From Olsenella uli DSM 7084 (GTDB taxonomy: Bacteria; Actinomycetota; Coriobacteriia; Coriobacteriales; Atopobiaceae), in contig NC_014363.1 of the NCBI RefSeq assembly GCF_000143845.1, positions 62,001-126,000 on the forward strand: 64,000 bases of DNA, read 5' to 3'. The position numbers and the translations under genes were made by a program. The notes under the pieces were generated by a model. That model searched no databases and was not told the origin of the DNA. It saw nothing but the letters and a program-made list of their open reading frames with translations. Below are positions 1 through 64,000 of this stretch, in pieces (positions within the stretch are counted from its first letter, which is position 1; every line of letters starts with the position of its first letter).

Positions 1-1025
1 GTGACGATGCCCGACAACCTCCCCTCCTCGTCCTTGAGGTAGACGTAGTGGACGGTCTCGAAGTCCTCGTCCAGGTTGCGCAGCGCATCGACGGCGTCTG
101 CGGCCGTGCCGCCCTCGGGCAGGGAGAGCGCCTCCGAGGTCATGATGCGCCCCGCGGTGTCCTCCCGATAGCCAAGCAGCTGCCGGATGGCCTTGCGCTC
201 CTGGACGCCCATCAGGCGCAGGAGCTTCTCGGCCTTGTCGTAGTCCAGCTCCGAGACGAGCTCCGCCGCGTCGTCCGGGTCCATCTCGGACAGCATGCGC
301 GATGCGTCGCCCTCGGCCATGTCCCCCACGATCCTCGCCGCCATCGCGTCGTCGTCGAACTCGGCCATGGCCTCGGCGGCCTGCTCGTCGTCCAGCTGGG
401 CGAAGACCTGTCCACGCAGGCGCGGGTCCAGGCGTTCCAGGATGTCGGCGATGTCTGCGGGATGAAGCTCGTCGAGCGTCTTGTGCGAGACCGAGAGCTT
501 CACGTCGGAGAGGTCGCGGTCCAAGAGGTCCATGTAGTTCCAGGCGATGATCTTCTCGGGCAGGGGCTTCCCCAGCGCCTTCGCCGCCCTCAGCACCGCG
601 CGCTCGAACGCGGGGGAGAGCGTGCGGAGTATGCCGCGCACGCCCACCTCGGCGCCCAGAAGGCGCAGCTGGGAGGAGCTGGTGTCAGAGAGCTTGAGGT
701 CGTTCACGCGGACAACGCGCATGCCGCGCGTGTCGACGATCTGCTTGTTGAGCAGGTCGCGTGCGATCAAGACCTCGGTTGGCTGCAGGTACGAGAAGCG
801 TATGTCCGTCTTCACGACCTTGAGGCGCAGCTCGTTCTCGTCGAACGAGTCGACGTACTTGCGCCAGGAAATCATGAACGGGGTCTTGCCGGGCCCCTCG
901 ACGGCGAGTGCCGTGACGCGGGGGAAGACCTCACCGGTGGCGATGCCCAGGTCGTTGACGCGACCGATCCTTTCGCCATCCAGGTCGAAGACGGGGTTTC
1001 CCAGTATCTGGGACAGGTAGATCAT
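1..1025 (-). CDS. MgtE-like protein with PRC-barrel, MgtE_N and CBS domains (3' end outside window)
   Basis: The reading frame starts at the ATG at 1025-1023 on the minus strand and is still open at position 1, so about 341 residues are visible. AAGGAG lies about 6 bases upstream of the start. The first 110 residues look like PRC-barrel segments (ILGNPVFDLDGERIGRV and a second RVNDL copy). An acidic helical MgtE_N repeat follows (HPADIADILERLDP, then several D/E-rich helices), and then the start of a CBS domain (YREDTAGRIMTSEALSLPEGG). In MgtE proteins the N and CBS domains sense Mg2+ and gate a membrane channel. Many actinobacterial relatives with a PRC barrel lack the channel, and which kind this is cannot be told because the C-terminus is cut off. 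No Mg-responsive leader was recognised upstream. Confidence 0.85.
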   Translation of the reverse strand, partial: MIYLSQILGNPVFDLDGERIGRVNDLGIATGEVFPRVTALAVEGPGKTPFMISWRKYVDSFDENELRLKVVKTDIRFSYLQPTEVLIARDLLNKQIVDTRGMRVVRVNDLKLSDTSSSQLRLLGAEVGVRGILRTLSPAFERAVLRAAKALGKPLPEKIIAWNYMDLLDRDLSDVKLSVSHKTLDELHPADIADILERLDPRLRGQVFAQLDDEQAAEAMAEFDDDAMAARIVGDMAEGDASRMLSEMDPDDAAELVSELDYDKAEKLLRLMGVQERKAIRQLLGYREDTAGRIMTSEALSLPEGGTAADAVDALRNLDEDFETVHYVYLKDEEGRLSGIV

Positions 1026-1374
1026 GAGGGCTCCTTAGTTGGTGGTGCCGCCGTGACGTCGCGTGGCGCAACGGCTCGTTCTCCGGCGTCCCTGCGGCGC
1101 GGCCAACTAGGGCAGACGCCGAGGGCTCATCGACTGTGAGGTCGGGGTTTCATCAATGACCTTTCTCCTGGACTACGGGATGGCTGGCGTGGCGCGACGC
1201 CAGGACCGTGTGTATTGTACACGGGCTGGCGAGACGTGGACCGTCTGGGAATTTAATGTGACGCGAGACGCTGCCTGCGATTTGCGGCCAAGGAGGGCAG
1301 TCTAGAATGGCACTGGCAAGACGGGTCGTCCGCAGGGCTAGGGACTGGGCCATCCCCCAGAGAGAAGGCAGAGC
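1026..1374. other. Divergent intergenic region between mgtE-like gene and fsa
   Basis: This 349-base gap separates two divergent genes and should hold both promoters. The clearest structure is an inverted repeat CCGTGT-N7-ACACGG at 1206-1224, which could be an operator. No convincing gene, tRNA or known riboswitch was found. Reading frames through it are rich in Arg, Ala and Gly and lack start signals. Confidence 0.5.
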
Positions 1375-2055
1375 ATGGACAAGTTCGAACTCATCCTCGA
1401 CACCGCCGACGTGGAGGGCATCAAGCAGTGCCTCGACATCCTCGACGTCCAGGGCGTTACCACAAACCCCACGATCATCACCAAGTCCGGCAAGCAGCCC
1501 GAGCGGGCGATCCAGGACATCATCGATGTCCTGGACGAGGACCAGAAGCTCTTCGTGCAGGTCGTCGCCACCGGCTATGACGACATCATGGAGGAGGCCC
1601 GCCACATCGCGTCTCTGCGCGGCGGCAAGAACGTCTACGCCAAGGTCCCCGTCACCCACGCGGGCCTCAAGGCCATCAAGCGGTGCCACGTCGAGGGCAT
1701 CAAGACCCTGGCAACCGCCATCTACAGTGCCGACGCCGCCTTCATGGCCGCCCACAACGGAGCTGACTACCTGGCGCCCTATGTCAACCGCATGTGCAAT
1801 TACGGTGACGGTGTCGAGCAGGTCTGCGATCTCATCGACATGCTTGCCGTCCAGGGCTCGACCACCAAGGTCCTCGCCGCCTCCTTCAAGAACGCCGACC
1901 AGGTCCACAGACTCGTCCTGAATGGCATCCAAGCCGTCACCATTCCCGTGGACGTGGCCCTCGGCATGGTCGGCCATCCCGGCACCGCCATCGCGGTCGA
2001 CGAGTTCTCTGCCAACTGGAAGGCTGCCTACGGCCGCGATACCCTGCTGGCCTAG
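1375..2055 (+). CDS. fsa: Fructose-6-phosphate aldolase (FSA/TalC family)
   Basis: The 226-residue protein belongs to the small class I transaldolase-like family (FSA, TalC, MipB). It forms a Schiff base and either cleaves fructose 6-phosphate to dihydroxyacetone and glyceraldehyde 3-phosphate or acts as a transaldolase. The Schiff-base lysine is Lys90 in NVYAKVPVT. Gln62 (FVQVVAT) and Tyr136 (APYVNR) match residues typical of true FSA rather than transaldolase, which carries Glu and Phe there; this is an inference. The family motif TTNPTII is at 29-35. AGAAGG precedes the ATG. The gene converges on the DeoR regulator and sits upstream of the PTS/transketolase/DeoC block, so it probably serves the same sugar pathway. 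Confidence 0.88.
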   Translation: MDKFELILDTADVEGIKQCLDILDVQGVTTNPTIITKSGKQPERAIQDIIDVLDEDQKLFVQVVATGYDDIMEEARHIASLRGGKNVYAKVPVTHAGLKAIKRCHVEGIKTLATAIYSADAAFMAAHNGADYLAPYVNRMCNYGDGVEQVCDLIDMLAVQGSTTKVLAASFKNADQVHRLVLNGIQAVTIPVDVALGMVGHPGTAIAVDEFSANWKAAYGRDTLLA

Positions 2056-2082
2056 GAGGCAAACGTCAGCCGGCCGGTAGAC

Positions 2083-3036
2083 CTACAGGGACCTGAGCGT
2101 CGGGACCCCGATGCGCTGCAGCTGAAGCAGCGTGTCGGGGTCATTCGTGTCTGTGATGATGGCCGAGAAGTCCGTCAGCGACGCAAAGCGGAAACTACCC
2201 ACGTGACCGAACTTGCCCTCGTCGGCCAGGAGGAACTTGTAGGAGGCGTTGTGGATGACACGCTCCTTGACCGAGCCGGAATCTATGTCGTTGGAGGTCA
2301 CGGCCCAGCTCGTCAGGTCTATGCCACTGGCGCCTATGAATGCCTTCGAGAAGAGCAGGGGTTCCAGCAGGCTGACCGTCGCCGACCCCACGAAGCCATT
2401 GAGCTGCACGTTGAGGTAGCCGCCTGTGCCCAGGGCCGTGACGTTGCGTACGCCCGTGAGCTTGCGGAGCACTTCGATCATGTTGGTGGTCACGATGAGG
2501 CGCTTCTCGCCCGTGGCAATGAGGTCGGCCAGCATCGAGTTGGTCCGCGACACGTCGAGGAACACGCTGTCCCCATCGTTGATCTCGAGGTAGGCCCGAC
2601 GTGCGACGGCCCTTCGTCCGCCGTCGCCTTCGTCATCATCCCCCGTGACGGAGGTCCCCCCGAGTGCGTCGCGGGGGGGACTGGGCTTGGGGGCGCTTCC
2701 GATGAGCTCCCCTGTGCCAGGTCTCCCCTGGCCGCCAAGGGATGCGGCACTCGGCGCACCACCGAGCCCCGCGGAACCGATCAGCCCCTCAAGCTCGAGG
2801 CGACCCGTGAGGGAGGGAATGAGCTCGCGACCGCGCACCTCTCGGCGCAAGGGGCCTTCGAGACGCGTGGCACCGCCATAGACGCGGGTGCACTTGCCCT
2901 CCTTGGCGAGCGCCTGCAGGTCCTTGCGGATGCTGTCAACGCTCACCCCAAAGCGCGTGGCAAGGTCGTCGGTGTCGACACGGCCCTCGAGTTCCAACAT
3001 TCCCAGGATCTTGTCGCGTCGCTCGCGTCTGAACAC
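2083..3036 (-). CDS. DeoR-family transcriptional repressor with a low-complexity insert
   Basis: This is a sugar-pathway regulator of 317 residues, against about 250 usual for the family. Residues 1-57 are the DeoR helix-turn-helix (RRDKILGMLELEGRVDTDDL and SVDSIRKDLQAL). Residues about 145-317 are the sugar-phosphate sensor domain. Between them, at about 80-142, lies a Gly/Pro/Ser/Asp-rich insert absent from ordinary members. The usual sensor motif Asp-Ser-Gly-Thr-Thr reads DVSRTNS. The start is a GTG at 3036 with AGGGGAAGG upstream. The gene is divergent from the PTS operon and probably represses it from the 3037-3319 region. A sugar phosphate made by the pathway is the likely inducer. Confidence 0.87.
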   Translation of the reverse strand: MFRRERRDKILGMLELEGRVDTDDLATRFGVSVDSIRKDLQALAKEGKCTRVYGGATRLEGPLRREVRGRELIPSLTGRLELEGLIGSAGLGGAPSAASLGGQGRPGTGELIGSAPKPSPPRDALGGTSVTGDDDEGDGGRRAVARRAYLEINDGDSVFLDVSRTNSMLADLIATGEKRLIVTTNMIEVLRKLTGVRNVTALGTGGYLNVQLNGFVGSATVSLLEPLLFSKAFIGASGIDLTSWAVTSNDIDSGSVKERVIHNASYKFLLADEGKFGHVGSFRFASLTDFSAIITDTNDPDTLLQLQRIGVPTLRSL

Positions 3037-3161
3037 CGCCTTCCCCTCTCGGATCTCGCGATGGCATGGTGACCGTGTGGCCCTCCTTGTAAGGAAGGTG
3101 TACTAAAAGCGTGCTCATCCCTCCTTTTGTCCACAAGCGATGAACAAATTTCACATTCTTC

Positions 3162-3191
3162 TTGCAAAACAGGAAAAAACAGGAATAGTAT
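3162..3191 (+). promoter_or_regulatory. Predicted promoter of the first PTS operon with internal direct repeat
   Basis: TTGCAA (3162-3167) and TAGTAT (3186-3191) are separated by 18 bases. The spacer contains the direct repeat AACAGGAA, at 3168-3175 and again ending near 3185. The surrounding 100 bases are A/T-rich compared with the rest of the region. This is a likely site for the divergent DeoR protein. Confidence 0.5.
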
Positions 3192-3319
3192 GTGAACATC
3201 CTGAGGATGACGAGATGTATGCCATGCAGGATTCGCATGTTTTGTGAAGTGCAGAGGTCCCCATCGTCTCCGGTCCACGGGCCGAGATTACGGTGGGCCT
3301 CTAGGAGGGAGGGCGACAC

Positions 3320-3772
3320 GTGGCTACGATGGCAGACATGCTCAAGCGTGAGAACGTCCAGGTTGTCGAAACCTGCGGCGGCTGGGAGGATGCGATCGCC
3401 GTTGCCGTGCAGCCGCTGGTTGACGGGGGCTACGTCACGCCCGCCTACGTCGAGGGCATCATCGAGAACACCCACAAGTTTGGCCCCTACTTCGTCCTCG
3501 CTCCCGATCTCGCGCTTCTCCATGCCCGTCCTGAGCAGGGTGTCATCAGCCAGCAACTCGCCGTCACCGTCTTGCGCGAGGGCGTCGAGTTCAAGGAGGG
3601 CGAGCCCGTTCGCGTGCTTGTGACCCTCGCTGCGGAGAACCCCGACTCGCACATCGACGTCATGCGCGTCCTCGCCACCATGTTCTCCGATCCGAAGAAC
3701 ATCGAGAAGGTCGCCACCGCCTCGACGGCAGACGACATCTTTGGCTTCTTCGTCAGTGGCGGCGCCGAGTAA
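3320..3772 (+). CDS. PTS EIIA component, mannitol/fructose class, ascorbate-type system
   Basis: The 150-residue cytoplasmic EIIA takes phosphate from HPr and passes it to EIIB. The phosphorylated histidine is His68 in DLALLHARPEQGV, the typical ascorbate-type EIIA context. The GTG start at 3320 has GGAGGGAGGG 6 bases upstream; an ATG three codons later is an alternative. It is the first gene of the operon EIIA-EIIC-EIIB-tktN-tktC-deoC. It resembles the EIIA at 16122, so the two systems are paralogous, but the accompanying enzymes differ. The transported sugar cannot be deduced. Confidence 0.88.
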   Translation: MATMADMLKRENVQVVETCGGWEDAIAVAVQPLVDGGYVTPAYVEGIIENTHKFGPYFVLAPDLALLHARPEQGVISQQLAVTVLREGVEFKEGEPVRVLVTLAAENPDSHIDVMRVLATMFSDPKNIEKVATASTADDIFGFFVSGGAE

Positions 3773-3861
3773 CGACGGCTCGGCGGCGCCGATGGAAGCC
3801 ACTGGCGCGCGTCCATTCAGGCAAGCACGAAGCAGGTTCGTTTCGATTTGAAGGGGGAAAC

Positions 3862-5334
3862 ATGGCAGTACTCGACTTCATAGTCAACATTCTGTCGACG
3901 CCGGCTATCCTGGTCGGGCTCCTCGCCCTCATCGGCCTCGCCCTCCAGGGCAAGCCCGTCGAGGACGTCACCAAGGGCACCATCAAGACCATCGTGGGAT
4001 TCCTGGTCCTGTCGGCCGGTGCTGCGTTCTTGCAGTCCGGCTCCCTGCTCGCGTTTGGCGAGCTGTTCAACTACGCCTTCAACATGCAAGGCGTCGTTCC
4101 CAACAACGAGGCCGTCGTCGCCGACGCACTCCAGAACTTCGGCACCAGCTCGGCCATCATCATGGCCCTCGGCATGGCGTTCAACATCGTCCTGGCCCGC
4201 TTCTCCCGCATGCCCTACATCTTCCTGACCGGCCACCACACCCTCTACATGGCCTGCATGCTCGCTGTCATCCTCGGCGGTGCCGGCCACCTCGAGGGTG
4301 GCGCCCTCTATCTGGCGGGTGGATGCCTCCTCGGCCTGATCATGGTCCTCTCGCCCGCCTACTGTCAGGTCACCTTCCGTAAGGTCACCGGCTCCGACGG
4401 CGTTGCCCTGGGCCACTTCGGCGGCATCGGCTACTGGTTTGCCGGCGTCGTGGGCAGGCTCTTCGCCAACGACCCCAAGCGCAGGAGCACGGAGGAGATC
4501 TCCTTCCCCAAGCGTCTCGTCTTCCTGCGTGACACCACCGTCTCCATCTCCATCACGATGATGGTCTTCTTCCTCGTCGTCGTAGGAGTCGCCGTTGCCA
4601 AGGGCGTCCTGGGCATCGTCCCCGCGGGCACCGATCCCGCCTCCGCCTCCGCTCTCCTCGAGCCCTACGGCCTGACCGTCGCCAACGTGGGCGCACTGCT
4701 CAACATCGGCACCGAGACCACGACCAACTGGATCGTCTGGTCCCTCACCGCAGGCATGAGCTTCGCCGGTGGCGTCTACATCATCCTGTCCGGCGTCCGC
4801 CTGATCATCGGCGAGATCGTCCCCGCCTTCAAGGGCATCGCCGACAAGCTCGTCCCTGGCGCCAAGCCCGCCTTGGACTGCCCCGTCGCCTTCACCTACG
4901 CCCCCAACGCCGTCATCATCGGCTTCCTGAGCTCCTTCGTGGGCGGCATCATGGGCCTTCTCGTCCTCAACGGCATCAACGCCGCCATCCCCGTCGCCCT
5001 GATCCTTCCGGGCGTCGTCCCCCACTTCTTCTGCGGCGCCACCGCAGGCGTCTTCGGAAACGCCGAGGGCGGCCTCAAGGGCTGCATCGCCGGTGCCTTC
5101 GCGCACGGCCTGCTCATCACCTTCCTGCCCATGATCTGCATGCCCGTCTTCAACGCCCTGGGCTATGTGGGCACGACCTTCTCGGACGCAGACTTCTCCT
5201 GGATGGGCATCGTCTTTGGCAACGTCGTCAACTTCGCGCAGGGCGCCCTGCTCGTCGCCATCTGCGTCATCGTCTACATCCTTCCCATCGCCTATAACTT
5301 CGTGGCCCCCAAGAAGGAGCAGGCTACGGAGTAG
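3862..5334 (+). CDS. PTS EIIC permease, ascorbate family (UlaA/SgaT-like)
   Basis: This 490-residue membrane permease has about 10-12 hydrophobic segments. Family motifs are visible: IVGFLVLSAGA near the N-terminus, the repeated LVPGAKPALDCPVAFTYAPN segment, and HFFCGATAGVFGNAEGG near the C-terminus. AAGGGGGAA stands just before the ATG. UlaA-type permeases import a sugar that is phosphorylated by the partner EIIB. Here the order EIIA-EIIC-EIIB, with the split transketolase and DeoC behind, differs from the ulaABCDEF ascorbate operon. No UlaD, UlaE or UlaF homologue is adjacent, so ascorbate itself is not a safe call. Confidence 0.9.
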   Translation: MAVLDFIVNILSTPAILVGLLALIGLALQGKPVEDVTKGTIKTIVGFLVLSAGAAFLQSGSLLAFGELFNYAFNMQGVVPNNEAVVADALQNFGTSSAIIMALGMAFNIVLARFSRMPYIFLTGHHTLYMACMLAVILGGAGHLEGGALYLAGGCLLGLIMVLSPAYCQVTFRKVTGSDGVALGHFGGIGYWFAGVVGRLFANDPKRRSTEEISFPKRLVFLRDTTVSISITMMVFFLVVVGVAVAKGVLGIVPAGTDPASASALLEPYGLTVANVGALLNIGTETTTNWIVWSLTAGMSFAGGVYIILSGVRLIIGEIVPAFKGIADKLVPGAKPALDCPVAFTYAPNAVIIGFLSSFVGGIMGLLVLNGINAAIPVALILPGVVPHFFCGATAGVFGNAEGGLKGCIAGAFAHGLLITFLPMICMPVFNALGYVGTTFSDADFSWMGIVFGNVVNFAQGALLVAICVIVYILPIAYNFVAPKKEQATE

Positions 5335-5777
5335 CCATCAGCGTCCGCCTGGCGGTGGGACCGGGGTCGGGGGGTGCGGAATTCGCTCCCCGGCCCGCCT
5401 CTTAGGCAGACATTTGTCGTCTAAACGGACTTTTTTGCGCAAGCTATGTTGAACCACCTTCAATACTCGGTGGAGTCAGGTGACCGATGCGCCGTTCGCC
5501 TCGGCAAGCTCCTGTAGGCAATAGGTCTGCGACTCCTTGCGGGACGGGACGCATGACATGGCTCCGTCTCGCACGCAGCTGGTCACGCCATCATGTCGTC
5601 CTTCCCGGCACCGCTTGGGGGATGCGTTGCCCGCTGCGCGTGTCAGCTTTTTCAGTGCGTCTGCCCTGTGCTATCCCGGTCATCTTCCTGCCGGAAGGCA
5701 AAGCGAGTAGACTGGGGGCCGGTCGTTCTCACGCACCGCTCCCCACGGTGGTGTGACCCATAAAAAAGGAGAGCAAG
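5335..5777. other. Intergenic region between EIIC and EIIB with possible hairpins
   Basis: This 443-base gap is unusually long for the inside of a PTS operon. A GC-rich imperfect hairpin lies at about 5361-5400 just after the EIIC stop. Another small hairpin, CACCG/CGGTG, sits at 5737-5753 immediately before the EIIB ribosome site. Together these could down-regulate or separately regulate EIIB and the downstream genes. No protein-coding frame with a credible start was found. Confidence 0.45.
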
Positions 5778-6059
5778 ATGGCAATTCGCAAAATCATGTG
5801 CGCCTGCGGTTCCGGTCTGGGTTCCTCCCTCATCGTCCACATGAACACGGAGGAGGTCGTGAAGAAGCTCGGCCATCCGGAGATCGAGGTCGACCACACC
5901 ACCATCTCCGACGTCAACCCCACTGCGGCGGACCTCTTCGTCGTCGGGGCGGACCTGGGTGACTTCATCTCCAACATCCCCGACGAGCAGAAGGTCGTCC
6001 TGACCAACATCCTCGACAAGAACGAGCTCGAGCGGAAGATCGCCGCGCATCTGAGCTAG
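5778..6059 (+). CDS. PTS EIIB component, lactose/ascorbate type
   Basis: The 93-residue cytoplasmic protein has the phosphocysteine loop near its start: Cys10 in CACGSGLGSS. That is the hallmark of ascorbate/galactitol-type EIIB proteins. It receives phosphate from the EIIA and gives it to the sugar imported by the EIIC at 3862. AAAGGAG is 8 bases before the ATG. A long leader separates it from EIIC, while the transketolase genes follow closely. Confidence 0.9.
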   Translation: MAIRKIMCACGSGLGSSLIVHMNTEEVVKKLGHPEIEVDHTTISDVNPTAADLFVVGADLGDFISNIPDEQKVVLTNILDKNELERKIAAHLS

Positions 6060-6153
6060 GGTCGCCTCGCCTCGGGGGCCTATCCGCGCCCGAGCCTCTT
6101 TCCGTCGAGAAGGGCGCGTCTGCGTGCTCCCTGCCAACTAAGGAGTGAAGCTA

Positions 6154-7008
6154 GTGGAAGAGAAGGAACTCAGGGGCGTCAAGCTCCTTGCGGCCAAGGT
6201 CCGCCGCGACGTGCTTGCGATGCTCCAGCATCGTGGGTATGGCCATGTGGGCGGCTCGCTCTCCCTGGTCGAGGCCTACGCCGTCCTCTATGGCAAGCAG
6301 CTGCGCTATGACGCGGCCAACCCCCACTGGGAGGGGCGTGACCGCGTCGTGCTCTCCAAGGGCCATGCCGGGCCCGTCATGTATTCGACGCTCGCCGAGT
6401 GCGGCTTCTTTCCCACGGAGTGGCTCATGACGTTGAACGATGGGGGTACCAGGCTGCCGTCCCACACCGACCGCCTGAAGACCCCCGGGGTCGATGCGAC
6501 CACGGGCTCCCTGGGCCAGGGGACCTCAGAGGCCGCAGGCATCGCGCAGGCCCTTGCCATGAGGGGGTCGACGTCCTACACCTACCTCTTCGTCGGTGAT
6601 GGCGAGCTCAACGAGGGGCAGTGCTGGGAGGCATTCCAGTTCATCGCCGCCAAGCGCCTGAGCCGCTGCATCGTCCTCATCGACGACAACAAGAAGCAGC
6701 TGGACGGCACCACCGACGAGGTCATGTACAACTTCGACCTCGCAAAGAAGATGGAGGCCTTCGGATTTAGCACGCAGGTGGTCGACGGGCAGGACATCCG
6801 CGCCATCGACGCCGCCATCGACGCCGCCAAGCGGAACACGGAGACTGTCAACTGCATCGTGCTCGACACCACCAAGGGCGCGGGCGTCCCCTACTTCGAG
6901 CAAGCCGTCTCGAACCACTCCATGAAGTGGAACAACGATGAGATCAACCAGGCGACCGCCGAGGCGATCGCCCGACTCAACGACGAGATCGAGAGGGGTG
7001 AGGCGTAA
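6154..7008 (+). CDS. Transketolase, N-terminal (TPP-binding) subunit
   Basis: This is the first half of a split transketolase, 284 residues from the GTG at 6154, which has AAGGAG 8 bases upstream. A GTG at 6145 overlaps that ribosome site and is less likely. Motifs: GHVGGSLS, SKGHAGP, TTGSLGQG, and the thiamine-diphosphate signature GDGELNEGQCWEA ending in DDNK. With the next gene it moves two-carbon units between sugar phosphates such as xylulose 5-phosphate. The stop and the next start overlap (TAATG), so the subunits are translationally coupled. Split transketolases are often found in PTS or pentose operons. Confidence 0.9.
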   Translation: MEEKELRGVKLLAAKVRRDVLAMLQHRGYGHVGGSLSLVEAYAVLYGKQLRYDAANPHWEGRDRVVLSKGHAGPVMYSTLAECGFFPTEWLMTLNDGGTRLPSHTDRLKTPGVDATTGSLGQGTSEAAGIAQALAMRGSTSYTYLFVGDGELNEGQCWEAFQFIAAKRLSRCIVLIDDNKKQLDGTTDEVMYNFDLAKKMEAFGFSTQVVDGQDIRAIDAAIDAAKRNTETVNCIVLDTTKGAGVPYFEQAVSNHSMKWNNDEINQATAEAIARLNDEIERGEA

Positions 7009-7967
7009 TGTTCAAGCTCGCCGAGGACTGGGGCGCCGCCGGCAGGCCCTATCGCGATGCCGTCGTCGACACCCTGATCGACATGATGACAGGCGACGCG
7101 TCCATCGTCATGCTCGAGGCCGACCTAGGCGGCGCCTCGGGCACCCTCAAGATCCAGAAGGCGCTGCCCTCGCAGTTCATCGAGTGCGGCATCTCCGAGG
7201 CCAACATGATGGGCGTCGCAGCAGGCATGAGCTCCGAGGGCTTCATCCCCTTCGTCCACACCTTCGGGCCGTTCGCCACCCGTCGTGCCTTCGACCAGGT
7301 CTACCTGTCCGGTGCCTACGCCCACAACACCCTGAACATCTGGGGCTCCGACCCTGGCTTTACGGTGGGGGCCAACGGGGGCACCCACACCACCTGGGAG
7401 GACGTCGCGCTCATGCGGACCATCCCCGACGCCGTCGTCGTGGACGGGGCGGACCCCGTCCAGACCGAGTGGGTCGTCCGCGAGTTCTCCAAGTCCAGGG
7501 GCATCCACTACCTGCGCTGCGGTCGTAAGGCGTCCTACAAGGTCTACGAGGAGGGCTCGACCTTCGAGCTGGGCAAGGGCAACGTCATCCGTCGCGGCAC
7601 GGACGTGCTGATCGTGACCGCAGGCCAGCTTGTCAAGGATGCGCTCGATAGTGCCGACGGCCTCGAGGGGCAGGGCATCTCCGCCGAGGTCATTGACATG
7701 TTCTGCATCAAGCCGCTCGACGTCGATCTGCTCGTGTCGGAGTCTGCCGGCAAGCGTGCCGTCGTCACCTTCGAGAACCACGGCGTCATTGGTGGTCTGG
7801 GAGACGCCTGCGCGTCCGCTCTCATGGAGGCCGGCGTCGCCGTGCCCTTCAAACGCCATGGCGTCGTGGAGTCCTTCGGCCAGGTCGGTACCGCCGATTG
7901 GCTGCAAGCCACCTTCAAGCTCACCGCAGCGGATCTCGAGGAGACCGTGAAGTCCCTTCTCGACTAG
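7008..7967 (+). CDS. Transketolase, C-terminal subunit
   Basis: The 319-residue protein carries the pyrimidine-binding and C-terminal transketolase domains. Visible motifs are ECGISEANMMGVAAGMSSEG, containing the catalytic Glu that activates thiamine diphosphate, and the FGPFATRRAFDQ and GANGGTHTTWED segments. It completes the enzyme begun by the gene at 6154, with which it overlaps by one base. Placement between a PTS and deoC suggests that the imported sugar enters at the pentose-phosphate level. Confidence 0.9.
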   Translation: MFKLAEDWGAAGRPYRDAVVDTLIDMMTGDASIVMLEADLGGASGTLKIQKALPSQFIECGISEANMMGVAAGMSSEGFIPFVHTFGPFATRRAFDQVYLSGAYAHNTLNIWGSDPGFTVGANGGTHTTWEDVALMRTIPDAVVVDGADPVQTEWVVREFSKSRGIHYLRCGRKASYKVYEEGSTFELGKGNVIRRGTDVLIVTAGQLVKDALDSADGLEGQGISAEVIDMFCIKPLDVDLLVSESAGKRAVVTFENHGVIGGLGDACASALMEAGVAVPFKRHGVVESFGQVGTADWLQATFKLTAADLEETVKSLLD

Positions 7968-7972
7968 AGTTA

Positions 7973-8016
7973 CTCCCACATGGGGCCGCTCCCACATGGG
8001 ACCGCTCCCACACACC
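7973..8016 (+). repeat. 16-bp tandem repeat before deoC
   Basis: The unit CTCCCACATGGGGCCG at 7973-7988 is followed directly by CTCCCACATGGGACCG at 7989-8004 and by a partial third copy at 8005-8016. Each copy holds CCCA..TGGG, which can fold into a small hairpin. It fills the gap between the transketolase and deoC and may affect the deoC message. Confidence 0.8.
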
Positions 8017-8051
8017 ACACCGAGGGGCTTGTCGCCCGGAAGGACGGGGTC

Positions 8052-8693
8052 ATGAGGCTCAACCAGTACATGGACCACACGCTGCTCAAGCAGGACGCAA
8101 CCAAGTCGCAGCTCGACAGGCTGTGTGACGAGGCCGCCGAGCACGGCTTCAAGACCGTCTCCATCAACTCATGCTGGACCAGGCACTGCGCCGAGCGGCT
8201 GGCTGGCACGGGCGTGGGCATCACGAGCTGCATCTCGTTCCCCTTGGGCGCCTGCTCCACGGCTGCCAAGGCCGCCGAGGCCAGGCAGGCGGTGGCAGAC
8301 GGCACCACCGAGATCGACATGGTCCTCAACGTGGGGCGTCTTGTCTCTGGCGATGACGACTACTGCACGGAGGACATCCGTGGGGTGGTCGAGGCGGCGG
8401 ACGGCCGTCCCGTCAAAGTGATCCTCGAGGTGTGTCTGCTTGATGACGAGCAGATCGTCCGCGCCTGCAAGTGCGCCGTGGCGGCAGGCGCCGCGTTCGT
8501 GAAGACCTCCACGGGCTTCTCGACCGGCGGGGCCACCATCCATGCGGTCAAGCTCATGCGCCAGACCGTGGGCGACGCCTGCCAGATCAAGGCTGCGGGT
8601 GGCATTCACACCAAGGAAGAGGCGCTTGCGATGATCGAGGCGGGTGCCGACCGCATCGGAGCCTCCGCCTCCATCGCCATCTGCGAGGGGTAG
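8052..8693 (+). CDS. deoC: Deoxyribose-phosphate aldolase
   Basis: This 213-residue class I aldolase cleaves 2-deoxyribose 5-phosphate to acetaldehyde and glyceraldehyde 3-phosphate. The Schiff-base lysine is Lys151 in FVKTSTGFS, and the relay residues Asp89 (EIDMVLNVG) and Lys180 (QIKAAGGI) are present. The ATG at 8052 fits the family N-terminus (MDHTLLKQDAT follows). An upstream extension of 24 codons would read through the 16-bp tandem repeats and is rejected. The gene is the last of the first PTS operon. Either the sugar is a deoxy sugar, or the enzyme is used for a related short-chain aldol cleavage. Confidence 0.92.
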   Translation: MRLNQYMDHTLLKQDATKSQLDRLCDEAAEHGFKTVSINSCWTRHCAERLAGTGVGITSCISFPLGACSTAAKAAEARQAVADGTTEIDMVLNVGRLVSGDDDYCTEDIRGVVEAADGRPVKVILEVCLLDDEQIVRACKCAVAAGAAFVKTSTGFSTGGATIHAVKLMRQTVGDACQIKAAGGIHTKEEALAMIEAGADRIGASASIAICEG

Positions 8694-8704
8694 CATGCGG
8701 CTAC

Positions 8705-8736
8705 AGGGCCCGTCTGTGCCACTGGATCCGGGCCCT
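8705..8736 (+). terminator. Hairpin after deoC
   Basis: AGGGCCCG at 8705-8712 pairs with CGGGCCCT at 8729-8736, with a 16-base loop. No T run follows, so it may only protect the 3' end rather than terminate by itself. Confidence 0.45.
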
Positions 8737-8823
8737 CCTGGCCTAGAATGACCCCGGACGATAGGGAGGCGGCTGTGATTGCGCATGCCGCTGCGCGCCT
8801 GTGGGGAGGGCTGTCCTTTGCAC

Positions 8824-11800
8824 GTGGGAGTCGACAAGAGACGGGTCCTGAAGGTCGCAGGGTGGGCTGCGGGATCGGTCCTGCTGGTGGCCGTGGTCGC
8901 GGCCAACGTCGCGGCCGTGATGTTCGGCGAGACGCTCGAGTCGTTTTTGAGCACCGACAAGATCGACGTCACGGATACGGAGCGCCAAGCCCAGCTTGCG
9001 CGTGACGCAGCGCTGGCAGGTGAGGTCGAAGGCGGGGGGCTCGTTCTTCTCCAGAACCGCAATGCGATCCTGCCCCTGGCGAAGGACGTGACGAAGGTCA
9101 ACGTCTTCGGATGGGGCTCGACACAATGGGTGACGAGCGGCTCGGGTTCGGGAGGCGTCGCGGGTGAGAGCGCAGGCATCCTGGACGCGCTGACCAGTCG
9201 TGGCATCCAGTACAACGAGGGACTTGCCCAGATGTACCGCGACTTTCAGGCCGACAGGCCATGGAGGGACGCGGGTACGTTGAACTCGCGCGCGACGGAG
9301 TTCTGCCGTCTGTACGATCCGGACATCTCCGACGAGGGCTACTACTCCCAGCAGCTGCTTGACAGTGCCAGGGACTACTCCGACACGGCGATCGTGGTGC
9401 TGTCGCGCATGGCGGGCGAGAGCATCGACTGCCCCCGCGAACAGCTGCGCGTCCGTACGAAGGGGGCCTCGCCGGAGTGCGCGATGGGCCGCAGCTACCT
9501 GGAGCCCTCTCCCGAGGAGGAACGTCTCGTCAGGTACGTTGCCGCGAACTACCAAAACGTGATCGTGCTGGTGAACTCGACCAACGCCATGGAGCTGGGC
9601 ATCGTCGAGGACGTCGAGGGGGTCGACGCCTGCCTGCTCTGTGGTGCCACGGGCACCGACTCCGCCGGGGCGGTGGTGGATGCGCTCTGGGGTGACGTGA
9701 ACCCATCGGGGCGCACGACCGACACCTATGCCTACGATTTCAGCACCAATGCGAGCTATGCCAACGCTGGCGCGGAGGGGGAGGGCTGCTACGTTGGCTC
9801 GCGCGGGCTCTACCCGGCAGACGGTACTCCCGACACGAACGAGGGCGTCGCCGCAACGTACGACACGGTCCGCTTCGTCGACTATGTCGAGGGAGTCTAT
9901 CTGGGATATCGCTGGTATGAGACGGCTGATGCCGAGGGATACTGGGACGACGTCTCCAACCGCCATGGCATGGGGTATGCCGCCGTGGTGCAGTACCCGT
10001 TTGGCTATGGCCTCAGCTACACGGCATTCGATTGGAAGATCGTCTCGCGCAGGCCACGCCGTGGCAGTAACCTGGCAGACGATGACACCGTCACGACGAC
10101 GGTGCGCGTGACCAACGTCGGGCCTGTTGCGGGCAAGGACGTGGTGGAGCTCTATGCGACGCCTCCCTACATCGCAGGTGGCATCGAAAAGCCCTCTACC
10201 GAGCTTGTGGCCTTCGCGAAGACCGACTTGCTGCAGCCGGGAGAGTCACAGGACGTGGTGCTCAGCTTCACGACGCGCGACCTGGCAAGCTACGACTGCT
10301 ACGACGCCAACCACAACGGCTTTGCGGGCTACGAGGTCGAGCGTGGCGACTACCAGGTCGAGCTCAAGCGCGATGCCCACACCCTGGATGACTGCGCCCA
10401 TGCGAGCGCCACCTATCATGTGGACCATGACATTTGCTACGAGACTGACGCCACAACCGGGGCTGCGGTCACCAACCGCTTTACGGGAGACGTCGCGGAG
10501 GCCGGCATCTCGATCGACGGGGTGACGACGGGCGCGGGCATCCGCTACCTCACACGCGCCGACTTCAAGGGAAGCTTCCCCCAGACGCGCGACGTGGACC
10601 GTCCCATGTCCAACGCCGTTCAGATCTTCAACCGCTATGACGCGGGCCTCGCCACCGCCCAGGATGCCGCCGCGAGTCGCGGGGCGTCCGTGGGTTCGGA
10701 AGCATCGGGGCCCGATGACGTGACTCGCGAGGGTGATGCGTCGCCCACGGCCGACGCCGACGAGGCCGCTCCCGCCGCGTCAGGCCTCGCATCGGCATAT
10801 GCCCTCACGTCGAACGGGGCACTCACGCCCCTGGGTCGCGAACTGGGAGAAGACTACAACGACCCGCGCTGGTCACCCCTCCTCGATCGCCTGGGCCAAA
10901 GCGAGATGGAAAGGTTCGTGCTGCATGGGTACTCCAACTCAGGAGCACTCGAGGGGGTTTCGAAGCCGCGTACCAAGGACCTGGACGGGTCGTCTCAGGC
11001 GGCGTCGTTCAATCAGCTGAGATACGGGACGGGCTTCCCCAGCCCCACGGTCCTGGCCCAGACATGGGACACCCAGCTTGCCCGTCGCTATGGGAGGGCC
11101 GTGGGCATGGAGTGCGCCATGCTCGGCATCGACGGTTGGTACGCGCCGGCATGCAACCTGCATCGCTCGCCGGTGGGCGGGCGCAACTACGAGTACTACT
11201 CGGAGGACCCGCTCGTCTCGGGTGAGATGGCCGCACAGACCATCCTGGGATCGAAGGAGACGGGCACCTTCTGCTACCTCAAGCACATGGTGCTCAACGA
11301 GCAGGACTCCTACCGGGACTCGCTCTACACCTGGCTGACCGAGCAGTCCCTGCGGGAGCTGTACCTCGAGCCGTTCCGCATTGCCGTAGAGGAGGGGGGC
11401 GCCACGGGAATGATGAGCTCATACAACCGCATCGGCGCCATCTGGACCGGTGGCAGCAGGGCGCTGCTCACGGAGGTGCTGCGCGGCGAGTGGGGCTTCC
11501 GGGGTTCGGTCATCACAGACTACAGCGACCATCACAGCTACATGAACGCAGACGAGATGCTGCGTGCGGGAGGCAGCCTCTACATGGATGGCGTGTTCCG
11601 CGACGGCTCGTTCCGCTTCGGGACCGATTCGCCCAACTTCCGCGCCTGCCTGCGCCGCGCCACCAAGGATGTCATCTACGCCTGGCTCAATGCCCGTGCG
11701 GCAAACCTTGCCTACAACGATGCGGCCCTGCAGGCGGGCACGGCCACGATCGACCGACCCCTCAAGCACCGGGGCGTCTCGCCGGTGCTCGTGGGCATAT

Positions 11801-11895
11801 CCGTGGTAGATGCGGTTGCGGCGCTGTGCGTTGCCGTCAAGGCCCACAGGGTGCTCAGGAGACGCGCACGGAAGAAGGGGCACGCAGGAGAGTGA
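8824..11895 (+). CDS. Glycoside hydrolase family 3, reversed domain order, anchored at both ends
   Basis: The 1,023-residue enzyme probably cleaves beta-glucosidic or similar bonds outside the membrane. The domain order is permuted: the GH3 C-terminal domain comes first (LVLLQNRNAILPLAKD near 62), then a fibronectin-like domain (VELYATPP... LQPGESQDVVLSF), an Ala/Asp/Ser linker at about 615-660, and last the catalytic barrel. The nucleophile is Asp899 in SVITDYSDH; NLHRSPVGGRNYEYYSEDP is also typical. A membrane helix lies near residues 8-28, and a second near the C-terminus is followed by basic RRRARKK, so both ends should be inside. I chose the GTG at 8824 because GGGAGGG lies about 13 bases upstream; in-frame TTG 8779 and ATG 8785 are alternatives. 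Reversed GH3 enzymes are known from rumen bacteria. Confidence 0.88.
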   Translation: MGVDKRRVLKVAGWAAGSVLLVAVVAANVAAVMFGETLESFLSTDKIDVTDTERQAQLARDAALAGEVEGGGLVLLQNRNAILPLAKDVTKVNVFGWGSTQWVTSGSGSGGVAGESAGILDALTSRGIQYNEGLAQMYRDFQADRPWRDAGTLNSRATEFCRLYDPDISDEGYYSQQLLDSARDYSDTAIVVLSRMAGESIDCPREQLRVRTKGASPECAMGRSYLEPSPEEERLVRYVAANYQNVIVLVNSTNAMELGIVEDVEGVDACLLCGATGTDSAGAVVDALWGDVNPSGRTTDTYAYDFSTNASYANAGAEGEGCYVGSRGLYPADGTPDTNEGVAATYDTVRFVDYVEGVYLGYRWYETADAEGYWDDVSNRHGMGYAAVVQYPFGYGLSYTAFDWKIVSRRPRRGSNLADDDTVTTTVRVTNVGPVAGKDVVELYATPPYIAGGIEKPSTELVAFAKTDLLQPGESQDVVLSFTTRDLASYDCYDANHNGFAGYEVERGDYQVELKRDAHTLDDCAHASATYHVDHDICYETDATTGAAVTNRFTGDVAEAGISIDGVTTGAGIRYLTRADFKGSFPQTRDVDRPMSNAVQIFNRYDAGLATAQDAAASRGASVGSEASGPDDVTREGDASPTADADEAAPAASGLASAYALTSNGALTPLGRELGEDYNDPRWSPLLDRLGQSEMERFVLHGYSNSGALEGVSKPRTKDLDGSSQAASFNQLRYGTGFPSPTVLAQTWDTQLARRYGRAVGMECAMLGIDGWYAPACNLHRSPVGGRNYEYYSEDPLVSGEMAAQTILGSKETGTFCYLKHMVLNEQDSYRDSLYTWLTEQSLRELYLEPFRIAVEEGGATGMMSSYNRIGAIWTGGSRALLTEVLRGEWGFRGSVITDYSDHHSYMNADEMLRAGGSLYMDGVFRDGSFRFGTDSPNFRACLRRATKDVIYAWLNARAANLAYNDAALQAGTATIDRPLKHRGVSPVLVGISVVDAVAALCVAVKAHRVLRRRARKKGHAGE

Positions 11896-11948
11896 CCCGC
11901 GTGCCCCAGGGATGCCCGAAGCGATCAGCCGTCGCGCGATGGGAACGG

Positions 11949-12500
11949 CTAGAACTTGACCTGAGGAGCCTGTCGTGCGGCGGCATCCTCGATCTCGAAG
12001 CCCCTGCGCACGGTGAACTTTGATCCCGCGACGATGTTGCCGGGGAAGGTCTCGATCGCGTTGTTGTACCCCAGCACGCAGTCGTTGAAGCTCTGGCGAG
12101 CGTAGCTGATCTTGTCCTCGGTGTCCGTGAGGTCTCCCTGGAGCTGCTGAAAGCCAGCGTTTGCCTTGAGGTCGGGATAGGCCTCGGCAACGGCAAACAG
12201 GTGGCCCAGGGTCTGGCTCAGCTGGTTGGAGGCCGCCATCTTGGCCTCGGGCGTGGTTGCGGCGTTGACTGCGGCGCGGGCGCTGGTGACGGCCTCGAGG
12301 GTCTGGGACTCGTGGGCGGCGTAGCCCTTCACGGTCTCCACCAGGTTGGGGATGAGGTCGTTTCGACGCTGCAGCTGCGCGTCTATGGTCTGCCAGGCGT
12401 TGTCGCAGCGGTTGTCCTTGGCGACGATGCCGTTGTAGATCGAGACGAACCACACGCCAAGTACGACGACGAGGGCAATGACGAGGATGACGAGAGCCAT
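11949..12500 (-). CDS. LemA family membrane protein
   Basis: This is a 183-residue LemA protein. One membrane helix lies at about 2-20 (LVILVIALVVVLGVWFVSIYN). The conserved helical domain follows, with the family motifs NAWQTIDAQLQRRNDLIPNL and YNNAIETFPGN. LemA proteins are inner-membrane proteins with a large helical cytoplasmic or external domain and no settled biochemical role. GAAGGGA precedes the ATG. The gene converges on the GH3 gene and is followed upstream by tRNA-Ser, with no obvious operon partner. The usual companion peptidase (HtpX) is not next to it. Confidence 0.92.
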   Translation of the reverse strand: MALVILVIALVVVLGVWFVSIYNGIVAKDNRCDNAWQTIDAQLQRRNDLIPNLVETVKGYAAHESQTLEAVTSARAAVNAATTPEAKMAASNQLSQTLGHLFAVAEAYPDLKANAGFQQLQGDLTDTEDKISYARQSFNDCVLGYNNAIETFPGNIVAGSKFTVRRGFEIEDAAARQAPQVKF

Positions 12501-12641
12501 GTCCGGTCCCTTCTTTGCGGGGCGGGCCCTATGCCAGCCCGGAACGTTCGCGTTGCAAAGCTTGGGAGAAGTATACCCGTACGCGCCAGGCGGATACTCG
12601 TTCGTCGCATGGCGTGATGGGCGGACGGGAGCCCGAGCGGG

Positions 12642-12729
12642 CGGAGGAGGAGGGATTCGAACCCTCGGTGCGGGATTGCCGCACGACGGTTTTCAAGACC
12701 GCTGCATTCAACCACTCTGCCACTCCTCC
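12642..12729 (-). tRNA. tRNA-Ser (anticodon UGA)
   Basis: On the minus strand a complete class II tRNA can be folded. The acceptor stem is GGAGGAG (12729-12723) with CTCCTCC (12649-12643). The T stem is 12650-12654/12662-12666 around the loop TTCGAAT, and a long variable arm is present. The anticodon loop CTTGAAA gives anticodon TGA. The 88-base length with a long variable arm fits serine. CCA is not encoded. Confidence 0.95.
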
Positions 12730-12789
12730 GTGGCCGGGCGGATATATCCTACCTCATACAAGCAGGCATGCGACACGGAAAGGCCTTGC

Positions 12790-13281
12790 ATGGACGAGCG
12801 AGACGACACCCCCACGGTCGAGGATGAGCGCTTCATGGGACTTGCCCTGGAGGAGGCATGCATTGCTGCCACGGAGGACGAGGTTCCCATTGGGGCGGTC
12901 GTCGTGTGTGGCGGTGAGGTGATCGCGCGCGCACACAACCGCCGCGAGACGGACGGGGACCCCTCCGCCCATGCCGAGTTCTCCGCCATGGTCCAGGCCG
13001 CGCGCGCCCTGGGGCGCTGGCGTCTGACGGGTTGTACCGTCTATGTGACGTTGGAGCCCTGCCTCATGTGCGCGGGCCTCATGGTGAACGCCCGCGTGGA
13101 CCGCTGCGTCTATGGGGCCGCAGACCCAAAGGGCGGTGCCGTGGGCACGCTCTACGACGTGAGTGATGACGCTCGCCTCAACCACTCCTTCCCCGTGACC
13201 GCAGGTGTGTTGGAGGATGAGTGCGCCCAGATCCTGCGTGACTTCTTCCGCGTACGGCGCAAGGCGAGGGAAGCGAGGTAG
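12790..13281 (+). CDS. tadA: tRNA adenosine(34) deaminase
   Basis: The 163-residue zinc enzyme converts A34 to inosine in the anticodon of tRNA-Arg(ACG). The active site is clear: His61 and Glu63 in the HAE motif, and Cys91 and Cys94 in EPCLMCAG. The ATG at 12790 gives the normal family length. A longer frame upstream would run through the antisense of tRNA-Ser and is rejected. It is transcribed away from the tRNA-Ser gene, whose 5' end lies 60 bases away. Confidence 0.94.
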   Translation: MDERDDTPTVEDERFMGLALEEACIAATEDEVPIGAVVVCGGEVIARAHNRRETDGDPSAHAEFSAMVQAARALGRWRLTGCTVYVTLEPCLMCAGLMVNARVDRCVYGAADPKGGAVGTLYDVSDDARLNHSFPVTAGVLEDECAQILRDFFRVRRKAREAR

Positions 13282-13363
13282 CCAACCCCCTGCCGCCCCG
13301 GGGCCCAAAGCGACCGTTTACCGTCGAGGGGGCGTAGTGGCCGACAAGTTCTTCCAAGGAGGG

Positions 13364-13426
13364 TTGTGTGAGAGGCAGGGACTGCCTATAGTACATAAAT
13401 GTACGGACATTAGGACATACGGACAT
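13364..13426 (+). promoter_or_regulatory. Promoter of the second PTS operon with phased GGACAT operator
   Basis: TTGTGT (13364-13369) and TATAGT (13387-13392) are 17 bases apart. Directly behind lie a palindrome GTACAT-AA-ATGTAC (13391-13404) and three GGACAT copies at 13405, 13413 and 13421, spaced exactly 8 bases. AATGT-ACGG-ACATT (13398-13411) is a further inverted repeat. Position over the transcription start suggests a repressor site, probably for the GntR protein encoded at 15300. Confidence 0.7.
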
Positions 13427-13481
13427 TTATCGCTTTTGGTGCCGCTAGCCTCAGCGTGCTTGGACACAGGAAGGAAGTTAG

Positions 13482-14327
13482 ATGTATACGACGCTTCAGA
13501 ACGTTCTTGCGGAGGCTGATCAGCTCAACATGGCTGTCGGCGCGTTCAACACGCACAACCTCGAGATGGTCCAGGCCATCGCCAAGGCGGCAGGCAACCA
13601 GAAGACGCCAGTCATCATCCAGACATCCGAGGGCACGGCGAAGTACGTCGGCATGAGGACTCTCGTTGCCGTGGTCAAGTCACTCGCCGAAGCGCTCGGC
13701 GTTGATATGGTCCTCCACCTTGACCATGCGAAGAGTTGGGACAACATCCGCGAGGCCGTTGACGCGGGCTACACCTCAGTCATGTTCGACGGCTCCGCAC
13801 TCCCATTCAAAGACAACATCCTCGGGACAAGGCGCGTTGTCGAGTATGCGCATGCCGCCGGCGCGTCTGTCGAGGCAGAGCTTGGAACTGTTGGCGGCAC
13901 TGAGGACGGCCTTGTCGTCAATCCAGATGCAGCCAAGCTGACCGATCCGGATGATGCGGTCGAATTTATCGAGAGGACCGGCATTGATGCGCTGGCTGTG
14001 GCAATCGGCACCAACCATGGCCAGTACAAGTCGAAGACAAGCATCAACCTCGACGTCCTTGAGTCGATCCATCAGGTTGCAACCAAGCCGCTCGTCATTC
14101 ACGGAGGTACCGGCGTGTCTGACGCCGACGTCCACAAGGTCATCGACCGCGGCATCAGAAAGTTCAATGTCGGCACCGAGCTTCTTGTCCAGTGGAATCG
14201 CAAATCCAAGGAGCTCTATGAGGCCCACAAGGAAAATGTCTCTAACCGCGACAATGTCGTACCGGCACTCGAAGTGGTGCAGGGCATTGTCGAACGGAAG
14301 ATCAGCCTCTTCAAGAACATCAGGTAG
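13482..14327 (+). CDS. Class II fructose/tagatose-bisphosphate aldolase
   Basis: The 281-residue zinc aldolase is of the FbaA/GatY/KbaY type and cleaves a ketohexose 1,6-bisphosphate to dihydroxyacetone phosphate and glyceraldehyde 3-phosphate. Zinc and phosphate motifs are visible: HLDHAKS, VEAELGTVGGTEDG, GTNHGQYK, and LVIHGGTGVSDADV. A good promoter and operator precede it. The next genes are a PfkB kinase and a GntR regulator, then EIIA, EIIB and EIIC. This suggests a route of PTS uptake, second phosphorylation, then cleavage here. Whether the substrate is fructose-, tagatose- or sorbose-bisphosphate cannot be told from sequence. It is not the only such gene, since 63351 starts a second. 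Confidence 0.9.
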   Translation: MYTTLQNVLAEADQLNMAVGAFNTHNLEMVQAIAKAAGNQKTPVIIQTSEGTAKYVGMRTLVAVVKSLAEALGVDMVLHLDHAKSWDNIREAVDAGYTSVMFDGSALPFKDNILGTRRVVEYAHAAGASVEAELGTVGGTEDGLVVNPDAAKLTDPDDAVEFIERTGIDALAVAIGTNHGQYKSKTSINLDVLESIHQVATKPLVIHGGTGVSDADVHKVIDRGIRKFNVGTELLVQWNRKSKELYEAHKENVSNRDNVVPALEVVQGIVERKISLFKNIR

Positions 14328-14367
14328 CGGCCGCGTCCCGTCGGGGGGATTTGGAAGGGGGGGGAAG

Positions 14368-15303
14368 GTGAGCATCTGCTGCATCGGGCAGTCTGCCTAC
14401 GACATTACGGGACGCGTGGACGGGGACCTTCGTCCTGATACAAAGTATCGCATGGAACACCATACAGAGTCTCCCGGCGGTCCGGCCTTGAATGGTGCGT
14501 GCGTCTGCGGCCTTTGGGGTGCCGACGTCTCCCTCGTGTCCCGCATCGGCAAAGACGCGTATGGCGCGCGGATAACGGAGTCCCTTGGACGCTACGGCGT
14601 TAAGACCGAGCTCATGATCGTGGACCCAGAGGCGAGAACGTCACTCAGCCTCATCGTGACGAATGGAGCGACGGGTGGAAGGACCATATTCAACTTCCCC
14701 TCGCCCCATGGGCCTGTTGCTCGGATGGCGCTACCGGACGACGCCCCGTCAGTCATGCTGCACGACGGGCATGAGCCAGAGGCTAGCCTCGAATACATGC
14801 ACGCCTTCCCAGGCGCACTGAACGTCATCGATGCCGGAACCTGTCGCGAAAGCACGCTATTGGTCGCGCGCCTGGCCGACTACCTCATTGCGTCGCAATC
14901 CTTCGCGACCCAGTATCTTGGGCATGGCCTGACATTGGAAAACGATGCCCGGCTTGCAGCCGAGCTCGTGGAATTGCGCGAGATAAATGGAAGGCGGGTG
15001 GCTGTAACCCTTGGAGAGTTAGGGTCCGTTTACCTCGGGGAAGATGGCCTGGTGCGCATGCCTGCATTCAAGACGCGAGTCTGCGACAGCACGGCTGCGG
15101 GCGATATCTTTCATGGGGCGTTCACCTTTGGCGTCCATGCGGGTCTTTCCATGCGTGACAGCATGGTTTTGGCAACGATGGCGTCATCCGTTTCCGTTTC
15201 ACGGTCTGGGAGCCAGACGTCAATCCCATCTTTGCCAGAAGTGCGCGAGCAGCTCCTGTCCAAGGGGATCGCCATTGGCTTGGGGAGAGGTGGTGAGTCA
15301 TGA
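14368..15303 (+). CDS. PfkB-family sugar kinase
   Basis: The 311-residue ribokinase-fold protein probably adds a second phosphate to the sugar phosphate delivered by the neighbouring PTS. The N-terminal signature SPGGPALNGACVCGLWGADV and the C-terminal signature DSTAAGDIFHGAFTFG, with the catalytic Asp in AAGD, are present. The family consensus has DTTGAGD. The start is the GTG at 14368, with a GGAAGGGG-type site close upstream. It lies 40 bases after the aldolase and overlaps the GntR gene by 4 bases (ATGA), so it is translationally coupled. The exact sugar is unknown. Confidence 0.87.
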   Translation: MSICCIGQSAYDITGRVDGDLRPDTKYRMEHHTESPGGPALNGACVCGLWGADVSLVSRIGKDAYGARITESLGRYGVKTELMIVDPEARTSLSLIVTNGATGGRTIFNFPSPHGPVARMALPDDAPSVMLHDGHEPEASLEYMHAFPGALNVIDAGTCRESTLLVARLADYLIASQSFATQYLGHGLTLENDARLAAELVELREINGRRVAVTLGELGSVYLGEDGLVRMPAFKTRVCDSTAAGDIFHGAFTFGVHAGLSMRDSMVLATMASSVSVSRSGSQTSIPSLPEVREQLLSKGIAIGLGRGGES

Positions 15304-16064
15304 CGCGTCACGTGAGCAACGGGACAGAAGACACGCCCTTGCCTAACAACCTCTCTCGTGAACAGCTGTATTACCAGCTGTATAACATCGTCTTCCAAGA
15401 CATCACCAATGGGGTCTATGAGGTCGGCGACCTGATCCCCTCGGAGACCGAGTACATGCAGAAGTTCTCGGTCAGCAGGGCGACCGTCCGTAAGGCAATG
15501 GAGATGCTCGTCAATAACGGCCTTATCGTCCGCCGCCGCGGCTGTGGCTCGGAGGTCGTCTCTGCAAAGCCTGCGACTGCGCTCCGTAGCGTGGAGTCGT
15601 GCATTAAACGGCTTACATCCGACCACGTGATTCCCATCAAGTGCGTTGTCTCTGCGGAAATGACCACGGCTGGGAAGGATGTCGCGGATGCGCTGAACGT
15701 TCGGACGGGCTCTTCGGTATACCGTCTCGAAAGGGTGCGTTGCGCAGGGGAGACCGCCTATTATCGCGAGACGATCTTCCTTGCCGACGACTATGCGCCC
15801 GCCATCCTCGAGCACGACTTCTCCAGGGAGTCCCTCCGTGCCTATTACTCCAATGTCTTGCACGTTAGCTGGGCTCGCGCAAACCAGCAGGTTTTTGCGG
15901 TCCCCGCCGATGGGGACACGGCGCGGCTTCTGGGCATTGAGCCAGGCGTTCCGGTGCTTCTGCTAAGACGAACCTCATTCGATGAGTCGGGCATTCCCCG
16001 TGAGTACCTGGTCGCCTCGTACAGGACTGATCATTACTACCTCGATATGACCTTAGAGGCATAG
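15300..16064 (+). CDS. GntR/HutC-family regulator (UTRA domain)
   Basis: This is a 254-residue regulator. Residues about 18-88 hold the GntR winged helix (GDLIPSETEYMQKFSVSRATVRKAMEML). Residues about 100-250 are the UTRA ligand-binding domain (YRLERVRCAGETAYYRETIFLADDYAP). It sits inside the operon between the sugar kinase and EIIA, overlapping the kinase gene by 4 bases. By analogy it represses its own operon at the GGACAT array at 13391-13426, and the sugar phosphate releases it. A second GntR/UTRA protein at 57839 controls the third PTS cluster. Confidence 0.9.
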   Translation: MTRHVSNGTEDTPLPNNLSREQLYYQLYNIVFQDITNGVYEVGDLIPSETEYMQKFSVSRATVRKAMEMLVNNGLIVRRRGCGSEVVSAKPATALRSVESCIKRLTSDHVIPIKCVVSAEMTTAGKDVADALNVRTGSSVYRLERVRCAGETAYYRETIFLADDYAPAILEHDFSRESLRAYYSNVLHVSWARANQQVFAVPADGDTARLLGIEPGVPVLLLRRTSFDESGIPREYLVASYRTDHYYLDMTLEA

Positions 16065-16121
16065 CGCGAGCGGGCTCTGGGGCCCTCAGGTCTCCGATTC
16101 AACATTTTCTCAGGGGGGAAT

Positions 16122-16586
16122 ATGGCAGAGGAAGCAAGTGTCACCGACCTTCTCAGGCCCGAGAACATACAGGTTGTCGATAGCGTTGCAAACTGGGAAG
16201 ACGCCATTCGCATCTCGTTGAAGCCCCTAATCGAAGGGGGATATGCAGAACCGAGATATGCAGACAACATAATCGCAGACACCAGGGAACTCGGCCCCTA
16301 TTACGTCCTTACCGAGGATGTGGCGCTCATACACGCCCGCCCCGAGGAGGGTGCCATCAAGAAGCAGATGGCAGTCACCTTAGTGCATCGGCCCGTCACT
16401 TTCCCAGAGGGCTCCTTCCCTGTCAGGCTGCTGTTCGCCCTGTCGGCAGAAGACTCCCACTCGCATATAGAAGTCATCAAGATGCTTGCCAGCATCTGCA
16501 TGGAGGAGTCTCGGGTGGAAGACCTAGCAACATGCGAGACCCCAGAAGAGATTTATCGCCTGCTTACCGCTGTGGCCGGCGGGTAG
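16122..16586 (+). CDS. PTS EIIA component, ascorbate-type (second system)
   Basis: The 154-residue EIIA is paralogous to the one at 3320. The phosphohistidine is His71 in DVALIHARPEEGA. AGGGGGGAA lies just before the ATG. It takes phosphate from HPr and passes it to the EIIB at 16647. It follows the GntR gene within the same operon. Base composition is somewhat less GC-rich at third positions than the first system. Confidence 0.88.
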   Translation: MAEEASVTDLLRPENIQVVDSVANWEDAIRISLKPLIEGGYAEPRYADNIIADTRELGPYYVLTEDVALIHARPEEGAIKKQMAVTLVHRPVTFPEGSFPVRLLFALSAEDSHSHIEVIKMLASICMEESRVEDLATCETPEEIYRLLTAVAGG

Positions 16587-16646
16587 CGAGGCGGACTTCG
16601 AGCGACGTCTGATGGCAATGTAGACATGTGAGAGGAGGTATAGAGG

Positions 16647-16946
16647 ATGATAAAGATAACTGCGGTCTGTGGAGCTGGCCTCGGGAGCAGCCTTGCGTGC
16701 CAGATGGCAATCGATGCCGCCTGCAAGGCCATGGGTGTGGAAGCGAAGGTGAACCATACCGACACCACCTCGATCGGCGCCCTTGCAAGCACGACGGATG
16801 TCGTCTGCGCCGGGGCGAACTTCAAAAAGCTGATTGAGAAGAAGAGCCTTCCGTGCCCCGTCATCTACCTCGACCGCTTGGTCGACAAGAAGGAGATAAC
16901 GGCGAAGCTCACACCGGTTCTCCAGGAAATGGGAGTCCTTGAATAG
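16647..16946 (+). CDS. PTS EIIB component, ascorbate-type (second system)
   Basis: The 99-residue protein has the phosphocysteine Cys8 in the loop AVCGAGLGSSLACQM. It accepts phosphate from the EIIA just upstream and phosphorylates the sugar brought in by the EIIC just downstream. GAGAGGAGG precedes the ATG. The gene order here is EIIA-EIIB-EIIC, unlike the first system, where EIIB follows EIIC. Confidence 0.9.
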   Translation: MIKITAVCGAGLGSSLACQMAIDAACKAMGVEAKVNHTDTTSIGALASTTDVVCAGANFKKLIEKKSLPCPVIYLDRLVDKKEITAKLTPVLQEMGVLE

Positions 16947-17000
16947 GGTCCTATAGCCAACTCCAAACACGCCCAGCCTCACATGCCTTTAGGGGGAAAC

Positions 17001-18311
17001 ATGGTCGTTCTCCAATGGATCATCGACAACATTCTGACGCAGGCCGCCATCATCATCGCGCTCATCGCGTTCCTTGGCCTGGCACTCCAAAAGAAGCCGG
17101 CCGGGGAGGTGTTCTCCGGTACCTTGAAGACAATGTTCGGCTTCATGATCCTCTCTGCTGGTTCGTCCATCCTGCAGGGGTCCTTGAAGTACTTTGGGGC
17201 CTTGTTTAACTCAGCGTTTAACCTCGGCTCGTCAGGCGGTGCCGTCGTCGCGTCGATCGAGGGCATCAACGGTCAGGCCATGACCGATTTGGGACTTGGC
17301 TCCGAGATCGCCATAGTCCTCGCCGGCATCTTTGTCGTCAACATCCTGCTTGCGCGCCTCACTAAATTCAAGTATATCTTCCTGACGGGACAGGCCCTGC
17401 TCTGGGAGTCAACGCTCGCGGTCGTGTTCTCCTGGTTCCTCGGCCTCAGGGGCCTCCCCCTGATTCTTCTCGCCTCGGTCGTGGGAGGCTGCTTCGCGAC
17501 CCTCATGCCGGCTATCGCTCAGCCCGTCGTGCGCAAGATCACCGGCTCCGATGACATTGCCTTGGGTCACTTCTGCACCATCGGATACATGGTTGCGGCC
17601 GGTGTCTCCAAGCTGGTCGGTAAGGAGGAGGATTCGGCTGAGGACCTCGAGATTCCCGAGAGCCTCGACTTCTTGAACGACACGTACGTCTCTGTCTTCC
17701 TGGTAATGATCGTCTTCTACCTTGTCACGGCCATTGTCGCTGGGCCTGACAAGTCGGCTGCAGTTTGTGAGGCGCTCGACATGAGCGCCGATGTCAACTA
17801 TCTCGTCCAGGCGTTCCTGCAGTGCAGCACCTTCGTCATCGGCCTCTATGTCCTGATGATGGGCGTTCGGCAACTGCTCGATAACATCGTCCCCGCCTTC
17901 CAGGGCATCTCTCAGAGGCTCGTTCCTGGCGCCAAGCCCGCCCTCGATTGCCCCGTCCTCTTCCCATATGCCCCCAACTCCGTCATCATGGGCTTCATCT
18001 TCACTACCGTCGGTTCGCTCATCGGCATGCTCATCACTCCCGTTACGGGCTATCTCGTCATCCCCGGAGTCATGTCCAACTTCTTTGCCGGAGGCACCTC
18101 GGGCATCTTTGCCAACGCCGTCGGCGGCCGTCGCGGCTTGATCATCGGTTGCATCGTTCACGGCATCTTCATCATGATCGTCCCCGCCCTGCTTACCCCC
18201 ATGCTCGCCCAGATCGGCTTTGTCAATCTGACCTGCACCGACGTCGATACCGTCTTCACCGGCTTCCTGCTTTACGGCGTAAAGCTGCTCTTTGGTGGCT
18301 TGATCGGTTAG
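17001..18311 (+). CDS. PTS EIIC permease, ascorbate family (second system)
   Basis: The 436-residue multi-helix permease is homologous to the one at 3862. Shared segments are LIAFLGLALQKKPAGEV, the LVPGAKPALDCPVLFPYAPN motif, and FFAGGTSGIFANAVGG. The ATG at 17001 has AGGGGGAA 7 bases upstream. An in-frame ATG at 16983 would overlap that site and is less likely. It is the last gene before a strong terminator. The sugar is unknown; the aldolase and PfkB kinase in the operon suggest a hexose or hexitol. Confidence 0.9.
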   Translation: MVVLQWIIDNILTQAAIIIALIAFLGLALQKKPAGEVFSGTLKTMFGFMILSAGSSILQGSLKYFGALFNSAFNLGSSGGAVVASIEGINGQAMTDLGLGSEIAIVLAGIFVVNILLARLTKFKYIFLTGQALLWESTLAVVFSWFLGLRGLPLILLASVVGGCFATLMPAIAQPVVRKITGSDDIALGHFCTIGYMVAAGVSKLVGKEEDSAEDLEIPESLDFLNDTYVSVFLVMIVFYLVTAIVAGPDKSAAVCEALDMSADVNYLVQAFLQCSTFVIGLYVLMMGVRQLLDNIVPAFQGISQRLVPGAKPALDCPVLFPYAPNSVIMGFIFTTVGSLIGMLITPVTGYLVIPGVMSNFFAGGTSGIFANAVGGRRGLIIGCIVHGIFIMIVPALLTPMLAQIGFVNLTCTDVDTVFTGFLLYGVKLLFGGLIG

Positions 18312-18326
18312 GGCGCACTGCCCTCT

Positions 18327-18369
18327 ATGGCTGGCGCCCGCCTGGGGTTGGTGCCAGCCATCTCTTTTC
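18327..18369 (+). terminator. Rho-independent terminator of the second PTS operon
   Basis: A 12-bp stem, 18327-18338 with 18350-18361 (ATGGCTGGC/GCCAGCCAT core plus one G-T pair), is followed by CTCTTTT. It lies right after the EIIC stop. Confidence 0.85.
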
Positions 18370-18430
18370 CGATCTCCTCGTCCTATTGCCATGGTGAATA
18401 TAAAACCTCTCCATATTGGAGGATGCCGCA

Positions 18431-18820
18431 ATGTTCAGCCCATTTAAGAGGAAGGCAAGGAAAACGGCCCCAGAGAAGTCCGAGCAGGAGACGCGGACGA
18501 GCAACGAGGGTCTCATTGCCCAGGCCGAAGCCTTGCAGGAAGAGATTGATTCCGCTGACGGCGTGGAGCGATCCGATCTGCTCGACCAGCAGGGCGGCCT
18601 TTACCAGAGGGCGGGAGCGACCGACAGGGCGATCGCCTCCTTCGAGGCGAGCATCGAAACCACCAGGCGCATGGGAATGGCATACCGGGGCCTGACAACC
18701 CTATACAGCCGCAAGCGTTCGGAAGCGGCTGCCGCGGGCGACGACGCCACAATGCGGGAGTCGTTCGACAAGCTTCAGGCGCTGATGCAGAGCTCGAAGG
18801 ACATGCTTCGCGGAAAATAG
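18431..18820 (+). CDS. Unknown small helical protein (TPR-like)
   Basis: This 129-residue protein was not recognised. The first 30 residues are basic and charged (FKRKARKTAPEKSEQE). The rest is predicted helical, with one TPR-like stretch (GGLYQRAGATDRAIASFEASIETTRRMG). No signal peptide or membrane segment is seen. GGAGG at 18418-18422 fixes the ATG at 18431, 8 bases on. It follows the PTS terminator and is 30 bases from a P-loop kinase gene, so the two probably form an operon. Confidence 0.75.
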   Translation: MFSPFKRKARKTAPEKSEQETRTSNEGLIAQAEALQEEIDSADGVERSDLLDQQGGLYQRAGATDRAIASFEASIETTRRMGMAYRGLTTLYSRKRSEAAAAGDDATMRESFDKLQALMQSSKDMLRGK

Positions 18821-18850
18821 GGCAAAGGCAGGGAGGTGAAGGTCGTAAAC

Positions 18851-19477
18851 ATGGGGAAGACGCTCGTTCTTCTTGCCGGCTATCCCGCGACAGGCAAGTC
18901 CACTTTCTGTGCCCACCTGCTCAAGCGTCATCCGGGGATTCCGGTCGTCGCCCCGGACGACGTCAAGGAAGAGCTGTGGGACGAGGTGGGTTTCGACACC
19001 GCAGCGGAGAAGGACCGCCTCGAACTTCGTGTATGGGAAATCTATTACGCACGCATGGAGCAGCATATGAGACTGGGCGGGCCAATCGTGACGGACTATC
19101 CGTTCAGCGGCAAGCAAAGGCCCACACTCTCCTCATTGGTTGAGAGGTACGGCTATCATGCCATCACCGTGCGCTTTGTGGGGGATATCGATAGGATCTA
19201 CGAGAGGTCCCTCAAGCGCGACCTATCCCAGGCGAGACACCTGGGGCATTTGATGAGTCACTATCACAAAGGCGACTACCTGGCCGATCGCACAAAAGCT
19301 GACGCGCTGGTAACGCCTCGGACTCTGCGCGATCGCTGCATTGGCAAGGGGTACGGGCTCTTTCAAATGGGGGATCTCATCGAGGTGGATGCGACGGACA
19401 TCTCCGCAATCGACGACCAGAAGGTCATAGACGAGATAGAGAGGCTTGCGGATGCGGACGCCTGCCGCAAAGCCTGA
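18851..19477 (+). CDS. P-loop kinase, AAA_33/zeta-toxin-like fold
   Basis: The 208-residue protein begins with a Walker A motif, LLAGYPATGKSTF. A DD pair (VVAPDDVKEELWDE) follows where kinases of this group bind substrate, then Arg-rich segments (DRIYERSLKRDL) typical of the lid. Related proteins are small-molecule or sugar kinases, and zeta toxins share the fold. No antitoxin-like partner is obvious: the upstream gene at 18431 is helical but unlike known epsilon antitoxins. The ATG at 18851 lies 13 bases after GGGAGG; a GTG at 18836 overlaps that site. The substrate is unknown. Confidence 0.7.
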   Translation: MGKTLVLLAGYPATGKSTFCAHLLKRHPGIPVVAPDDVKEELWDEVGFDTAAEKDRLELRVWEIYYARMEQHMRLGGPIVTDYPFSGKQRPTLSSLVERYGYHAITVRFVGDIDRIYERSLKRDLSQARHLGHLMSHYHKGDYLADRTKADALVTPRTLRDRCIGKGYGLFQMGDLIEVDATDISAIDDQKVIDEIERLADADACRKA

Positions 19478-19560
19478 AAAATGCTTGCACGAGTGTGGCA
19501 CAAACCTCTCCTGACGAGTATCGTTGTCCTATCAAAATTTGTCAGAGGGGAGCTCGTTGC

Positions 19561-20541
19561 ATGGGCAGATGGTTCACCGCCGCCGACATCCGGGAGGCGC
19601 GCGAGAGGATACGTGGCCATGTGCGCGTGACACCCCTCGAGGAGTCCATCTACCTCAATGACGACGAACACCACTACTACTTCAAGCTCGAGAGCCAACA
19701 ACGTGGCAAGAGCTTCAAGATACGTGGCGCGCTGAACACCATGGCCCAGCTGACGCCAGCGGATTGCGAGTTCGGCGTGGGAACCATCTCCACCGGCAAT
19801 CACGGCGTGGCCGTCTCGATGGCAGCGCATGAACTGGGCATTGACGAGTGCATCGTAGTGGTGCCCTTGGGCACGCCGCGCGCCAAGACCGATCGTATAC
19901 GCTACTTCGGCGCACGCACCATGAGCTTGGGCAAGGACTACGATGAGGCCCTCACCCTGGGAATCAACTACATCGACCGCACGGGCATGTTCTACGTCGA
20001 TCCCTTCGAGCACGATGCACGCGTGTACTGCGGCCAGGGAACCATCGGTCTGGAGATCCTGGAGCAGAACCCCGACATCGACACCATCGTGGCGCCCATA
20101 GGAGGGGGCGGGCTTGTCTCGGGCATCGCCGTCGCGGCCAAGTCGATCAAGCCCGACGTCCGCATCGTTGGCGTGCAGACTGCGGCGTGCCCCGCGATGG
20201 TCGATTCCCTGCATGACGGCATCTGCTACAACCGCTATCCCACCGAGGGAGATACGGTATGCGAGGCCATTGTGGGCGGCATAGGACAGATTGCCTTTGA
20301 GACCCTCCCTGGGCTGATCGACGACATCGTGGTAGTGAGCGAGAAGAGCATCCGCGCGGCGTTCAAGTTCATGATCGAACGCGAGCAGTGCTCCGTCGAG
20401 GCAGGATCCGCCATGGTCGTCGCTGCCGCGCGCGAGTTCCCCGAGCGCGTTGGTGGCCAGGACGTCGCCCTCGTCATCAGTGGCGGCAACCTGGACGTCG
20501 GCATCCTGTCCTCGGTCCTCGAGGAGGACTTCGAGGCATAG
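19561..20541 (+). CDS. Threonine/serine dehydratase (PLP-dependent)
   Basis: The 326-residue fold-type II PLP enzyme deaminates threonine to 2-oxobutyrate (or serine to pyruvate). The PLP lysine is Lys53 in GKSFKIRGALN. The PLP-phosphate loop is GGGGLVSG, and SGGNLD is near the end. There is no C-terminal ACT regulatory domain, so it looks like the catabolic, shorter type (TdcB-like) rather than full-length biosynthetic IlvA. GAGGGGAG precedes the ATG at 19561. It converges on the methyltransferase gene. Confidence 0.88.
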   Translation: MGRWFTAADIREARERIRGHVRVTPLEESIYLNDDEHHYYFKLESQQRGKSFKIRGALNTMAQLTPADCEFGVGTISTGNHGVAVSMAAHELGIDECIVVVPLGTPRAKTDRIRYFGARTMSLGKDYDEALTLGINYIDRTGMFYVDPFEHDARVYCGQGTIGLEILEQNPDIDTIVAPIGGGGLVSGIAVAAKSIKPDVRIVGVQTAACPAMVDSLHDGICYNRYPTEGDTVCEAIVGGIGQIAFETLPGLIDDIVVVSEKSIRAAFKFMIEREQCSVEAGSAMVVAAAREFPERVGGQDVALVISGGNLDVGILSSVLEEDFEA

Positions 20542-20558
20542 GGCCTACGCCGCCGGGC

Positions 20559-21860
20559 CTACACCACCTGGAAGATGAAGAAGTCCAGGTAGTGCGTCTC
20601 GGGTACACCCCAGAGGATGGGGTGGTCGGGGGCTTGCTGCAGCTCCTGCACCTGCTTGAGCTGGACGTTTGCGCTGTGGGCGGCCTCTGCGACGGCCCTG
20701 GCCAGAAGGTCGCGCGTCATGAAGTGACTGCAGCTGCAGGTTGCCAGGTAGCCACCACGGGGGAGCAGGCGCATGGCGGCTTGGTTGATCTCAAGGTAGC
20801 CCTTGGCGGCATGGCGCACCGTGCTGCGGCTCTTTGTGAACGCCGGAGGATCAAGGACGATGAGGTCGAATGGTCCGCCCTCGGCGGAGAGCAGGCGCTT
20901 GTCCCTTATGAGCCGCGGCAGGTACTCAAGGACGTCCGCGCAGGTGAAGCTCATGCGCTCGCCTAGTCCGTTGAGGCGGGAGTTCGTCGCGGCCAGGTCC
21001 AGCGCGGCCTCGCTCACGTCCACGCAGCGGACGCCCGCGGCCCCGCCCGCCGCGGCGTTGAGCCCGAAGGCCCCCACATGGCAGAAGCAGTCCAGCACCC
21101 GTCGTCCAGCTGCGATGCCGCGCACGGCCCGACGGTTGTATTTCTGATCCAGGAAGAAGCCCGTCTTCTGGCTGTTCTCTATGTCCAGGTCGAAGGCCAT
21201 GCCGTTCTCGTGCGCCCTGATGCGGGTCGAGTCTGGCGTGGGAAGCGCGACCATGCTGCCAGAGAGGTCGTACCAGCCCTTCTCCAGCCCCAGGCCATCC
21301 TTCGCCCGTACGGGCGAATCGTTGCGCTCATAGATGCCGCGCACCTCTTGTCCGTCCGCGAGAAGCGTCTGGACGAGAAGCGGATAGATGGTCGGCTTCA
21401 GGCGCTCCATGCCGACGGTGCCCACCTGGGCCACGAGCACGTCCTCGTAACGGTCGACGATCAGGCCAGGGAAGCCGTCCGCCTCCGAGAAGATCATGCG
21501 GCAGCAGTTGGTGTCCGGCTCGCATCCTGGCAGGGAGCGCCCGCCCATGGTCGTCTTGCGCAGTCCCCATGCCCACTGTGCCCTGCGTGCCCAGAATGCC
21601 TGGTCCAGACGGTCGTTGGCATTATGGCTGACGATGCGTGCGCGGATCTTGGACCCAAGGGAGAGGAGTCCCGCCCCCTGCCAGGTTCCGTTCTCCTCGA
21701 AGACGTCCACCACGTCGCCGTTGGCCGCCGTCCTGCCGTCGGTGCCGGACGGCTCCATGCGGATGACCTCGCCCGCAAACACCCAGGGATGCCCCGTCCT
21801 GAGCGAGCGAGCAGCCTTCTTCGTGACGATCATCCGGGGGTATGGGCGGGTCTGCCTCAT
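20559..21860 (-). CDS. Class I rRNA large-subunit methyltransferase (RlmI-like)
   Basis: The 433-residue protein resembles RlmI, which makes 5-methylcytosine in 23S rRNA with S-adenosylmethionine. An N-terminal PUA domain (RSLRTGHPWVFAGEV) is followed by the EEHEE linker and the Rossmann methyltransferase. Motifs visible are FFLDQKYNRRAVR, VLDCFCHVGAFGLNAA for SAM binding, VDVSEAALDLA, and the catalytic LDPPAFTKS. The ATG at 21860 has AAGGAG 8 bases upstream. In-frame codons further upstream would give an Arg/Ser-rich extension and are rejected. It converges with the dehydratase gene. Confidence 0.88.
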   Translation of the reverse strand: MRQTRPYPRMIVTKKAARSLRTGHPWVFAGEVIRMEPSGTDGRTAANGDVVDVFEENGTWQGAGLLSLGSKIRARIVSHNANDRLDQAFWARRAQWAWGLRKTTMGGRSLPGCEPDTNCCRMIFSEADGFPGLIVDRYEDVLVAQVGTVGMERLKPTIYPLLVQTLLADGQEVRGIYERNDSPVRAKDGLGLEKGWYDLSGSMVALPTPDSTRIRAHENGMAFDLDIENSQKTGFFLDQKYNRRAVRGIAAGRRVLDCFCHVGAFGLNAAAGGAAGVRCVDVSEAALDLAATNSRLNGLGERMSFTCADVLEYLPRLIRDKRLLSAEGGPFDLIVLDPPAFTKSRSTVRHAAKGYLEINQAAMRLLPRGGYLATCSCSHFMTRDLLARAVAEAAHSANVQLKQVQELQQAPDHPILWGVPETHYLDFFIFQVV

Positions 21861-22111
21861 GGCTTTGCTCCTTGTCGCGGGCGACGTGCGTTTCTCCTGT
21901 GCGTACTTCTCTTCCCAACAGTCTAGTTGCGCCGAGATGGATGTCGAATCGCGGCCCTTCGGATAGCGAGCGTGTTCAGTCGACGTTAAGCGCTTGTTTC
22001 CCCTGGTGCGATCTGATTGCGGGCCCCCATGGCAAGGCCGTAGTATGTCCGAACTTCGCGCCGGGGCAGGAGAGGCCTGCCGGTGCCCTGATTGCAAGGG
22101 AGGTATGACAC

Positions 22112-23974
22112 ATGAATGGTCTGGCTGTTATCGTCGTCGCTGCGGTGGTCCTGGTGATTGGCTACATTGGGTACGGCCGTTGGCTAGCGAAGTCCTGGGG
22201 AGTCGACTCCGGCGCACTCACTCCTGCCACGCGCATGGAGGACGGCCAGAGCTTCGTGCCTGCCTCGCGCTTCACGGTCTTCGCCCACCAGTTCTCGTCG
22301 ATCTGTGGGGCGGGTCCCGTCACCGGAACCATCGTCGCGATGATGTTTGGCTGGCTGCCCGTGCTCCTGTGGGTCCTCGTCGGCGGCATCTTTTTCGGGG
22401 CCGTCCATGACTTCGGGGCCCTGTATGCCTCGGTCAAGAACAACGGCAAGTCGCTCGCCCAGTTGATCGAGAAGTACATCGGTAGGACAGGCCGTCGCCT
22501 GTTCCTCCTGTTCAGCTGGCTCTTTTGCGCCATCGTCATCGCCGCGTTCACATCTATGGTTGCGGGTACCTTCAAGATGACCGTCACGGACGCCGGTGTC
22601 GATTTCGCCAAGTCCTATGCGGCCGGCGCGGCGGGGACCATCTCGGTGTTGTTCACCTTTGTCGCAATTGCGTTTGGCTATGCGTGCCGACGCTTCCGGC
22701 TCGATGGCCGGAGGGAGTTCGTCCTGGCTGTCCTCCTGATCGCTGCGATGTTCCTTGTCGGCATGCGCTTTCCCATCTACCTCGACACCAACGGCTGGGT
22801 TGCCGTGGTCATGGTCTACCTGGTCTTTGCGTCTGCCATGCCCATCCAGACCCTCAAGCAGCCGCGTGACTACCTGACCACCATCATGATGGTCGCCATG
22901 ATCGCCTGCGCCGTCGCAGGCGTCTTCGTCCTCGCCATCCACGGCCAGGCGACGATGGCCGCCCCCATGGTCGCCTCCGCCGACGCCATGGGCGCCCTGG
23001 CTGCCAAGGGCAGCTACCTGTTCCCGGTGCTGTTCGTCTCCGTCGCCTGCGGTGCGCTCTCGGGCTTCCATAGCCTGGTCTCCTCCGGCACCTCCTCCAA
23101 GCAGGTCTCCAACGAGAGCGACATGCTCCCCGTCGGCTACGGGGCCATGGTCCTCGAGTGTCTCGTCGCCGTCATCGCGATCGTCACGGCAGCCATCATG
23201 TATGGGGATATGAACACTGCTGGCACCGGTGCTCTCAACAACGGCGTCGCCAGCACCCCGTTCCAGATCTTTGCGGCCGGTCTGGCCAAGGGCATGACCA
23301 CCATCGGCCTGGATTCAACGTTTGCGACCGTCTTCATGACCATGAACGTCTCCGCCCTCGCCCTGACCTCCCTCGACGCCGTCGCCCGCATCGGTCGCTC
23401 GTCGTTCCAGGAGTTCTTCTTCAAGACGAACGATGCCCGCCAGCTGGGGGAGCAGCGCGGTGCCCTGAGGGTCGTCACCAACGTGTGGTTTGCGACCATC
23501 GTCACCCTTGCTCTGGGCCTGTCGCTCACCTTTGGCGGCTACCTCAACATCTGGCCGCTCTTTGGCGCGTCCAACCAGCTTCTGGGCGGCATGACCATGA
23601 TCACGCTCGCGGTCTTCTGCAAGGCGACCGGCCGCAAGGGCTGGATGCTCTACGCCCCCGTCGCCTTCCTGCTGGCCTGCACGTTCACCTCGCTTGCGAT
23701 GAGCGCCTACGGCTGCGCCTGCGCGCTGGCCGCAGGCATGACCCCCGACGTCGTGGCCACCAAGGGGCTCCAGCTGATCCTTGCGGTCCTGCTGATGGTC
23801 CTGGGCGCGATCGTTGCCTACAACTGCCTGCGGGAGCTCTTCTCCACCAAGGTCGGGTCCAAGCCCGACGAGGAGCCCGAGTGGACCGAGCTGGGTCGCC
23901 AGCGCGTCGCCGAGGCCACGTCCGCTGTGGTTCTGAAGACCCCAGCCGGTGAGGGGGCTTCCGCCCGCGCGTAG
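22112..23974 (+). CDS. cstA: Carbon starvation protein CstA family transporter
   Basis: This 620-residue membrane protein has about 16 hydrophobic segments. CstA signatures are clear: TPATRMEDGQSFVPASRFTV, then HQFSSICGAGPVTGTIVAMM, and SGFHSLVSSGTSSKQV. CstA-type proteins import peptides or pyruvate. The small partner subunit often seen in other groups is absent next to it. GGGAGG lies 8 bases before the ATG. A strong terminator follows. The C-terminus ends in a charged cytoplasmic tail (KPDEEPEWTELGRQRV). Confidence 0.93.
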   Translation: MNGLAVIVVAAVVLVIGYIGYGRWLAKSWGVDSGALTPATRMEDGQSFVPASRFTVFAHQFSSICGAGPVTGTIVAMMFGWLPVLLWVLVGGIFFGAVHDFGALYASVKNNGKSLAQLIEKYIGRTGRRLFLLFSWLFCAIVIAAFTSMVAGTFKMTVTDAGVDFAKSYAAGAAGTISVLFTFVAIAFGYACRRFRLDGRREFVLAVLLIAAMFLVGMRFPIYLDTNGWVAVVMVYLVFASAMPIQTLKQPRDYLTTIMMVAMIACAVAGVFVLAIHGQATMAAPMVASADAMGALAAKGSYLFPVLFVSVACGALSGFHSLVSSGTSSKQVSNESDMLPVGYGAMVLECLVAVIAIVTAAIMYGDMNTAGTGALNNGVASTPFQIFAAGLAKGMTTIGLDSTFATVFMTMNVSALALTSLDAVARIGRSSFQEFFFKTNDARQLGEQRGALRVVTNVWFATIVTLALGLSLTFGGYLNIWPLFGASNQLLGGMTMITLAVFCKATGRKGWMLYAPVAFLLACTFTSLAMSAYGCACALAAGMTPDVVATKGLQLILAVLLMVLGAIVAYNCLRELFSTKVGSKPDEEPEWTELGRQRVAEATSAVVLKTPAGEGASARA

Positions 23975-24082
23975 CGCTGTGCGGCCGACGATATTGCGCC
24001 CCGCTCTTGCCAGCATGTCCGCCGGACCACGTGAGGGGTGCCGTTCGAATGGTCGTGCTGCAAGAGCGTGGGATTAGGCTCT

Positions 24083-24115
24083 GGCAGGTCACAAGGTCGG
24101 TGACCTGCCTTTTCC
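24083..24115 (+). terminator. Rho-independent terminator after cstA
   Basis: A perfect 10-bp stem GGCAGGTCAC (24083-24092) / GTGACCTGCC (24100-24109) with a 7-base loop is followed by TTTTCC. Confidence 0.85.
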
Positions 24116-24216
24116 TATGACGGAGCCGTCTGTGGGTCTACTGTGGGGCTACTGGAAAGGGACTCTGGGGAGACAGGGTCTGGCTCCCCGATCCGAGCGG
24201 CAGTCTGCGCAGGAGA

Positions 24217-24328
24217 AAAGTAGCAAAAGTCCCTCAGGGACCTTTGCTACTTTCGTACGTTTATGCTGGCAGATATACCCAAATCGTCGAAAGTAACAAA
24301 GGTGCCAGAAGGGCTTTTGTTACTTTCG
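24217..24328. repeat. Paired-hairpin repeat element, copy 1
   Basis: Hairpin one (24217-24253) pairs AAAGTAGCAAA with TTTGCTACTTT around GTCCC-tca-GGGAC. After 34 bases, hairpin two (24288-24328) pairs CGAAAGTAACAAA with TTTGTTACTTTCG, a perfect 13-bp stem. The same two-hairpin layout with a 35-base spacer occurs at 28954-29064. This copy lies between the convergent cstA and helicase genes. No protein product is proposed. Confidence 0.85.
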
Positions 24329-24507
24329 GCCTCTGTGACAGCGGCTGCCGTGCGCCTTGCCGTGCGCCTTGCCCCGACCGACCACTGGACCTGCGCACAT
24401 GCCACGCTCGAAGGCCCGCCGCGACGGCAAGCGTATTGCAATGGCGGGCGCGGCGTACCCGCCAACCTGCCAGCTCGCCCGCCTACCCTCGCTCTCGCCG
24501 CTAGTAG

Positions 24508-26172
24508 CTAGTAGTGCCTTCCGTAGCGACCGCCACCCATGCTGCGCCCGCGCCCACGCGACCCGCTGAAGAGGCTGCGCGTGGGCTTTGACGCCGAACG
24601 GGTGGGGTTAGGAACGATACGTGCGTCGTCGTAGGTAAACCCCGCAAGGTCCCAGACGGGGACGAGCTTCTTGGTGAAGTACTCGATCTCGCGCAGGGGG
24701 CTTATCTCGTCTGGGGCGACGAAGGTGTAGGCGTGGCCCGTGGCGCCCGCGCGCCCGGTGCGTCCGATGCGGTGGACGTAGTCTTCCGGGTCCATGGGGA
24801 CGTCGTAGTTGACGACGGCGTCTATGCCGCTGACGTCTATGCCACGGCTCATGACGTCGGTTGCCACCAGGACCTGGCACGTGCCCGCACGGAACTTCTC
24901 CAATGCTCGCTCGCGGGCTCTCTGCGGACGGTCTGCGTGCATGACGTCAGCGGAGATGCCCGCCGATTTGAGGCGCTTGTCCAGATCGTCCGCGCGATGC
25001 TTGGTGCGGCAGAAGACCAGCACGCGCTCGGGCTGCACGCCCGCGGCACCTCCCGCAGACAACAGGGCCTCGAGCAGCTGGGTCTTCTGCCCCTGGGTGA
25101 CGGGGCAGAGGTGCTCCTCCACGGTGTCGGCCGTCTCGCCCACATGCGCGACCTCGATCACGACGGGATCCTTGAGCATGGCGTCGACCGTCCCCTTGAT
25201 CGAGGGGGGTATCGTGGCCGAGAAGAGCAGCGTCTGGCGCTCGTCGGGACACTCCTTCACGATGCGGCGGACGCTGGGCCAAAAGCCCATGTCGAGCATG
25301 CGATCGGCCTCGTCCAGCACGAGGACATGCACGTCCTTGAGCGAGACGTGGCCGTGCTCCATGAGATCGATCAGGCGCCCAGGGGTGGCGACAAGCAGGT
25401 CACAGCCACTTTCGAGCCCGCGTATCTGTCGTTCGAACTTCGCCCCGCCCATGACCACGACGGCCCTCTGGCCAGTCTGCTCGCACACGGTGGTGACGAC
25501 GCCCTCGATCTGTGCCGCGAGCTCTCGTGTGGGGGTGACGATCAGGGCGAACGGTCCGAAGGGGTGCGCGTTGGCCTTGGGCTTGCGCATGCCGCCCTGC
25601 CTGCTCGGGTGGGTCTCACAACCCCTGCCGCTCTTGCTGCCCGCAGCCGCCTTCCCATGATGGCGCTTGCGCTTGGGCTTGGTCGGGGCGCTCTCGTCGG
25701 GGCTGCCGCACATGTCGGCAGCCTGGCGTGCAATCTCGGCAGACGCCACCTTCCTGTGGTGCCGACGCCTCCGCCTTGGCTTCGAAGGCGTCGCTCCCGT
25801 GAGGATGTTGCCGTCCGCGTCGACCGCAGCCGAGAGGGACGGATCCCCCTCGCTGCGATCGGCCAGCACGTCGGGACTGCTGGGAACCGCGCCCCCCTCG
25901 ACGGCGTTCTCCTCGCTCTCGTCCCCTTCTTTCCCGGGGGCCGCATCCCTCTCGCGAGCCGCACGAGACAGGGGCTCGATGAGCTGCAGCACGGGCAGGG
26001 CAAAGGCGGCGGTCTTGCCCGTTCCGGTCTGCGCGGAGGCAAGCACGTCCCGACCGGCGAGAATCTCGGGGATCGCTTGTGCCTGGACGGGAGTCGGACG
26101 CGTGAAGCCGAGGGCGTCGACCCCGGCGAGGATGTGCTCGTTTAGCCCGAGCTCGGCAAATTTCTTAGTCAT
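24508..26172 (-). CDS. DEAD-box RNA helicase with a long basic insert
   Basis: The 554-residue RhlE-like helicase uses ATP to unwind RNA duplexes. The Q motif region (FTRPTPVQAQAIPEIL), Walker A AQTGTGKT (47-54), PTRELAAQ, VLDEADRML, FSATIP and HRIGRTGRAG are all present. Between motif I and the PTREL motif lies an insert of roughly 130 residues (about 70-205), with runs such as KPRRRRRHHRK and KPKRKRHHGK. Ordinary members have about 30-40 residues there. The tail is Gly/Arg-rich (GSRGRGRSMGGGRYGR). The ATG at 26172 fits the family N-terminus, but no good ribosome site is seen; a TTG six codons upstream has GGGAG just before it. Confidence 0.88.
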   Translation of the reverse strand: MTKKFAELGLNEHILAGVDALGFTRPTPVQAQAIPEILAGRDVLASAQTGTGKTAAFALPVLQLIEPLSRAARERDAAPGKEGDESEENAVEGGAVPSSPDVLADRSEGDPSLSAAVDADGNILTGATPSKPRRRRRHHRKVASAEIARQAADMCGSPDESAPTKPKRKRHHGKAAAGSKSGRGCETHPSRQGGMRKPKANAHPFGPFALIVTPTRELAAQIEGVVTTVCEQTGQRAVVVMGGAKFERQIRGLESGCDLLVATPGRLIDLMEHGHVSLKDVHVLVLDEADRMLDMGFWPSVRRIVKECPDERQTLLFSATIPPSIKGTVDAMLKDPVVIEVAHVGETADTVEEHLCPVTQGQKTQLLEALLSAGGAAGVQPERVLVFCRTKHRADDLDKRLKSAGISADVMHADRPQRARERALEKFRAGTCQVLVATDVMSRGIDVSGIDAVVNYDVPMDPEDYVHRIGRTGRAGATGHAYTFVAPDEISPLREIEYFTKKLVPVWDLAGFTYDDARIVPNPTRSASKPTRSLFSGSRGRGRSMGGGRYGRHY

Positions 26173-26708
26173 AGGGATAGTATCTACCAACTGCTCCCTT
26201 TTTGCAGTACGCAAGGTGGTTGGACACGCGTTTCCACATGTCGGGCTAGTCTCACCCACGCATGCGCTGGCCTCCTTTCCGCATGTCTCTGCCCGCCTAC
26301 CTTCGGCAGGCTAGTGACACGCACCTGGTTGCCTTCAGCTACCACTTAGATTATCGTCGCAGCCCTCGCGTACACTCCCGCTGCATCCGATCTGTATGGC
26401 AACGCAACTTGGATAAAAGCTGCTACTCTGTACACCACGGAGGTGCTCTATGAGGTGGTTGGTGGCGTGCCGTCCTAACGTGTCTAGACGTAACGGCTGC
26501 CTGTCATATCTGCTTTGGTCGAGAGGGACATCTTTCTTCCATGAGCTGGAACGAAAACGCGGATTTACTTTTGCCGCGAATGCGCTAGCGCCACGCTGCT
26601 CCTTGGCAGCTTGGTGCAGTACGGGCCCGATGTCGTTCGCTGCGGCCGGAGTTCTCGGCGCGTTTCTTTCGCTGACAGGCTCTGCCAGATAGCCTGATAG
26701 GAGAAGCA
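26173..26708. other. Intergenic region upstream of metA
   Basis: This 536-base region separates the helicase (minus) from metA (plus) and is less GC-rich than its surroundings. No SAM riboswitch or other known leader was recognised. An 80-codon frame at 26450-26692 has a good ribosome site (GGAGGTG) but a Cys/Arg/Ser-rich product that looks like no known protein. The metA ribosome site AGGAG is at 26700. Confidence 0.45.
26450..26692 (+). CDS. Possible small ORF upstream of metA
   Basis: This 80-codon frame starts with ATG 7 bases after GGAGGTG and stops 16 bases before metA. Composition is unusual (many Cys, Arg, Ser), and no family was recognised. It could be a translated leader that affects metA, or chance. 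I include it only because the ribosome site is good. Confidence 0.25.
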   Translation: MRWLVACRPNVSRRNGCLSYLLWSRGTSFFHELERKRGFTFAANALAPRCSLAAWCSTGPMSFAAAGVLGAFLSLTGSAR

Positions 26709-27680
26709 ATGCCCATCAACATACCCGATGGCCTGCCTGCCAAGAGGATCCTGAGAGAGGAGCGCATCTTCGCCCTCGAGGAAGAGGTCGCCTCCCGTCA
26801 GGAGATCCGCCCGCTCAAAGTGGTCATCCTCAACCTGATGCCCACCAAGGTGGAGACGGAGACGCAGATACTGCGCCTGATCTCCAAGTCGCCCCTGCAG
26901 GTGGACTGTGACTTCATGCGCGTCTCCTCGCACGAGAGCACCCATGTCTCGGCGGATCACCTGGTCAAGTTCTACGACACGTTCGAGAGCTTTCGCGACA
27001 AGGACTATGACGGCATGATCATCACGGGTGCCCCGGTGGAGCACCTGGCGTTTGGTGACGTGGACTACTGGGACGAGCTCTGTCAGATCATGGACTGGAG
27101 CCAGGAGCACGTGTTCTCGACCATGTACTTGTGCTGGGGTGCGATGGCTGCGCTCTGGCACCTCTACCAAATCCCCAAGCGCCAGATGGGCTCCAAGCTC
27201 TTTGGCGTGTTCAGGCAGCGTCTCTGCGACGAGTACAGCTTTCTCACCAACGGCTTCGACGAGGTACACAACATGCCGCACTCGCGACATGCGGCGATCG
27301 AGAGCTCGGAGCTGGCCCACCATCCCGAGCTGCGCGTGCTGAGCGAGGGGCTCGATTCCGGCCCTGCGCTCATCGCGACGCGCGACTTCCACGAGGTGTA
27401 CGTCACGGGACACTTCGAGTACGGACGAGACACGCTGGCCAGCGAGTTCTGGCGCGACTTTCACAAGGGACTGCCCATCCGTGTACCGGAGAACTACTTC
27501 CCTGACGACGATCCGGAGAGGCAGCCCCCCTTCACCTGGCGCGCGCACGCCAACCTGCTCTACCGCAACTGGCTCAACTGGATCTACCAGATGACGCCAT
27601 ATGACTTGGACGAGATTCCGCGGGCGATCGCATCCCTGCGCGCCGACTCCGATGGCATGGTGGACAAGTTCGACGCATAG
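26709..27680 (+). CDS. metA: Homoserine O-acyltransferase MetA, probably acetyl-CoA specific
   Basis: The 323-residue enzyme activates homoserine for methionine synthesis. Cys142 (YLCWGA) is the acyl-enzyme nucleophile. His235 and Glu237 (GHFEYGRDTL) complete the site. Residue 111 is Glu (ITGAPVEHL). In characterised MetA proteins, Glu111 goes with acetyl-CoA and Gly111 with succinyl-CoA, so the product is probably O-acetylhomoserine. The name 'succinyltransferase' would then mislead. AGGAGAAGC precedes the ATG. It converges on the phosphodiesterase gene. No methionine riboswitch was seen. Confidence 0.93.
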   Translation: MPINIPDGLPAKRILREERIFALEEEVASRQEIRPLKVVILNLMPTKVETETQILRLISKSPLQVDCDFMRVSSHESTHVSADHLVKFYDTFESFRDKDYDGMIITGAPVEHLAFGDVDYWDELCQIMDWSQEHVFSTMYLCWGAMAALWHLYQIPKRQMGSKLFGVFRQRLCDEYSFLTNGFDEVHNMPHSRHAAIESSELAHHPELRVLSEGLDSGPALIATRDFHEVYVTGHFEYGRDTLASEFWRDFHKGLPIRVPENYFPDDDPERQPPFTWRAHANLLYRNWLNWIYQMTPYDLDEIPRAIASLRADSDGMVDKFDA

Positions 27681-27749
27681 GGGCTGCAGGAGACGGGGGC
27701 TGCGGGAGGCTACGCTGCAGGCGCAGGATGCTCGCGCCCCGCCCGAAAC

Positions 27750-28322
27750 CTACGCCCCAAGCGCGACGTGTCGCAGCTCACCGTCCTCCCAGACGCCAAA
27801 GCCGTGCGTCCCGTCCTTGGGGATGCCCACGCTCCCAGGGTTGAAGACGGTGATGCCGGGATGGCTCTCGCTCTGCTCGCGCACCTTCTTGTGCGTGTGT
27901 CCATACACAAGCACAGAGCCTGCAGGCAGCTGGGGCCACCTGTCGATGCTGTTGTGGATGCCTGGTCCGTACACATGCCCGTGCGTCAGGAAGAGCTCGC
28001 GACCGCGTCCGCCCGTCACGGGGTTGGTGGCGTCCGGGTCCCACAGCACGTTGTAGTCCGCCATGCAGGGAAAGCTCAGCACCATCTGATCGACCTCGGC
28101 CTCGCAGTTGCCGCGCACGGCGATGATACGCTCGCCGATGCCGTTCAGCATCTCGACGACGTCCTTGGGGGCGTAGTCATCGGGCAGGTCGTTGCGCGGC
28201 CCGTGGTAGAGCAGGTCGCCGAGAAGAACGACCCTGTCAGGCCGGATCTCGTCCATGGCGTCCATAAGCCTCTTGCACCAAGACGCGGCGCCGTGGATGT
28301 CGGATGCGATAAGTAGTCTCAT
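27750..28322 (-). CDS. YfcE/MJ0936-type metallophosphoesterase
   Basis: The 190-residue phosphodiesterase has all the two-metal motifs: SDIHG at 7-11, LLGDLLYHGPRN, AVRGNCEAEVD, LTHGH and YGHTHK. These enzymes hydrolyse phosphodiesters in vitro; the physiological substrate is unsettled. GAAGGAG lies about 6 bases before the ATG at 28322. It stands alone, convergent with metA. Confidence 0.9.
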   Translation of the reverse strand: MRLLIASDIHGAASWCKRLMDAMDEIRPDRVVLLGDLLYHGPRNDLPDDYAPKDVVEMLNGIGERIIAVRGNCEAEVDQMVLSFPCMADYNVLWDPDATNPVTGGRGRELFLTHGHVYGPGIHNSIDRWPQLPAGSVLVYGHTHKKVREQSESHPGITVFNPGSVGIPKDGTHGFGVWEDGELRHVALGA

Positions 28323-28953
28323 GTTTGTCTCCTTCGGTCGGGTCTCGCTTGGCTGGTGGGTCGGTTTCGTTAGGCCGACAGGTCAGCGACAGCCTAGCGC
28401 GGCAATTAATTGCCCGATGTCTTGTCGGGCGTCGCCTTCTTGTCGGTGTCCTATCGGCGTCTCTGCCGCAGCGTCCCCACTGCAGCCTCGTCCTCACTGT
28501 ATTCAGATTGATCGACTTGAGCCGACCGACGTAGCCGTCTTGGCAAGAAATACGTTTTAACCTAGGTGTGGACCATGCTCCCATCGAGGCCATGCCCTTG
28601 GTTTGGGTTTGGCTCGTGCCATGCACGCACGGCAGGCATGCATGGCAGACACGCCGTGGTCACGGGATGCACGGCAAGTGCGCACACGTAGCGAGTTGTT
28701 GCGAAGTTCTCTTCAGTCGCGCTCACAGAAGTTGTCCAGCCGTCCGTGCGCCTTCGAAAAGTGGATGGCTTGAGAGGTATTGTGAATTTGCTTCCCCCAT
28801 CCCTCTGACCGGAAGGCCCGCCCATGAGTCGGTTTTCACCGCGCTTCACGCCAGGCCGTGCAGGGGATCTGGTCTCGCATGATCGGACGCGATGCCTCCG
28901 AGGCGGTCCGTAAGGGGAGCGGCATTCCCAAGAATCAAACCGCAGGTCCCAGG

Positions 28954-29064
28954 CGAAAGTGCCAAAAGTCCCTCAGGGACTTTTGGCACTTTCGGTAATT
29001 TATGTATGTCTACCTGTATGAATGCATAAAAGTAGCAAAAGTCGCTCAGGAGCTTTTGTTACTT
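28954..29064. repeat. Paired-hairpin repeat element, copy 2
   Basis: Hairpin one (28954-28994) is a perfect 19-bp stem with the loop tca; its core CAAAAGTCCC-tca-GGGACTTTTG matches hairpin one of the first copy. After 35 bases, hairpin two (29030-29064) is imperfect and begins AAGTAGCAAAAG, ending CTTTTGTTACTT. Both spacers contain TTTATG soon after the first hairpin. This copy is between divergent genes, so it is not simply a terminator. Confidence 0.85.
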
Positions 29065-29211
29065 CCCCGCTCGTTTCCCCGCTCGTGCGGGCCGTCTTGC
29101 CGTCGACGTCCCGCACGCCCTTGCCCACTCGTCGGTCTCACTGCGCCCGCAATCCCGCGATCCCTGCCAGCCGTGCTCGCCGTCCCACTTCCCGTCTACT
29201 GCGCAGCTGCA

Positions 29212-29254
29212 TGCACACGTGGGCCATGAACCTTGTGCACACGTGGGCCATGAA
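29212..29254 (+). repeat. 19-bp direct repeat upstream of dnaK
   Basis: TGCACACGTGGGCCATGAA occurs at 29212-29230 and again, without mismatch, at 29236-29254 (24-base period). It contains the palindrome CACGTG. It could be a regulatory site for the heat-shock operon or a recent duplication. Confidence 0.75.
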
Positions 29255-29287
29255 TCCATCCCAATCATGAAATCTCATGTGAAGAGA

Positions 29288-29303
29288 CTTAGATTATGTA
29301 TAG
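29288..29303 (+). promoter_or_regulatory. CTTAGAT...TATAG element before dnaK (possible HspR site)
   Basis: CTTAGAT at 29288-29294 is followed 4 bases later by TATAG at 29299-29303. The clpB upstream region has CTTAGAT (35180-35186), with TATAG at 35192-35196. Similar CTTAG/CTAAG half-sites precede hsp20. An HspR-type repressor is encoded at the end of the dnaK operon, so this is a likely operator overlapping the -10 region. Confidence 0.5.
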
Positions 29304-29401
29304 AATCAAAACGCATGGGAACAAACAGAACCGTACAACCAGGAACCACTGCTCCCAAGGCGCACCGGGCGTCTGGCGGGCACTAGGAAAGGAACCATAC
29401 C

Positions 29402-31294
29402 ATGGGCAAGATTCTCGGCATCGACCTTGGTACCACTAACTCCGCGATGGCGGTCCTCGAGGGCGGTGAGCCCACGATCATCGTCAACGCCGAGGGCGAG
29501 CGCACTACCCCGTCCGTCATCGGATTCCGCGCCGATGGCGACCGCATCGTCGGCAAGGCGGCCAAGAACCAGGCCGTCACCAACCCCAAGAACACGGTCT
29601 TCTCCATCAAGCGCTTCATGGGGCGTCGCTACAACGAGGTCTCCTCCGAGCTCAAGACCGTCCCCTACACCGTCAAAGCCGGCACGGGCGACCGTGCCGT
29701 GGTCGAGATCGAGGGCGAGGACTTCACGCCCGAGCAGATCTCTGCCATGACCCTGGCAAAGATGAAGGCGGACGCCGAGAAGTACCTGGGCGAGTCCGTC
29801 ACTGACGCGGTCATCACCGTTCCGGCCTACTTCAACGACGCGCAGCGTCAGGCCACCAAGGACGCCGGCAAGATCGCGGGCCTCAACGTCCAGCGCATCG
29901 TCAACGAGCCCACTGCGGCCGCCCTTGCCTACGGCCTGGACAAGAAGGACATCGACCAGAAGGTCCTGGTCTTCGACCTGGGCGGCGGCACCTTCGACGT
30001 CTCCCTCCTCGACCTTGCCGACGGCGTGGTCGAGGTCCTGGCCACCAATGGTGACAACCACCTGGGTGGGGATGACTGGGACCAGAAGGTCATCGACTGG
30101 ATGGCCGACAAGTTCCAGTCCGAGAACGGCATCGACCTGCGCCGTGACCCCATGACCCTGCAGCGTCTCAAGGAGGCCGCGGAGAACGCCAAGAAGGAGC
30201 TCTCCTCCGCCCAGCAGACCGAGATCAACCTCCCCTTCATTGCCATGGACGCCAACGGTCCCAAGAACCTGATGTACACCCTGACCCGTGCCGAGTTCGA
30301 GCGCATCACGCGCGACCTCCTCGACCGCTGCAAGGGTCCCGTCACCAAGGCCCTGCGTGACGCCGGCCTGCAGATCTCCGACGTCAACGAGGTCATCCTC
30401 GTCGGCGGCTCCTCGCGTATGCCCGCCGTGCAGGACCTCGTCAAGACCATGACCGGCAAGCAGCCCAACATGTCCGTCAACCCGGACGAGGTCGTCGCCG
30501 ATGGCGCCGCCATCCAGGGCGGTGTCCTCACGGGCGACGTCTTGGGCATCCTGCTGCTCGACGTCACGCCGCTCTCCCTGGGCGTCGAGACCATGGGTGG
30601 CGTCATGACCAAGATGATCGACCGTAACACCACCATCCCGACCTCCAAGACCGAGATCTACTCCACGGCAGCCGACAACCAGACCTCCGTCGAGATCAAC
30701 GTCCTGCAGGGCGAGCGCGAGATGGCGGCCGACAACAAGAGCCTCGGCAAGTTCAACCTGACGGGCATCCCCTCCGCGCGTCGTGGCGTCCCCCAGATCG
30801 AGGTAACCTTCGACATCGACGCCAACGGCATCGTGAAGGTCACCGCCAAGGACAAGGGCACCGGCAAGCAGCAGCAGATCACCATCTCCGGCTCCACGGC
30901 GCTCTCGGACGACGAGGTCGATCGCATGGTCAAGGACGCCGAGTCCCACGCCGAGGAGGACAAGAAGCACAAGGACGAGATCGAGGTCCGCAACCAGACC
31001 GACTCTCTGTGCTACTCCACCGAGCAGACGCTCAAGGACCTCGGCGACAAGGTCCCCGCCGACATGAAGAAGCAGGTCGAGGATGCCGTGACCGACGCCA
31101 AGAAGGCACTCGACGGCACCGACATCGACGCCATCAAGTCGGCAGGCGAGAAGCTCCAGGAGGTCGGTCACAAGCTGGCCGAGATCGTCTACTCCGACAC
31201 GGCCGCCCAGGCCTCTGGCGACCAGGCGACCGGAGGGGCGGATGACGTGGTCGATGCCGACTACGAGGTCGTGGATGACAAGGACGAGCGGTAA
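29402..31294 (+). CDS. dnaK: Molecular chaperone DnaK (Hsp70)
   Basis: This is a 630-residue Hsp70. The ATPase domain starts with [17 protein letters not shown], and [12 protein letters not shown] and the [13 protein letters not shown] motif are present. The linker and substrate-binding domain follow ([16 protein letters not shown]), and the C-terminal lid ends in an acidic tail. It folds proteins with DnaJ and GrpE, encoded next in the operon. GGAAAGGA precedes the ATG. Expression is probably repressed by HspR from the last gene of the operon. Confidence 0.97.
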
Positions 31295-31306
31295 AGGGTG
31301 ACAGGC

Positions 31307-32170
31307 ATGTCTGTTGCTGACGAGAAGCGAGAGGGGACGGCCCCGTCGGCCGTCCCCCAGGGGAGTCCCGAGGAGGGTGACGTGAGGGTGCCGATTGACG
31401 CCGGAGGCGATACCAAGGCTGCGACCGCAGACGACGGGGCAGGGGTCGTGGAGGCCGAGCCCGCGGACGTCGATGACGAGCGTGCCCGCGTCGAGGCCGC
31501 CATCAGGGCCGGCGAGCAGGCGGCTGAGGACGACTTCAAGGCCGACGCCGATAAGGTGCGCGCTGAGCGCGACGAGTTGCAGCGCCAGCTTGACTCCGTG
31601 GCAGATGACATCGCGGCTGCCAAGAAGCAGGCTGCGGACTCCGCCGAGCGCCTTGTCCGCCTGCAGGCGGATTGGGACAACTATCGTCGCCGCACCGCCG
31701 CCGAGCGTCTGGCCGAGCGGGAGCGCGCGGCCGAGAAGCTCGTGCTCAACCTGCTCCCCATCCTTGACGACATGGAGCGCGCCTCCGAGCATGCCGTCCA
31801 GAACAACGCGGACGACGCCAACCTCATGCAGTTCGTCGAAGGCGTCAATGCGGTGCACGACAAGATGCTGGGCGTCTTGGGCAAGGAGGGCGTCGAGGTC
31901 ATCGACCCTGCTGGCGAGGCCTTCGATCCCCTGGTCCATCAGGCGGTAGGCCGCGTCGAGGACGGCGAGGCCTACGACGAGTCGATCGCCCAGGTGTACC
32001 AGAAGGGCTACGCCATGGGTGGCAAGGTCATCCGCAACGCCATGGTCACGGTGACCTATGGTGGTCCTAAGCGGCCTGCCCCGGAACCTGCGGAGGAGTC
32101 CCCAGAGGGATCCGTAGCGTCTGGGACGGACGAAGCCAGCGACCCCGGAACTACCGAGGACGAAGAGTAA
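31307..32170 (+). CDS. grpE: Nucleotide exchange factor GrpE
   Basis: The 287-residue protein is longer than most GrpE (about 180-220 residues) because both ends carry acidic, disordered extensions. The conserved part is a long coiled coil (ERDELQRQLDSVADDIAAAKKQ... LVRLQADWDNYRRRT) followed by the beta domain (GVEVIDPAGEAFDPLVHQAV and VYQKGYAMGGKVIRNAMVTV). It releases ADP from DnaK. ATG 31307 is preferred; a GTG at 31298 overlaps the only ribosome site (AAAGGG). It is 12 bases after dnaK. Confidence 0.93.
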   Translation: MSVADEKREGTAPSAVPQGSPEEGDVRVPIDAGGDTKAATADDGAGVVEAEPADVDDERARVEAAIRAGEQAAEDDFKADADKVRAERDELQRQLDSVADDIAAAKKQAADSAERLVRLQADWDNYRRRTAAERLAERERAAEKLVLNLLPILDDMERASEHAVQNNADDANLMQFVEGVNAVHDKMLGVLGKEGVEVIDPAGEAFDPLVHQAVGRVEDGEAYDESIAQVYQKGYAMGGKVIRNAMVTVTYGGPKRPAPEPAEESPEGSVASGTDEASDPGTTEDEE

Positions 32171-32236
32171 GTGCCTACGCGCCCGGGCCCCGCAAAGGTT
32201 CGGGCGCGAACGTCTGAGAGGAGGCGTGCGCCTCAC

Positions 32237-33208
32237 ATGGCTGGAAAGAACTACTACGACGTCCTGGGCGTGAAGCGTGACGCCACAGCTGACGACATCA
32301 AGAAATCGTTTCGCAAGCTCGCTGCCAAGTACCATCCTGACGCAGGTGGGGACGAGAAGAGGTTCAAGGAGGTCAGCGAGGCCTACACCACGCTCTCCGA
32401 TCCCCAGAAGCGCAAGGAGTACGACCAGATGCTGATGTTCGGCGGCATCCCGGGCGCTGACTTTGGCGGGTCGGGCGGTCGCAACCGTGGTGGCTACACC
32501 TACACCACGAACGTGGGCGGCGCCGACTGGTCCGAGATCTTCGACAACATCCGCGCCGGGGACGGGGCGTTCGGCGGCTTCGACTTCAGCAGCATCTTTG
32601 GCGGACAGGGTGCCACGCGTCAGGCCTCGGGCCGACCCGTCAAGGGCGGCGACCTGACAATGACCATAGAGATCAGTGCCGACGAGGCGTTTGCGGGCGC
32701 CCAGCGCAAGGTCAGCTACACCGTACCCTCCACGGGCGAGCAGCAGTCCCTCAACGTGAAGGTCCCCGCCGGCGCGGTCGATGGCGGCAAGCTGCGCTAT
32801 CGTGGACGCGGCGAGTACGGCATGAACGGCGGCGCCCGTGGCGACCTGGTCGTGACGACCAGGGTGGCCGAGCACCCCGTCTTCAAGCGCGATGGCGCCG
32901 ACGTCCGCATGGAGCTGCCGATCAGCGTGTTCGAGGCGGCGCTCGGCGCAAATGTCGACGTCCCCACGCCCGGTGGCACCGAGGTCCGCCTGAAGGTGCC
33001 CGCAGGTACGCAGGACGGCAAGACCTTCCGCTTCCGTGACCTCGGGGCGCCGGACGTCAAGCGTAAGGGGAGTCGCGGCGCGCTCTACGTGACGGTCAAA
33101 GTCCAGGTGCCCACGCGCCTCTCGGTCAAGGAGCGCGAGGCGCTGGAGGCGCTGCGCGACGGTGACGGGCGCGAGTACCGAAGGGACGTGGAGCGCTATG
33201 GCGCGTAG
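32237..33208 (+). CDS. DnaJ-family co-chaperone without zinc finger (CbpA-like)
   Basis: The 323-residue protein has a J domain ([17 protein letters not shown], with HPD at 33-35), a Gly/Phe-rich region at about 70-130 and the C-terminal substrate-binding domain ([18 protein letters not shown] and [17 protein letters not shown]). The four CxxCxGxG zinc-finger repeats of standard DnaJ are missing. The protein is therefore a class B J-protein, although it occupies the dnaJ place in the operon. It activates DnaK ATPase. ATG 32237 fits the family start, with AGGAGG about 12 bases upstream. It overlaps hspR by 11 bases. Confidence 0.92.
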
Positions 33209-33632
33209 CGAGGCGGACGGCAAGGACAAGCCCCTGTATATGATCAGCGTGGCGGCGGAGCTCACAGGCATGCACCCGCAGACGCTGCGCGTATACGAGC
33301 AGAAGGGCCTGGTCAACCCAGGCCGCTCGCGTGGAAACACGCGTCTGTACTCGGCGCGCGACATCGAACGCCTCAACCTCATCAGCAAGCTTACCGACGA
33401 GGGCATCAACCTCGCCGGCGTCGTCCGCATCCTCGACATGCGCGAGCGCGCGCTCGAGCGCGACGAGGAGATAGACCGCCTGCGCGTACGCATCCGCGAG
33501 CTCGAGGACGACATCCATGAGCTTCGCATGAGGGAGCGCATCACTGCCCTGGCGCGCTACGATGGGGCAGGTCCCGAGCAGGTCATGCGCGGGCTCTTGT
33601 CCATCCCTCGCGATGAGGGCGTGGACGCCTAG
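33198..33632 (+). CDS. hspR: Heat-shock repressor HspR (MerR family)
   Basis: The 144-residue MerR-type protein has its helix-turn-helix at about 14-85 ([31 protein letters not shown]), followed by a coiled coil ([22 protein letters not shown]). HspR represses dnaK and often clpB in actinobacteria, with DnaK as co-repressor. Here the gene is last in the dnaK operon, overlapping dnaJ, which gives feedback. Likely targets are the CTTAG/CTAAG sites upstream of dnaK, clpB and hsp20. The classical Streptomyces site is CTTGAGT-N7-ACTCAAG, so the sequence here would be a variant. Confidence 0.93.
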
Positions 33633-33703
33633 CAGGTCAGCCCCTTGATCTGGAGGGGTCGAACGTCCCCTATGCGAGCGTCTCTCCCCTTGGAAAATCC
33701 CCC

Positions 33704-33735
33704 TTGTGCAGAAATCATTGTGATATCATAATGAT
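33704..33735 (+). promoter_or_regulatory. Promoter and palindromic operator of the SPFH/RHH operon
   Basis: TTGTGC (33704-33709) and CATAAT (33727-33732) are 17 bases apart. A nearly perfect 22-bp palindrome covers the -10 box: ATCATT (33714-33719) and AATGAT (33730-33735) flank the central TGATATCA (33721-33728), with one mismatched pair. This indicates a dedicated repressor site. Confidence 0.7.
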
Positions 33736-33794
33736 GCGTACCGAGGACAACGCCTCCATGGGGGAGGCGTCCTCTCGCCTGAAGGGGAGCAAAG

Positions 33795-34802
33795 ATGATT
33801 GTCGAGAAGAAAGCCCATGCCGCCTCTGGCTGGACGATGCTGTTCGTGAACGTGGTGGCGTACCTAGCCGCTGTCGTGCTCATGGTGCGGGGAATAGAGG
33901 CCCTCGCAGTCGCCGATGACTTGGGGCCCGCCACCCCGCCCGCCTCCGCCCTTCCAGAGCTTCTGGGAGGCGTGGCGCTGCTGGTCGTTGCAATCATCGT
34001 GAGCAACGGGTTCTTTGCCCTGCAGCCCGGTCAGGCGCGCGTGTGCGTGCTCTTCGGCAAGTACGTGGGAACCGTGCGTGACGAGGGGCTGCGTTGGGCC
34101 AACCCCTTCTATTCCAAGAACCTGGGCATGTCCTCCGATGAGGATCCTACGGCCAGCATCCTGACGGGCGGCGCCAAGCTTGGTGGGCACAAGCACGTCT
34201 CGACTATCTCCACGCGCGCCCGCACGCTCAACGGTGACCGCCTGAAGGTCAACGACAAGATGGGCAACCCCATCGAAATCGCGACCGTGGTGGTGTGGCG
34301 CGTCTCGGACACCGCCAAGGCCGTCTTCGACGTGGACGACTACGAGAGCTTCGTCTCCATGCAGACCGAGACGGCCCTGCGCCACGTGGCGAGCGTCTAC
34401 GCCTACGACCACATGGAGGACGACGACAGCACCAACTCGTCCATCACGTTGCGCTCCAACATCGAGGAGGTCTCGGACTCCCTCAAGGAGGAACTCGACC
34501 GTCGTCTTGCCTCCGCCGGCGTGTCCGTGGAGGACGCTCGTCTCACGCACCTTGCCTACGCGCCCGAGATTGCCCAGGCGATGCTGCGCCGCCAGCAGGC
34601 AGAGGCCATCATCGCCGCCCGCAAGAAGATCGTGGAGGGTGCGGTGAGCATGGTCGACATGGCGCTCAAGCAGCTCTCCCGCGAGGGCGTGGTGGATTTC
34701 GACGAGGACCGCAAGGCCGTGATGGCGTCCAACCTCATGGTGGTGCTCTGCGGCGAATCCGAGGCCCAGCCCGTGCTCAACACCGGTTCGCTTTACCAGT
34801 AG
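33795..34802 (+). CDS. SPFH/band 7 domain membrane protein
   Basis: The 335-residue stomatin-like protein has two membrane helices at about 13-32 and 55-74, followed by an SPFH domain ([33 protein letters not shown]) and a helical C-terminal part ([26 protein letters not shown]). SPFH proteins form large ring assemblies that organise membrane patches. AAGGGGAG precedes the ATG. A strong palindromic operator sits over its promoter, and a tiny ribbon-helix-helix-like gene follows after 10 bases. Confidence 0.9.
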
Positions 34803-34812
34803 GCGGTGACCC

Positions 34813-35007
34813 ATGGCAGCGCGGAAGCAATATCCCCTGCGCATCGACCCTGTCGTATGGGAGGCCGTGGAGCGTTGGGCAAAAGACGAGATGCGCAGTG
34901 CCAACGGGCAGGTCGAGTGGATGTTGCGCGACGCTCTGCGTCGCGCAGGGCGCCTTCCTGGTGCTTCTGGTACCCATGCGGGCACGGAGGGCAGACGCCA
35001 AGGCTGA
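34813..35007 (+). CDS. Small ribbon-helix-helix-like protein paired with SPFH gene
   Basis: The 64-residue protein contains KQYPLRIDPVVWEAVERWAKDEMRSANGQ in sequence, the pattern of Arc/MetJ-type ribbon-helix-helix proteins: a beta strand with alternating residues, then two helices. The C-terminus is a polar tail. It starts 10 bases after the SPFH stop and is probably co-translated. It may bind DNA and regulate the operon, perhaps at the palindrome at 33714-33735. A second view is that it acts as a small adaptor of the SPFH protein. Confidence 0.7.
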   Translation: MAARKQYPLRIDPVVWEAVERWAKDEMRSANGQVEWMLRDALRRAGRLPGASGTHAGTEGRRQG

Positions 35008-35142
35008 CAGATGACAAGGACGGCAGGGCCGAACGGGCCGGCAGGCTCGGTGGGGCAGTCGGGGGCGTTCGAGGGGGCGGGGCTCAGCCGTGGGTCCCAC
35101 CCCTTTGGCATGAGCGTCAGATGACGGCGCGTGTTTTCCTCG

Positions 35143-35196
35143 CTTAGTGGATTCGCTTAGAAAATCTTATATATAGACGCTTAGATATTGGTATAG
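35143..35196 (+). promoter_or_regulatory. Heat-shock operator region before clpB
   Basis: CTTAG occurs three times in direct orientation, at 35143, 35156 and 35180. The last is CTTAGAT followed by TATAG at 35192-35196, as upstream of dnaK. AAAATCTTATA (35161-35171) is nearly repeated upstream of hsp20 (AAAATCTTGTA). The region is A/T-rich in a GC-rich genome. HspR is the likely regulator. Confidence 0.55.
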
Positions 35197-35270
35197 CTGG
35201 CGTTGTGCCGGGAACAATATCCCTCGATACGCAACAAGGCCGCAGGCGCGGCTGGCAGGAGGGTGATTCC

Positions 35271-37922
<2,652 letters not shown>

Positions 37923-38154
37923 CCCCGCCCATCGGGCGGACCGGCCAGCGAACGGCCTCGCCTGCCAGACGGCCTTGCCCATCGCCATGCCGCGGCGTCC
38001 TTTCAACTTGCCGCCTGCGTGCTTTATAGTGTGAGCACGCAGGCGGTGGTGCCTGCAAGGTGAGTTGGCTGTCAGGTGGAGCCGAGGACCGGACAAGCGC
38101 GAGTCGAGCGCAGACGGGCGCCGGATGGAAGTTGATGCCGGGTGAGGAGGGACG

Positions 38155-39447
38155 ATGGCGGGCGAGAAGAACGTGCGCGGCGGAACCGCCGCGCGTCCCA
38201 TCGCGGCCGCAGTCCTTCTCGCCGTGATGTTGCTCGCGACGGCGGCCTTCGCAACCTATGGGGCGGAGCTCTGGGGCGGCAAGAGCGTTCCCAAGGTCGT
38301 CGGCACCTCTCAGGTGGCGGCGACGCAGGAGCTGGAGTCCAAGGGCTTCTCCGTCGTGGTCGCGAACGATGCCGTAGACGATGGGATCGGAAAGGCGCTC
38401 TCGACCGAGCCGGGGGCCGGCGAAAGGGCGCCCGAGGGCAGCACCGTTACGCTGCATGTGGGTGTGCAGCGGATCATTCCCCAGGTCGTGGGTCTGAGCG
38501 AGGCCGATGCCACCACTGCGCTCCGAGATGTTGGGGCCCAGCGCATCTCCATCGAGCACCAGGCCTCCACGGCACAGGAGGGCAGCGTCGTGGCCGTTGA
38601 CCCAGGAGAGGGAAGCGCGTTCGTCTCGCGCGACACCATCACCCTGACCGTGGCACAGTCCTACACCGTGCCCTATGTTATCGGCAGGACCGAAGACGAG
38701 GCGACGAAGGACATCGAGGCCGCAGGCCTTGTCGCCAGCGTGAGCTACGTCAAGTCGGATCAGAAGGCCGGGACGGTCGTCTCATGCGACCCAGGCCAGG
38801 GCACGCGCATCGGCGCAGGCGGCACCGTTGCCCTTCAGGTGGTGGAGGTCAACCCGAGCGACTACCATCACCTGGGCGAGTACTTTAGGTATTCCCCTCG
38901 ACGCATCGACGAGTGGCTGACCGAGCAGGGCTTTTCCCTCCAGGCCTCTCACGAGGACGCCAACGGCATGGCCCAGGCGCTCTTTGTCTCGGCTGATAAG
39001 GGTACGGTCAGGCTCGACTCCAACCCGTTCGCGCATAACTTCGACGCGTCCCAGGGAGCGGGCGATGACGTGCTGGCGCGTGGCGCACGCTTTGAAGGCG
39101 TGCGGCTCGAGCTGGCGTCGTCCGACGTCCCCGCGACGGCAGCGAACCTTTCCGACGAGGCGCTGCGGCAGATAGTGGAGCTCTGCGGCTTCTCGGGTCA
39201 GACGGCGAAGGTGACCCAGGACAACATCCGCCTGCCCCAAGGCGCCAGCAAGGGGACGGCGAGCTTTGCCTGCGCGTATGGCGTGCAGAATGGCTACAGC
39301 TGGTCCGTCGTCATCGTGAGCGACGCGGGACAACTGCGCGTCGCCGCGAGCTGTGCCCCGACGTCGCTCTATGACCAGTATGACCTTACGGGCTTTGGCG
39401 GCGGCGTTGCGGACATGATCGCCTATATCGACGCGTACACCGGATAG
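38155..39447 (+). CDS. Membrane-anchored protein with three PASTA domains
   Basis: The 430-residue protein has an N-terminal membrane helix at about 15-35. Three PASTA domains follow, at about 44-105, 107-168 and 170-232 (VPKVVGTSQVAATQELESKG, IPQVVGLSEADATTALRDVG, VPYVIGRTEDEATKDIEAAG). A 190-residue C-terminal part was not recognised. PASTA domains bind peptidoglycan fragments and are normally joined to a Ser/Thr kinase or a penicillin-binding protein. Here neither catalytic domain is present, so the protein may be a sensor or wall-binding factor. GAGGAGGG precedes the ATG. Confidence 0.87.
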   Translation: MAGEKNVRGGTAARPIAAAVLLAVMLLATAAFATYGAELWGGKSVPKVVGTSQVAATQELESKGFSVVVANDAVDDGIGKALSTEPGAGERAPEGSTVTLHVGVQRIIPQVVGLSEADATTALRDVGAQRISIEHQASTAQEGSVVAVDPGEGSAFVSRDTITLTVAQSYTVPYVIGRTEDEATKDIEAAGLVASVSYVKSDQKAGTVVSCDPGQGTRIGAGGTVALQVVEVNPSDYHHLGEYFRYSPRRIDEWLTEQGFSLQASHEDANGMAQALFVSADKGTVRLDSNPFAHNFDASQGAGDDVLARGARFEGVRLELASSDVPATAANLSDEALRQIVELCGFSGQTAKVTQDNIRLPQGASKGTASFACAYGVQNGYSWSVVIVSDAGQLRVAASCAPTSLYDQYDLTGFGGGVADMIAYIDAYTG

Positions 39448-39461
39448 GGAAAACGGAGGGC

Positions 39462-39731
39462 GTGACGGGCCGGATGGACTCAGTCAGAGGCATAGGTGCG
39501 AGCGGAAGTATGGACGTAGGTGCGGGCACGGGCGTAGGGGTCACCAACACCTCTGATGTCACCGTCGGCGCATCTGACGGCGCTTGTGCATCCGTCGCCG
39601 CCAGCCCCGTCGACAGTGATGGGCGGACGGCGTTCCTGCGTGCCGAGAACGAGGACGATGACGGCTACGATCCCTACTCGGATCGTCGTCCTGATCCAGA
39701 GCCTCTGTTTGAAAGGGACCCCTGGAGATAG
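39462..39731 (+). CDS. Small hypothetical protein with acidic C-terminus
   Basis: This 89-residue frame begins at a GTG 14 bases after the PASTA gene stop; an ATG four codons later is also possible. The first 50 residues are Gly/Ser/Ala/Val-rich and probably disordered. The last 35 (FLRAENEDDDGYDPYSDRRP, then DPEPLFERDPWR) look like real protein sequence: acidic and aromatic. No family was recognised. It may be co-transcribed with the PASTA gene. Confidence 0.5.
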   Translation: MTGRMDSVRGIGASGSMDVGAGTGVGVTNTSDVTVGASDGACASVAASPVDSDGRTAFLRAENEDDDGYDPYSDRRPDPEPLFERDPWR

Positions 39732-39795
39732 CGGCTCCCTGCTCTGGTGCCGGACCTGACGAGTGTCCCGCCACCCCAGCGCCGACGTTCCAGCG

Positions 39796-40353
39796 CTAAT
39801 GGTTCAACAGGTGCCAGATGAAGGCGGCGACAAGGGCCAGGACGAGCACGACAACGATGAGCGAGAGCACCGAGCGGCGCTTGCGGATGCTCTCTTGCGA
39901 CCGGAAGATCGAGCGTCGCCCCTTGGGAATCTCAAGGTACTGGCCGTAACGACTGCCCTTGAGCCCCGAGACGTTGCGTCTCGCCCGCCTATACTGTCCG
40001 CTCCCGCCCGAGAACGCATGGCCGATGGTGACGTTCGAGTCGTGCTGGTAGCCAGCCGCTGGGCTGTCGTCATCGGTGCCGACGTCGTTGATGGCCTCCT
40101 GCGTGCGATGTGGTGCGCGCTGCCTGACGTAAGGCGCGTGTCCCCGAGCGGGCACATGGACATAGCGTTGTCCCTGCGAGGTGGGCACGCCACCCTCCAG
40201 GTCAACGTCTTGTGCGCCGGCGCCCCGCACATGGGCCTCGTGCACGTCGGCGCCCTCTCCGCCAGAGACGCTCGGGGCGGCGTCGCCCGCCTTGGCGTCA
40301 AGGTCCGAAAGATCCTCGATCATCCAGTCAGGGACATGTGCGTTGTCGCTCAT
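39796..40353 (-). CDS. Hypothetical protein with a C-terminal membrane anchor
   Basis: The 185-residue protein begins at the ATG at 40353, which has GGAGGG about 7 bases upstream. The N-terminal 130 residues are polar and low in complexity. A basic stretch (RSIFRSQESIRKRRS) is followed by one membrane helix (VLSLIVVVLVLALVAAFIWHLL) that ends the protein, as in tail-anchored proteins. No family was recognised. It is divergent from hsp20, separated by the heat-shock operator region, so it might share that control. Confidence 0.7.
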   Translation of the reverse strand: MSDNAHVPDWMIEDLSDLDAKAGDAAPSVSGGEGADVHEAHVRGAGAQDVDLEGGVPTSQGQRYVHVPARGHAPYVRQRAPHRTQEAINDVGTDDDSPAAGYQHDSNVTIGHAFSGGSGQYRRARRNVSGLKGSRYGQYLEIPKGRRSIFRSQESIRKRRSVLSLIVVVLVLALVAAFIWHLLNH

Positions 40354-40447
40354 GTGAGGCCCTCCGCGCTGCCTTTCGCCGAATACGGCTCCATCATACG
40401 GCAGCACTCGCCTTGTGACCATCAGACGATAAATGCTCACGGAGCTT

Positions 40448-40516
40448 AATCTAAGTTAATTGACTTAGATTTACTAAGCGATATCAACTAAGAAAATCTT
40501 GTACGAAAGGTATAAA
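40448..40516 (+). promoter_or_regulatory. Heat-shock operator and promoter before hsp20
   Basis: AATCTAAG (40448-40455) and CTTAGATT (40464-40471) form an 8-bp inverted repeat with an 8-base spacer. CTTAG-ATTTA-CTAAG (40464-40478) and a further CTAAG (40488-40492) follow. A TATAAA box is at 40511-40516. This is the richest cluster of the half-sites also seen before dnaK and clpB. Confidence 0.65.
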
Positions 40517-40597
40517 ACCCCACCAGGAGGGAACATACCTTATCGAAACGGGAGGCGCACATACCGGGGCGCCTAGACGCAAAGGAGTTGAGGGACT

Positions 40598-41035
40598 ATG
40601 GCAAGCATGATTCCGTACGGCAGCAACTACGACAGGGCACTGCGCAGGGCTTTCGATCCATTCGGCTCGTTCTTCTCGGATCCGTTCGGCACTCTGGCCT
40701 CCGTCGCCAACGATGGTGCGTTCAAGATGAACGTCGAGGATGCGGGTGACGCGTACGTCGTCACCGCAGAGCTCTCAGGTGTCAAGCGTGACGAGATCGA
40801 CGTGGAGCTCAACGAGGGTCGCCTGTCCATCTCGGTGGACAGGAAGGAGTCCGAGGAGGAGAAGGGCAAGAACTACCTGCACAAGGAGACCAGCGAGTGG
40901 AGCGCCACCCGCGGCGTCTACCTCAAGGACGCCGCCACCTCTGGACTGACCGCGCGCTTGGACGGCGGGGTCCTGACCGTCAACGTCCCCAAGCAGGACG
41001 AGAAGGCCAACGTCACCAAGGTCTCGATTGACTAG
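40598..41035 (+). CDS. Small heat-shock protein Hsp20 (alpha-crystallin family)
   Basis: The 145-residue holding chaperone binds unfolding proteins without ATP. The alpha-crystallin domain covers about 45-140: MNVEDAGDAYVVTAELSGVK, the YLHKETSEWSATRGVYL strand region, and ARLDGGVLTVNVPKQ near the end. The C-terminus lacks a clear I-x-I motif. AAAGGAG stands about 14 bases before the ATG. Three kinds of CTTAG/CTAAG repeats upstream suggest HspR control. Confidence 0.94.
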   Translation: MASMIPYGSNYDRALRRAFDPFGSFFSDPFGTLASVANDGAFKMNVEDAGDAYVVTAELSGVKRDEIDVELNEGRLSISVDRKESEEEKGKNYLHKETSEWSATRGVYLKDAATSGLTARLDGGVLTVNVPKQDEKANVTKVSID

Positions 41036-41167
41036 CTGCAGTAGCGGCTTGTGTGCTCGGCCATCGCTCGGGACGGGTCGCCCACAGCGGGCGCATGAGG
41101 TCGCGTACGAGGCATGCACGTGATCCTCGTGTACGGGGTGTACGTGGAACACGAGACAGGCGGACTG

Positions 41168-41193
41168 GGGGGCGGTGCTTCGGCGCCGCCCCC
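41168..41193. terminator. Bidirectional hairpin with TTCG tetraloop
   Basis: GGGGGCGGTGC (41168-41178) pairs over 11 bp (one T-G) with GCGCCGCCCCC (41183-41193) around TTCG, a very stable structure. It lies between the convergent hsp20 and WalJ-like genes. No T run is present on either side. Confidence 0.65.
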
Positions 41194-41236
41194 ATCGTTG
41201 TGCGTCGCCGGACCCTCTCGCAGCCTGCCGAGCAGG

Positions 41237-42061
41237 TCACCAAACGCTCAGCGGGGTGGTCTGGCTCGCTGCGCGGACGGTAAGCGTCCCGTCGGGCGAG
41301 CGTGCCTCGGCGGCATTGTCGGCGAGCACCTCGGCCCCCACGGCGGCGGCAAGCGTGCGGACGCATACGCCCGGTCGGTTGTTCTTCTCGGAGAGATGGA
41401 GCGCGATGACGGTCTCCGTGTCAGGTCCCACCAAGAGCGGTAGGGCCTCGGCGCATTGCGCGTTGGAAAGATGACCGGTGTCGCTACCCACTCGTGCGCG
41501 GAGGAATGCGGGATAGGGGCCATGGGCAAGTAGGTCCACGTCATGGTTGGATTCGATGCCCAAGATGCGCACGTCGCGCAGGAGTCCCAGGGCCTCGGCC
41601 GTGAGGAGGCCGGAGTCGGTGCACCAGCCAAGGGCGTCTTCGGCCTGACCGTCATCACCCGTGACCGAGAAGCGAAAGCCCATGGGGTCGCCCACGTCGT
41701 GCGAGGTGGGGAAGCACTGGACGTGCATGCCCGCGACGTCGAACGAGTCGCTGTGACCCACGAGGTCAAACGAGAGGCCGGCCAAGCGCGGGCTCCCGCT
41801 GACGGTGCCTGCCGTTGCGACCAGCGTACCGCCGAAGTGCTTGGCAAAGACAGGGATTCCCGCCACGTGGTCGGAGTGCTCGTGCGTCAGGAGCAGCGCC
41901 GAGACGCGACCCATGTCCACGCCCAGGTCGCCCGCACGTCTCAGGAGTTCGCGGCGTGAGATGCCACAGTCGATCAGGATGCTGCCTTTGGGCCCCTCCA
42001 CTACGGCAGCGTTTCCCTTGGAACCGCTGGCTAGGACGTGCAGGTGTATATGGGGATACAT
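41237..42061 (-). CDS. Metallo-beta-lactamase-fold hydrolase (WalJ/YycJ-like)
   Basis: The 274-residue protein has the binuclear metal motif LLTHEHSDHVAG and the family start LHVLASGSKGNAAVVEGPKG, followed by ILIDCGISRREL. FPTSHDVGDPMGF and HLSEKNN supply further metal ligands. Relatives (YycJ/WalJ) are linked to cell-wall control or double-strand DNA processing in Firmicutes; the chemical activity is probably a nuclease or phosphodiesterase. The ATG at 42061 has only a weak GAGAGGGG site upstream. A 32-bp perfect palindrome lies 23 bases before the start. Confidence 0.88.
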   Translation of the reverse strand: MYPHIHLHVLASGSKGNAAVVEGPKGSILIDCGISRRELLRRAGDLGVDMGRVSALLLTHEHSDHVAGIPVFAKHFGGTLVATAGTVSGSPRLAGLSFDLVGHSDSFDVAGMHVQCFPTSHDVGDPMGFRFSVTGDDGQAEDALGWCTDSGLLTAEALGLLRDVRILGIESNHDVDLLAHGPYPAFLRARVGSDTGHLSNAQCAEALPLLVGPDTETVIALHLSEKNNRPGVCVRTLAAAVGAEVLADNAAEARSPDGTLTVRAASQTTPLSVW

Positions 42062-42452
42062 GGCCTCGGGACCCCTCTCGTTCGCATCCCTCGCGCGGCG
42101 CGCCGCGCGAGGGATGTGTTGCGTGCGCCATCGAGCGCCCGTCCGAAGCCTTGCTTTTGGACGAGTCCGCTTGGCTCCGTAGACCTTAGCGCATGGCGGA
42201 GACACCAATCGGCTGGCTCGGCATTTCCGGGTGACGACAAGGGACTGCCAGACGTCTCGTTTCCCCGTTCTACCTACCATTTGCGTAAAAGGTCTGAAAA
42301 TGAGGCTGCGTATCCCTATCATTGCGCTTCGGTTACCTGCGCATTTCTGTAATGTTGCATACGACTGAAAGGAGGGACTCGCACGTCGCGATTCTGCGTC
42401 GCACGGCGTGCGTTCGCCGCCAGAGCCCCCTGCATGCCGGAAGGGAGAGCGT
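42062..42452. other. Divergent intergenic region with a long palindrome
   Basis: This 391-base region separates the WalJ-like gene from the pepT remnant. Apart from the palindrome at 42085-42116 I see no gene. The part 42240-42370 is less GC-rich. The pepT remnant still has its ribosome site (AAGGGAG, 42441-42447). Confidence 0.5.
42085..42116. repeat. Perfect 32-bp palindrome without loop
   Basis: The left arm CATCCCTCGCGCGGCG (42085-42100) is the exact reverse complement of the right arm (42101-42116). With no spacer it would form a cruciform or a long RNA hairpin in the leader of the WalJ-like gene. A chance match of this length is very unlikely. Confidence 0.9.
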
Positions 42453-42653
42453 ATGGGAGCGGTCGACAGGCTTCTGAGGTACGTGGCGGTTAGGACCCCG
42501 AGCGACGAGGGCAACGATGCCCAATGCTCCAGCAGTCCGGATGAGTTCAAGCTTGCCAGTCTCCTGGCGGACGAGCTGCGTGGCCTGGGGGTAGGGGACG
42601 TCCGTGTGAGCGATGATTGCTTCGTCTATGCCAAGGTGCCGGCGACCTCATGA
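42453..42653 (+). pseudogene. pepT: pepT remnant: N-terminal fragment of peptidase T
   Basis: Sixty-six codons match the N-terminus of the tripeptidase PepT: AVDRLLRYVAVRTPSDEG, then EFKLASLLADELRGLGVGDV and DDCFVYAKVPAT. The full enzyme has about 410 residues, and the metal-binding catalytic domain is missing. The start and ribosome site (AAGGGAG) are intact. At about 42645-42655 the frame passes straight into the transporter remnant, so a deletion joined two genes here. Translation, if it occurs, yields a short dead peptide. Confidence 0.85.
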
Positions 42654-43086
42654 GCGTCGCGCTGGTCTTAGGCGTAGCACGTGCGGTCAACATCCTGCTC
42701 GAGAACGGCTACATTTCCGACACCATCCTGAACTACTTCTCTGGCGTGGTCACGGGCATGAGCCCCATGCTCTTCATCCTCGTGATGCTGGTCGCCTACA
42801 TCATCCTGGGTTTTTCATCAACAGCTCTTCGGGCTTGGCCGTGCTCTCGATTCTCATCATGGCTCCGCTGGGTGACGCGGTCGGCATCTCGAAAGCGGCC
42901 ATCATCGCGGCATACAACTACGGCCAGGGCCTCATCAGCTACATCACCCCGACTGGCCTGATCTCGGCGTCGCTCGCCATGGTCGACGTGCCGTTCAGCC
43001 GCTGGCTCAAGTTCATCAACCCCCTGCTCGTCGCAACGATCGTGCTGAACGGCCTGCTGCTCGTCGCACAGGTGGTGATTGGGTAG
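42650..43086 (+). pseudogene. Remnant of YfcC-type transporter, C-terminal part, with frameshift
   Basis: The sequence encodes the last ~145 residues of a YfcC/arginine-antiporter-like membrane protein: VARAVNILLENGYISDTILN, MSPMLFILVMLVAYIILGF, then in another frame FINSSSGLAVLSILIMAPLG and YNYGQGLISYITPTGLISAS. The N-terminal two thirds are absent. The frames are joined at 42811-42815, where a run of five T should be six. Both the deletion and the one-base loss argue for decay, not a functional gene. Confidence 0.85.
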
Positions 43087-43273
43087 ACCGAAAAGACGTG
43101 GGCCTGCAAGAGTCGTGATGCGGGCGCGGCAGCCGAGTGCCCGGCATGGGCGCCAGGTTGCCGTACCATGTGGGTGAGGCCTTGGCCAAGCGGGACGTCG
43201 GTGCGAGCCATTCGTGCGGTGCATGGCCACGGCCCAGCCTTCGACTCGGACCCTGTCAGGGAGGACCATCAGC

Positions 43274-44785
43274 GTGCCCAGCGTCAACCGTAGATATGCC
43301 AGCGCGACACCTCTCTTCGAACGTCCGTCGTCCGTGCATGGCGAGGAGACGCGCGCACCCGTGGTGCTCATGGTCTCGGGTGGTGCCGACTCGTCTGCGC
43401 TGCTCCTGCTTGCGGCGACCTCGACACTGGATATAGATGACGGGCGTGGCGTCGCCCGCATCGCTCGTGAGCGTCTGCACGTCCTGCATGTGAACCATCA
43501 GCTCAGGGGCATTGATGCCGAGGAGGACGAGGAGTTCGTCCGCGAGCTGTCGTCGCGCTACGGGATACCCTGCACCGTGCGGCGCGTCGACGTCGCCGCA
43601 CTTGCGCGGGAGGGCTCTGGCTCAGGCGCCAACGTGGAGAACGCTGGCCGCGAGGCGCGCTACGCCGCCGCCGCCGAGCTCGCGGGCCAGCTCTCGCGGG
43701 AGTTCGGCACGCCGCGTGCGGCGGCGCGCATCCTGACGGCGCACACCGCCGACGACCGGGCGGAGACCTTCTTCATGAACGCCATCCGGGGGACGGGACC
43801 CCAGGGCCTCTCGTCCATACCCCGTCGCCGCAACCTCATCGTACGCCCCCTGCTGGGACGTACCCACGAGGAGCTCTGCGACCTGCTGCGCATGAGCGGC
43901 ATCGTCTGGCGTGAGGACAAGACCAATGCCGATACGCGCTACCTGCGATCCTACGTGCGTCACGAGGTCATGCCCGTTGTCCGGGCGCGCAACCCGCGTG
44001 TGACGGCGAACCTGGCCACCACCTGCGACCTACTTTCCGACGAGGACTCCTATCTGGGCCAGGTGGCATGGCGCAGCTATCGTGACCTTTTGAGGCGCCA
44101 GTCGGATGGCATGGTCGCGCTCGACGCCGGACGACTGGGTGCCGCTGAGGTTGCCATCGCGCGGCGCGTGGTGCGCCAGGCGATCCTGGCCGTGCGTCCC
44201 GATGCGCGCCTGGAGGCCCGACACGTCGACCGCGTTCTCGGTCTGGTCGCCGCCGGTGGCGGCTCTGCCAGCATCCCTTTGGGCTGCGACGCCCGTGTGG
44301 AGTACGGGCTGCTCTTCGTCCGGGACCACGACAGCGGGAGGGGCACGGTCGCCCTCTGGCTCGACGTTCCCGGCCAGGCGAGGCTTCCCGACGGCCGCGG
44401 TGTCCGGGCGCGCCTGACCGAGGTGCCCACGGGCTCGCGTGCCGACGAGCTGGCCCGCGCGCATGCCGTGGAGTGGGCGGGGGAGTCGGTGCTCCTGGAT
44501 GCCGCCTCCTGCGGGCTCGACCGTGCGTCGGGAGGCAGGCTCTGGGTCGATGTGGCCGTCCCAGGCGATGTGATGTGCCCCCTGGGCATGCACGGACAGT
44601 CCAAGAAGCTCTCCGACCTTCTCAACGAGGCGCGCATCCCAGCGGCCGACCGTCGGCGCGTGCCCGTCGTGCGCACCTCGCCCACGGGGAACATCCTGTG
44701 GGTGGCGGGTGTCCGCCCGGACGAGCGCGTTCGTTGTGTGCCCGCAACGAAGCTGCTGCTGGAATTGAGTATCCTTAGCTTGTAG
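43274..44785 (+). CDS. tilS: tRNA(Ile)-lysidine synthetase
   Basis: The 503-residue enzyme adds lysine to C34 of tRNA-Ile(CAU) so that it reads AUA. The PP-loop ATP motif is VSGGADSSALLLL, followed by the TilS_N domain (HVNHQLRGIDAEEDEEFV, AHTADDRAETFFMNAIRG) and the C-terminal TilS_C domain (LGMHGQSKKLSDLLNEARIP). I chose the GTG at 43274, with AGGGAGG 9 bases upstream; GTG 43214 and ATG 43223 lack a ribosome site. It begins the conserved tilS-hpt-ftsH block. Confidence 0.92.
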   Translation: MPSVNRRYASATPLFERPSSVHGEETRAPVVLMVSGGADSSALLLLAATSTLDIDDGRGVARIARERLHVLHVNHQLRGIDAEEDEEFVRELSSRYGIPCTVRRVDVAALAREGSGSGANVENAGREARYAAAAELAGQLSREFGTPRAAARILTAHTADDRAETFFMNAIRGTGPQGLSSIPRRRNLIVRPLLGRTHEELCDLLRMSGIVWREDKTNADTRYLRSYVRHEVMPVVRARNPRVTANLATTCDLLSDEDSYLGQVAWRSYRDLLRRQSDGMVALDAGRLGAAEVAIARRVVRQAILAVRPDARLEARHVDRVLGLVAAGGGSASIPLGCDARVEYGLLFVRDHDSGRGTVALWLDVPGQARLPDGRGVRARLTEVPTGSRADELARAHAVEWAGESVLLDAASCGLDRASGGRLWVDVAVPGDVMCPLGMHGQSKKLSDLLNEARIPAADRRRVPVVRTSPTGNILWVAGVRPDERVRCVPATKLLLELSILSL

Positions 44786-44846
44786 AGGAAATCCCCGCAG
44801 GGCGGCCCGCGCTGGCGTCGGCGGCGACACGAGGAGGGCTGGCGGC

Positions 44847-45398
44847 ATGGCAGACGTGCATGAGGACATCGAGAGCGTCATCCTGAGCGAGGAGGACATC
44901 GAGGCCATCGTGAAGCGCATGGGAGGGGAGATCTCTCGTGACTACGACGGCAAGAACCCGCTGATCATCGCCGTTCTGCGCGGGGCCTTCGTGTTCACGG
45001 CCGACCTCATGCGCGCCATCACCGTGCCCTGCGCCGTCGACTTCATGGCGGTCTCGAGCTACGGTGACGGCATCAAGAGCTCGGGGGTCGTACGCATCGT
45101 GAAGGACCTGGACACCAAGATCGAGGGCCGTCACGTCATCATCGCCGAGGACATCCTGGACTCGGGCCTGACCCTGAGCTACCTAATCGATCTCCTGCAG
45201 GCACGTAAGCCCGCGTCGGTCCATGTCGCCACCTTCGCCGTGAAGGACATCAAGGGCAAGGTGCCCGCCATCGATCCCCGCTACGTCGGCACCCACGTGC
45301 CCGATGCGTTCATCGTGGGCTATGGCCTGGACTATGCCGAGCGCTACCGCAACCTCCCCTACGTCGGTGTCCTCAAGTCCGAGGTCTACGCCGGCTAG
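44847..45398 (+). CDS. hpt: Hypoxanthine phosphoribosyltransferase
   Basis: The 183-residue purine salvage enzyme makes IMP or GMP from hypoxanthine or guanine with PRPP. The PRPP loop is VIIAEDILDSGLTLSYL. PLIIAVLRGAFVFTADLMR and YGLDYAERYRNLPYVGVLK are family landmarks. ACGAGGAGGGC precedes the ATG. The position between tilS and ftsH is conserved in many Gram-positive bacteria. Confidence 0.94.
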   Translation: MADVHEDIESVILSEEDIEAIVKRMGGEISRDYDGKNPLIIAVLRGAFVFTADLMRAITVPCAVDFMAVSSYGDGIKSSGVVRIVKDLDTKIEGRHVIIAEDILDSGLTLSYLIDLLQARKPASVHVATFAVKDIKGKVPAIDPRYVGTHVPDAFIVGYGLDYAERYRNLPYVGVLKSEVYAG

Positions 45399-45458
45399 CA
45401 ACGTCGGCCACCGGAGGGTCGGCCCGTACGCCAAGTTCGACAGCAAGGAGCACCACCA

Positions 45459-47433
<1,975 letters not shown>

Positions 47434-47441
<8 letters not shown>

Positions 47442-48237
47442 CGTGTCCGAGAGGCACATCATGTGGTGCGGGCGCACGGCGGACGATGGGACCCGGCTCA
47501 AGATCTACGGCGAGCTGCATCTTCCCGACGGCGCCCAAGACGCGGCGTTCACCCACCTGCGCCTCCCGACCGTCATCATGGCGCACCCCTTCGGCGTGGA
47601 CGGCAGGTCCATGGATGTCTACGCCCAGCTGCTGTGCGATGCCGGCATGGTGGTCTATAACGTCGACTTCTGTGGCGGAGGCCCTCGAGCGCGCTCGGAC
47701 GGGGACATGCTGCACATGTCCGTCGAGACCGAGGCCGCCGACCTGTGGGCAGTCGTCGGCGCCATGGCAGAGGAGCCGTTCTGCGATCCTGGCCGGCTGT
47801 TCCTCATGGGAGCGAGCCAAGGCGCCTTCGTCGCGACCCTCGTTGCCTGTCGCAATCCCCACGTCGTGCGTGCCCTCGCGCTCATGTACCCCGCCTACGT
47901 GCTGCACGATGACGCCAGGAGGCGGTTTGGTGACGGCACGGAGCTGCCGGAGAGCTATGACATGATGGGGTGCGCCGTCGGACGGCGCTACGCAGCGGAC
48001 GCCCTTGCCTGCGACCCATACGTGGAGATGCCCCGCTTTTCCGGCGACGTCCTGCTCATGCAGGGGGATGCCGACCCGATCGTCCCCCTTGCCTTTGCCG
48101 AGCGTGCGGCAGGGGCGTTTCCCCACGCGCGCCTCGAACGCTTCGTGGGGGCTGGCCATGGGTTCTCGGGCGACGACCTCCAACGGTCCTTCAGCTGCGC
48201 CCGTGACTTCTTCCGTGAGGTCTCCGTGCGCGCATAG
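47434..48237 (+). CDS. Alpha/beta hydrolase (dienelactone/acyl-esterase-like)
   Basis: The 267-residue serine hydrolase has the nucleophile elbow LMGASQGAFVATL, an Asp in GDADPIVPL and a His in VGAGHGFSG. An aromatic/acidic N-terminal strand region (IMAHPFGVDGRSMDVYAQL) fits the family of small esterases and lipases. The GTG at 47434 overlaps the ftsH stop; a second GTG at 47443 is equally possible. It is in the same run of genes as ftsH and the aminotransferase. The substrate is unknown. Confidence 0.85.
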
Positions 48238-48257
48238 CGCAAGAGAGAGGAGCAAGC

Positions 48258-49439
48258 ATGGCTATCAACCGGACAAGCTATGACTACGGCTCGGCCAAGT
48301 CGTCCATTCGCGAGATCGCGGCCTACGGGGCGGCCCGCAAGGCGGAGATAGGGGCCGAGAGGGTCTTCGACTTCTCGCTGGGCAACCCCTCCATCCCCGC
48401 GCCCGAGGCGGTGCGGGCCTCCATCGAGAGGAACGTCCGGCTGCCCCCGACCCAACTCCACAGCTACACGCCCGCCGCCGGCCTGCCCTTCGTGCGCCAA
48501 GCCGTCGCAGACTCGCTCAACCGTCGCTTCTCCACCTCGTATCAGGTGGGCGACCTCTACCTCACCTGCGGTGCGGCGGCGTCGCTGTCCATCACGCTCC
48601 ACGCAATCGTTAACCCCGGCGACGAGGTCATCGTGATGGCTCCGTACTTCCCCGAGTACCGCGTCTGGATCGAGGCCTCCGGCGCCCATTGCGTCGAGGT
48701 CAAGGCCGACAGGGACAGCTTTCAGATCGACACGGAGGCCGTGGCGGCGGCAATCACCGCACGGACCAAGGCCGTCCTGATCGACTCGCCCAACAACCCC
48801 GTCGGCGCCGTCTACCCCGCCCAGAACCTCGTCGCCCTCGCCGACGTCCTGCGCGGGCGTTGCCGAGATCTGGGGATAAGGATCTACCTCGTCTCGGACG
48901 AGCCCTATCGTGAGATCACCTACGGTGCGGAGGTGCCCTGGGTGCCAGCCCTCTACGAGCGCGCCATCGTGTGCTACTCCTACTCGAAGTCGCTCTCTCT
49001 GCCGGGCGAGCGCATCGGCTGGGTCCTGGTGCCCGACACCAATCCCGATCACGACGACCTGGTGCCCTCCGTCGCCGGGGCCGGTCGCAAGCTGGGGTTT
49101 GTCTGTGCACCCGCACTCTTCCAGCGCGTGCTTGCGGATTGCGTGGACGAGCCTGTGAACGTCGATGCCTACGCCCGCAACCGAGAGGCGCTCACCCGGG
49201 GCCTCTCCGCGCTCGGCTACGAGTACGTCGAGCCACAGGGGGCGTTCTACCTCTGGGTGAGGTCGCTTGAGCCCGATGCCGAGGCATTCTTCCAGAGGGC
49301 CAAGGCGCTCGAGCTCCTTCCCGTGCCGTCCGACAGCTTCGGCTGCACCGGTTGGGTCCGCCTGGGCTACTGCGTGAGCCACGATACGATCGAGGGATCC
49401 ATGGGTGCCTGGGGGCGCCTCAGGGAGCAGTACCTCTGA
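48258..49439 (+). CDS. PLP-dependent class I aminotransferase
   Basis: The 393-residue fold-type I enzyme carries the PLP lysine in YSYSKSLSLPGERIGW. IDSPNNPVG and the LGNPSIPAP start are aspartate-aminotransferase-like. It probably moves an amino group between an amino acid and 2-oxoglutarate; which amino acid is uncertain. GAGAGGAG lies 6 bases before the ATG. The stop TGA overlaps the following ATG (TGATG), so translation is coupled to the PHP gene. Confidence 0.9.
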   Translation: MAINRTSYDYGSAKSSIREIAAYGAARKAEIGAERVFDFSLGNPSIPAPEAVRASIERNVRLPPTQLHSYTPAAGLPFVRQAVADSLNRRFSTSYQVGDLYLTCGAAASLSITLHAIVNPGDEVIVMAPYFPEYRVWIEASGAHCVEVKADRDSFQIDTEAVAAAITARTKAVLIDSPNNPVGAVYPAQNLVALADVLRGRCRDLGIRIYLVSDEPYREITYGAEVPWVPALYERAIVCYSYSKSLSLPGERIGWVLVPDTNPDHDDLVPSVAGAGRKLGFVCAPALFQRVLADCVDEPVNVDAYARNREALTRGLSALGYEYVEPQGAFYLWVRSLEPDAEAFFQRAKALELLPVPSDSFGCTGWVRLGYCVSHDTIEGSMGAWGRLREQYL

Positions 49440-50332
49440 TGGGGACCTGCACGGGGCGTGACGGCGGGGCCTGTGGCGGCCGCGACTCTCGCCAGACCGG
49501 ATGCCGGCCGCTGCACATCGCCTGTGACGTTCACACCCACACGCTCTTCTCGCGCCATGCCTACTCGACCATCGAGGAGAACGTCCGTGCCGCCGCAGGG
49601 CGCCACATCGAGCTCCTGGGGTCTACGGACCACTTCTCCTCCATGCTGCACCGCGAGGCGACCGGAGAGCGCGCATCGGGCTATGACCTGCGTGACAACC
49701 AGTACTTCCTGAACTATGCCGTCTGGCCGCGCACCTGGCATGGCGTCCGTCTCCTGCATGGCTGCGAGGCGGATATCGTCGATTTGGACGGAAGGCTCTT
49801 TGGCTATGACGCGCCTGTCGCATACGAGATAAACGGTGCGTCCCTTGGCTGTGCGACCACCCTCAAGGAGCGCGTCTTCCGTGACTGCGACTACGTCATC
49901 GCGTCGGTCCACAACGCGGAGTTCGCGCACGGAGCATCCCTCGCACGGACGACGGCCATGTACGTCCATGCCCTCGAGGACCCCAAGGTGCTGATCCTGG
50001 GCCACACCGGGCGCTCAGCCGTGCCGTTCGACATGGACGAGGTCCTGGCCGTGGCCAAGGATCTGGGCAAGCTCATCGAGATCAACGAGGCCACGCTCGT
50101 CTCGCACCAGGAGGCCAGCGGCGCCTGCCGTCGGATCGCGGAGCGCTGCGCCGAGCTGGGCGTCATGGTCTCAACAGGGACTGATGCACACATATCCTGC
50201 GACATCGGTCGCCTCGATCGCGTGAGGTCCCTGCTCGGGGAGATAGGATTTCCCCAGCGGCTCGTCGCCACGCGCGATGCTGAGACCTTCATGGGCGTGC
50301 TCTCCCGTGCGCGGGGGACCCTGCGGGCATAG
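49439..50332 (+). CDS. PHP-domain phosphoesterase
   Basis: The 297-residue protein has the PHP metal motifs ACDVHTHTLFSRHA, GSTDHFSS, HGCEADI, VHNAEF, GHTGR and STGTDAH. It resembles YcdX-type and histidinol-phosphatase-like phosphoesterases. The first 25 residues are Gly/Cys/Arg-rich and may not be real: the ATG overlaps the preceding stop, and no better start is seen. Coupling to the aminotransferase could suggest a joint amino-acid pathway (in histidine synthesis an aminotransferase precedes such a phosphatase), but no other his genes are near. Confidence 0.82.
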   Translation: MGTCTGRDGGACGGRDSRQTGCRPLHIACDVHTHTLFSRHAYSTIEENVRAAAGRHIELLGSTDHFSSMLHREATGERASGYDLRDNQYFLNYAVWPRTWHGVRLLHGCEADIVDLDGRLFGYDAPVAYEINGASLGCATTLKERVFRDCDYVIASVHNAEFAHGASLARTTAMYVHALEDPKVLILGHTGRSAVPFDMDEVLAVAKDLGKLIEINEATLVSHQEASGACRRIAERCAELGVMVSTGTDAHISCDIGRLDRVRSLLGEIGFPQRLVATRDAETFMGVLSRARGTLRA

Positions 50333-50401
50333 GGCCGGACTCCGTGGGCACGGCCCGTCATCGCTTGCTGCGGGTAGTCACGGATGTCGAGGGTTCGGTT
50401 C

Positions 50402-51145
50402 CTACCAGTCGAAGGCGCTTGCGATGTCGCAGGCGCAGACCACGTCAGCCCCCGCGTCCTGGGGAGTGGGCTGCAGGTTCACGATGATGATCGCGTCGCC
50501 CCTGAAATAGCGCACGAGCCCTGCGGCGGGGTACACGACGAGCGAGGTCCCCCCTATGATCAGGAGGTCGCTTGCGGAGATCGCCTCGACTGCGGCGCGC
50601 ACGTCCCCCTCGCCCAGAGGCTCCTCGTACAGCACGACGTCGGGCTTTACCACGCCCCCGCATCGCTTGCAGTGGGGGACGCCGGCCGTGGCCAGCATCC
50701 ACGCCTCGTCGTAGAGCGCGCCGCAGCCCATGCAGTGGTTGCGCTTCGTCGACCCATGGAGTTCGACCACGTTCTTGGAGCCCGCCTTCTGGTGCAGCCC
50801 GTCGATGTTCTGTGTGATGACGACGTCCAGGCCATCCTCTGCCTCAAGTTGGGCGAGCTTGAGGTGGGCCTGGTTGGGCCGGGCGTCTGGGGTGCACATC
50901 ATCGTGCGGTAGAAGTCATAGAACAGCTCGGGCCTCTCGCGCCACAGATGATGGCTCAGCAGTTCCTCGGGCGGGTACTCGCTTGAGAAGTGCTGCCTAT
51001 AGAGGCCATTTTCGCTGCGGAAGTCGGGAATCCCGCTTGCGGTCGAGACTCCCGCCCCGCCAAAGAAGACCGTGTGCGACGCTCGCGCCACATGACCTGC
51101 GAGCACCTGGGCCGCCTCGTGCGCGTCCGTTATGACCTGTCCCAT
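50402..51145 (-). CDS. NAD-dependent protein deacylase (sirtuin, Sir2 family)
   Basis: The 247-residue enzyme removes acyl groups from lysines using NAD. Motifs visible are GAGVSTASGIPDFRS, TQNIDGLH, the catalytic His in VELHGST, two zinc CxxC pairs (CMGC and CKRC), GGTSLVVYPAA and NLQPTPQD. The pattern matches class U/CobB-like bacterial sirtuins. It stands alone, convergent with the PHP gene and divergent from the patatin gene. Confidence 0.94.
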   Translation of the reverse strand: MGQVITDAHEAAQVLAGHVARASHTVFFGGAGVSTASGIPDFRSENGLYRQHFSSEYPPEELLSHHLWRERPELFYDFYRTMMCTPDARPNQAHLKLAQLEAEDGLDVVITQNIDGLHQKAGSKNVVELHGSTKRNHCMGCGALYDEAWMLATAGVPHCKRCGGVVKPDVVLYEEPLGEGDVRAAVEAISASDLLIIGGTSLVVYPAAGLVRYFRGDAIIIVNLQPTPQDAGADVVCACDIASAFDW

Positions 51146-51268
51146 GCCAGCCGCCCCTCTCGTCTTGTCCGACCAAGGTTAACGCCAGGCTACACCTGAT
51201 GTGTCCATGACTACCAGACGCCCGATTGGGTAGAGCAAAGCTCATATATATGGGAAGCGAGGCCAACC

Positions 51269-52168
51269 ATGGAAGATGATCTCACCAACAACATCACCGA
51301 CTGTGCCCTGGTCTTCGAGGGTGGTGGCTACCGCGCCGCCTACACCGCCGCGATTGCGAACGCGCTTCTGCGCGAGGGGCTGTACTTCGACTTCGTCTGT
51401 GGTCTCTCGGCAGGGGCCAGCCATGCCGTCGACTATGTCTCGCGTGACCAGCACCGCGTGAAGGAGGCCTTCATGGGCCGCGACGGCAACGAGCGCATCG
51501 GGGGCGTCCGCTCCCTTCTCCGGGGCAAGGGCTACTTCAATGCGGATTACCTCTACGCGGGCTGCATCGACGACGGACGCCTGCCGTTCGACTTCGCCAC
51601 GTTCTCGCGCAACCCTGCCCGCGTCTCCATCCAGGCGTTCGAGCGCGACACGGGCCGCACCGTCGTGTTCACCAAGGATGACATGCCTGACGTGCATCAG
51701 ATGATCGATCGCGTGCGCGCCAGCTCCACCCTCCCCATGCTGATGAAGCCGCTGCCCATCGAGGGGACGACCTACCTTGACGGAGGTCTGGGCGAGGGGG
51801 CGGGCATACCCGTGCGCATGGCCGAGCAAGCGGGGTTCGACAGGTTCGTCCTCGTGGCAACGCGTCCGGCGGGGTATCGCAAGACGGAGCCCACGGCACG
51901 CGAGCGACGCATGATCGTGCGCTTCGGCAAGAGCCACCCCTACGTGCGCAACGCCCTCCTGACCAGGTGGGAGCGCTACAACGAGGAGCTTGACCGCGTC
52001 GAGAGGCTCGAGGGCGAGGGTCGCTGCCTGGTGGTACGCCCCAACACCATGCCCGTCAAGAGCACCACGCTGGACAGCACCCAGCTGGAGGCCGCCTACC
52101 AGCTGGGTGCGGCACAGGCGCAGCGTGAGATCCCGCGCATAAAGGAGTTCCTGTTCCCCTCGTCCTAG
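51269..52168 (+). CDS. Patatin-like phospholipase
   Basis: The 299-residue lipid acyl hydrolase has the glycine-rich oxyanion loop FEGGGYRAAYTAAI, the nucleophile serine in GLSAGAS, and the catalytic Asp in LDGGLGEG. The product resembles bacterial YjjU/YlbK-type proteins. No signal peptide is present, so it acts inside the cell. GGAAGCGAGG precedes the ATG at 51269. Confidence 0.9.
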   Translation: MEDDLTNNITDCALVFEGGGYRAAYTAAIANALLREGLYFDFVCGLSAGASHAVDYVSRDQHRVKEAFMGRDGNERIGGVRSLLRGKGYFNADYLYAGCIDDGRLPFDFATFSRNPARVSIQAFERDTGRTVVFTKDDMPDVHQMIDRVRASSTLPMLMKPLPIEGTTYLDGGLGEGAGIPVRMAEQAGFDRFVLVATRPAGYRKTEPTARERRMIVRFGKSHPYVRNALLTRWERYNEELDRVERLEGEGRCLVVRPNTMPVKSTTLDSTQLEAAYQLGAAQAQREIPRIKEFLFPSS

Positions 52169-52238
52169 GCGCCCTCGGTCCCCGTGTGGCTCTGCTACCC
52201 TCGTGGGAGCATCTGCCGATCGAGAGGAACCTCATCCC

Positions 52239-53030
52239 ATGGCTGACACCGTCGCGCCCGACCGGGCGCTCAAGCTCGTCTCGTGGAACGTCAACGGCCT
52301 TCGCGCCGTCATGAGGAAGGACCCCAGCTTCCTGCAGATCTTCTCCCAGTTGGACGCCGACGTGTTCGCCATCCAGGAGACCAAGCTGCAGGAGGGACAG
52401 GTCGAGCTTGACCTGCCCGGATACTTCCAGACCTGGAACTTTGCCGAGCGCAAGGGCTACTCGGGCACGGCGGTGTTCTCGCGCGAGGATCCCTTGCGGG
52501 TCATCCGCCAGATCGGGAGTGACGTTGCGGATGACGAGGGGCGCGTCTGTGCCCTTGAGTTTCCCACGTTCTGGTTCGTGGACGTCTACACGCCCAACTC
52601 CAAGCAGGGCCTCGCGCGCATCGAAGAGCGTATGGGCTGGGATGAGCGCTTCCGCCTCTTCCTGCTCGAGCTTGACGCACATAAGCCCATTGTGACCTGC
52701 GGAGACTTCAACGTCGCACACCAGGAGATCGACCTCAGGAACCCCTCCACCAACCATGAGAACCCGGGCTTCTCGGATGCCGAGAGGGATAGCTTCGGCA
52801 GGCTCCTGGATGCGGGCTTCACGGACACCTTCCGCAGCCTCAACCCCGATCTCGAGGGCGCCTACAGCTGGTGGAGCTACCGCATGCGTGCCCGCGAGCG
52901 TAACGTGGGCTGGCGCATCGACTACTTCCTGACGTCGGAGCGTGTCGCCGACAGGATCGAGGGCGCCTCCATCCACGACGAGGTGTTCGGAAGCGACCAC
53001 TGTCCGATCGAGCTGCAGATCAGGCTGTAG
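52239..53030 (+). CDS. xth: Exodeoxyribonuclease III / AP endonuclease
   Basis: The 263-residue base-excision-repair enzyme cuts DNA at abasic sites. Motifs visible are KLVSWNVNGLRAV, IQETKLQEG, GDFNVAHQEIDL, WRIDYFLTS and GSDHCPIEL. The ATG at 52239 has GAGAGG upstream; the family start follows immediately. The Mn/Mg-binding Asp and Glu residues are all present. Confidence 0.95.
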   Translation: MADTVAPDRALKLVSWNVNGLRAVMRKDPSFLQIFSQLDADVFAIQETKLQEGQVELDLPGYFQTWNFAERKGYSGTAVFSREDPLRVIRQIGSDVADDEGRVCALEFPTFWFVDVYTPNSKQGLARIEERMGWDERFRLFLLELDAHKPIVTCGDFNVAHQEIDLRNPSTNHENPGFSDAERDSFGRLLDAGFTDTFRSLNPDLEGAYSWWSYRMRARERNVGWRIDYFLTSERVADRIEGASIHDEVFGSDHCPIELQIRL

Positions 53031-53108
53031 CGCTCGGCGGAGCGCCTGTCCCGTGTGACCCCACGCGGCTACAATGGGACAGCGTGAGGATAGGGACGAG
53101 GAGGCCCA

Positions 53109-53711
53109 ATGGTGGAGCCCACGATGCACGACGGCTGGCGCATGGACCACGACAAGATCGAGCGTGGCGTGCGCCTGATGCTCGCCGGCATGGGCGAGGA
53201 CCCCGATCGCGAGGGGCTCCGTGAGACTCCGGCTCGCGTCGCGCGCGCGCTTGAGGAGAGCTGCGCCGGCCTCTGCCAGGACCCGGCCCTCCTGTTCGAG
53301 AAGTCCTTCGACGTCGGATGCCACGAGATGGTCATCGTGCGCGACATCCCGTTCTACTCGCTGTGCGAGCACCACCTCCTGCCGTTCTTTGGCGTGGCGC
53401 ATGTCGCCTACCTTCCTGGGGAGGATGGGCGCGTCTGTGGCATCTCCAAGCTGGCCCGCGTGGTAGACGTCTTCGCCAAGCGCCCCCAGGTCCAGGAGCA
53501 GCTCACCCGACAGGTCGCCGACGCCGTGATGGAAGGTGTGGGTGCCTCGGGGGTCCTGGTGGTGATGGAGGCCGAGCATCTGTGCATGACCATGCGCGGC
53601 GTGAGGAAGCCCGGGGCCAAGACGACCACCTCGGCTGTCCGCGGCGCGTTCGAGCGTCACGACGCCACCCGCGCCGAGGCCATGAGCCTCATCTTCAACG
53701 GCACCAAGTAG
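53109..53711 (+). CDS. folE: GTP cyclohydrolase I
   Basis: The 200-residue first enzyme of folate synthesis converts GTP to dihydroneopterin triphosphate. Zinc ligands are in [19 protein letters not shown] and in the [11 protein letters not shown] segment. [17 protein letters not shown] is the family C-terminal motif. AGGAGGCCC precedes the ATG. The folP-folK fusion follows 72 bases later. Confidence 0.95.
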
Positions 53712-53783
53712 CGGCTACAATCGTGGGGAGCAGGTGCGCGGCACAATCCGCGCACGTCCCCAGCACCTTGGGAGGTTCCACCC

Positions 53784-55223
53784 ATGCTACGAGAGGACTA
53801 CGCAACCTGGCGTTGCGGCAACCACGAGATATCGCTGGCCCGCCCACGCGTCATGGGCATTCTCAATGTGACCCCCGACTCCTTCTCGGACGGGGGAGAG
53901 AACCTCGATCCCCAGAAGGCCGTCGACCGTGCGCTGCAGATGCTGGACGAGGGTGCGGACATCATCGACGTGGGCGGGGAGTCCACGAGGCCGGGCCACA
54001 CACCCGTCTCGCCCGACGAGGAGGCGTCCCGCGTCGTGCCCGTGGTGCGTGGGATCCTCGCCGCCGCGCCGTCAGCCGTCGTCTCCATCGACACCCGTCA
54101 TGCCGGCGTCGCCAAGATGTGCGTGCGCCTGGGTGCCTCGGTCGTCAATGACGTGAGCGGCTTCACCGATTCCCAGATGGTCCAGGTTGCAGCCGAGTCT
54201 TCCTGTGGTTGCGTGGTCATGCATTGGAACAAGCTCAGCGGCGCCAGCTCGCGCCGCTCCGTGCAGCTCGATTCCGCGCGTCCCGTTCGGACCCGCGCGG
54301 CGCGCCCGGTGCCCACCAGCACCCGTCGCTTCACGCTGCCGGAAGAGGCGCCCATCATGCGCGAGATCATGGGCTTCTTGGGAGACCAGGCGCGCACGCT
54401 CATGCGTGCGGGGGTGAGCCACGATCGCATCTGCGTCGATCCTGGTCCTGGCTTCGACAAGAGCGCGGACCAGGACGTCGTGATCCAGCGTGCCACGAGC
54501 AAGCTGGTCTCCATCGGCTATCCCGTGCTGTGCGCCGTGTCGCGCAAGCGCTTCGTGGGGGCCGTCTCCGGCATCGCCACGTCCGACCAGCGCGATGCCG
54601 CGACCGTGGGCGTCACGCTCTCGGCCGTCGAGTCCGGCGCGCGCATCTTGCGCGTCCACGACGTCGCGGGAACGGCCCAGGCCCTCGACGCCTATTGGTC
54701 CGTCGCGAAGGCCGACGCACGCCAGGGCTTCGTGTCGCTGGGGTCCAACGTGGGAGATCGCCTGGGCAATCTGTCCCGAGCCGTTCGTCTGATGAGCGAG
54801 ATCCCCCTGACGCGCGTGGTCCAGGTCAGTCGTGCCTACGAGACCGAGCCCGCCTATGGCATCGCGACCCCCGTGGCAAACGCTGTCGCCGAGATTCGCA
54901 CGGAGCTGCACCCTCTCGTGCTGGTCGATGCCCTGATGGGCGTCGAGCGCCAGCTCAAACGCGTGCGAGACTCCAAGCAGGCTGGATGCGGACCCCGTAC
55001 GATCGACTGTGACCTCTGCTGGGTCGAGGACGAGGAGCATGCTGGTCACAAGCTCACGCTTCCGCATCCCCATCTGGGCGAGCGCGACTACGTCCTCGTC
55101 CCCATGGAGGATCTCATGCACGACCCCGTCCGCTTCCTGATGCATGTCGGCGTCCCCGTCTATGCACCCGAGGACCGTGTCGGTCACGTGATCGGCGAGC
55201 TTGGCGACCTCGACTGGGAGTAG
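53784..55223 (+). CDS. folP-folK: Dihydropteroate synthase fused to HPPK
   Basis: The 479-residue protein joins two folate enzymes. Residues about 1-308 are dihydropteroate synthase (MGILNVTPDSFSDGG, DVGGESTRPG, VDPGPGFDKS, AVSRKRFVG). Residues 314-479 are 6-hydroxymethyl-dihydropterin pyrophosphokinase (VSLGSNVGDR, the CGPRTIDCDL metal site, LPHPHLGERDYVLVPM). Within the synthase, residues about 150-188 are an Arg/Ser/Pro insert directly after the MHWN motif, which is normally MHM. The usual order of separate enzymes is folP-folB-folK; folB (dihydroneopterin aldolase) is not encoded nearby. GGGAGG precedes the ATG. Confidence 0.94.
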   Translation: MLREDYATWRCGNHEISLARPRVMGILNVTPDSFSDGGENLDPQKAVDRALQMLDEGADIIDVGGESTRPGHTPVSPDEEASRVVPVVRGILAAAPSAVVSIDTRHAGVAKMCVRLGASVVNDVSGFTDSQMVQVAAESSCGCVVMHWNKLSGASSRRSVQLDSARPVRTRAARPVPTSTRRFTLPEEAPIMREIMGFLGDQARTLMRAGVSHDRICVDPGPGFDKSADQDVVIQRATSKLVSIGYPVLCAVSRKRFVGAVSGIATSDQRDAATVGVTLSAVESGARILRVHDVAGTAQALDAYWSVAKADARQGFVSLGSNVGDRLGNLSRAVRLMSEIPLTRVVQVSRAYETEPAYGIATPVANAVAEIRTELHPLVLVDALMGVERQLKRVRDSKQAGCGPRTIDCDLCWVEDEEHAGHKLTLPHPHLGERDYVLVPMEDLMHDPVRFLMHVGVPVYAPEDRVGHVIGELGDLDWE

Positions 55224-55229
55224 CTCCTC

Positions 55230-55865
55230 ATGGGTGATGGTGCGATCGCCATGGCGCGTGGCGATTCGGGCGATGGCCACCAGGTGAATGCGGAGCGGAG
55301 GGACGAATCGGCCGGTCCTCGGAGCCTGTCGCTGGTGCTGCGCCTCGATGTACCGATGCAGATGTATGCCTGCCTGCCGGCCGTGCTGGCCCTCGCCGCT
55401 GCTCGCATGCTGCGGTCCGACGGCGTCGACGCCCGCGTGCTCTGGCCATCCGGCGTATCCGTCGCGGGCACCCCCGTGCTGCTCGTCTACGCGCATGCGG
55501 GCTATGACCAGGGGGTGTTCGCAAAGGTCGAGCTTGTCCCCCAGGGCATCGAGGGCGTTGGCCTTCTCGCCCGAGGGAAGGGCATGCTGCGCGATGCCCT
55601 CAGGGAGGGCGCCCGCGGCTGGGAGGTTGCGCTGCAGCGGGCGCGGGTGGTCGCCGGTCCCCTCGCGCCGCTTCTGGGTGACTACTTCGACCTGCTGGAA
55701 CATGCTGGCGGTGAGGTCGAGGTCATCTACCCCAACGGTCGCCCTGCCGCGCGGGGCGTGCTTGCGGGTGTCGACGTCTGGGGCCGCGCGAACGTGCGCA
55801 TCGCCTCGGGGCGTGTGCTCGAGCTCTCGCCGGAGCAGGCCAGCCTGCATGTCGCACGGGGGTGA
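55230..55865 (+). CDS. Biotin-protein-ligase-like protein lacking catalytic motifs
   Basis: This 211-residue protein resembles BirA but is probably not an active ligase. The core SLSLVLRLDVPMQMYACLPA, then VLALAAARMLRSDG and RVLWPSGVSVAG, parallels the BirA region ending in KWPNDI; here the sequence is WPSGV (72-76). The biotin-binding GRGR motif is not found. The C-terminal strands (ARGVLAGVDVWGRANVRIAS, then GRVLELSPEQASL) match the BirA C-terminal domain. It starts 6 bases after folP-folK and lies next to coaX, a frequent neighbour of birA. The function is unknown. Confidence 0.65.
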   Translation: MGDGAIAMARGDSGDGHQVNAERRDESAGPRSLSLVLRLDVPMQMYACLPAVLALAAARMLRSDGVDARVLWPSGVSVAGTPVLLVYAHAGYDQGVFAKVELVPQGIEGVGLLARGKGMLRDALREGARGWEVALQRARVVAGPLAPLLGDYFDLLEHAGGEVEVIYPNGRPAARGVLAGVDVWGRANVRIASGRVLELSPEQASLHVARG

Positions 55866-55953
55866 CGTCAGGGCGAGGGCGCGCCAGGATGACGCAATGC
55901 CGGGTCGCTGCATGCGCATCGCATGGCCCGACGATGGTCCAACCCGACGGCAC

Positions 55954-56748
55954 CTAACCCCTTGCAGCCCGCTTCGCTGCGCGGTGGCACCAGATGCTGT
56001 AGATGCCACGGAGCGTGAGGTCGGGATCGATGGTGTCGAAGACCTTCGTCACGTGGGATATCTCTCGGACGAAGCCCCCCGTCCCCACCACGGTCGCGTC
56101 GGGCTCTCCCAGCTCCTCTCGTATGCGTGCGACGAGGCCCTCTGCGGCCGCTGCCGCGCCGATCACGATGCCTGACTGCACGGCGGTCTCGGTGGTCTCG
56201 CCCAGGGCGTGGTCGGGTGCGACCAGTGGTACGCTCGAGAGCTTTGCCGCGCGCGAGAACAGGGAGTTTGCAGAAAGCAGGAGTCCCGGCATGATGACGC
56301 CCCCGCGAAACGCGCCTCGGGCGTCCACGACGTCGACGTTGGTGGCGGTCCCAAAGTCCACGACGATCGTGGAGGGCCCGTAGGTCTCCAGGGCGGCGAC
56401 CGCGTTGGCGATGCGGTCAGCACCCACCTGGTGGGGGTCGGGCATGTCGACGACGATGCCGCAGTCACGCGAGGCATCCACCAGGAGGACGTCCTCGGCG
56501 TTGAGGACGTTGGCCATCATGTACTGCCATTCTTGCGTGAGGATGGGCACTACGCTCGATATGGCGACGTCCGTGACCGAGCCCAGCGTCAGACCGAACA
56601 TCAGGAAGTACCCAAATAGACGTTCGTGGAGCTCGTCGGCCGTGTCGGTCCGATCGGTTGCCATGCGCCATTGGCGTTGGCAGACGCCGCCCTGGGAAAA
56701 CAGGCCGAGGGTCGTCTGCGTGTTTCCGACGTCGATGGTCAGGAGCAT
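55954..56748 (-). CDS. coaX: Type III pantothenate kinase
   Basis: The 264-residue kinase phosphorylates pantothenate at the start of coenzyme A synthesis. The ASKHA signatures are TIDVGNTQTTLGLF (first Asp at 6), GADRIANAVAA and VVDFGTATNVDVV. GGVIMPGLLLSANSLF and GTGGF follow. The ATG at 56748 is fixed by GGAGGACGAG directly upstream; an upstream extension is basic and atypical. It converges with the BirA-like gene and diverges from rpmE. Confidence 0.93.
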   Translation of the reverse strand: MLLTIDVGNTQTTLGLFSQGGVCQRQWRMATDRTDTADELHERLFGYFLMFGLTLGSVTDVAISSVVPILTQEWQYMMANVLNAEDVLLVDASRDCGIVVDMPDPHQVGADRIANAVAALETYGPSTIVVDFGTATNVDVVDARGAFRGGVIMPGLLLSANSLFSRAAKLSSVPLVAPDHALGETTETAVQSGIVIGAAAAAEGLVARIREELGEPDATVVGTGGFVREISHVTKVFDTIDPDLTLRGIYSIWCHRAAKRAARG

Positions 56749-57003
56749 CTCGTCCTCCGGGAGCATGGTGGGACCGGCCTCCGCCGGGTGCGCGCCCCCA
56801 ATGGACGCCGTGCCGATAGTGTAGCCAACGTTGCCGAGAAGGGCCCTCTCTCTTTTTGCTGAGGCCTTCCATTCCCCGTCGCGTCGTGCCAAAAGGCATC
56901 GTCCAACCGTGTGGGGGTCTCCATCCCATCACCACAAAAGCGCTCGTTGTGCGTGCCCGTGCATCTTTCCGAGCTGGTCCGTGCTACTATTCAAAAACTT
57001 GAG

Positions 57004-57055
57004 GCTCTGGTCAGAAACCAGGGCGTACCATCATCGGTCTGGTCGGAAACCAGAC
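57004..57055 (+). promoter_or_regulatory. Twin-hairpin leader of the L31 gene
   Basis: Two near-identical hairpins precede rpmE: GCTCTGGT/ACCAGGGC at 57004-57024 with loop CAGAA, and GTCTGGT/ACCAGAC at 57037-57055 with loop CGGAA. Equivalent bases are 32 apart. A TACTAT box (56985-56990) suggests that transcription starts just upstream. Ribosomal proteins often bind such leaders to control their own synthesis, and predicted L31 leaders are reported in several bacterial groups. Confidence 0.65.
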
Positions 57056-57074
57056 AGGCAGAAGGAGTCCCGAC

Positions 57075-57512
57075 ATGAAGCAAGGCATCCATCCCAACTA
57101 CGTCGAATGCACCGTTCGCTGCACCTGTGGCAACACCTTCACCACGCGTGCCACCGTGTCCGAGATGACCATCGACCTCTGCGACAAGTGCCATCCGTTC
57201 TACACCGGTCAGCAGAAGCTCGTCGACACCGGCGGCCGTGTCCAACGCTTCTCCGACAAGTTCGGTGGCGCCGCTCAGGCCAGGCTCGATGCAGCCAAGG
57301 CCGAGAAGGCTGCCAAGGCCGCTAAGGCCGCAGAGCAGGAGGCCGCCCGCAAGGCCACCAAGGAGGCCAAGGCTGCCGAGAAGGCCAAGCGTGCCGCCGA
57401 GTACGCCAAGAAGGCCGAGGCAAAGGCTGCTAAGGTTGCCGAGAAGGCCGCCGAGGCTCCCGCTGAGCCCGAGGCCACCGAGGCCGTAGCCGAGACTCCC
57501 GCAGCTGAGTAA
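57075..57512 (+). CDS. rpmE: Ribosomal protein L31 with long Ala/Lys-rich tail
   Basis: Residues 1 to about 70 form L31 ([20 protein letters not shown], with Cys12, 16, 18, 36 and 39, and [11 protein letters not shown]). This is the zinc-type protein, with more cysteines than the usual four. Residues about 71-145 are an Ala/Lys/Glu tail that would form a long helix, ending in Pro/Glu/Ala. L31 is normally about 70 residues, so the length is doubled. AAGGAG is 9 bases before the ATG. A twin hairpin lies in the leader, and a terminator hairpin follows. Confidence 0.9.
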
Positions 57513-57536
57513 CGCTCGCTCATAGCGCACCGCAAG

Positions 57537-57570
57537 AACGGGGAGGTCGACACCAGTCGGCCTCCCCGTT
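57537..57570 (+). terminator. Hairpin after rpmE
   Basis: AACGGGGAGG (57537-57546) pairs perfectly with CCTCCCCGTT (57561-57570) around a 14-base loop. A T-poor tail follows (GCGTTGCTTG), so it may be a weak or factor-assisted terminator. Confidence 0.7.
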
Positions 57571-57838
57571 GCGTTGCTTGTGCGATTTTCTCCTGGGCTC
57601 GGAAATGGCGTCGGTCGTCGGTAAGGGACCGTTGAGCATCAGGAGCCTTCGACATCTTGGCATTCAGCCCTCTAGTCGTGGCATGAGTGCTCCATGCAGT
57701 AATTGAATCTTAGGTAGAGCGACCAACGACTCAAAATCTTTGTTGGAAACATGAAGGTGGTTCTGGTGCGTTCTCCCCTATAGTCTGGGGATATCATGTT
57801 CAAAACTTGTCCACTTCTCTATTGTTTGGCAGGCGTTC
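57571..57838. other. Intergenic region before the gntR gene of the third PTS cluster
   Basis: This is an A/T-richer stretch with no gene. CTTGTCCA at 57806-57813, near the gntR start, matches the half-sites upstream of the tpi-like gene (TTGTCCA/TGGACAA). That suggests autoregulation by the GntR protein. Confidence 0.5.
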
Positions 57839-58606
57839 ATGGCCACAAGAAGCCTTCTGGGAGATAACGATTCAGCTACGTTGACAGAAGCGCTCTTTAC
57901 CCAGTTGGCATCCATTCTCAGGGAGAAGATTTATTCCCATGAATGGCAAAGTGGATCTCGGATACCTTCTGAGCACGACCTTATGCGCGAGTTCAGGCTG
58001 TCTCGTGGCACTGTTCGCCGGGCGATAGGGGTTCTAATCGAGGAGGGCAGACTCGTCCAACGGCGTGGCAAGGGCACATTTGTCACCGGGCCGGGCATTT
58101 CACACCCGGCAGGTGTAAGGCCGATTTCCTTTGCAGAGTCCTTGAGACGTCAAGGCAAGGATTTCGTTACGCATGTTCTAGTCAAGCAGGTAACATCTGC
58201 GCCCGAGAGCGTGGCGAATGAGCTAGATATTAAGGTAGGTGACCCTGTCATGTACATGCGCAGGGTTCGAACGGTGGAAGACACGCCTGTCATATGCCAG
58301 GAAAGTTGGACGAATCTCAACGAGTGCGAGGGCATCGAGGACATTGACTTCACTAAGGTCTCGCTATTTGATGCCGTCGAGAAGACATCAAAGCGTAAGG
58401 TCAAATACTCCGAAATGAAGTATGAGGCCCTGGTTGCGGGGTCTGAGCACGGCGCGCTGCTCGGCTGTGACGAGAATACGGCTGTTCTCCACCTTGAGCA
58501 GGTCATTCACCTTGAAGATGACGCCAAGATAGAGTGGAGTGTCACATGGCTGACTCCGGGCCAATCAATCGTGGGTACCGCATATCAGCCTGAGAGCTAT
58601 AGCTAA
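57839..58606 (+). CDS. GntR-family regulator (UTRA domain) of the third PTS cluster
   Basis: The 255-residue regulator has a GntR winged helix (about 20-90; GSRIPSEHDLMREFRLSRGTVRRAIG) and a C-terminal UTRA ligand domain (YMRRVRTVEDTPVICQESWTNL). Third codon positions are far less GC-rich than in the housekeeping genes. The start lies close to a CTTGTCCA half-site; four related half-sites lie before the downstream tpi-like gene. It likely represses the cluster until a sugar phosphate binds. No strong ribosome site is seen before the ATG. Confidence 0.9.
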   Translation: MATRSLLGDNDSATLTEALFTQLASILREKIYSHEWQSGSRIPSEHDLMREFRLSRGTVRRAIGVLIEEGRLVQRRGKGTFVTGPGISHPAGVRPISFAESLRRQGKDFVTHVLVKQVTSAPESVANELDIKVGDPVMYMRRVRTVEDTPVICQESWTNLNECEGIEDIDFTKVSLFDAVEKTSKRKVKYSEMKYEALVAGSEHGALLGCDENTAVLHLEQVIHLEDDAKIEWSVTWLTPGQSIVGTAYQPESYS

Positions 58607-58682
58607 GCTCCCCTACTAAAGGGCCTCCGCACCATTTGTCGGCACATACATGCCGTTCATGGACTCTTCATATCTATCTTAA

Positions 58683-58735
58683 CTTGTACATTCAATACTG
58701 GACAAGAAGCGTGTTGTCCACTTTTTAGAGGACAA
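58683..58735 (+). promoter_or_regulatory. Cluster of TTGTCCA/TGGACAA operator half-sites
   Basis: CTTGTACA (58683-58690), TGGACAAG (58699-58706), TTGTCCA (58714-58720) and GGACAA (58730-58735) alternate in orientation. TGGACAA and TTGTCCA form an inverted repeat with an 8-base spacer. The same half-site precedes the gntR gene. This is the expected operator of the GntR protein encoded just upstream. Confidence 0.7.
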
Positions 58736-58782
58736 CTGTTTGCTTCTGTGTCGTTGCAATGGTGAGTTGAGGAGAGAGTTTC

Positions 58783-59493
58783 ATGGACAAGATTGTTCTC
58801 AGGCGCCCGTTTTTCGTCGTCAACCCCAAGTCCTACCTGTACGGAGAGAAGCTCCGCAGGCTCGCTCGCAAGACGGATGGGCTCTGCGAGCGTTACGGCT
58901 TCCAGTCCCTGTTCACCGCACAGCTCATCGATCTCGCTTGGGTTGCGGACAACTGCCCGCATCTCATCCCGTGCGCTCAGGCCATGGAGAGCCTCAGGCC
59001 CGGCCGCGGCATGGGGCACGTCCTCCCGGAGGCGCTCGCCGCCGCAGGGGTGCGCGCAACGTTCCTCAACCACGCCGAGAACCCCATGACGGTGGGCGAG
59101 CTCGCCAGGACCGTCGCGCGTGCCCGCGAGGTGGGCATCCTCACCTGCGTGTGCGCCGACTCCGTCGAGGAGGCCAAGGCCATCGCCGAGCTCCACCCCG
59201 ACATCATGACGTGCGAGCCCAACAGCCTCATCGGCACCGGCCGCATCGCCGGCGGGGACTACATCCGCGCCTCCACCGAGGCCGTCAAGTCCGTCTCGCC
59301 CGGGACAATGGTCCTGCAGGCCGCCGGCATCTCCACCGGCCAGGACGTCTATGACGCCATCCACTACGGCGGCGACGCCACGGGCGGCACCTCGGGCATC
59401 GTCTGCGCGGGGGACCCCGAGGCGAAGCTCGAGGAGATGTTCGAGGCGCTCGGCCGCGTCCGCGCCGACATCCAGGGGGAGGCCCGGCCATGA
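58783..59493 (+). CDS. Triosephosphate-isomerase-family protein (divergent, in PTS cluster)
   Basis: The 236-residue TIM-barrel protein has TPI-like landmarks: FVVNPKSYLYGEKL (usual NWKMN region), a catalytic-His segment TFLNHAENPMTV (LGHSERR in TPI), CEPNSLIGTGRIAGG (with the catalytic Glu) and GGDATGGTSGIVCAGDP for phosphate. The changes at the active-site loops mean it probably isomerises another phosphorylated sugar, as TpiA2-like enzymes do in tetritol pathways. GAGGAGAG precedes the ATG. Very GC-rich codon use contrasts with the genes on both sides. It overlaps the next gene (ATGA). Confidence 0.78.
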   Translation: MDKIVLRRPFFVVNPKSYLYGEKLRRLARKTDGLCERYGFQSLFTAQLIDLAWVADNCPHLIPCAQAMESLRPGRGMGHVLPEALAAAGVRATFLNHAENPMTVGELARTVARAREVGILTCVCADSVEEAKAIAELHPDIMTCEPNSLIGTGRIAGGDYIRASTEAVKSVSPGTMVLQAAGISTGQDVYDAIHYGGDATGGTSGIVCAGDPEAKLEEMFEALGRVRADIQGEARP

Positions 59494-60011
59494 CGGTCTA
59501 CAAGGGGCTGGTGAGGGTCGAGACGCTCGCCGGGAAGCCGACCTACGTCGACGTCACCAATGAGGTTGCCGACATCGTCTCATGGAGCGGCATCAGGGAG
59601 GGCGTCGTCCACTGCATCTCCTGCCACACGACCTGCGCCGTCTACTCCCAGGAGTTCGACCACGACATGACCCCGGCCGGCGACACCTTCATGCAGGCCG
59701 ACCTCTCGGACGGCCTGGACAGGGTCTTCCCCGAGCAGCGCGACTGGAAGACGTACCGCTACCCCGGCCTTCGCCACTTCGAGGAGGTCGAGGGCTGGCC
59801 GGACGCGGAAGCCTACCTCCCAGGGGGCGACCGCACCCTGCTCTGGAACGGCGACGCGCACCTGCGCTCCGTGCTCGTGGGTGGCAGCCAGACCTTCGAG
59901 GTGGCCGGCGGCAGGCTCGAGATGAACGGCCTCGCGAGCATCTTCTTCGTCGACTTCGACCGCACGCGCGAGCGCACCCGCAAGCTTCGCGTCGTGGTGA
60001 TGGGGGAGTAG
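59490..60011 (+). CDS. YjbQ/UPF0047 family protein
   Basis: The 173-residue protein belongs to the YjbQ family: CISCHTTCAVYSQEFD contains conserved His and Cys, and GDAHLRSVLVGGSQTFEVAGG is the family motif. Members have a reported weak thiamine-phosphate-synthase activity, but their true role is open. It overlaps the tpi-like gene by 4 bases, so the two are translated together and may act on the same substrate. Codon use is very GC-rich, as in its partner and unlike the PTS genes that follow. Confidence 0.85.
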   Translation: MTVYKGLVRVETLAGKPTYVDVTNEVADIVSWSGIREGVVHCISCHTTCAVYSQEFDHDMTPAGDTFMQADLSDGLDRVFPEQRDWKTYRYPGLRHFEEVEGWPDAEAYLPGGDRTLLWNGDAHLRSVLVGGSQTFEVAGGRLEMNGLASIFFVDFDRTRERTRKLRVVVMGE

Positions 60012-60073
60012 CTGTTTCAAGTCTGTCGGTAGCGGAGCGAGTTATTCGTTCCTAGGTGAATTGGAGGATTACG

Positions 60074-60370
60074 ATGGCAAAGATGAAGCACATTCTTCTC
60101 TCCTGCGGTTCAGGAATCGTCACTTCGACGGTAGCGAGGAAGAAGGTCGAGGCGCTTCTTGACAGCCATGGCTATAAGGGGCAGTACGAAATTACTCAGA
60201 TTCCCTTGGCTTCGGCTCCGGAGAAGTCTCGAAACTACGACTTTATTGTTGCGACTTCGATAGCCCCTACTGAGCTCCACTGCCCCTATGTGAATGGGGT
60301 CCCGTATCTGATGGGCCGGGGGGCTGAGGAGACTGACGCTCAGATTCTAAAGCTCATGGAAGAGGATTAG
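60074..60370 (+). CDS. PTS EIIB component, galactitol type
   Basis: The 98-residue GatB-like protein has the phosphocysteine in LLSCGSGIVTSTVARKK. It phosphorylates the substrate of the EIIC that follows. TTGGAGG lies 6 bases before the ATG at 60074. Third codon positions have much more A and T than the previous two genes. No EIIA of this type is found in the window; it may lie downstream, or another EIIA may serve. Confidence 0.88.
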   Translation: MAKMKHILLSCGSGIVTSTVARKKVEALLDSHGYKGQYEITQIPLASAPEKSRNYDFIVATSIAPTELHCPYVNGVPYLMGRGAEETDAQILKLMEED

Positions 60371-60492
60371 CGGCTGCGCTTCTCTGCTCTCCAACAATTC
60401 AGATTGCTTATTTCACATTCCTCAAGGGGTATGTTGGGTGTTGCTTGCGCTGATGGGCGCATAGACGTTGGGCTAAGTATTTGAGGAAAGGA

Positions 60493-61893
60493 ATGGAGAT
60501 GAATGCTTTTCTTGGATTCTTCCAGTTTATTTCGGGACTGGGAGTGTCGGTAATGATGCCAATCGTGCTCACCATCTTGGGGTGTTGCTTGGGGGCCGGA
60601 TTTGGTAAGAGTCTCCGCGCTGGTTTGACTGTCGGCGTTGGTTTCATCGGCCTTAACCTTGTCATTAACTCGCTGCTCGGCACGACCCTTTCTCCTGCCG
60701 TCCAGACCATGGTCGAGCGCTTTGGCCTGTCCCTTACGGTTGTGGACGTGGGTTGGCCTGCTGCTGCTGCAATCGCCATGGGTTCCACTGTTGGAATCAT
60801 CATCATCCCGCTTGGCCTTGCAGTGAACATTGTGATGCTTCTTACCAATACGACCCAGACTGTTGATGTTGACATTTGGGACTACTGGCACTTTGCTTTC
60901 ACAGGTGCCCTTGTCGCGATTGTTACCGACTCAATCGTTTGGGGCATTATTGCTGCCATCCTCAACATGATTATCATCATGGTCCTTGGCGACTACACGG
61001 CTCCTCTGGTTGAAGAGTCTCTCAACATGCCCGGTGTCTCTCTGCCTCACGGTTTTACGGCAGCGTATGCGCCAATCGCCATGCTCTTCAACTGGATTTT
61101 TGACAAGATTCCCGGCCTTCGTGATATCGACATCAACACGGATACCCTGCAGAAGAAGTTCGGTGTCTTTGGTGAGCCAATTCTCGTTGGTACCATGATT
61201 GGCCTTGTTATCGGCTGCCTCGCATATTGGGATCCCAGTGACATTGCCACTTCAATCACTCAGGTTCTGACCCTTGCTGTGTCCCTTGGTGCTGTGTTGG
61301 TTCTCATTCCCAAGATGGCCGCGCTGCTCATGGAGGGCCTGCTTCCAATTTCCGATGCCGCATCCACCTTTGTAGAGAAGCGTTTCAAGAACCGTGGCAA
61401 GATTTACATCGGCCTCGATTCCGCCGTAGGCGTTGGTCATCCCGTGACGCTTGCCATCTCGTTCGTCCTCGTTCCGCTCTGCATCTTCCTCGCCGTCATC
61501 CTGCCGGGCAACAAGGTGCTTCCCTTTGCTGACCTAGCTGTGATTCCGTGGATGTTCGTTCTCATCACCCCTGTCGTGCACAACAACGGCTTCCGCGGCA
61601 TCATCATTGGTATCATCGTTCTTACTGTTGGTCTTTACATTGCTACTGACCTTTCGCCACTGATTACAACCGCAGCCGCAAACGTTCAGTTTGACATGGG
61701 TACCGCAACCGCAATTTCCTCTATTTGTGACGGCGCAAACCCGCTCACGTGGCTCATCGTCCGCATCGGCTCCTTCATGAATGGTATCGGCATGATCGTG
61801 ATTGCGGTCCTGGCCATTGCCCTTGCTATCTGGAACCGCAAGCGCATTCTCAAGGAGGCTGCTGAGCTTCACGCTGCCAAGAGTGAGGAGTAA
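60493..61893 (+). CDS. PTS EIIC permease, galactitol family
   Basis: The 466-residue multi-helix GatC-like permease shows PIVLTILGCCLGAGFGKSLR at its N-terminus, GLDSAVGVGHPVTLAISFVL, and WMFVLITPVVHNNGFRGIII. It imports a polyol or related sugar for phosphorylation by the EIIB at 60074. AGGAAAGGA precedes the ATG at 60493; a second ATG at 60499 is possible. A GC-rich hairpin follows. Related systems carry galactitol, and distant members carry tetritols or other polyols. Confidence 0.9.
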   Translation: MEMNAFLGFFQFISGLGVSVMMPIVLTILGCCLGAGFGKSLRAGLTVGVGFIGLNLVINSLLGTTLSPAVQTMVERFGLSLTVVDVGWPAAAAIAMGSTVGIIIIPLGLAVNIVMLLTNTTQTVDVDIWDYWHFAFTGALVAIVTDSIVWGIIAAILNMIIIMVLGDYTAPLVEESLNMPGVSLPHGFTAAYAPIAMLFNWIFDKIPGLRDIDINTDTLQKKFGVFGEPILVGTMIGLVIGCLAYWDPSDIATSITQVLTLAVSLGAVLVLIPKMAALLMEGLLPISDAASTFVEKRFKNRGKIYIGLDSAVGVGHPVTLAISFVLVPLCIFLAVILPGNKVLPFADLAVIPWMFVLITPVVHNNGFRGIIIGIIVLTVGLYIATDLSPLITTAAANVQFDMGTATAISSICDGANPLTWLIVRIGSFMNGIGMIVIAVLAIALAIWNRKRILKEAAELHAAKSEE

Positions 61894-61942
61894 GTAGACA
61901 GCACGAGGTCTTGGTCCCCTGGGTCATTTCCTAGCATTCCTA

Positions 61943-61980
61943 ACGCCGGGGCCACACTTACCTTTGTGCGGCCCCGGCGT
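61943..61980 (+). terminator. Strong hairpin between EIIC and the next gene
   Basis: ACGCCGGGGCC (61943-61953) pairs with GGCCCCGGCGT (61970-61980), with CAC/GTG continuing the stem inside. It is followed by GTTTGG and the ribosome site of the next gene. It probably ends or reduces transcription, giving less of the downstream aldolase genes. Confidence 0.7.
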
Positions 61981-61992
61981 GTTTGGAGAGTC

Positions 61993-62568
61993 ATGAAGAA
62001 GTCTTTTGTCTACGAGCCACCATTTTACAAGATCGAGGTGACTTTCACTGGCGTGTTTTGCGCCGTGGTTTGCATCGCTTGCATCGCGATTGCGGTCCTT
62101 GATGCCTTCATCCCTCGTGGTCTCGCATTGATTTTTGGCGCTGTCGCATTCTACCAGGTATGGAATACGTTTGTTTCGCTTTCCAACCCAGAGCGAGTGG
62201 AGATTGATGAGGAGGGCGATTCCATCTCGTTCTCTGGCCTTGGGCGCGTGGACTCCTACAAACTCTCTGAGCTTTCGACTTTTCTAGTGAGGCCTTTTCC
62301 AAGTTCAGGAAAGACATACATACGCGTCCAGGACCACAACATCTTTAAAGGACGATACTGGGTCCCCACAAAGATGTTCTCAGATGGGGGAGAGCTCTTT
62401 GCTTACCTCGTCAATTTGGGCAACAAAGTTCACCCTAATTCGCTTCTTGCCCGTGCGCATGATGTAAATAAGGACTACTTAGAACATGCTGACCAGATTG
62501 AGGCCATCCGTTCACGGGAGAGGTCTGCGCAGCGGAGCAGAAGAACCACCAAGGCGAAAAAACTTTGA
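61993..62568 (+). CDS. Unknown membrane protein, PH-domain-like
   Basis: The 191-residue protein has two membrane helices near the N-terminus (about 19-38 and 41-60). A beta-rich domain follows (ERVEIDEEGDSISFSGLGRV and GKTYIRVQDHNIFKGRYWVP), then a basic helical tail (RSRERSAQRSRRTTKAKKL). The fold resembles bacterial PH-like membrane proteins, but no family is certain. The start is ATG 61993, with GGAGAG 5 bases away and directly after the hairpin. A role in the PTS cluster is not evident; it might be a recent insertion or an accessory. Confidence 0.7.
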   Translation: MKKSFVYEPPFYKIEVTFTGVFCAVVCIACIAIAVLDAFIPRGLALIFGAVAFYQVWNTFVSLSNPERVEIDEEGDSISFSGLGRVDSYKLSELSTFLVRPFPSSGKTYIRVQDHNIFKGRYWVPTKMFSDGGELFAYLVNLGNKVHPNSLLARAHDVNKDYLEHADQIEAIRSRERSAQRSRRTTKAKKL

Positions 62569-62634
62569 TTCAGGCAGGCGAACACTGAGAGGAAAACCGG
62601 TGCCCACAACAAATCAGGGAGGCAAGTTCACAGT

Positions 62635-63315
62635 ATGTTTGAATCTGAAAAGAAGGAAATGCTGGAATGTGCGCTCAAGCTCGATCGATATGGGCTAATC
62701 GCACTGTCTGGTGGCAATGTAAGCGTGCGTGCGGGTGATGACCTTTTCATCGTTACGCCGTCAGGTATGGTTTACGACGAGATGGTCCCCGAGGACATGC
62801 TTGTTGTTGATGGAAAGGGAAACGTCGTCGAGGGAATGCGAAAGGCTTCGGTTGACACTGCAGCGCTTCTCTACATCTTCCACCATATGCCTAAGGTCAA
62901 CGCTGTAATTCATACGCATCAGCCCTATGCAACTGGTCTCGGCTTGGTTATGGATGAGATACCATGCAACCTCTCCACGATGGCGAATGCCGTAGAAGGG
63001 CCCTGTCATGTTGCTAACTACGGCAATCCGGGGTCACTGTCTATGGGTGCACAGGCGGTTGAATCCATTGGTGATCAGCTTGCTGTAGTGCTCAAGCATC
63101 ATGGAGTCATTGCAGTTGGCAGGGACCTTCGCCAAGCGATGTTCTCTTGCGTCTACCTCGAGGAGGCAGCGAAGACCGTTTCCGTGGCGCTTTCTACTGG
63201 CAGGCCGATGGCCGAGATGACACAGGTGCAAATTGACGAGGCGGTCTCCGTTTTTCATCGGTATGGTCAGCATACGCTTGACGAGCAAGATGCAGAAGAG
63301 GCTGCAAGGAACTGA
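62635..63315 (+). CDS. Class II aldolase/adducin-family sugar-phosphate aldolase
   Basis: The 226-residue zinc aldolase is of the FucA/AraD fold. Landmarks are LSGGNVSVR, the TPSGMVYDEM loop, the zinc ligands in VIHTHQPYATGL and the C-terminal VVLKHHGVIAVG. Members cleave or epimerise small sugar phosphates such as fuculose 1-phosphate, ribulose 5-phosphate or tetronate phosphates. It precedes a class II bisphosphate aldolase. The A/T-richer codon use matches the PTS genes of this cluster. The substrate cannot be named. Confidence 0.85.
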   Translation: MFESEKKEMLECALKLDRYGLIALSGGNVSVRAGDDLFIVTPSGMVYDEMVPEDMLVVDGKGNVVEGMRKASVDTAALLYIFHHMPKVNAVIHTHQPYATGLGLVMDEIPCNLSTMANAVEGPCHVANYGNPGSLSMGAQAVESIGDQLAVVLKHHGVIAVGRDLRQAMFSCVYLEEAAKTVSVALSTGRPMAEMTQVQIDEAVSVFHRYGQHTLDEQDAEEAARN

Positions 63316-63350
63316 AATGGCCGACAGTACGATTGTCGTCAGGAGTAACA

Positions 63351-64000
63351 ATGATTATTAATCTTCGTGATATATGCGCTGTGGCTGAACAGAACAATAT
63401 GGCCATTGCATCCTTCAACGTCCCGAGCTTTGAAGCCCTGAGGGCTGCTATTGATGTTGCTGAGGAAACTGACCATCCCGTTATCCTGAGCCACGCTGAA
63501 GGACACGAACCTCTTGCGCCCCTAGATTCCATTGGGCCTGTCATGGTTGCACTTGCGGAGCGTTCGAGTGCCATGCTGTGTGTCCACCTGGATCACTGCG
63601 AGCATCTTTCTTACATGCGGCGCGCCCTTGAGATTGGCTTTACCGGCGCTATGTATGATGGGTCCTTCGAGCCGTATGAAGTCAACCTTGAGAATTCTCA
63701 GCGTGCCGCAGAAATGTGCTCTGGCTTTGACTGTGGTATCGAATGCGAGCTTGGCTCAATGGGATCGCGAGAGGCAGGTCAACGCGACGAGGGTGGCACT
63801 GCCGAGGAGTCGGGCGCAGTATACACAGACCCTGACCAGGCAGCAGACTTCATCGCATCAACGGGCACGGATATTCTTGCCTGCTCGTTTGGCACGGTAC
63901 ACGGGATTTACAAGGGTGAACCGCACCTTAACTTCAAGGTCCTTACTGACATCCGGGACCGCGTAAAGATTCCACTGGTCATGCATGGAGGCTCGGGCGT
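63351..64000 (+). CDS. Class II fructose/tagatose-bisphosphate-type aldolase (3' end outside window)
   Basis: About 216 residues are visible. The start is ATG 63351 with AGGAG 5-6 bases upstream. It matches the GatY/KbaY/FbaA family: IASFNVPSFEALRAAIDVAE, VHLDHCEH (zinc His and Asp), IECELGSMG, CSFGTVHGIYKG and VMHGGSG. It lies 35 bases after the FucA-type aldolase, so both are in one transcript. The window ends before the C-terminus. An insert-like EEGGTAEES stretch is normal for the family. Divergence from the aldolase at 13482 argues for a different substrate. Confidence 0.88.
   Translation, partial: MIINLRDICAVAEQNNMAIASFNVPSFEALRAAIDVAEETDHPVILSHAEGHEPLAPLDSIGPVMVALAERSSAMLCVHLDHCEHLSYMRRALEIGFTGAMYDGSFEPYEVNLENSQRAAEMCSGFDCGIECELGSMGSREAGQRDEGGTAEESGAVYTDPDQAADFIASTGTDILACSFGTVHGIYKGEPHLNFKVLTDIRDRVKIPLVMHGGSG

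Follow-up and report, generated by a model that had tools for sequence, protein, structure and literature searches.

The window analysed is the whole stretch of 64,000 nucleotides from Olsenella uli DSM 7084 (contig NC_014363.1, positions 62,001 to 126,000), and hosts on its forward strand a gene encoding a member of the glycoside hydrolase family 3 (GH3). The open frame spans 8779-11895 (+) and counts 1038 codons from TTG 8779. The start codon is ambiguous: GTG 8824 and the in-frame ATG 8785 are both candidates, and TTG 8779 is a further alternative. Residues are numbered from GTG 8824 unless the 1038-residue numbering is indicated. The features of the gene are as follows.

8824..11895, +, gene of a permuted, probably double-anchored GH3 enzyme, predicted beta-glucosidase; 1023 aa from GTG 8824
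8854..8925, +, TM1, hydrophobic part of the N-terminal helix, predicted N-in; residues 11-34; AF2 helix 5-42; basic inner flank
8905..8907, +, Asn28, conserved polar residue in TM1; N 71, T 22, S 8, G 7, D 2, Y 1, Q 1 of 112 close relatives
8959..8964, +, residues 46-47, bridge or strand just outside TM1 by DSSP on the AF2 model; 43-44 in the L097 model
9040..9909, +, alpha/beta sandwich, Pfam GH3_C; residues 73-362; PF01915, 90 bits
9418..9420, +, Glu199, predicted acid/base; invariant in alignment A2; aligns with Glu458 of TnBgl3B (2x40)
10138..10371, +, fibronectin type III-like (Fn3) domain; residues 439-516; PF14310
10690..10788, +, disordered linker from the Fn3 part to the barrel; residues 623-655; pLDDT < 50
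11011..11526, +, (beta/alpha)8 barrel, Pfam-matched part; residues 730-901; PF00933, 100.6 bits
11518..11520, +, Asp899, predicted nucleophile; invariant in alignment A2; aligns with the TnBgl3B Asp that is Ala in entry 2x42
11764..11769, +, residues 981-982, bridge or strand just outside TM2 by DSSP on the AF2 model; 975-976 in the L097 model
11782..11838, +, TM2, C-terminal helix, basic tail predicted inside; residues 987-1005; AF2 helix 987-1022
11809..11811, +, Asp996, conserved acid in TM2; D 90, R 7, N 4, T 3, E 3, other residues or gap 5 of 112 close relatives

The GH3 gene is found among sugar-phosphate genes, which occupy the interval 2083-16586 of the window and encode a DeoR-type regulator, PTS EIIC-GAT, a split transketolase, DeoC, a class II aldolase, a PfkB kinase, a GntR-UTRA regulator and PTS EIIA/EIIC. 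The upstream PTS and transketolase genes are common to few relatives. LemA and TadA genes were found in 12 and 15, respectively, of 30 tested loci of relatives; the linkage is read as a sign of common descent and says nothing about function. A scan for promoters and terminators found nothing.

Pfam domains are arranged in the order GH3_C (88-377), Fn3-like (454-531) and GH3 barrel (745-916; all in 1038-residue numbering), each above cut-off, and the window GH3 is therefore permuted. Both the barrel, with its catalytic Asp, and the sandwich domain score above the curated cut-offs of the family, and the order sandwich, Fn3, barrel is found in sequence and fold alike, as in the permuted GH3 subfamily of GlyA1 type (ABS-FLD-ABB). 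The AF2 model, obtained from 66 sequences, has a pLDDT of 90.6 and a pTM of 0.91, with values of about 74-83 pLDDT in the TM helices. Its residues 47-980 align end to end with both permuted enzymes of solved structure, 5k6l-o and 5wug/5wvp (Z 35.1 for 5k6o, 39.2 for 5wvp), and canonical GH3 structures match it by halves only. The reversed domain order claimed in an earlier note on this DNA is borne out by the Pfam matches and the structural alignment, and the structure prediction proposed there as a check confirms the permuted fold. Asp899 and Glu199 are invariant across the 66 rows of alignment A2, which comprises P0001 together with 65 of the 80 named loci, those left out being mostly near-duplicates; L070, which is cut off, was excluded from the alignments. 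The position of Glu458, the TnBgl3B counterpart of Glu199, was counted from a printed alignment, and Glu458 has a catalytic role.

The permuted topology was already known from GlyA1, an enzyme of a rumen metagenome described in 2016 (PMC5104943; PDB 5k6l-5k6o). GlyA1 shares with the window GH3 the sandwich-Fn3-barrel order, the fold over model residues 47-980, the Asp nucleophile and the Glu acid/base, but its aligned part begins as early as chain residue 3-5, too near the start for a TM1 to precede it, and in place of TM2 it has a C-terminal domain for which PMC5104943 expects a lectin-like character. The best structural match is the beta-glucosidase of Paenibacillus barengoltzii (5wug, 5wvp), similarly permuted (rmsd 2.7 over 724 residues), which differs because its aligned part has no end helices and its C-terminal region is longer. 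BrGH3A, a permuted rumen GH3, has the same domain order and is a beta-glucosidase active on laminaribiose; in contrast, it has 814 residues, lacks a signal peptide and is proposed to be intracellular (PMC11233000). Bgl3B of Thermotoga neapolitana (TnBgl3B, 2x40) features the same three domains and catalytic residues, but in the canonical order barrel-sandwich-Fn3, and the permuted ends fall at its barrel/sandwich joint.

Only two regions of the window GH3 exceed 1.6 in Kyte-Doolittle windows of 19 residues, residues 16-34 (2.29) and 987-1005 (2.36), the next best value being 1.16. Membrane helices were called on hydropathy and charge. The search for relatives returned 356 candidate permuted ORFs, corresponding to 289 distinct ones; once incomplete frames were left out, 276 remained. 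A strong hydrophobic segment precedes the enzyme in 273 and follows it in 259 of these, and segments scoring at least 1.6 are found at both ends in 257. As a control, random 125-residue stretches of soluble core carried such segments at both ends in 2 cases out of 276. In a small canonical GH3 control, none of seven complete proteins had both helices, and none had the N-terminal one. Among the close relatives (class A, in which 112 of 115 rows had both ends), 101 of the 111 complete proteins pass the hydropathy threshold at both ends, and 100 of 112 have the more positive flank of TM1 and of TM2 alike on the cytoplasmic side. The both-end failures listed in a set of 218 have C-terminal segments scoring mostly 1.32-1.58; L209 and L210 lack TM2. 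Hydropathy, the AF2 helices and the charge bias all agree with the membrane helix with basic cytoplasmic flank proposed in the earlier note for each terminus; homologues devoid of helices, which would have spoken against it, are not the rule.

Some relatives are differently organized at the termini. Proteins of the remoter class B, from Lachnospiraceae and Bifidobacterium (L198, L163 and L222 are examples), have an extra helix before TM1, hence three helices and an N-terminus predicted outside. In place of the two helices, a remote permuted GH3 (L181, genome G282) begins with a typical signal peptide and ends in a PNTGD-like sortase tail. Twin-arginine export of the window GH3 was considered and not kept, as KRRVLK only partly matches the twin-arginine motif, and is unconserved. 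The N-terminal helix of another permuted relative (L173, genome G166) follows the sequence TRRKFIG, which resembles the same motif.

Both helices host a conserved polar residue. The TM1 site is N, T or S in 101 and the TM2 site D or E in 93 of the 112 close relatives. Conservation within TM2 peaks at the Asp996 site; within TM1, Ala30 (74/112) is slightly more conserved than Asn28. The median distance to the inner basic residue is 18 residues for the TM1 site and 13.5 for the TM2 site, and that to the outer charge 8 and 10, respectively; the two sites are therefore located at roughly similar depth. In four relatives (L059, L097, L160, L230) the acid is swapped to TM1 and TM2 carries an uncharged polar residue, and in three others acids are found at both sites. 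A group rich in Bifidobacterium has lost both polar residues (S/W in 21, A/I in 4 of 96 class B rows).

The association of the two sites was evaluated on a FastTree phylogeny of the soluble core, built from 265 rows having both helices at a lower threshold of 1.4, relatives lacking a helix being thereby excluded. When N/T/S in TM1 is set against D/E in TM2, 8.2 independent pairs are concordant, 0.4 discordant and 18.3 unchanged (median p 0.016, uncorrected); the polar pair had first been spotted in part of the data used for this test. The association is weak if Asn alone is set against the TM2 acid (9.6 vs 3.3, p 0.146). Of 26 TM1 columns compared with the TM2 acid, the Asn28 column gives the strongest association. 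When every TM1 column is set against every TM2 column, 624 pairs in all, the polar pair comes third (p 0.0215), and no pair remains significant once corrected for 624 tests. The two pairs ahead of it are (-7,+10) and (-1,+1), expressed as offsets in alignment columns relative to the polar sites; within each pair the offsets are opposite in direction, as antiparallel helices would give. The covariation is taken as support, not as proof, of a relationship between the two sites.

The ends of the permuted chain plausibly lie close to each other. In TnBgl3B, which is canonical, residue 285 is the last of the barrel match and the counterpart of the post-TM1 region begins at 295, 10 residues further on, and the permuted chain therefore starts and ends at one former barrel/sandwich joint. 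In GlyA1 the first and last segments pair as a two-stranded sheet (described in PMC5104943). In the AF2 model of the window GH3, two-residue strands (46-47 and 981-982) are separated from TM1 and TM2 by four to five residues, and are found also in the model of L097, one of the relatives with the swapped acid. The two strands may pair with each other; the adjacency of the chain ends in the window GH3 is supported but not proven.

The domain order, the catalytic residues, the two end helices with basic inner flanks and the conserved polar residues together make it probable that the protein is a cell-surface beta-glucosidase standing on two adjacent antiparallel legs, paired by polar contact in the membrane. 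TM1 would be inserted N-in, running from inside to outside at the N-terminus; the entire enzyme would fold outside, and TM2 would run from outside back to the cytoplasm. The circular permutation would bring N- and C-terminus together at what was once the joint of barrel and sandwich, and the helices would therefore exit the enzyme side by side. TM1 and TM2 could then pair in antiparallel orientation through Asn, Thr or Ser on one and Asp on the other; Asn28 and Asp996 may share a hydrogen bond, which would also pay the cost of burying an acid. Such a mount would keep the active site at the membrane in a fixed orientation and at a fixed height, and the glucose set free there may be imported. 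We infer that the enzyme acts outside the cell on short beta-glucosides, followed by import through a transporter. An extracellular loop fixed at two points had been imagined in the earlier note: the two end helices agree with it, but the covarying polar residues and the adjacent ends go beyond that proposal and suggest a paired mount. More tentatively, the permutation of GH3 might have been kept in gut and oral Gram-positive bacteria because the ends meet, the outcome being a general two-legged mount with an intramembrane Asn-Asp lock, present in many copies in some genomes.

The polar residues may bind a partner, either a second copy of the enzyme or a sugar transporter, instead of each other, both helices still being anchors. 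Polar residues in helices often mediate oligomers, and in several branches the acid has no polar partner in TM1 (I/E and V/E, 8/31 in class A2). We consider this rather unlikely, because the swap of the acid and the joint loss of the polar residues in the Bifidobacterium-rich group are most simply explained by a contact between TM1 and TM2, and because no conserved transporter neighbour was found in the 30 loci of relatives tested. A homodimer in which TM1 of one subunit touches TM2 of the other is compatible with these observations.

In a different reading, which we hold improbable, the N-terminal helix is a cleaved export signal, and the mature enzyme is anchored by the C-terminal helix alone. 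Signal peptide and C-terminal helix form a common layout, featured for example by HypBA2 (as reported in PMC7263609), and L181 has a typical signal peptide. Yet the N-terminal helix is long (AF2 5-42), and no conserved cleavage site is apparent, the columns after TM1 being variable. Moreover, a conserved TM1 residue covarying with TM2 would be functionless once cleaved. It is very hard to believe that the C-terminal segment is a sorting signal for a sortase-like enzyme and no lasting anchor: a hydrophobic stretch followed by a basic tail looks alike, but the stretch carries a mid-stretch Asp in 90/112 relatives, an LPxTG-type motif is absent from the window protein, loose sortase-like patterns occur in 9/112 relatives, none of them LPxTG, and sortase anchoring was rejected.

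Permuted GH3 enzymes are known; the systematic double anchoring and the presence of a conserved polar residue in each helix appear to be new. The earlier note was not aware of any description of double anchoring, and consistently no GH3 with helices at both ends was found described in searches of open-access papers; the word transmembrane is absent from both the GlyA1 (PMC5104943) and BrGH3A (PMC11233000) papers. If most of the permuted family is two-legged, the permutation gains a testable reason, the adjacency of the ends, and soluble constructs miss part of the biology. Many beta-glucosidases of gut Firmicutes, Coriobacteriia and Bifidobacterium would then have to be assigned to the cell surface instead of the cytoplasm. 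Two point changes in the conserved polar pair would be a simple handle on the assembly of the membrane mount.

Permuted GH3 genes are widespread. A pattern scan of named genomes matched 528 stretches, 506 of which encode a relative. The best 80 of the 506 come from Olsenella and other Atopobiaceae, Lachnospiraceae, Faecalibacterium/Gemmiger, Bacilli, Clostridia and one Bifidobacterium. In the family of the source organism 97/140 genomes match at E <= 1e-50, the weaker matches looking canonical, and 68/140 at E <= 1e-100. Five further genomes were taken as starting points for their own families, each analysed at its own threshold, and matches were found in 8/119, 27/200, 37/151, 67/151 and 31/146 genomes. 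Five out of 13 genomes have eleven or more matches, some of which are possibly pieces of one gene. As early as 2016, 289 permuted sequences were counted in Firmicutes, Actinobacteria and even Archaea, mostly from animal guts (PMC5104943). Rarity of the permutation, assumed in the earlier note, is contradicted by that count and by the 506 relatives and 68 family genomes reported above, and was rejected.

The O. uli genome hosts other GH3 genes. A second permuted GH3 with two helices (984 aa) is located at C1:1974228-1981582 beside a canonical GH3 of 857 aa, which has a hydrophobic C-terminal tail and lacks an N-terminal helix; a further GH3 frame is found nearby. A canonical GH3 similarly follows closely the permuted one at L057, L073, L076 and L105. 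Permuted and canonical neighbours are possibly pairs of outside and inside enzymes. The type strain of O. uli hydrolyses esculin and produces acid from salicin, as stated in PMC3035265. Both phenotypes fit a beta-glucosidase, the activity of the window gene being predicted, and are not assignable to this gene because the genome has other GH3 genes.

Long frames also occur. The frame at G016:C1:1572858-1579034 (L029) encodes about 2370 aa in which the set of GH3 domains is present twice, and is apparently made of permuted enzymes fused in tandem; other long frames were noticed in two of the other families, those with 37/151 and 67/151 matching genomes.

Follow-up and report, generated by a model that had tools for sequence, protein, structure and literature searches.

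Which sugar is served by a set of galactitol-family PTS genes that lies next to a TPI-like isomerase, a YjbQ-family protein and two aldolase-like proteins? This question is raised by the end of the window (the whole stretch of 64,000 nucleotides of Olsenella uli DSM 7084 DNA that was analysed). A search of openly licensed papers gave no description of a TPI-YjbQ-aldolase pathway.

Extent and gene content of the operon

The eight genes that an earlier note had recognized from the sequence were all found where it placed them, on the + strand of the window, and Pfam and NCBIfam back the assignments except for a membrane protein without a family. The order is GntR, TPI-like, YjbQ, EIIB, EIIC, membrane protein, FucA/AraD-fold protein, FBA-fold aldolase and EIIA. 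The last of these became visible when the sequence was extended past 64000, as the earlier note had advised: the aldolase ends at 64238 and is followed by the EIIA gene (64272-64751), the last gene of the operon, whose product clusters with the EIIA proteins of other loci. Beyond EIIA, the first likely gene lies on the other strand, and the gene set is a complete operon. The yjbQ start codon lies inside the stop codon of the TPI-like gene (ATGA, 59490-59493), as expected from the translational coupling that had been proposed; the other intergenic gaps are 33-176 bp. Inspection of the window and the downstream DNA for genes that would complete a known route showed neither a kinase nor a dehydrogenase nor RpiB in the operon. 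An rpiB-like ORF about 9 kb downstream is not part of it. A plasmid search gave no match.

The first gene encodes a GntR/UTRA transcription regulator (57839..58606; PF00392 and PF07702). Upstream of it, the motif count places the first copy of a shared motif, TTGTCCACTTCT (57807..57818), a possible operator; TTGTCCACTTYT has two exact copies in the window, with 0.19 expected by chance when one mismatch is allowed. Before the TPI-like gene, an inverted repeat, TGGACAAG...TTGTCCA (58699..58725), runs into the second TTGTCCACTT copy and is possibly a GntR operator. The terminator scan also flags this repeat.

The transporter is of the Gat family, with EIIA, EIIB and EIIC all present and below the galactitol equivalog cut-offs. 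The EIIB (60074..60370; PF02302, lactose/galactitol type) reaches 26.7 bits against the galactitol EIIB equivalog (cut-off 95), and the EIIC (60499..61893; PF03611, 305 bits) 432 bits against TIGR00827 (cut-off 542). The small membrane protein (61993..62568) had no match in Pfam, NCBIfam or PADLOC; its gene is found beside EIIC in 41 of the 81 loci examined.

The three enzymes of the core and the AraD/FucA-fold protein

The TPI-like protein (58783..59493, 236 aa) scores 167.8 bits with NF003302, above the cut-off of 132. Its AF2 model (pLDDT 91) has 1hg3 as best structural match (TM 0.86-0.90), and the TIM fold and the catalytic Asn/Lys, His and Glu of the archaeal-type TPI family are all present. 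The active-site segments had been described as altered: differences do occur in the flanking segments, but the catalytic residues N14, K16, H97 and E145 are unchanged, being invariant in all aligned members (74 homologues). That the operon has a TPI-family isomerase of its own was borne out, since a separate, ordinary TPI is encoded at C1:1442646 of the genome (303.6 bits). Because of this second enzyme, the TPI-like protein is unlikely to be the glycolytic TPI of the cell.

The YjbQ-family protein (59490..60011, 173 aa) matches PF01894 with 82.1 bits (cut-off 27) and falls below the TIGR00149 cut-off (59.6 vs 67.75 bits). In a fold comparison with VIA-align, nine YjbQ structures were retrieved with Z scores of 15-19 and rmsd of 1.4-1.9; a search by structure comparison for an enzyme with a similar fold returned only YjbQ structures as standing out. 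Residues H46, H58, D59, H96, N120, D122, H124, R162 and R164 are invariant among the homologues. By its sequence, the protein belongs to a divergent, long subfamily of YjbQ/UPF0047. The activities reported for YjbQ proteins are weak and secondary, and isomerization is not among them.

The two aldolases noted earlier differ in their standing. The FBA-like gene is near-universal, being present in 71 of the 81 loci, whereas the FucA-fold gene occurs in only 18. The product of the former (63351..64000, continuing to 64238; PF01116, 209.9 bits) is a class II ketose-phosphate aldolase of the FBA/KbaY/YdjI fold. Aligned with KbaY, GatY and YdjI, it keeps the metal-binding and active-site motifs HLDH, ELG, HG and HGGSG, including those of the DHAP site, and it reaches no equivalog cut-off. 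The label "bisphosphate-type" is not supported: no kinase is present in the operon, and the nearest solved relative, YdjI (6ofu), carries the annotation of an octuluronate-1-phosphate aldolase, whose substrate is a ketose 1-phosphate. Loss of a 6-phosphate-binding residue was considered as proof of a monophosphate aldolase, but the C-terminal segment, which is unlike that of KbaY and GatY, is not decisive because these two also differ from each other there. The AraD/FucA-fold metal enzyme (62635..63315; PF00596, 152.7 bits) was aligned with E. coli AraD and FucA. The zinc histidines are retained, an Asp stands at the position of FucA Glu73 and AraD Asp120 is missing. Neither residue set is complete, and the assignment as a canonical aldolase or epimerase was rejected.

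Conservation of the TPI-YjbQ-FBA triad and its link to DXR-II

When the set was searched for in other genomes, the TPI-YjbQ-FBA triad was found to recur across phyla while the transporters change. Among the 81 loci, TPI is present in 74 and YjbQ in 66, alongside the FBA count given above, and the association is not due to chance. The pairing of YjbQ with the TPI-like isomerase, as suspected from their coupling, is thus a conserved neighbourhood. The conserved triad occurs in Coriobacteriia, Erysipelotrichaceae, Enterococcus, Clostridium, Thermoanaerobacterium and Gilliamella, and its neighbour is either a PTS of the Gat, Man or glucitol type or an FGGY kinase. The c22 and c24 genes, guessed from their lengths to be DHA kinase genes, encode glucitol-PTS EII proteins instead. 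One TPI-like gene beside SecDF genes, without operon context (L109), was left out as a pathway locus. The minimal operon, in Enterococcus, has only a regulator, EIIA, EIIC, EIIB, FBA, TPI and YjbQ, which indicates that the three triad enzymes should suffice. The Man-PTS and FGGY-kinase versions include a ribulose-phosphate 3-epimerase-like protein, whose family has 2-keto-3-hydroxy phosphates as substrates. In a more distant form from Clostridia, a fructose-6-phosphate aldolase takes the place of FBA, and TPI and YjbQ are further accompanied by an FGGY kinase and a SIS isomerase; the pair may therefore act on more than one substrate.

DXR-II, a 1-deoxyxylulose-5-P/methylerythritol-4-P reductoisomerase, is encoded in 7 of 7 genomes with the triad beside a glucitol-type PTS, whereas of the 16 genomes in which the triad adjoins a Gat PTS one does so (Fisher p = 3e-5; 3e-4 once near-duplicates were merged). 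A glucitol PTS was found at 52 of 64 DXR-II loci, a PDH/acetoin-DH-like complex at 28 and the triad TPI at 8; the complex and the triad TPI occur together at only one. Since such a complex suits an acyloin such as DXP, giving acetyl-CoA and GAP, the triad looks like a CoA-free substitute for it at these loci. The DXR-II proteins retain K191, K193, T229 and R320 of the verified family (PMC3847144). At the genome level in the Clostridia sample, no enrichment was seen (TPI-like and DXR-II co-occur in 6 genomes, including the seed genome, vs about 4 expected), as the distant TPI-YjbQ form there sits with other enzymes; the signal lies in adjacency and PTS type. DXR-II was found in none of 120 genomes searched, comprising that of the window and its relatives, while the same query matches many Firmicutes. 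The DXP link therefore rests on other lineages.

Proposed pathway, alternatives and known systems

The absence of a dehydrogenase and a kinase argues against the galactitol route. The analysis supports a coherent PTS-fed catabolic operon distinct from the galactitol/tagatose route, as the earlier note had supposed: the operon ends with EIIA, and GatD and tagatose-6-phosphate kinase are absent. Neither of the two findings that the note had named as refuting its view was made. We infer substrates, step order and the YjbQ reaction from gene context and conserved residues. Our tentative proposal is a pathway for a 2-ketopentose-type sugar, for which 1-deoxy-D-xylulose or a stereoisomer is the best candidate. 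The Gat-type EIIA/B/C would import the ketose and phosphorylate it at C5, giving X-CO-CHOH-CHOH-CH2OP (DXP if X = CH3). YjbQ would then shift the carbonyl from C2 to C3, and the TPI-like enzyme, with the enediol chemistry usual for TPI, would take it on from C3 to C4, beside the phosphate-bearing carbon. The resulting ketose 1-phosphate would be cleaved by the FBA-fold aldolase; of the products, DHAP would feed into glycolysis, and acetaldehyde (X = CH3) could be reduced by AdhE, which the genome encodes. The AraD/FucA-fold protein may be a stereochemical helper, as a 4-epimerase or a second aldolase. In the glucitol-PTS relatives, the PTS would act on 2-C-methylerythritol to give MEP, and DXR-II running backwards would supply DXP to the triad; the genome of the window has no DXR-II, and there the ketose as such, e.g. 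1-deoxyxylulose, would enter through the Gat PTS. The module might thus serve DXP catabolism, fed by deoxyxylulose uptake through a PTS or by a methylerythritol PTS and reversed DXR-II, a possibility we advance with caution.

With X = CH2OH, the same walking of the carbonyl could serve a pentulose, whether ordinary or rare (for example L-ribulose, L-xylulose or a 3/4-epimer), and yield DHAP and glycolaldehyde. In its favour are the AraD/FucA-fold protein here and, at other loci, partners that resemble FGGY pentulose kinases and ribulose-phosphate 3-epimerases. We consider it rather doubtful: the pentose phosphate pathway already accepts D-pentulose 5-phosphates, which would make three more enzymes wasteful, and the associations with DXR-II and the acetoin-DH-like complex favour a 1-deoxy compound. 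A hexulose route of the galactitol/tagatose kind, in which a kinase encoded elsewhere adds a second phosphate, the FBA-like enzyme cleaves the bisphosphate, the TPI-like protein acts on triose phosphates and YjbQ is accessory, would fit the families of EIIC and aldolase. It is unlikely, given that neither kinase nor dehydrogenase is present here or in the minimal Enterococcus operons, that the genome already has an ordinary TPI and that the conserved YjbQ and the DXR-II link would be left unexplained.

The polyol or tetritol substrate of the earlier note is not supported because the operon has no dehydrogenase and aldol cleavage of a tetrulose 1-phosphate would yield formaldehyde. In the erythritol catabolism of Brucella, the isomerization of a tetrulose phosphate has been assigned to a TPI-family enzyme (PMC5992420), and erythrulose entering as a phosphate could be handled by an EryH-like interconversion of L-erythrulose 1-phosphate and D-erythrulose 4-phosphate. 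With RpiB, dehydrogenase and DHA-type kinase all missing from the operon and the near-universal aldolase left without a natural role, this is quite improbable. Least credible is an AI-2-like use, in which phospho-DPD would be isomerized by the TPI-like enzyme, as by LsrG, and then cleaved. The carbonyl shift needed is the one that TPI chemistry gives, some triad regulators are LsrR-like, and for one kinase the best match among solved structures is LsrK; but these are broad families with better scores as DeoR/XylB, the operon has no LsrF-like thiolase and DXR-II is left unexplained.

If the DXP reading holds, YjbQ gains a primary function as a ketose-phosphate isomerase, and bacteria eat isoprenoid-pathway sugars (methylerythritol, deoxyxylulose) from plants and microbes. 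The scattered DXR-II enzymes would be catabolic, explaining their presence in Firmicutes with no isoprenoid need for them; some DXR-II species have been reported to lack the other isoprenoid-pathway genes (PMC3847144). The role of YjbQ is unsettled although the protein is widespread; given its fixed TPI-like partner, a test of its function would need three purified enzymes.

Compared with the E. coli Gat PTS/tagatose-bisphosphate route, the operon shares the EIIA/EIIB/EIIC family and the aldolase fold, but its aldolase and EII proteins score below the equivalog cut-offs, it is without GatD, kinase and GatZ, and it adds the TPI-like isomerase and YjbQ. In the erythritol/threitol pathways (EryH/TpiA2), a TPI-family enzyme likewise shifts a carbonyl along a sugar phosphate; here the enzyme is of the archaeal-type subfamily, no RpiB, kinase or dehydrogenase accompanies it as in the Ery/Ler/Der pathways, and an aldolase would be the last step. 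YdjI is encoded with the kinase YdjH and dehydrogenases, whereas the operon aldolase is with a PTS, TPI and YjbQ. LsrG/LsrF processing of phospho-AI-2 follows a similar logic, a ketone being moved beside the phosphate-bearing carbon and DHAP released, but the enzymes are unrelated and LsrF is a CoA-dependent thiolase instead of an aldolase. The operon YjbQ has the fold and core residues of YjbQ/UPF0047 proteins (secondary thiamin-phosphate synthase), from which it differs by its sub-threshold TIGR00149 score, by an inserted helical segment carrying the invariant H96 and a Y-x-Y-P-G motif, and by being the fixed partner of an isomerase. Finally, some DXR-II (DRL) loci of Firmicutes have this FBA-TPI-YjbQ triad next to a PTS of the glucitol type, where the operon described here has a Gat-type PTS in a genome without DXR-II.

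The operon and its proteins

The genome is a single contig of 2.05 Mb, of which the window covers positions 62001-126000; its closest relatives by protein identity are Olsenella (TPI-like protein 94% identical). The sequence past the window end was read, as the earlier note had proposed: the FBA-fold aldolase gene ends at 64238, a PTS EIIA gene follows at 64272-64751, and the next likely gene lies on the opposite strand. The operon (window 57839-64000 and onward) therefore consists of GntR, TPI-like, YjbQ, EIIB, EIIC, membrane protein, AraD/FucA-fold, FBA-fold aldolase and EIIA genes. Intergenic gaps are 33-176 bp, and the yjbQ and TPI-like genes share 4 bp (ATGA). Two exact copies of a TTGTCCACTT-type motif, one before gntR and one before the tpi-like gene, are plausible as a putative operator.

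The TPI-like protein belongs to the archaeal TPI subfamily (NF003302, 167.8 bits; cut-off 132), and its AlphaFold2 model (pLDDT 91) matches archaeal TPI 1hg3. Altered active-site segments had been claimed for it; the flanking segments do differ (CEPxxLIGTG in place of EPPELIGTG, TGGTSGI in place of GVLLASG), but the catalytic Asn14, Lys16, His97 and Glu145 are kept, in at least 97% of 74 homologues and in 20/20 of a second alignment. An ordinary TPI is also encoded elsewhere in the genome (303.6 bits). The YjbQ is a long form (173 aa vs 138 aa in E. coli) with invariant H46, H58, D59, H96, N120, D122, H124, R162 and R164, and its model gave good matches to YjbQ structures only. Three Erysipelotrichaceae loci (L066, L069, L071) carry two yjbQ genes in tandem (174 and 173-179 aa). 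The FBA-like aldolase, one of six class II FBA-type proteins encoded in the genome, retains the class II motifs. The AraD/FucA-fold protein keeps the zinc histidines and the full catalytic set of neither AraD nor FucA. The small membrane protein (61993-62568) has no family; roughly half of the loci have it together with EIIC.

Conserved enzymes and exchanged transporters

Across 81 loci (80 public genomes and this one) the gene counts are TPI 74, FBA 71, YjbQ 66, EIIC 57, EIIA 55, EIIB 54, membrane protein 41, GntR 37 and FucA-fold 18, part of the absences being contig ends or gene-calling failures. The enzymes of the TPI-YjbQ-FBA triad are kept and the transporter varies. The PTS is of Gat type in most loci. 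In several loci from Atopobiaceae it is of mannose type and accompanied by an allulose-6-phosphate/ribulose-phosphate 3-epimerase-like gene; a glucitol-type PTS adjoins the triad in Enterococcus cecorum, Thermoanaerobacterium sp. Bu65, Clostridium psychrophilum, Centipeda/Selenomonas and Gilliamella, and an additional FGGY kinase gene is present in some loci of Clostridium. A minimal Enterococcus operon encodes only regulator, EIIA, EIIC, EIIB, FBA, TPI and YjbQ, with no redox step; since it has no others, the triad enzymes alone should take the PTS product to central metabolites. Two triad loci (L081, L083) are adjoined by an FGGY kinase, a NifS-like cysteine desulfurase homologue and a URO-D-family methyltransferase-like protein.

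A second, decayed operon copy lies elsewhere in the window's own genome (L251, G000:C1:1930000-1949900, ~3106-11426, minus strand). It keeps GntR (53% identical), EIIB, EIIC (68%), membrane protein and EIIA, the last two separated by opposite-strand ORFs; its TPI-like gene is truncated or frameshifted, and no YjbQ, FucA-fold or FBA gene was found within the locus.

A more distant TPI-like/YjbQ pair in Clostridia (L294-L308) stands with an FGGY kinase, a SIS-domain sugar-phosphate isomerase and a fructose-6-phosphate aldolase, which speaks for a functional partnership of TPI and YjbQ; because of these neighbours, the pair may serve several substrates. These loci also carry a weakly sulfoquinovose-isomerase-like gene.

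DXR-II at triad loci

A DXR-II-family protein is encoded in four triad loci with glucitol PTS; the one in L087 can be aligned along its entire length to that of Brucella (3upl, E 1e-85). DXR-II occurs in 10/28 triad genomes searched vs about 9% in two class samples (38/399, 34/391), and in 7/7 with glucitol PTS at the triad vs 1/16 with Gat PTS (Fisher p = 3e-5; 3e-4 with near-duplicates merged). DXR-II was not found among 120 genomes around this one, and the Clostridia sample showed no genome-level enrichment of TPI-like/DXR-II co-occurrence. DXR-II is reported from Firmicutes that possess DXR-I as well, and from two species in which the other MEP and MVA genes are absent (PMC3847144).

Among 64 DXR-II loci, 52 have glucitol PTS, 28 pyruvate/acetoin-dehydrogenase-like E1/E2(/E3) genes, and 8 the triad TPI, four of these picked because of the triad and four from the class samples, where about 0.02 chance adjacencies were estimated vs the four seen. 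Only 1/64 has both complex and triad TPI. In 63-64 of 64, the lysines of the substrate site (K191, K193) are retained as in the verified family (PMC3847144), and so are T229 and R320. The 60 Bacilli/Clostridia loci (L191-L250), beside glucitol-type PTS and often a PDH/acetoin-dehydrogenase-like E1/E2/E3 set, look like a methylerythritol catabolic operon in their own right; others among them have a HAD phosphatase and a glycerol-1-phosphate-dehydrogenase-like gene.

A proposed route and its precedents

DXR-II interconverts methylerythritol 4-phosphate and DXP. The acetoin-dehydrogenase-like complex would convert an acyloin such as DXP to acetyl-CoA and glyceraldehyde 3-phosphate, and the triad, placed where that complex else stands, would be its CoA-free substitute. 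YjbQ would move the ketone from C2 to C3 and the TPI-like enzyme from C3 to C4, and the aldolase would cleave the 5-deoxyketopentose 1-phosphate to DHAP and acetaldehyde; AdhE is encoded in the genome. The main alternative, somewhat less likely, is that the substrate is a hydroxylated pentulose and the product glycolaldehyde. The epimerase partners (RPE-like elsewhere; here, perhaps, the AraD/FucA-fold protein) fit a 2-keto-3,4-dihydroxy 5-phosphate. Since DXR-II is absent from most Gat-PTS loci, their PTS should bring in the ketose directly.

EryH is a precedent for a TPI-family enzyme acting on larger ketose phosphates (PMC5992420). The closest solved structure to the FBA-like aldolase is YdjI of E. 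coli, annotated as an aldolase of ketose 1-phosphate.
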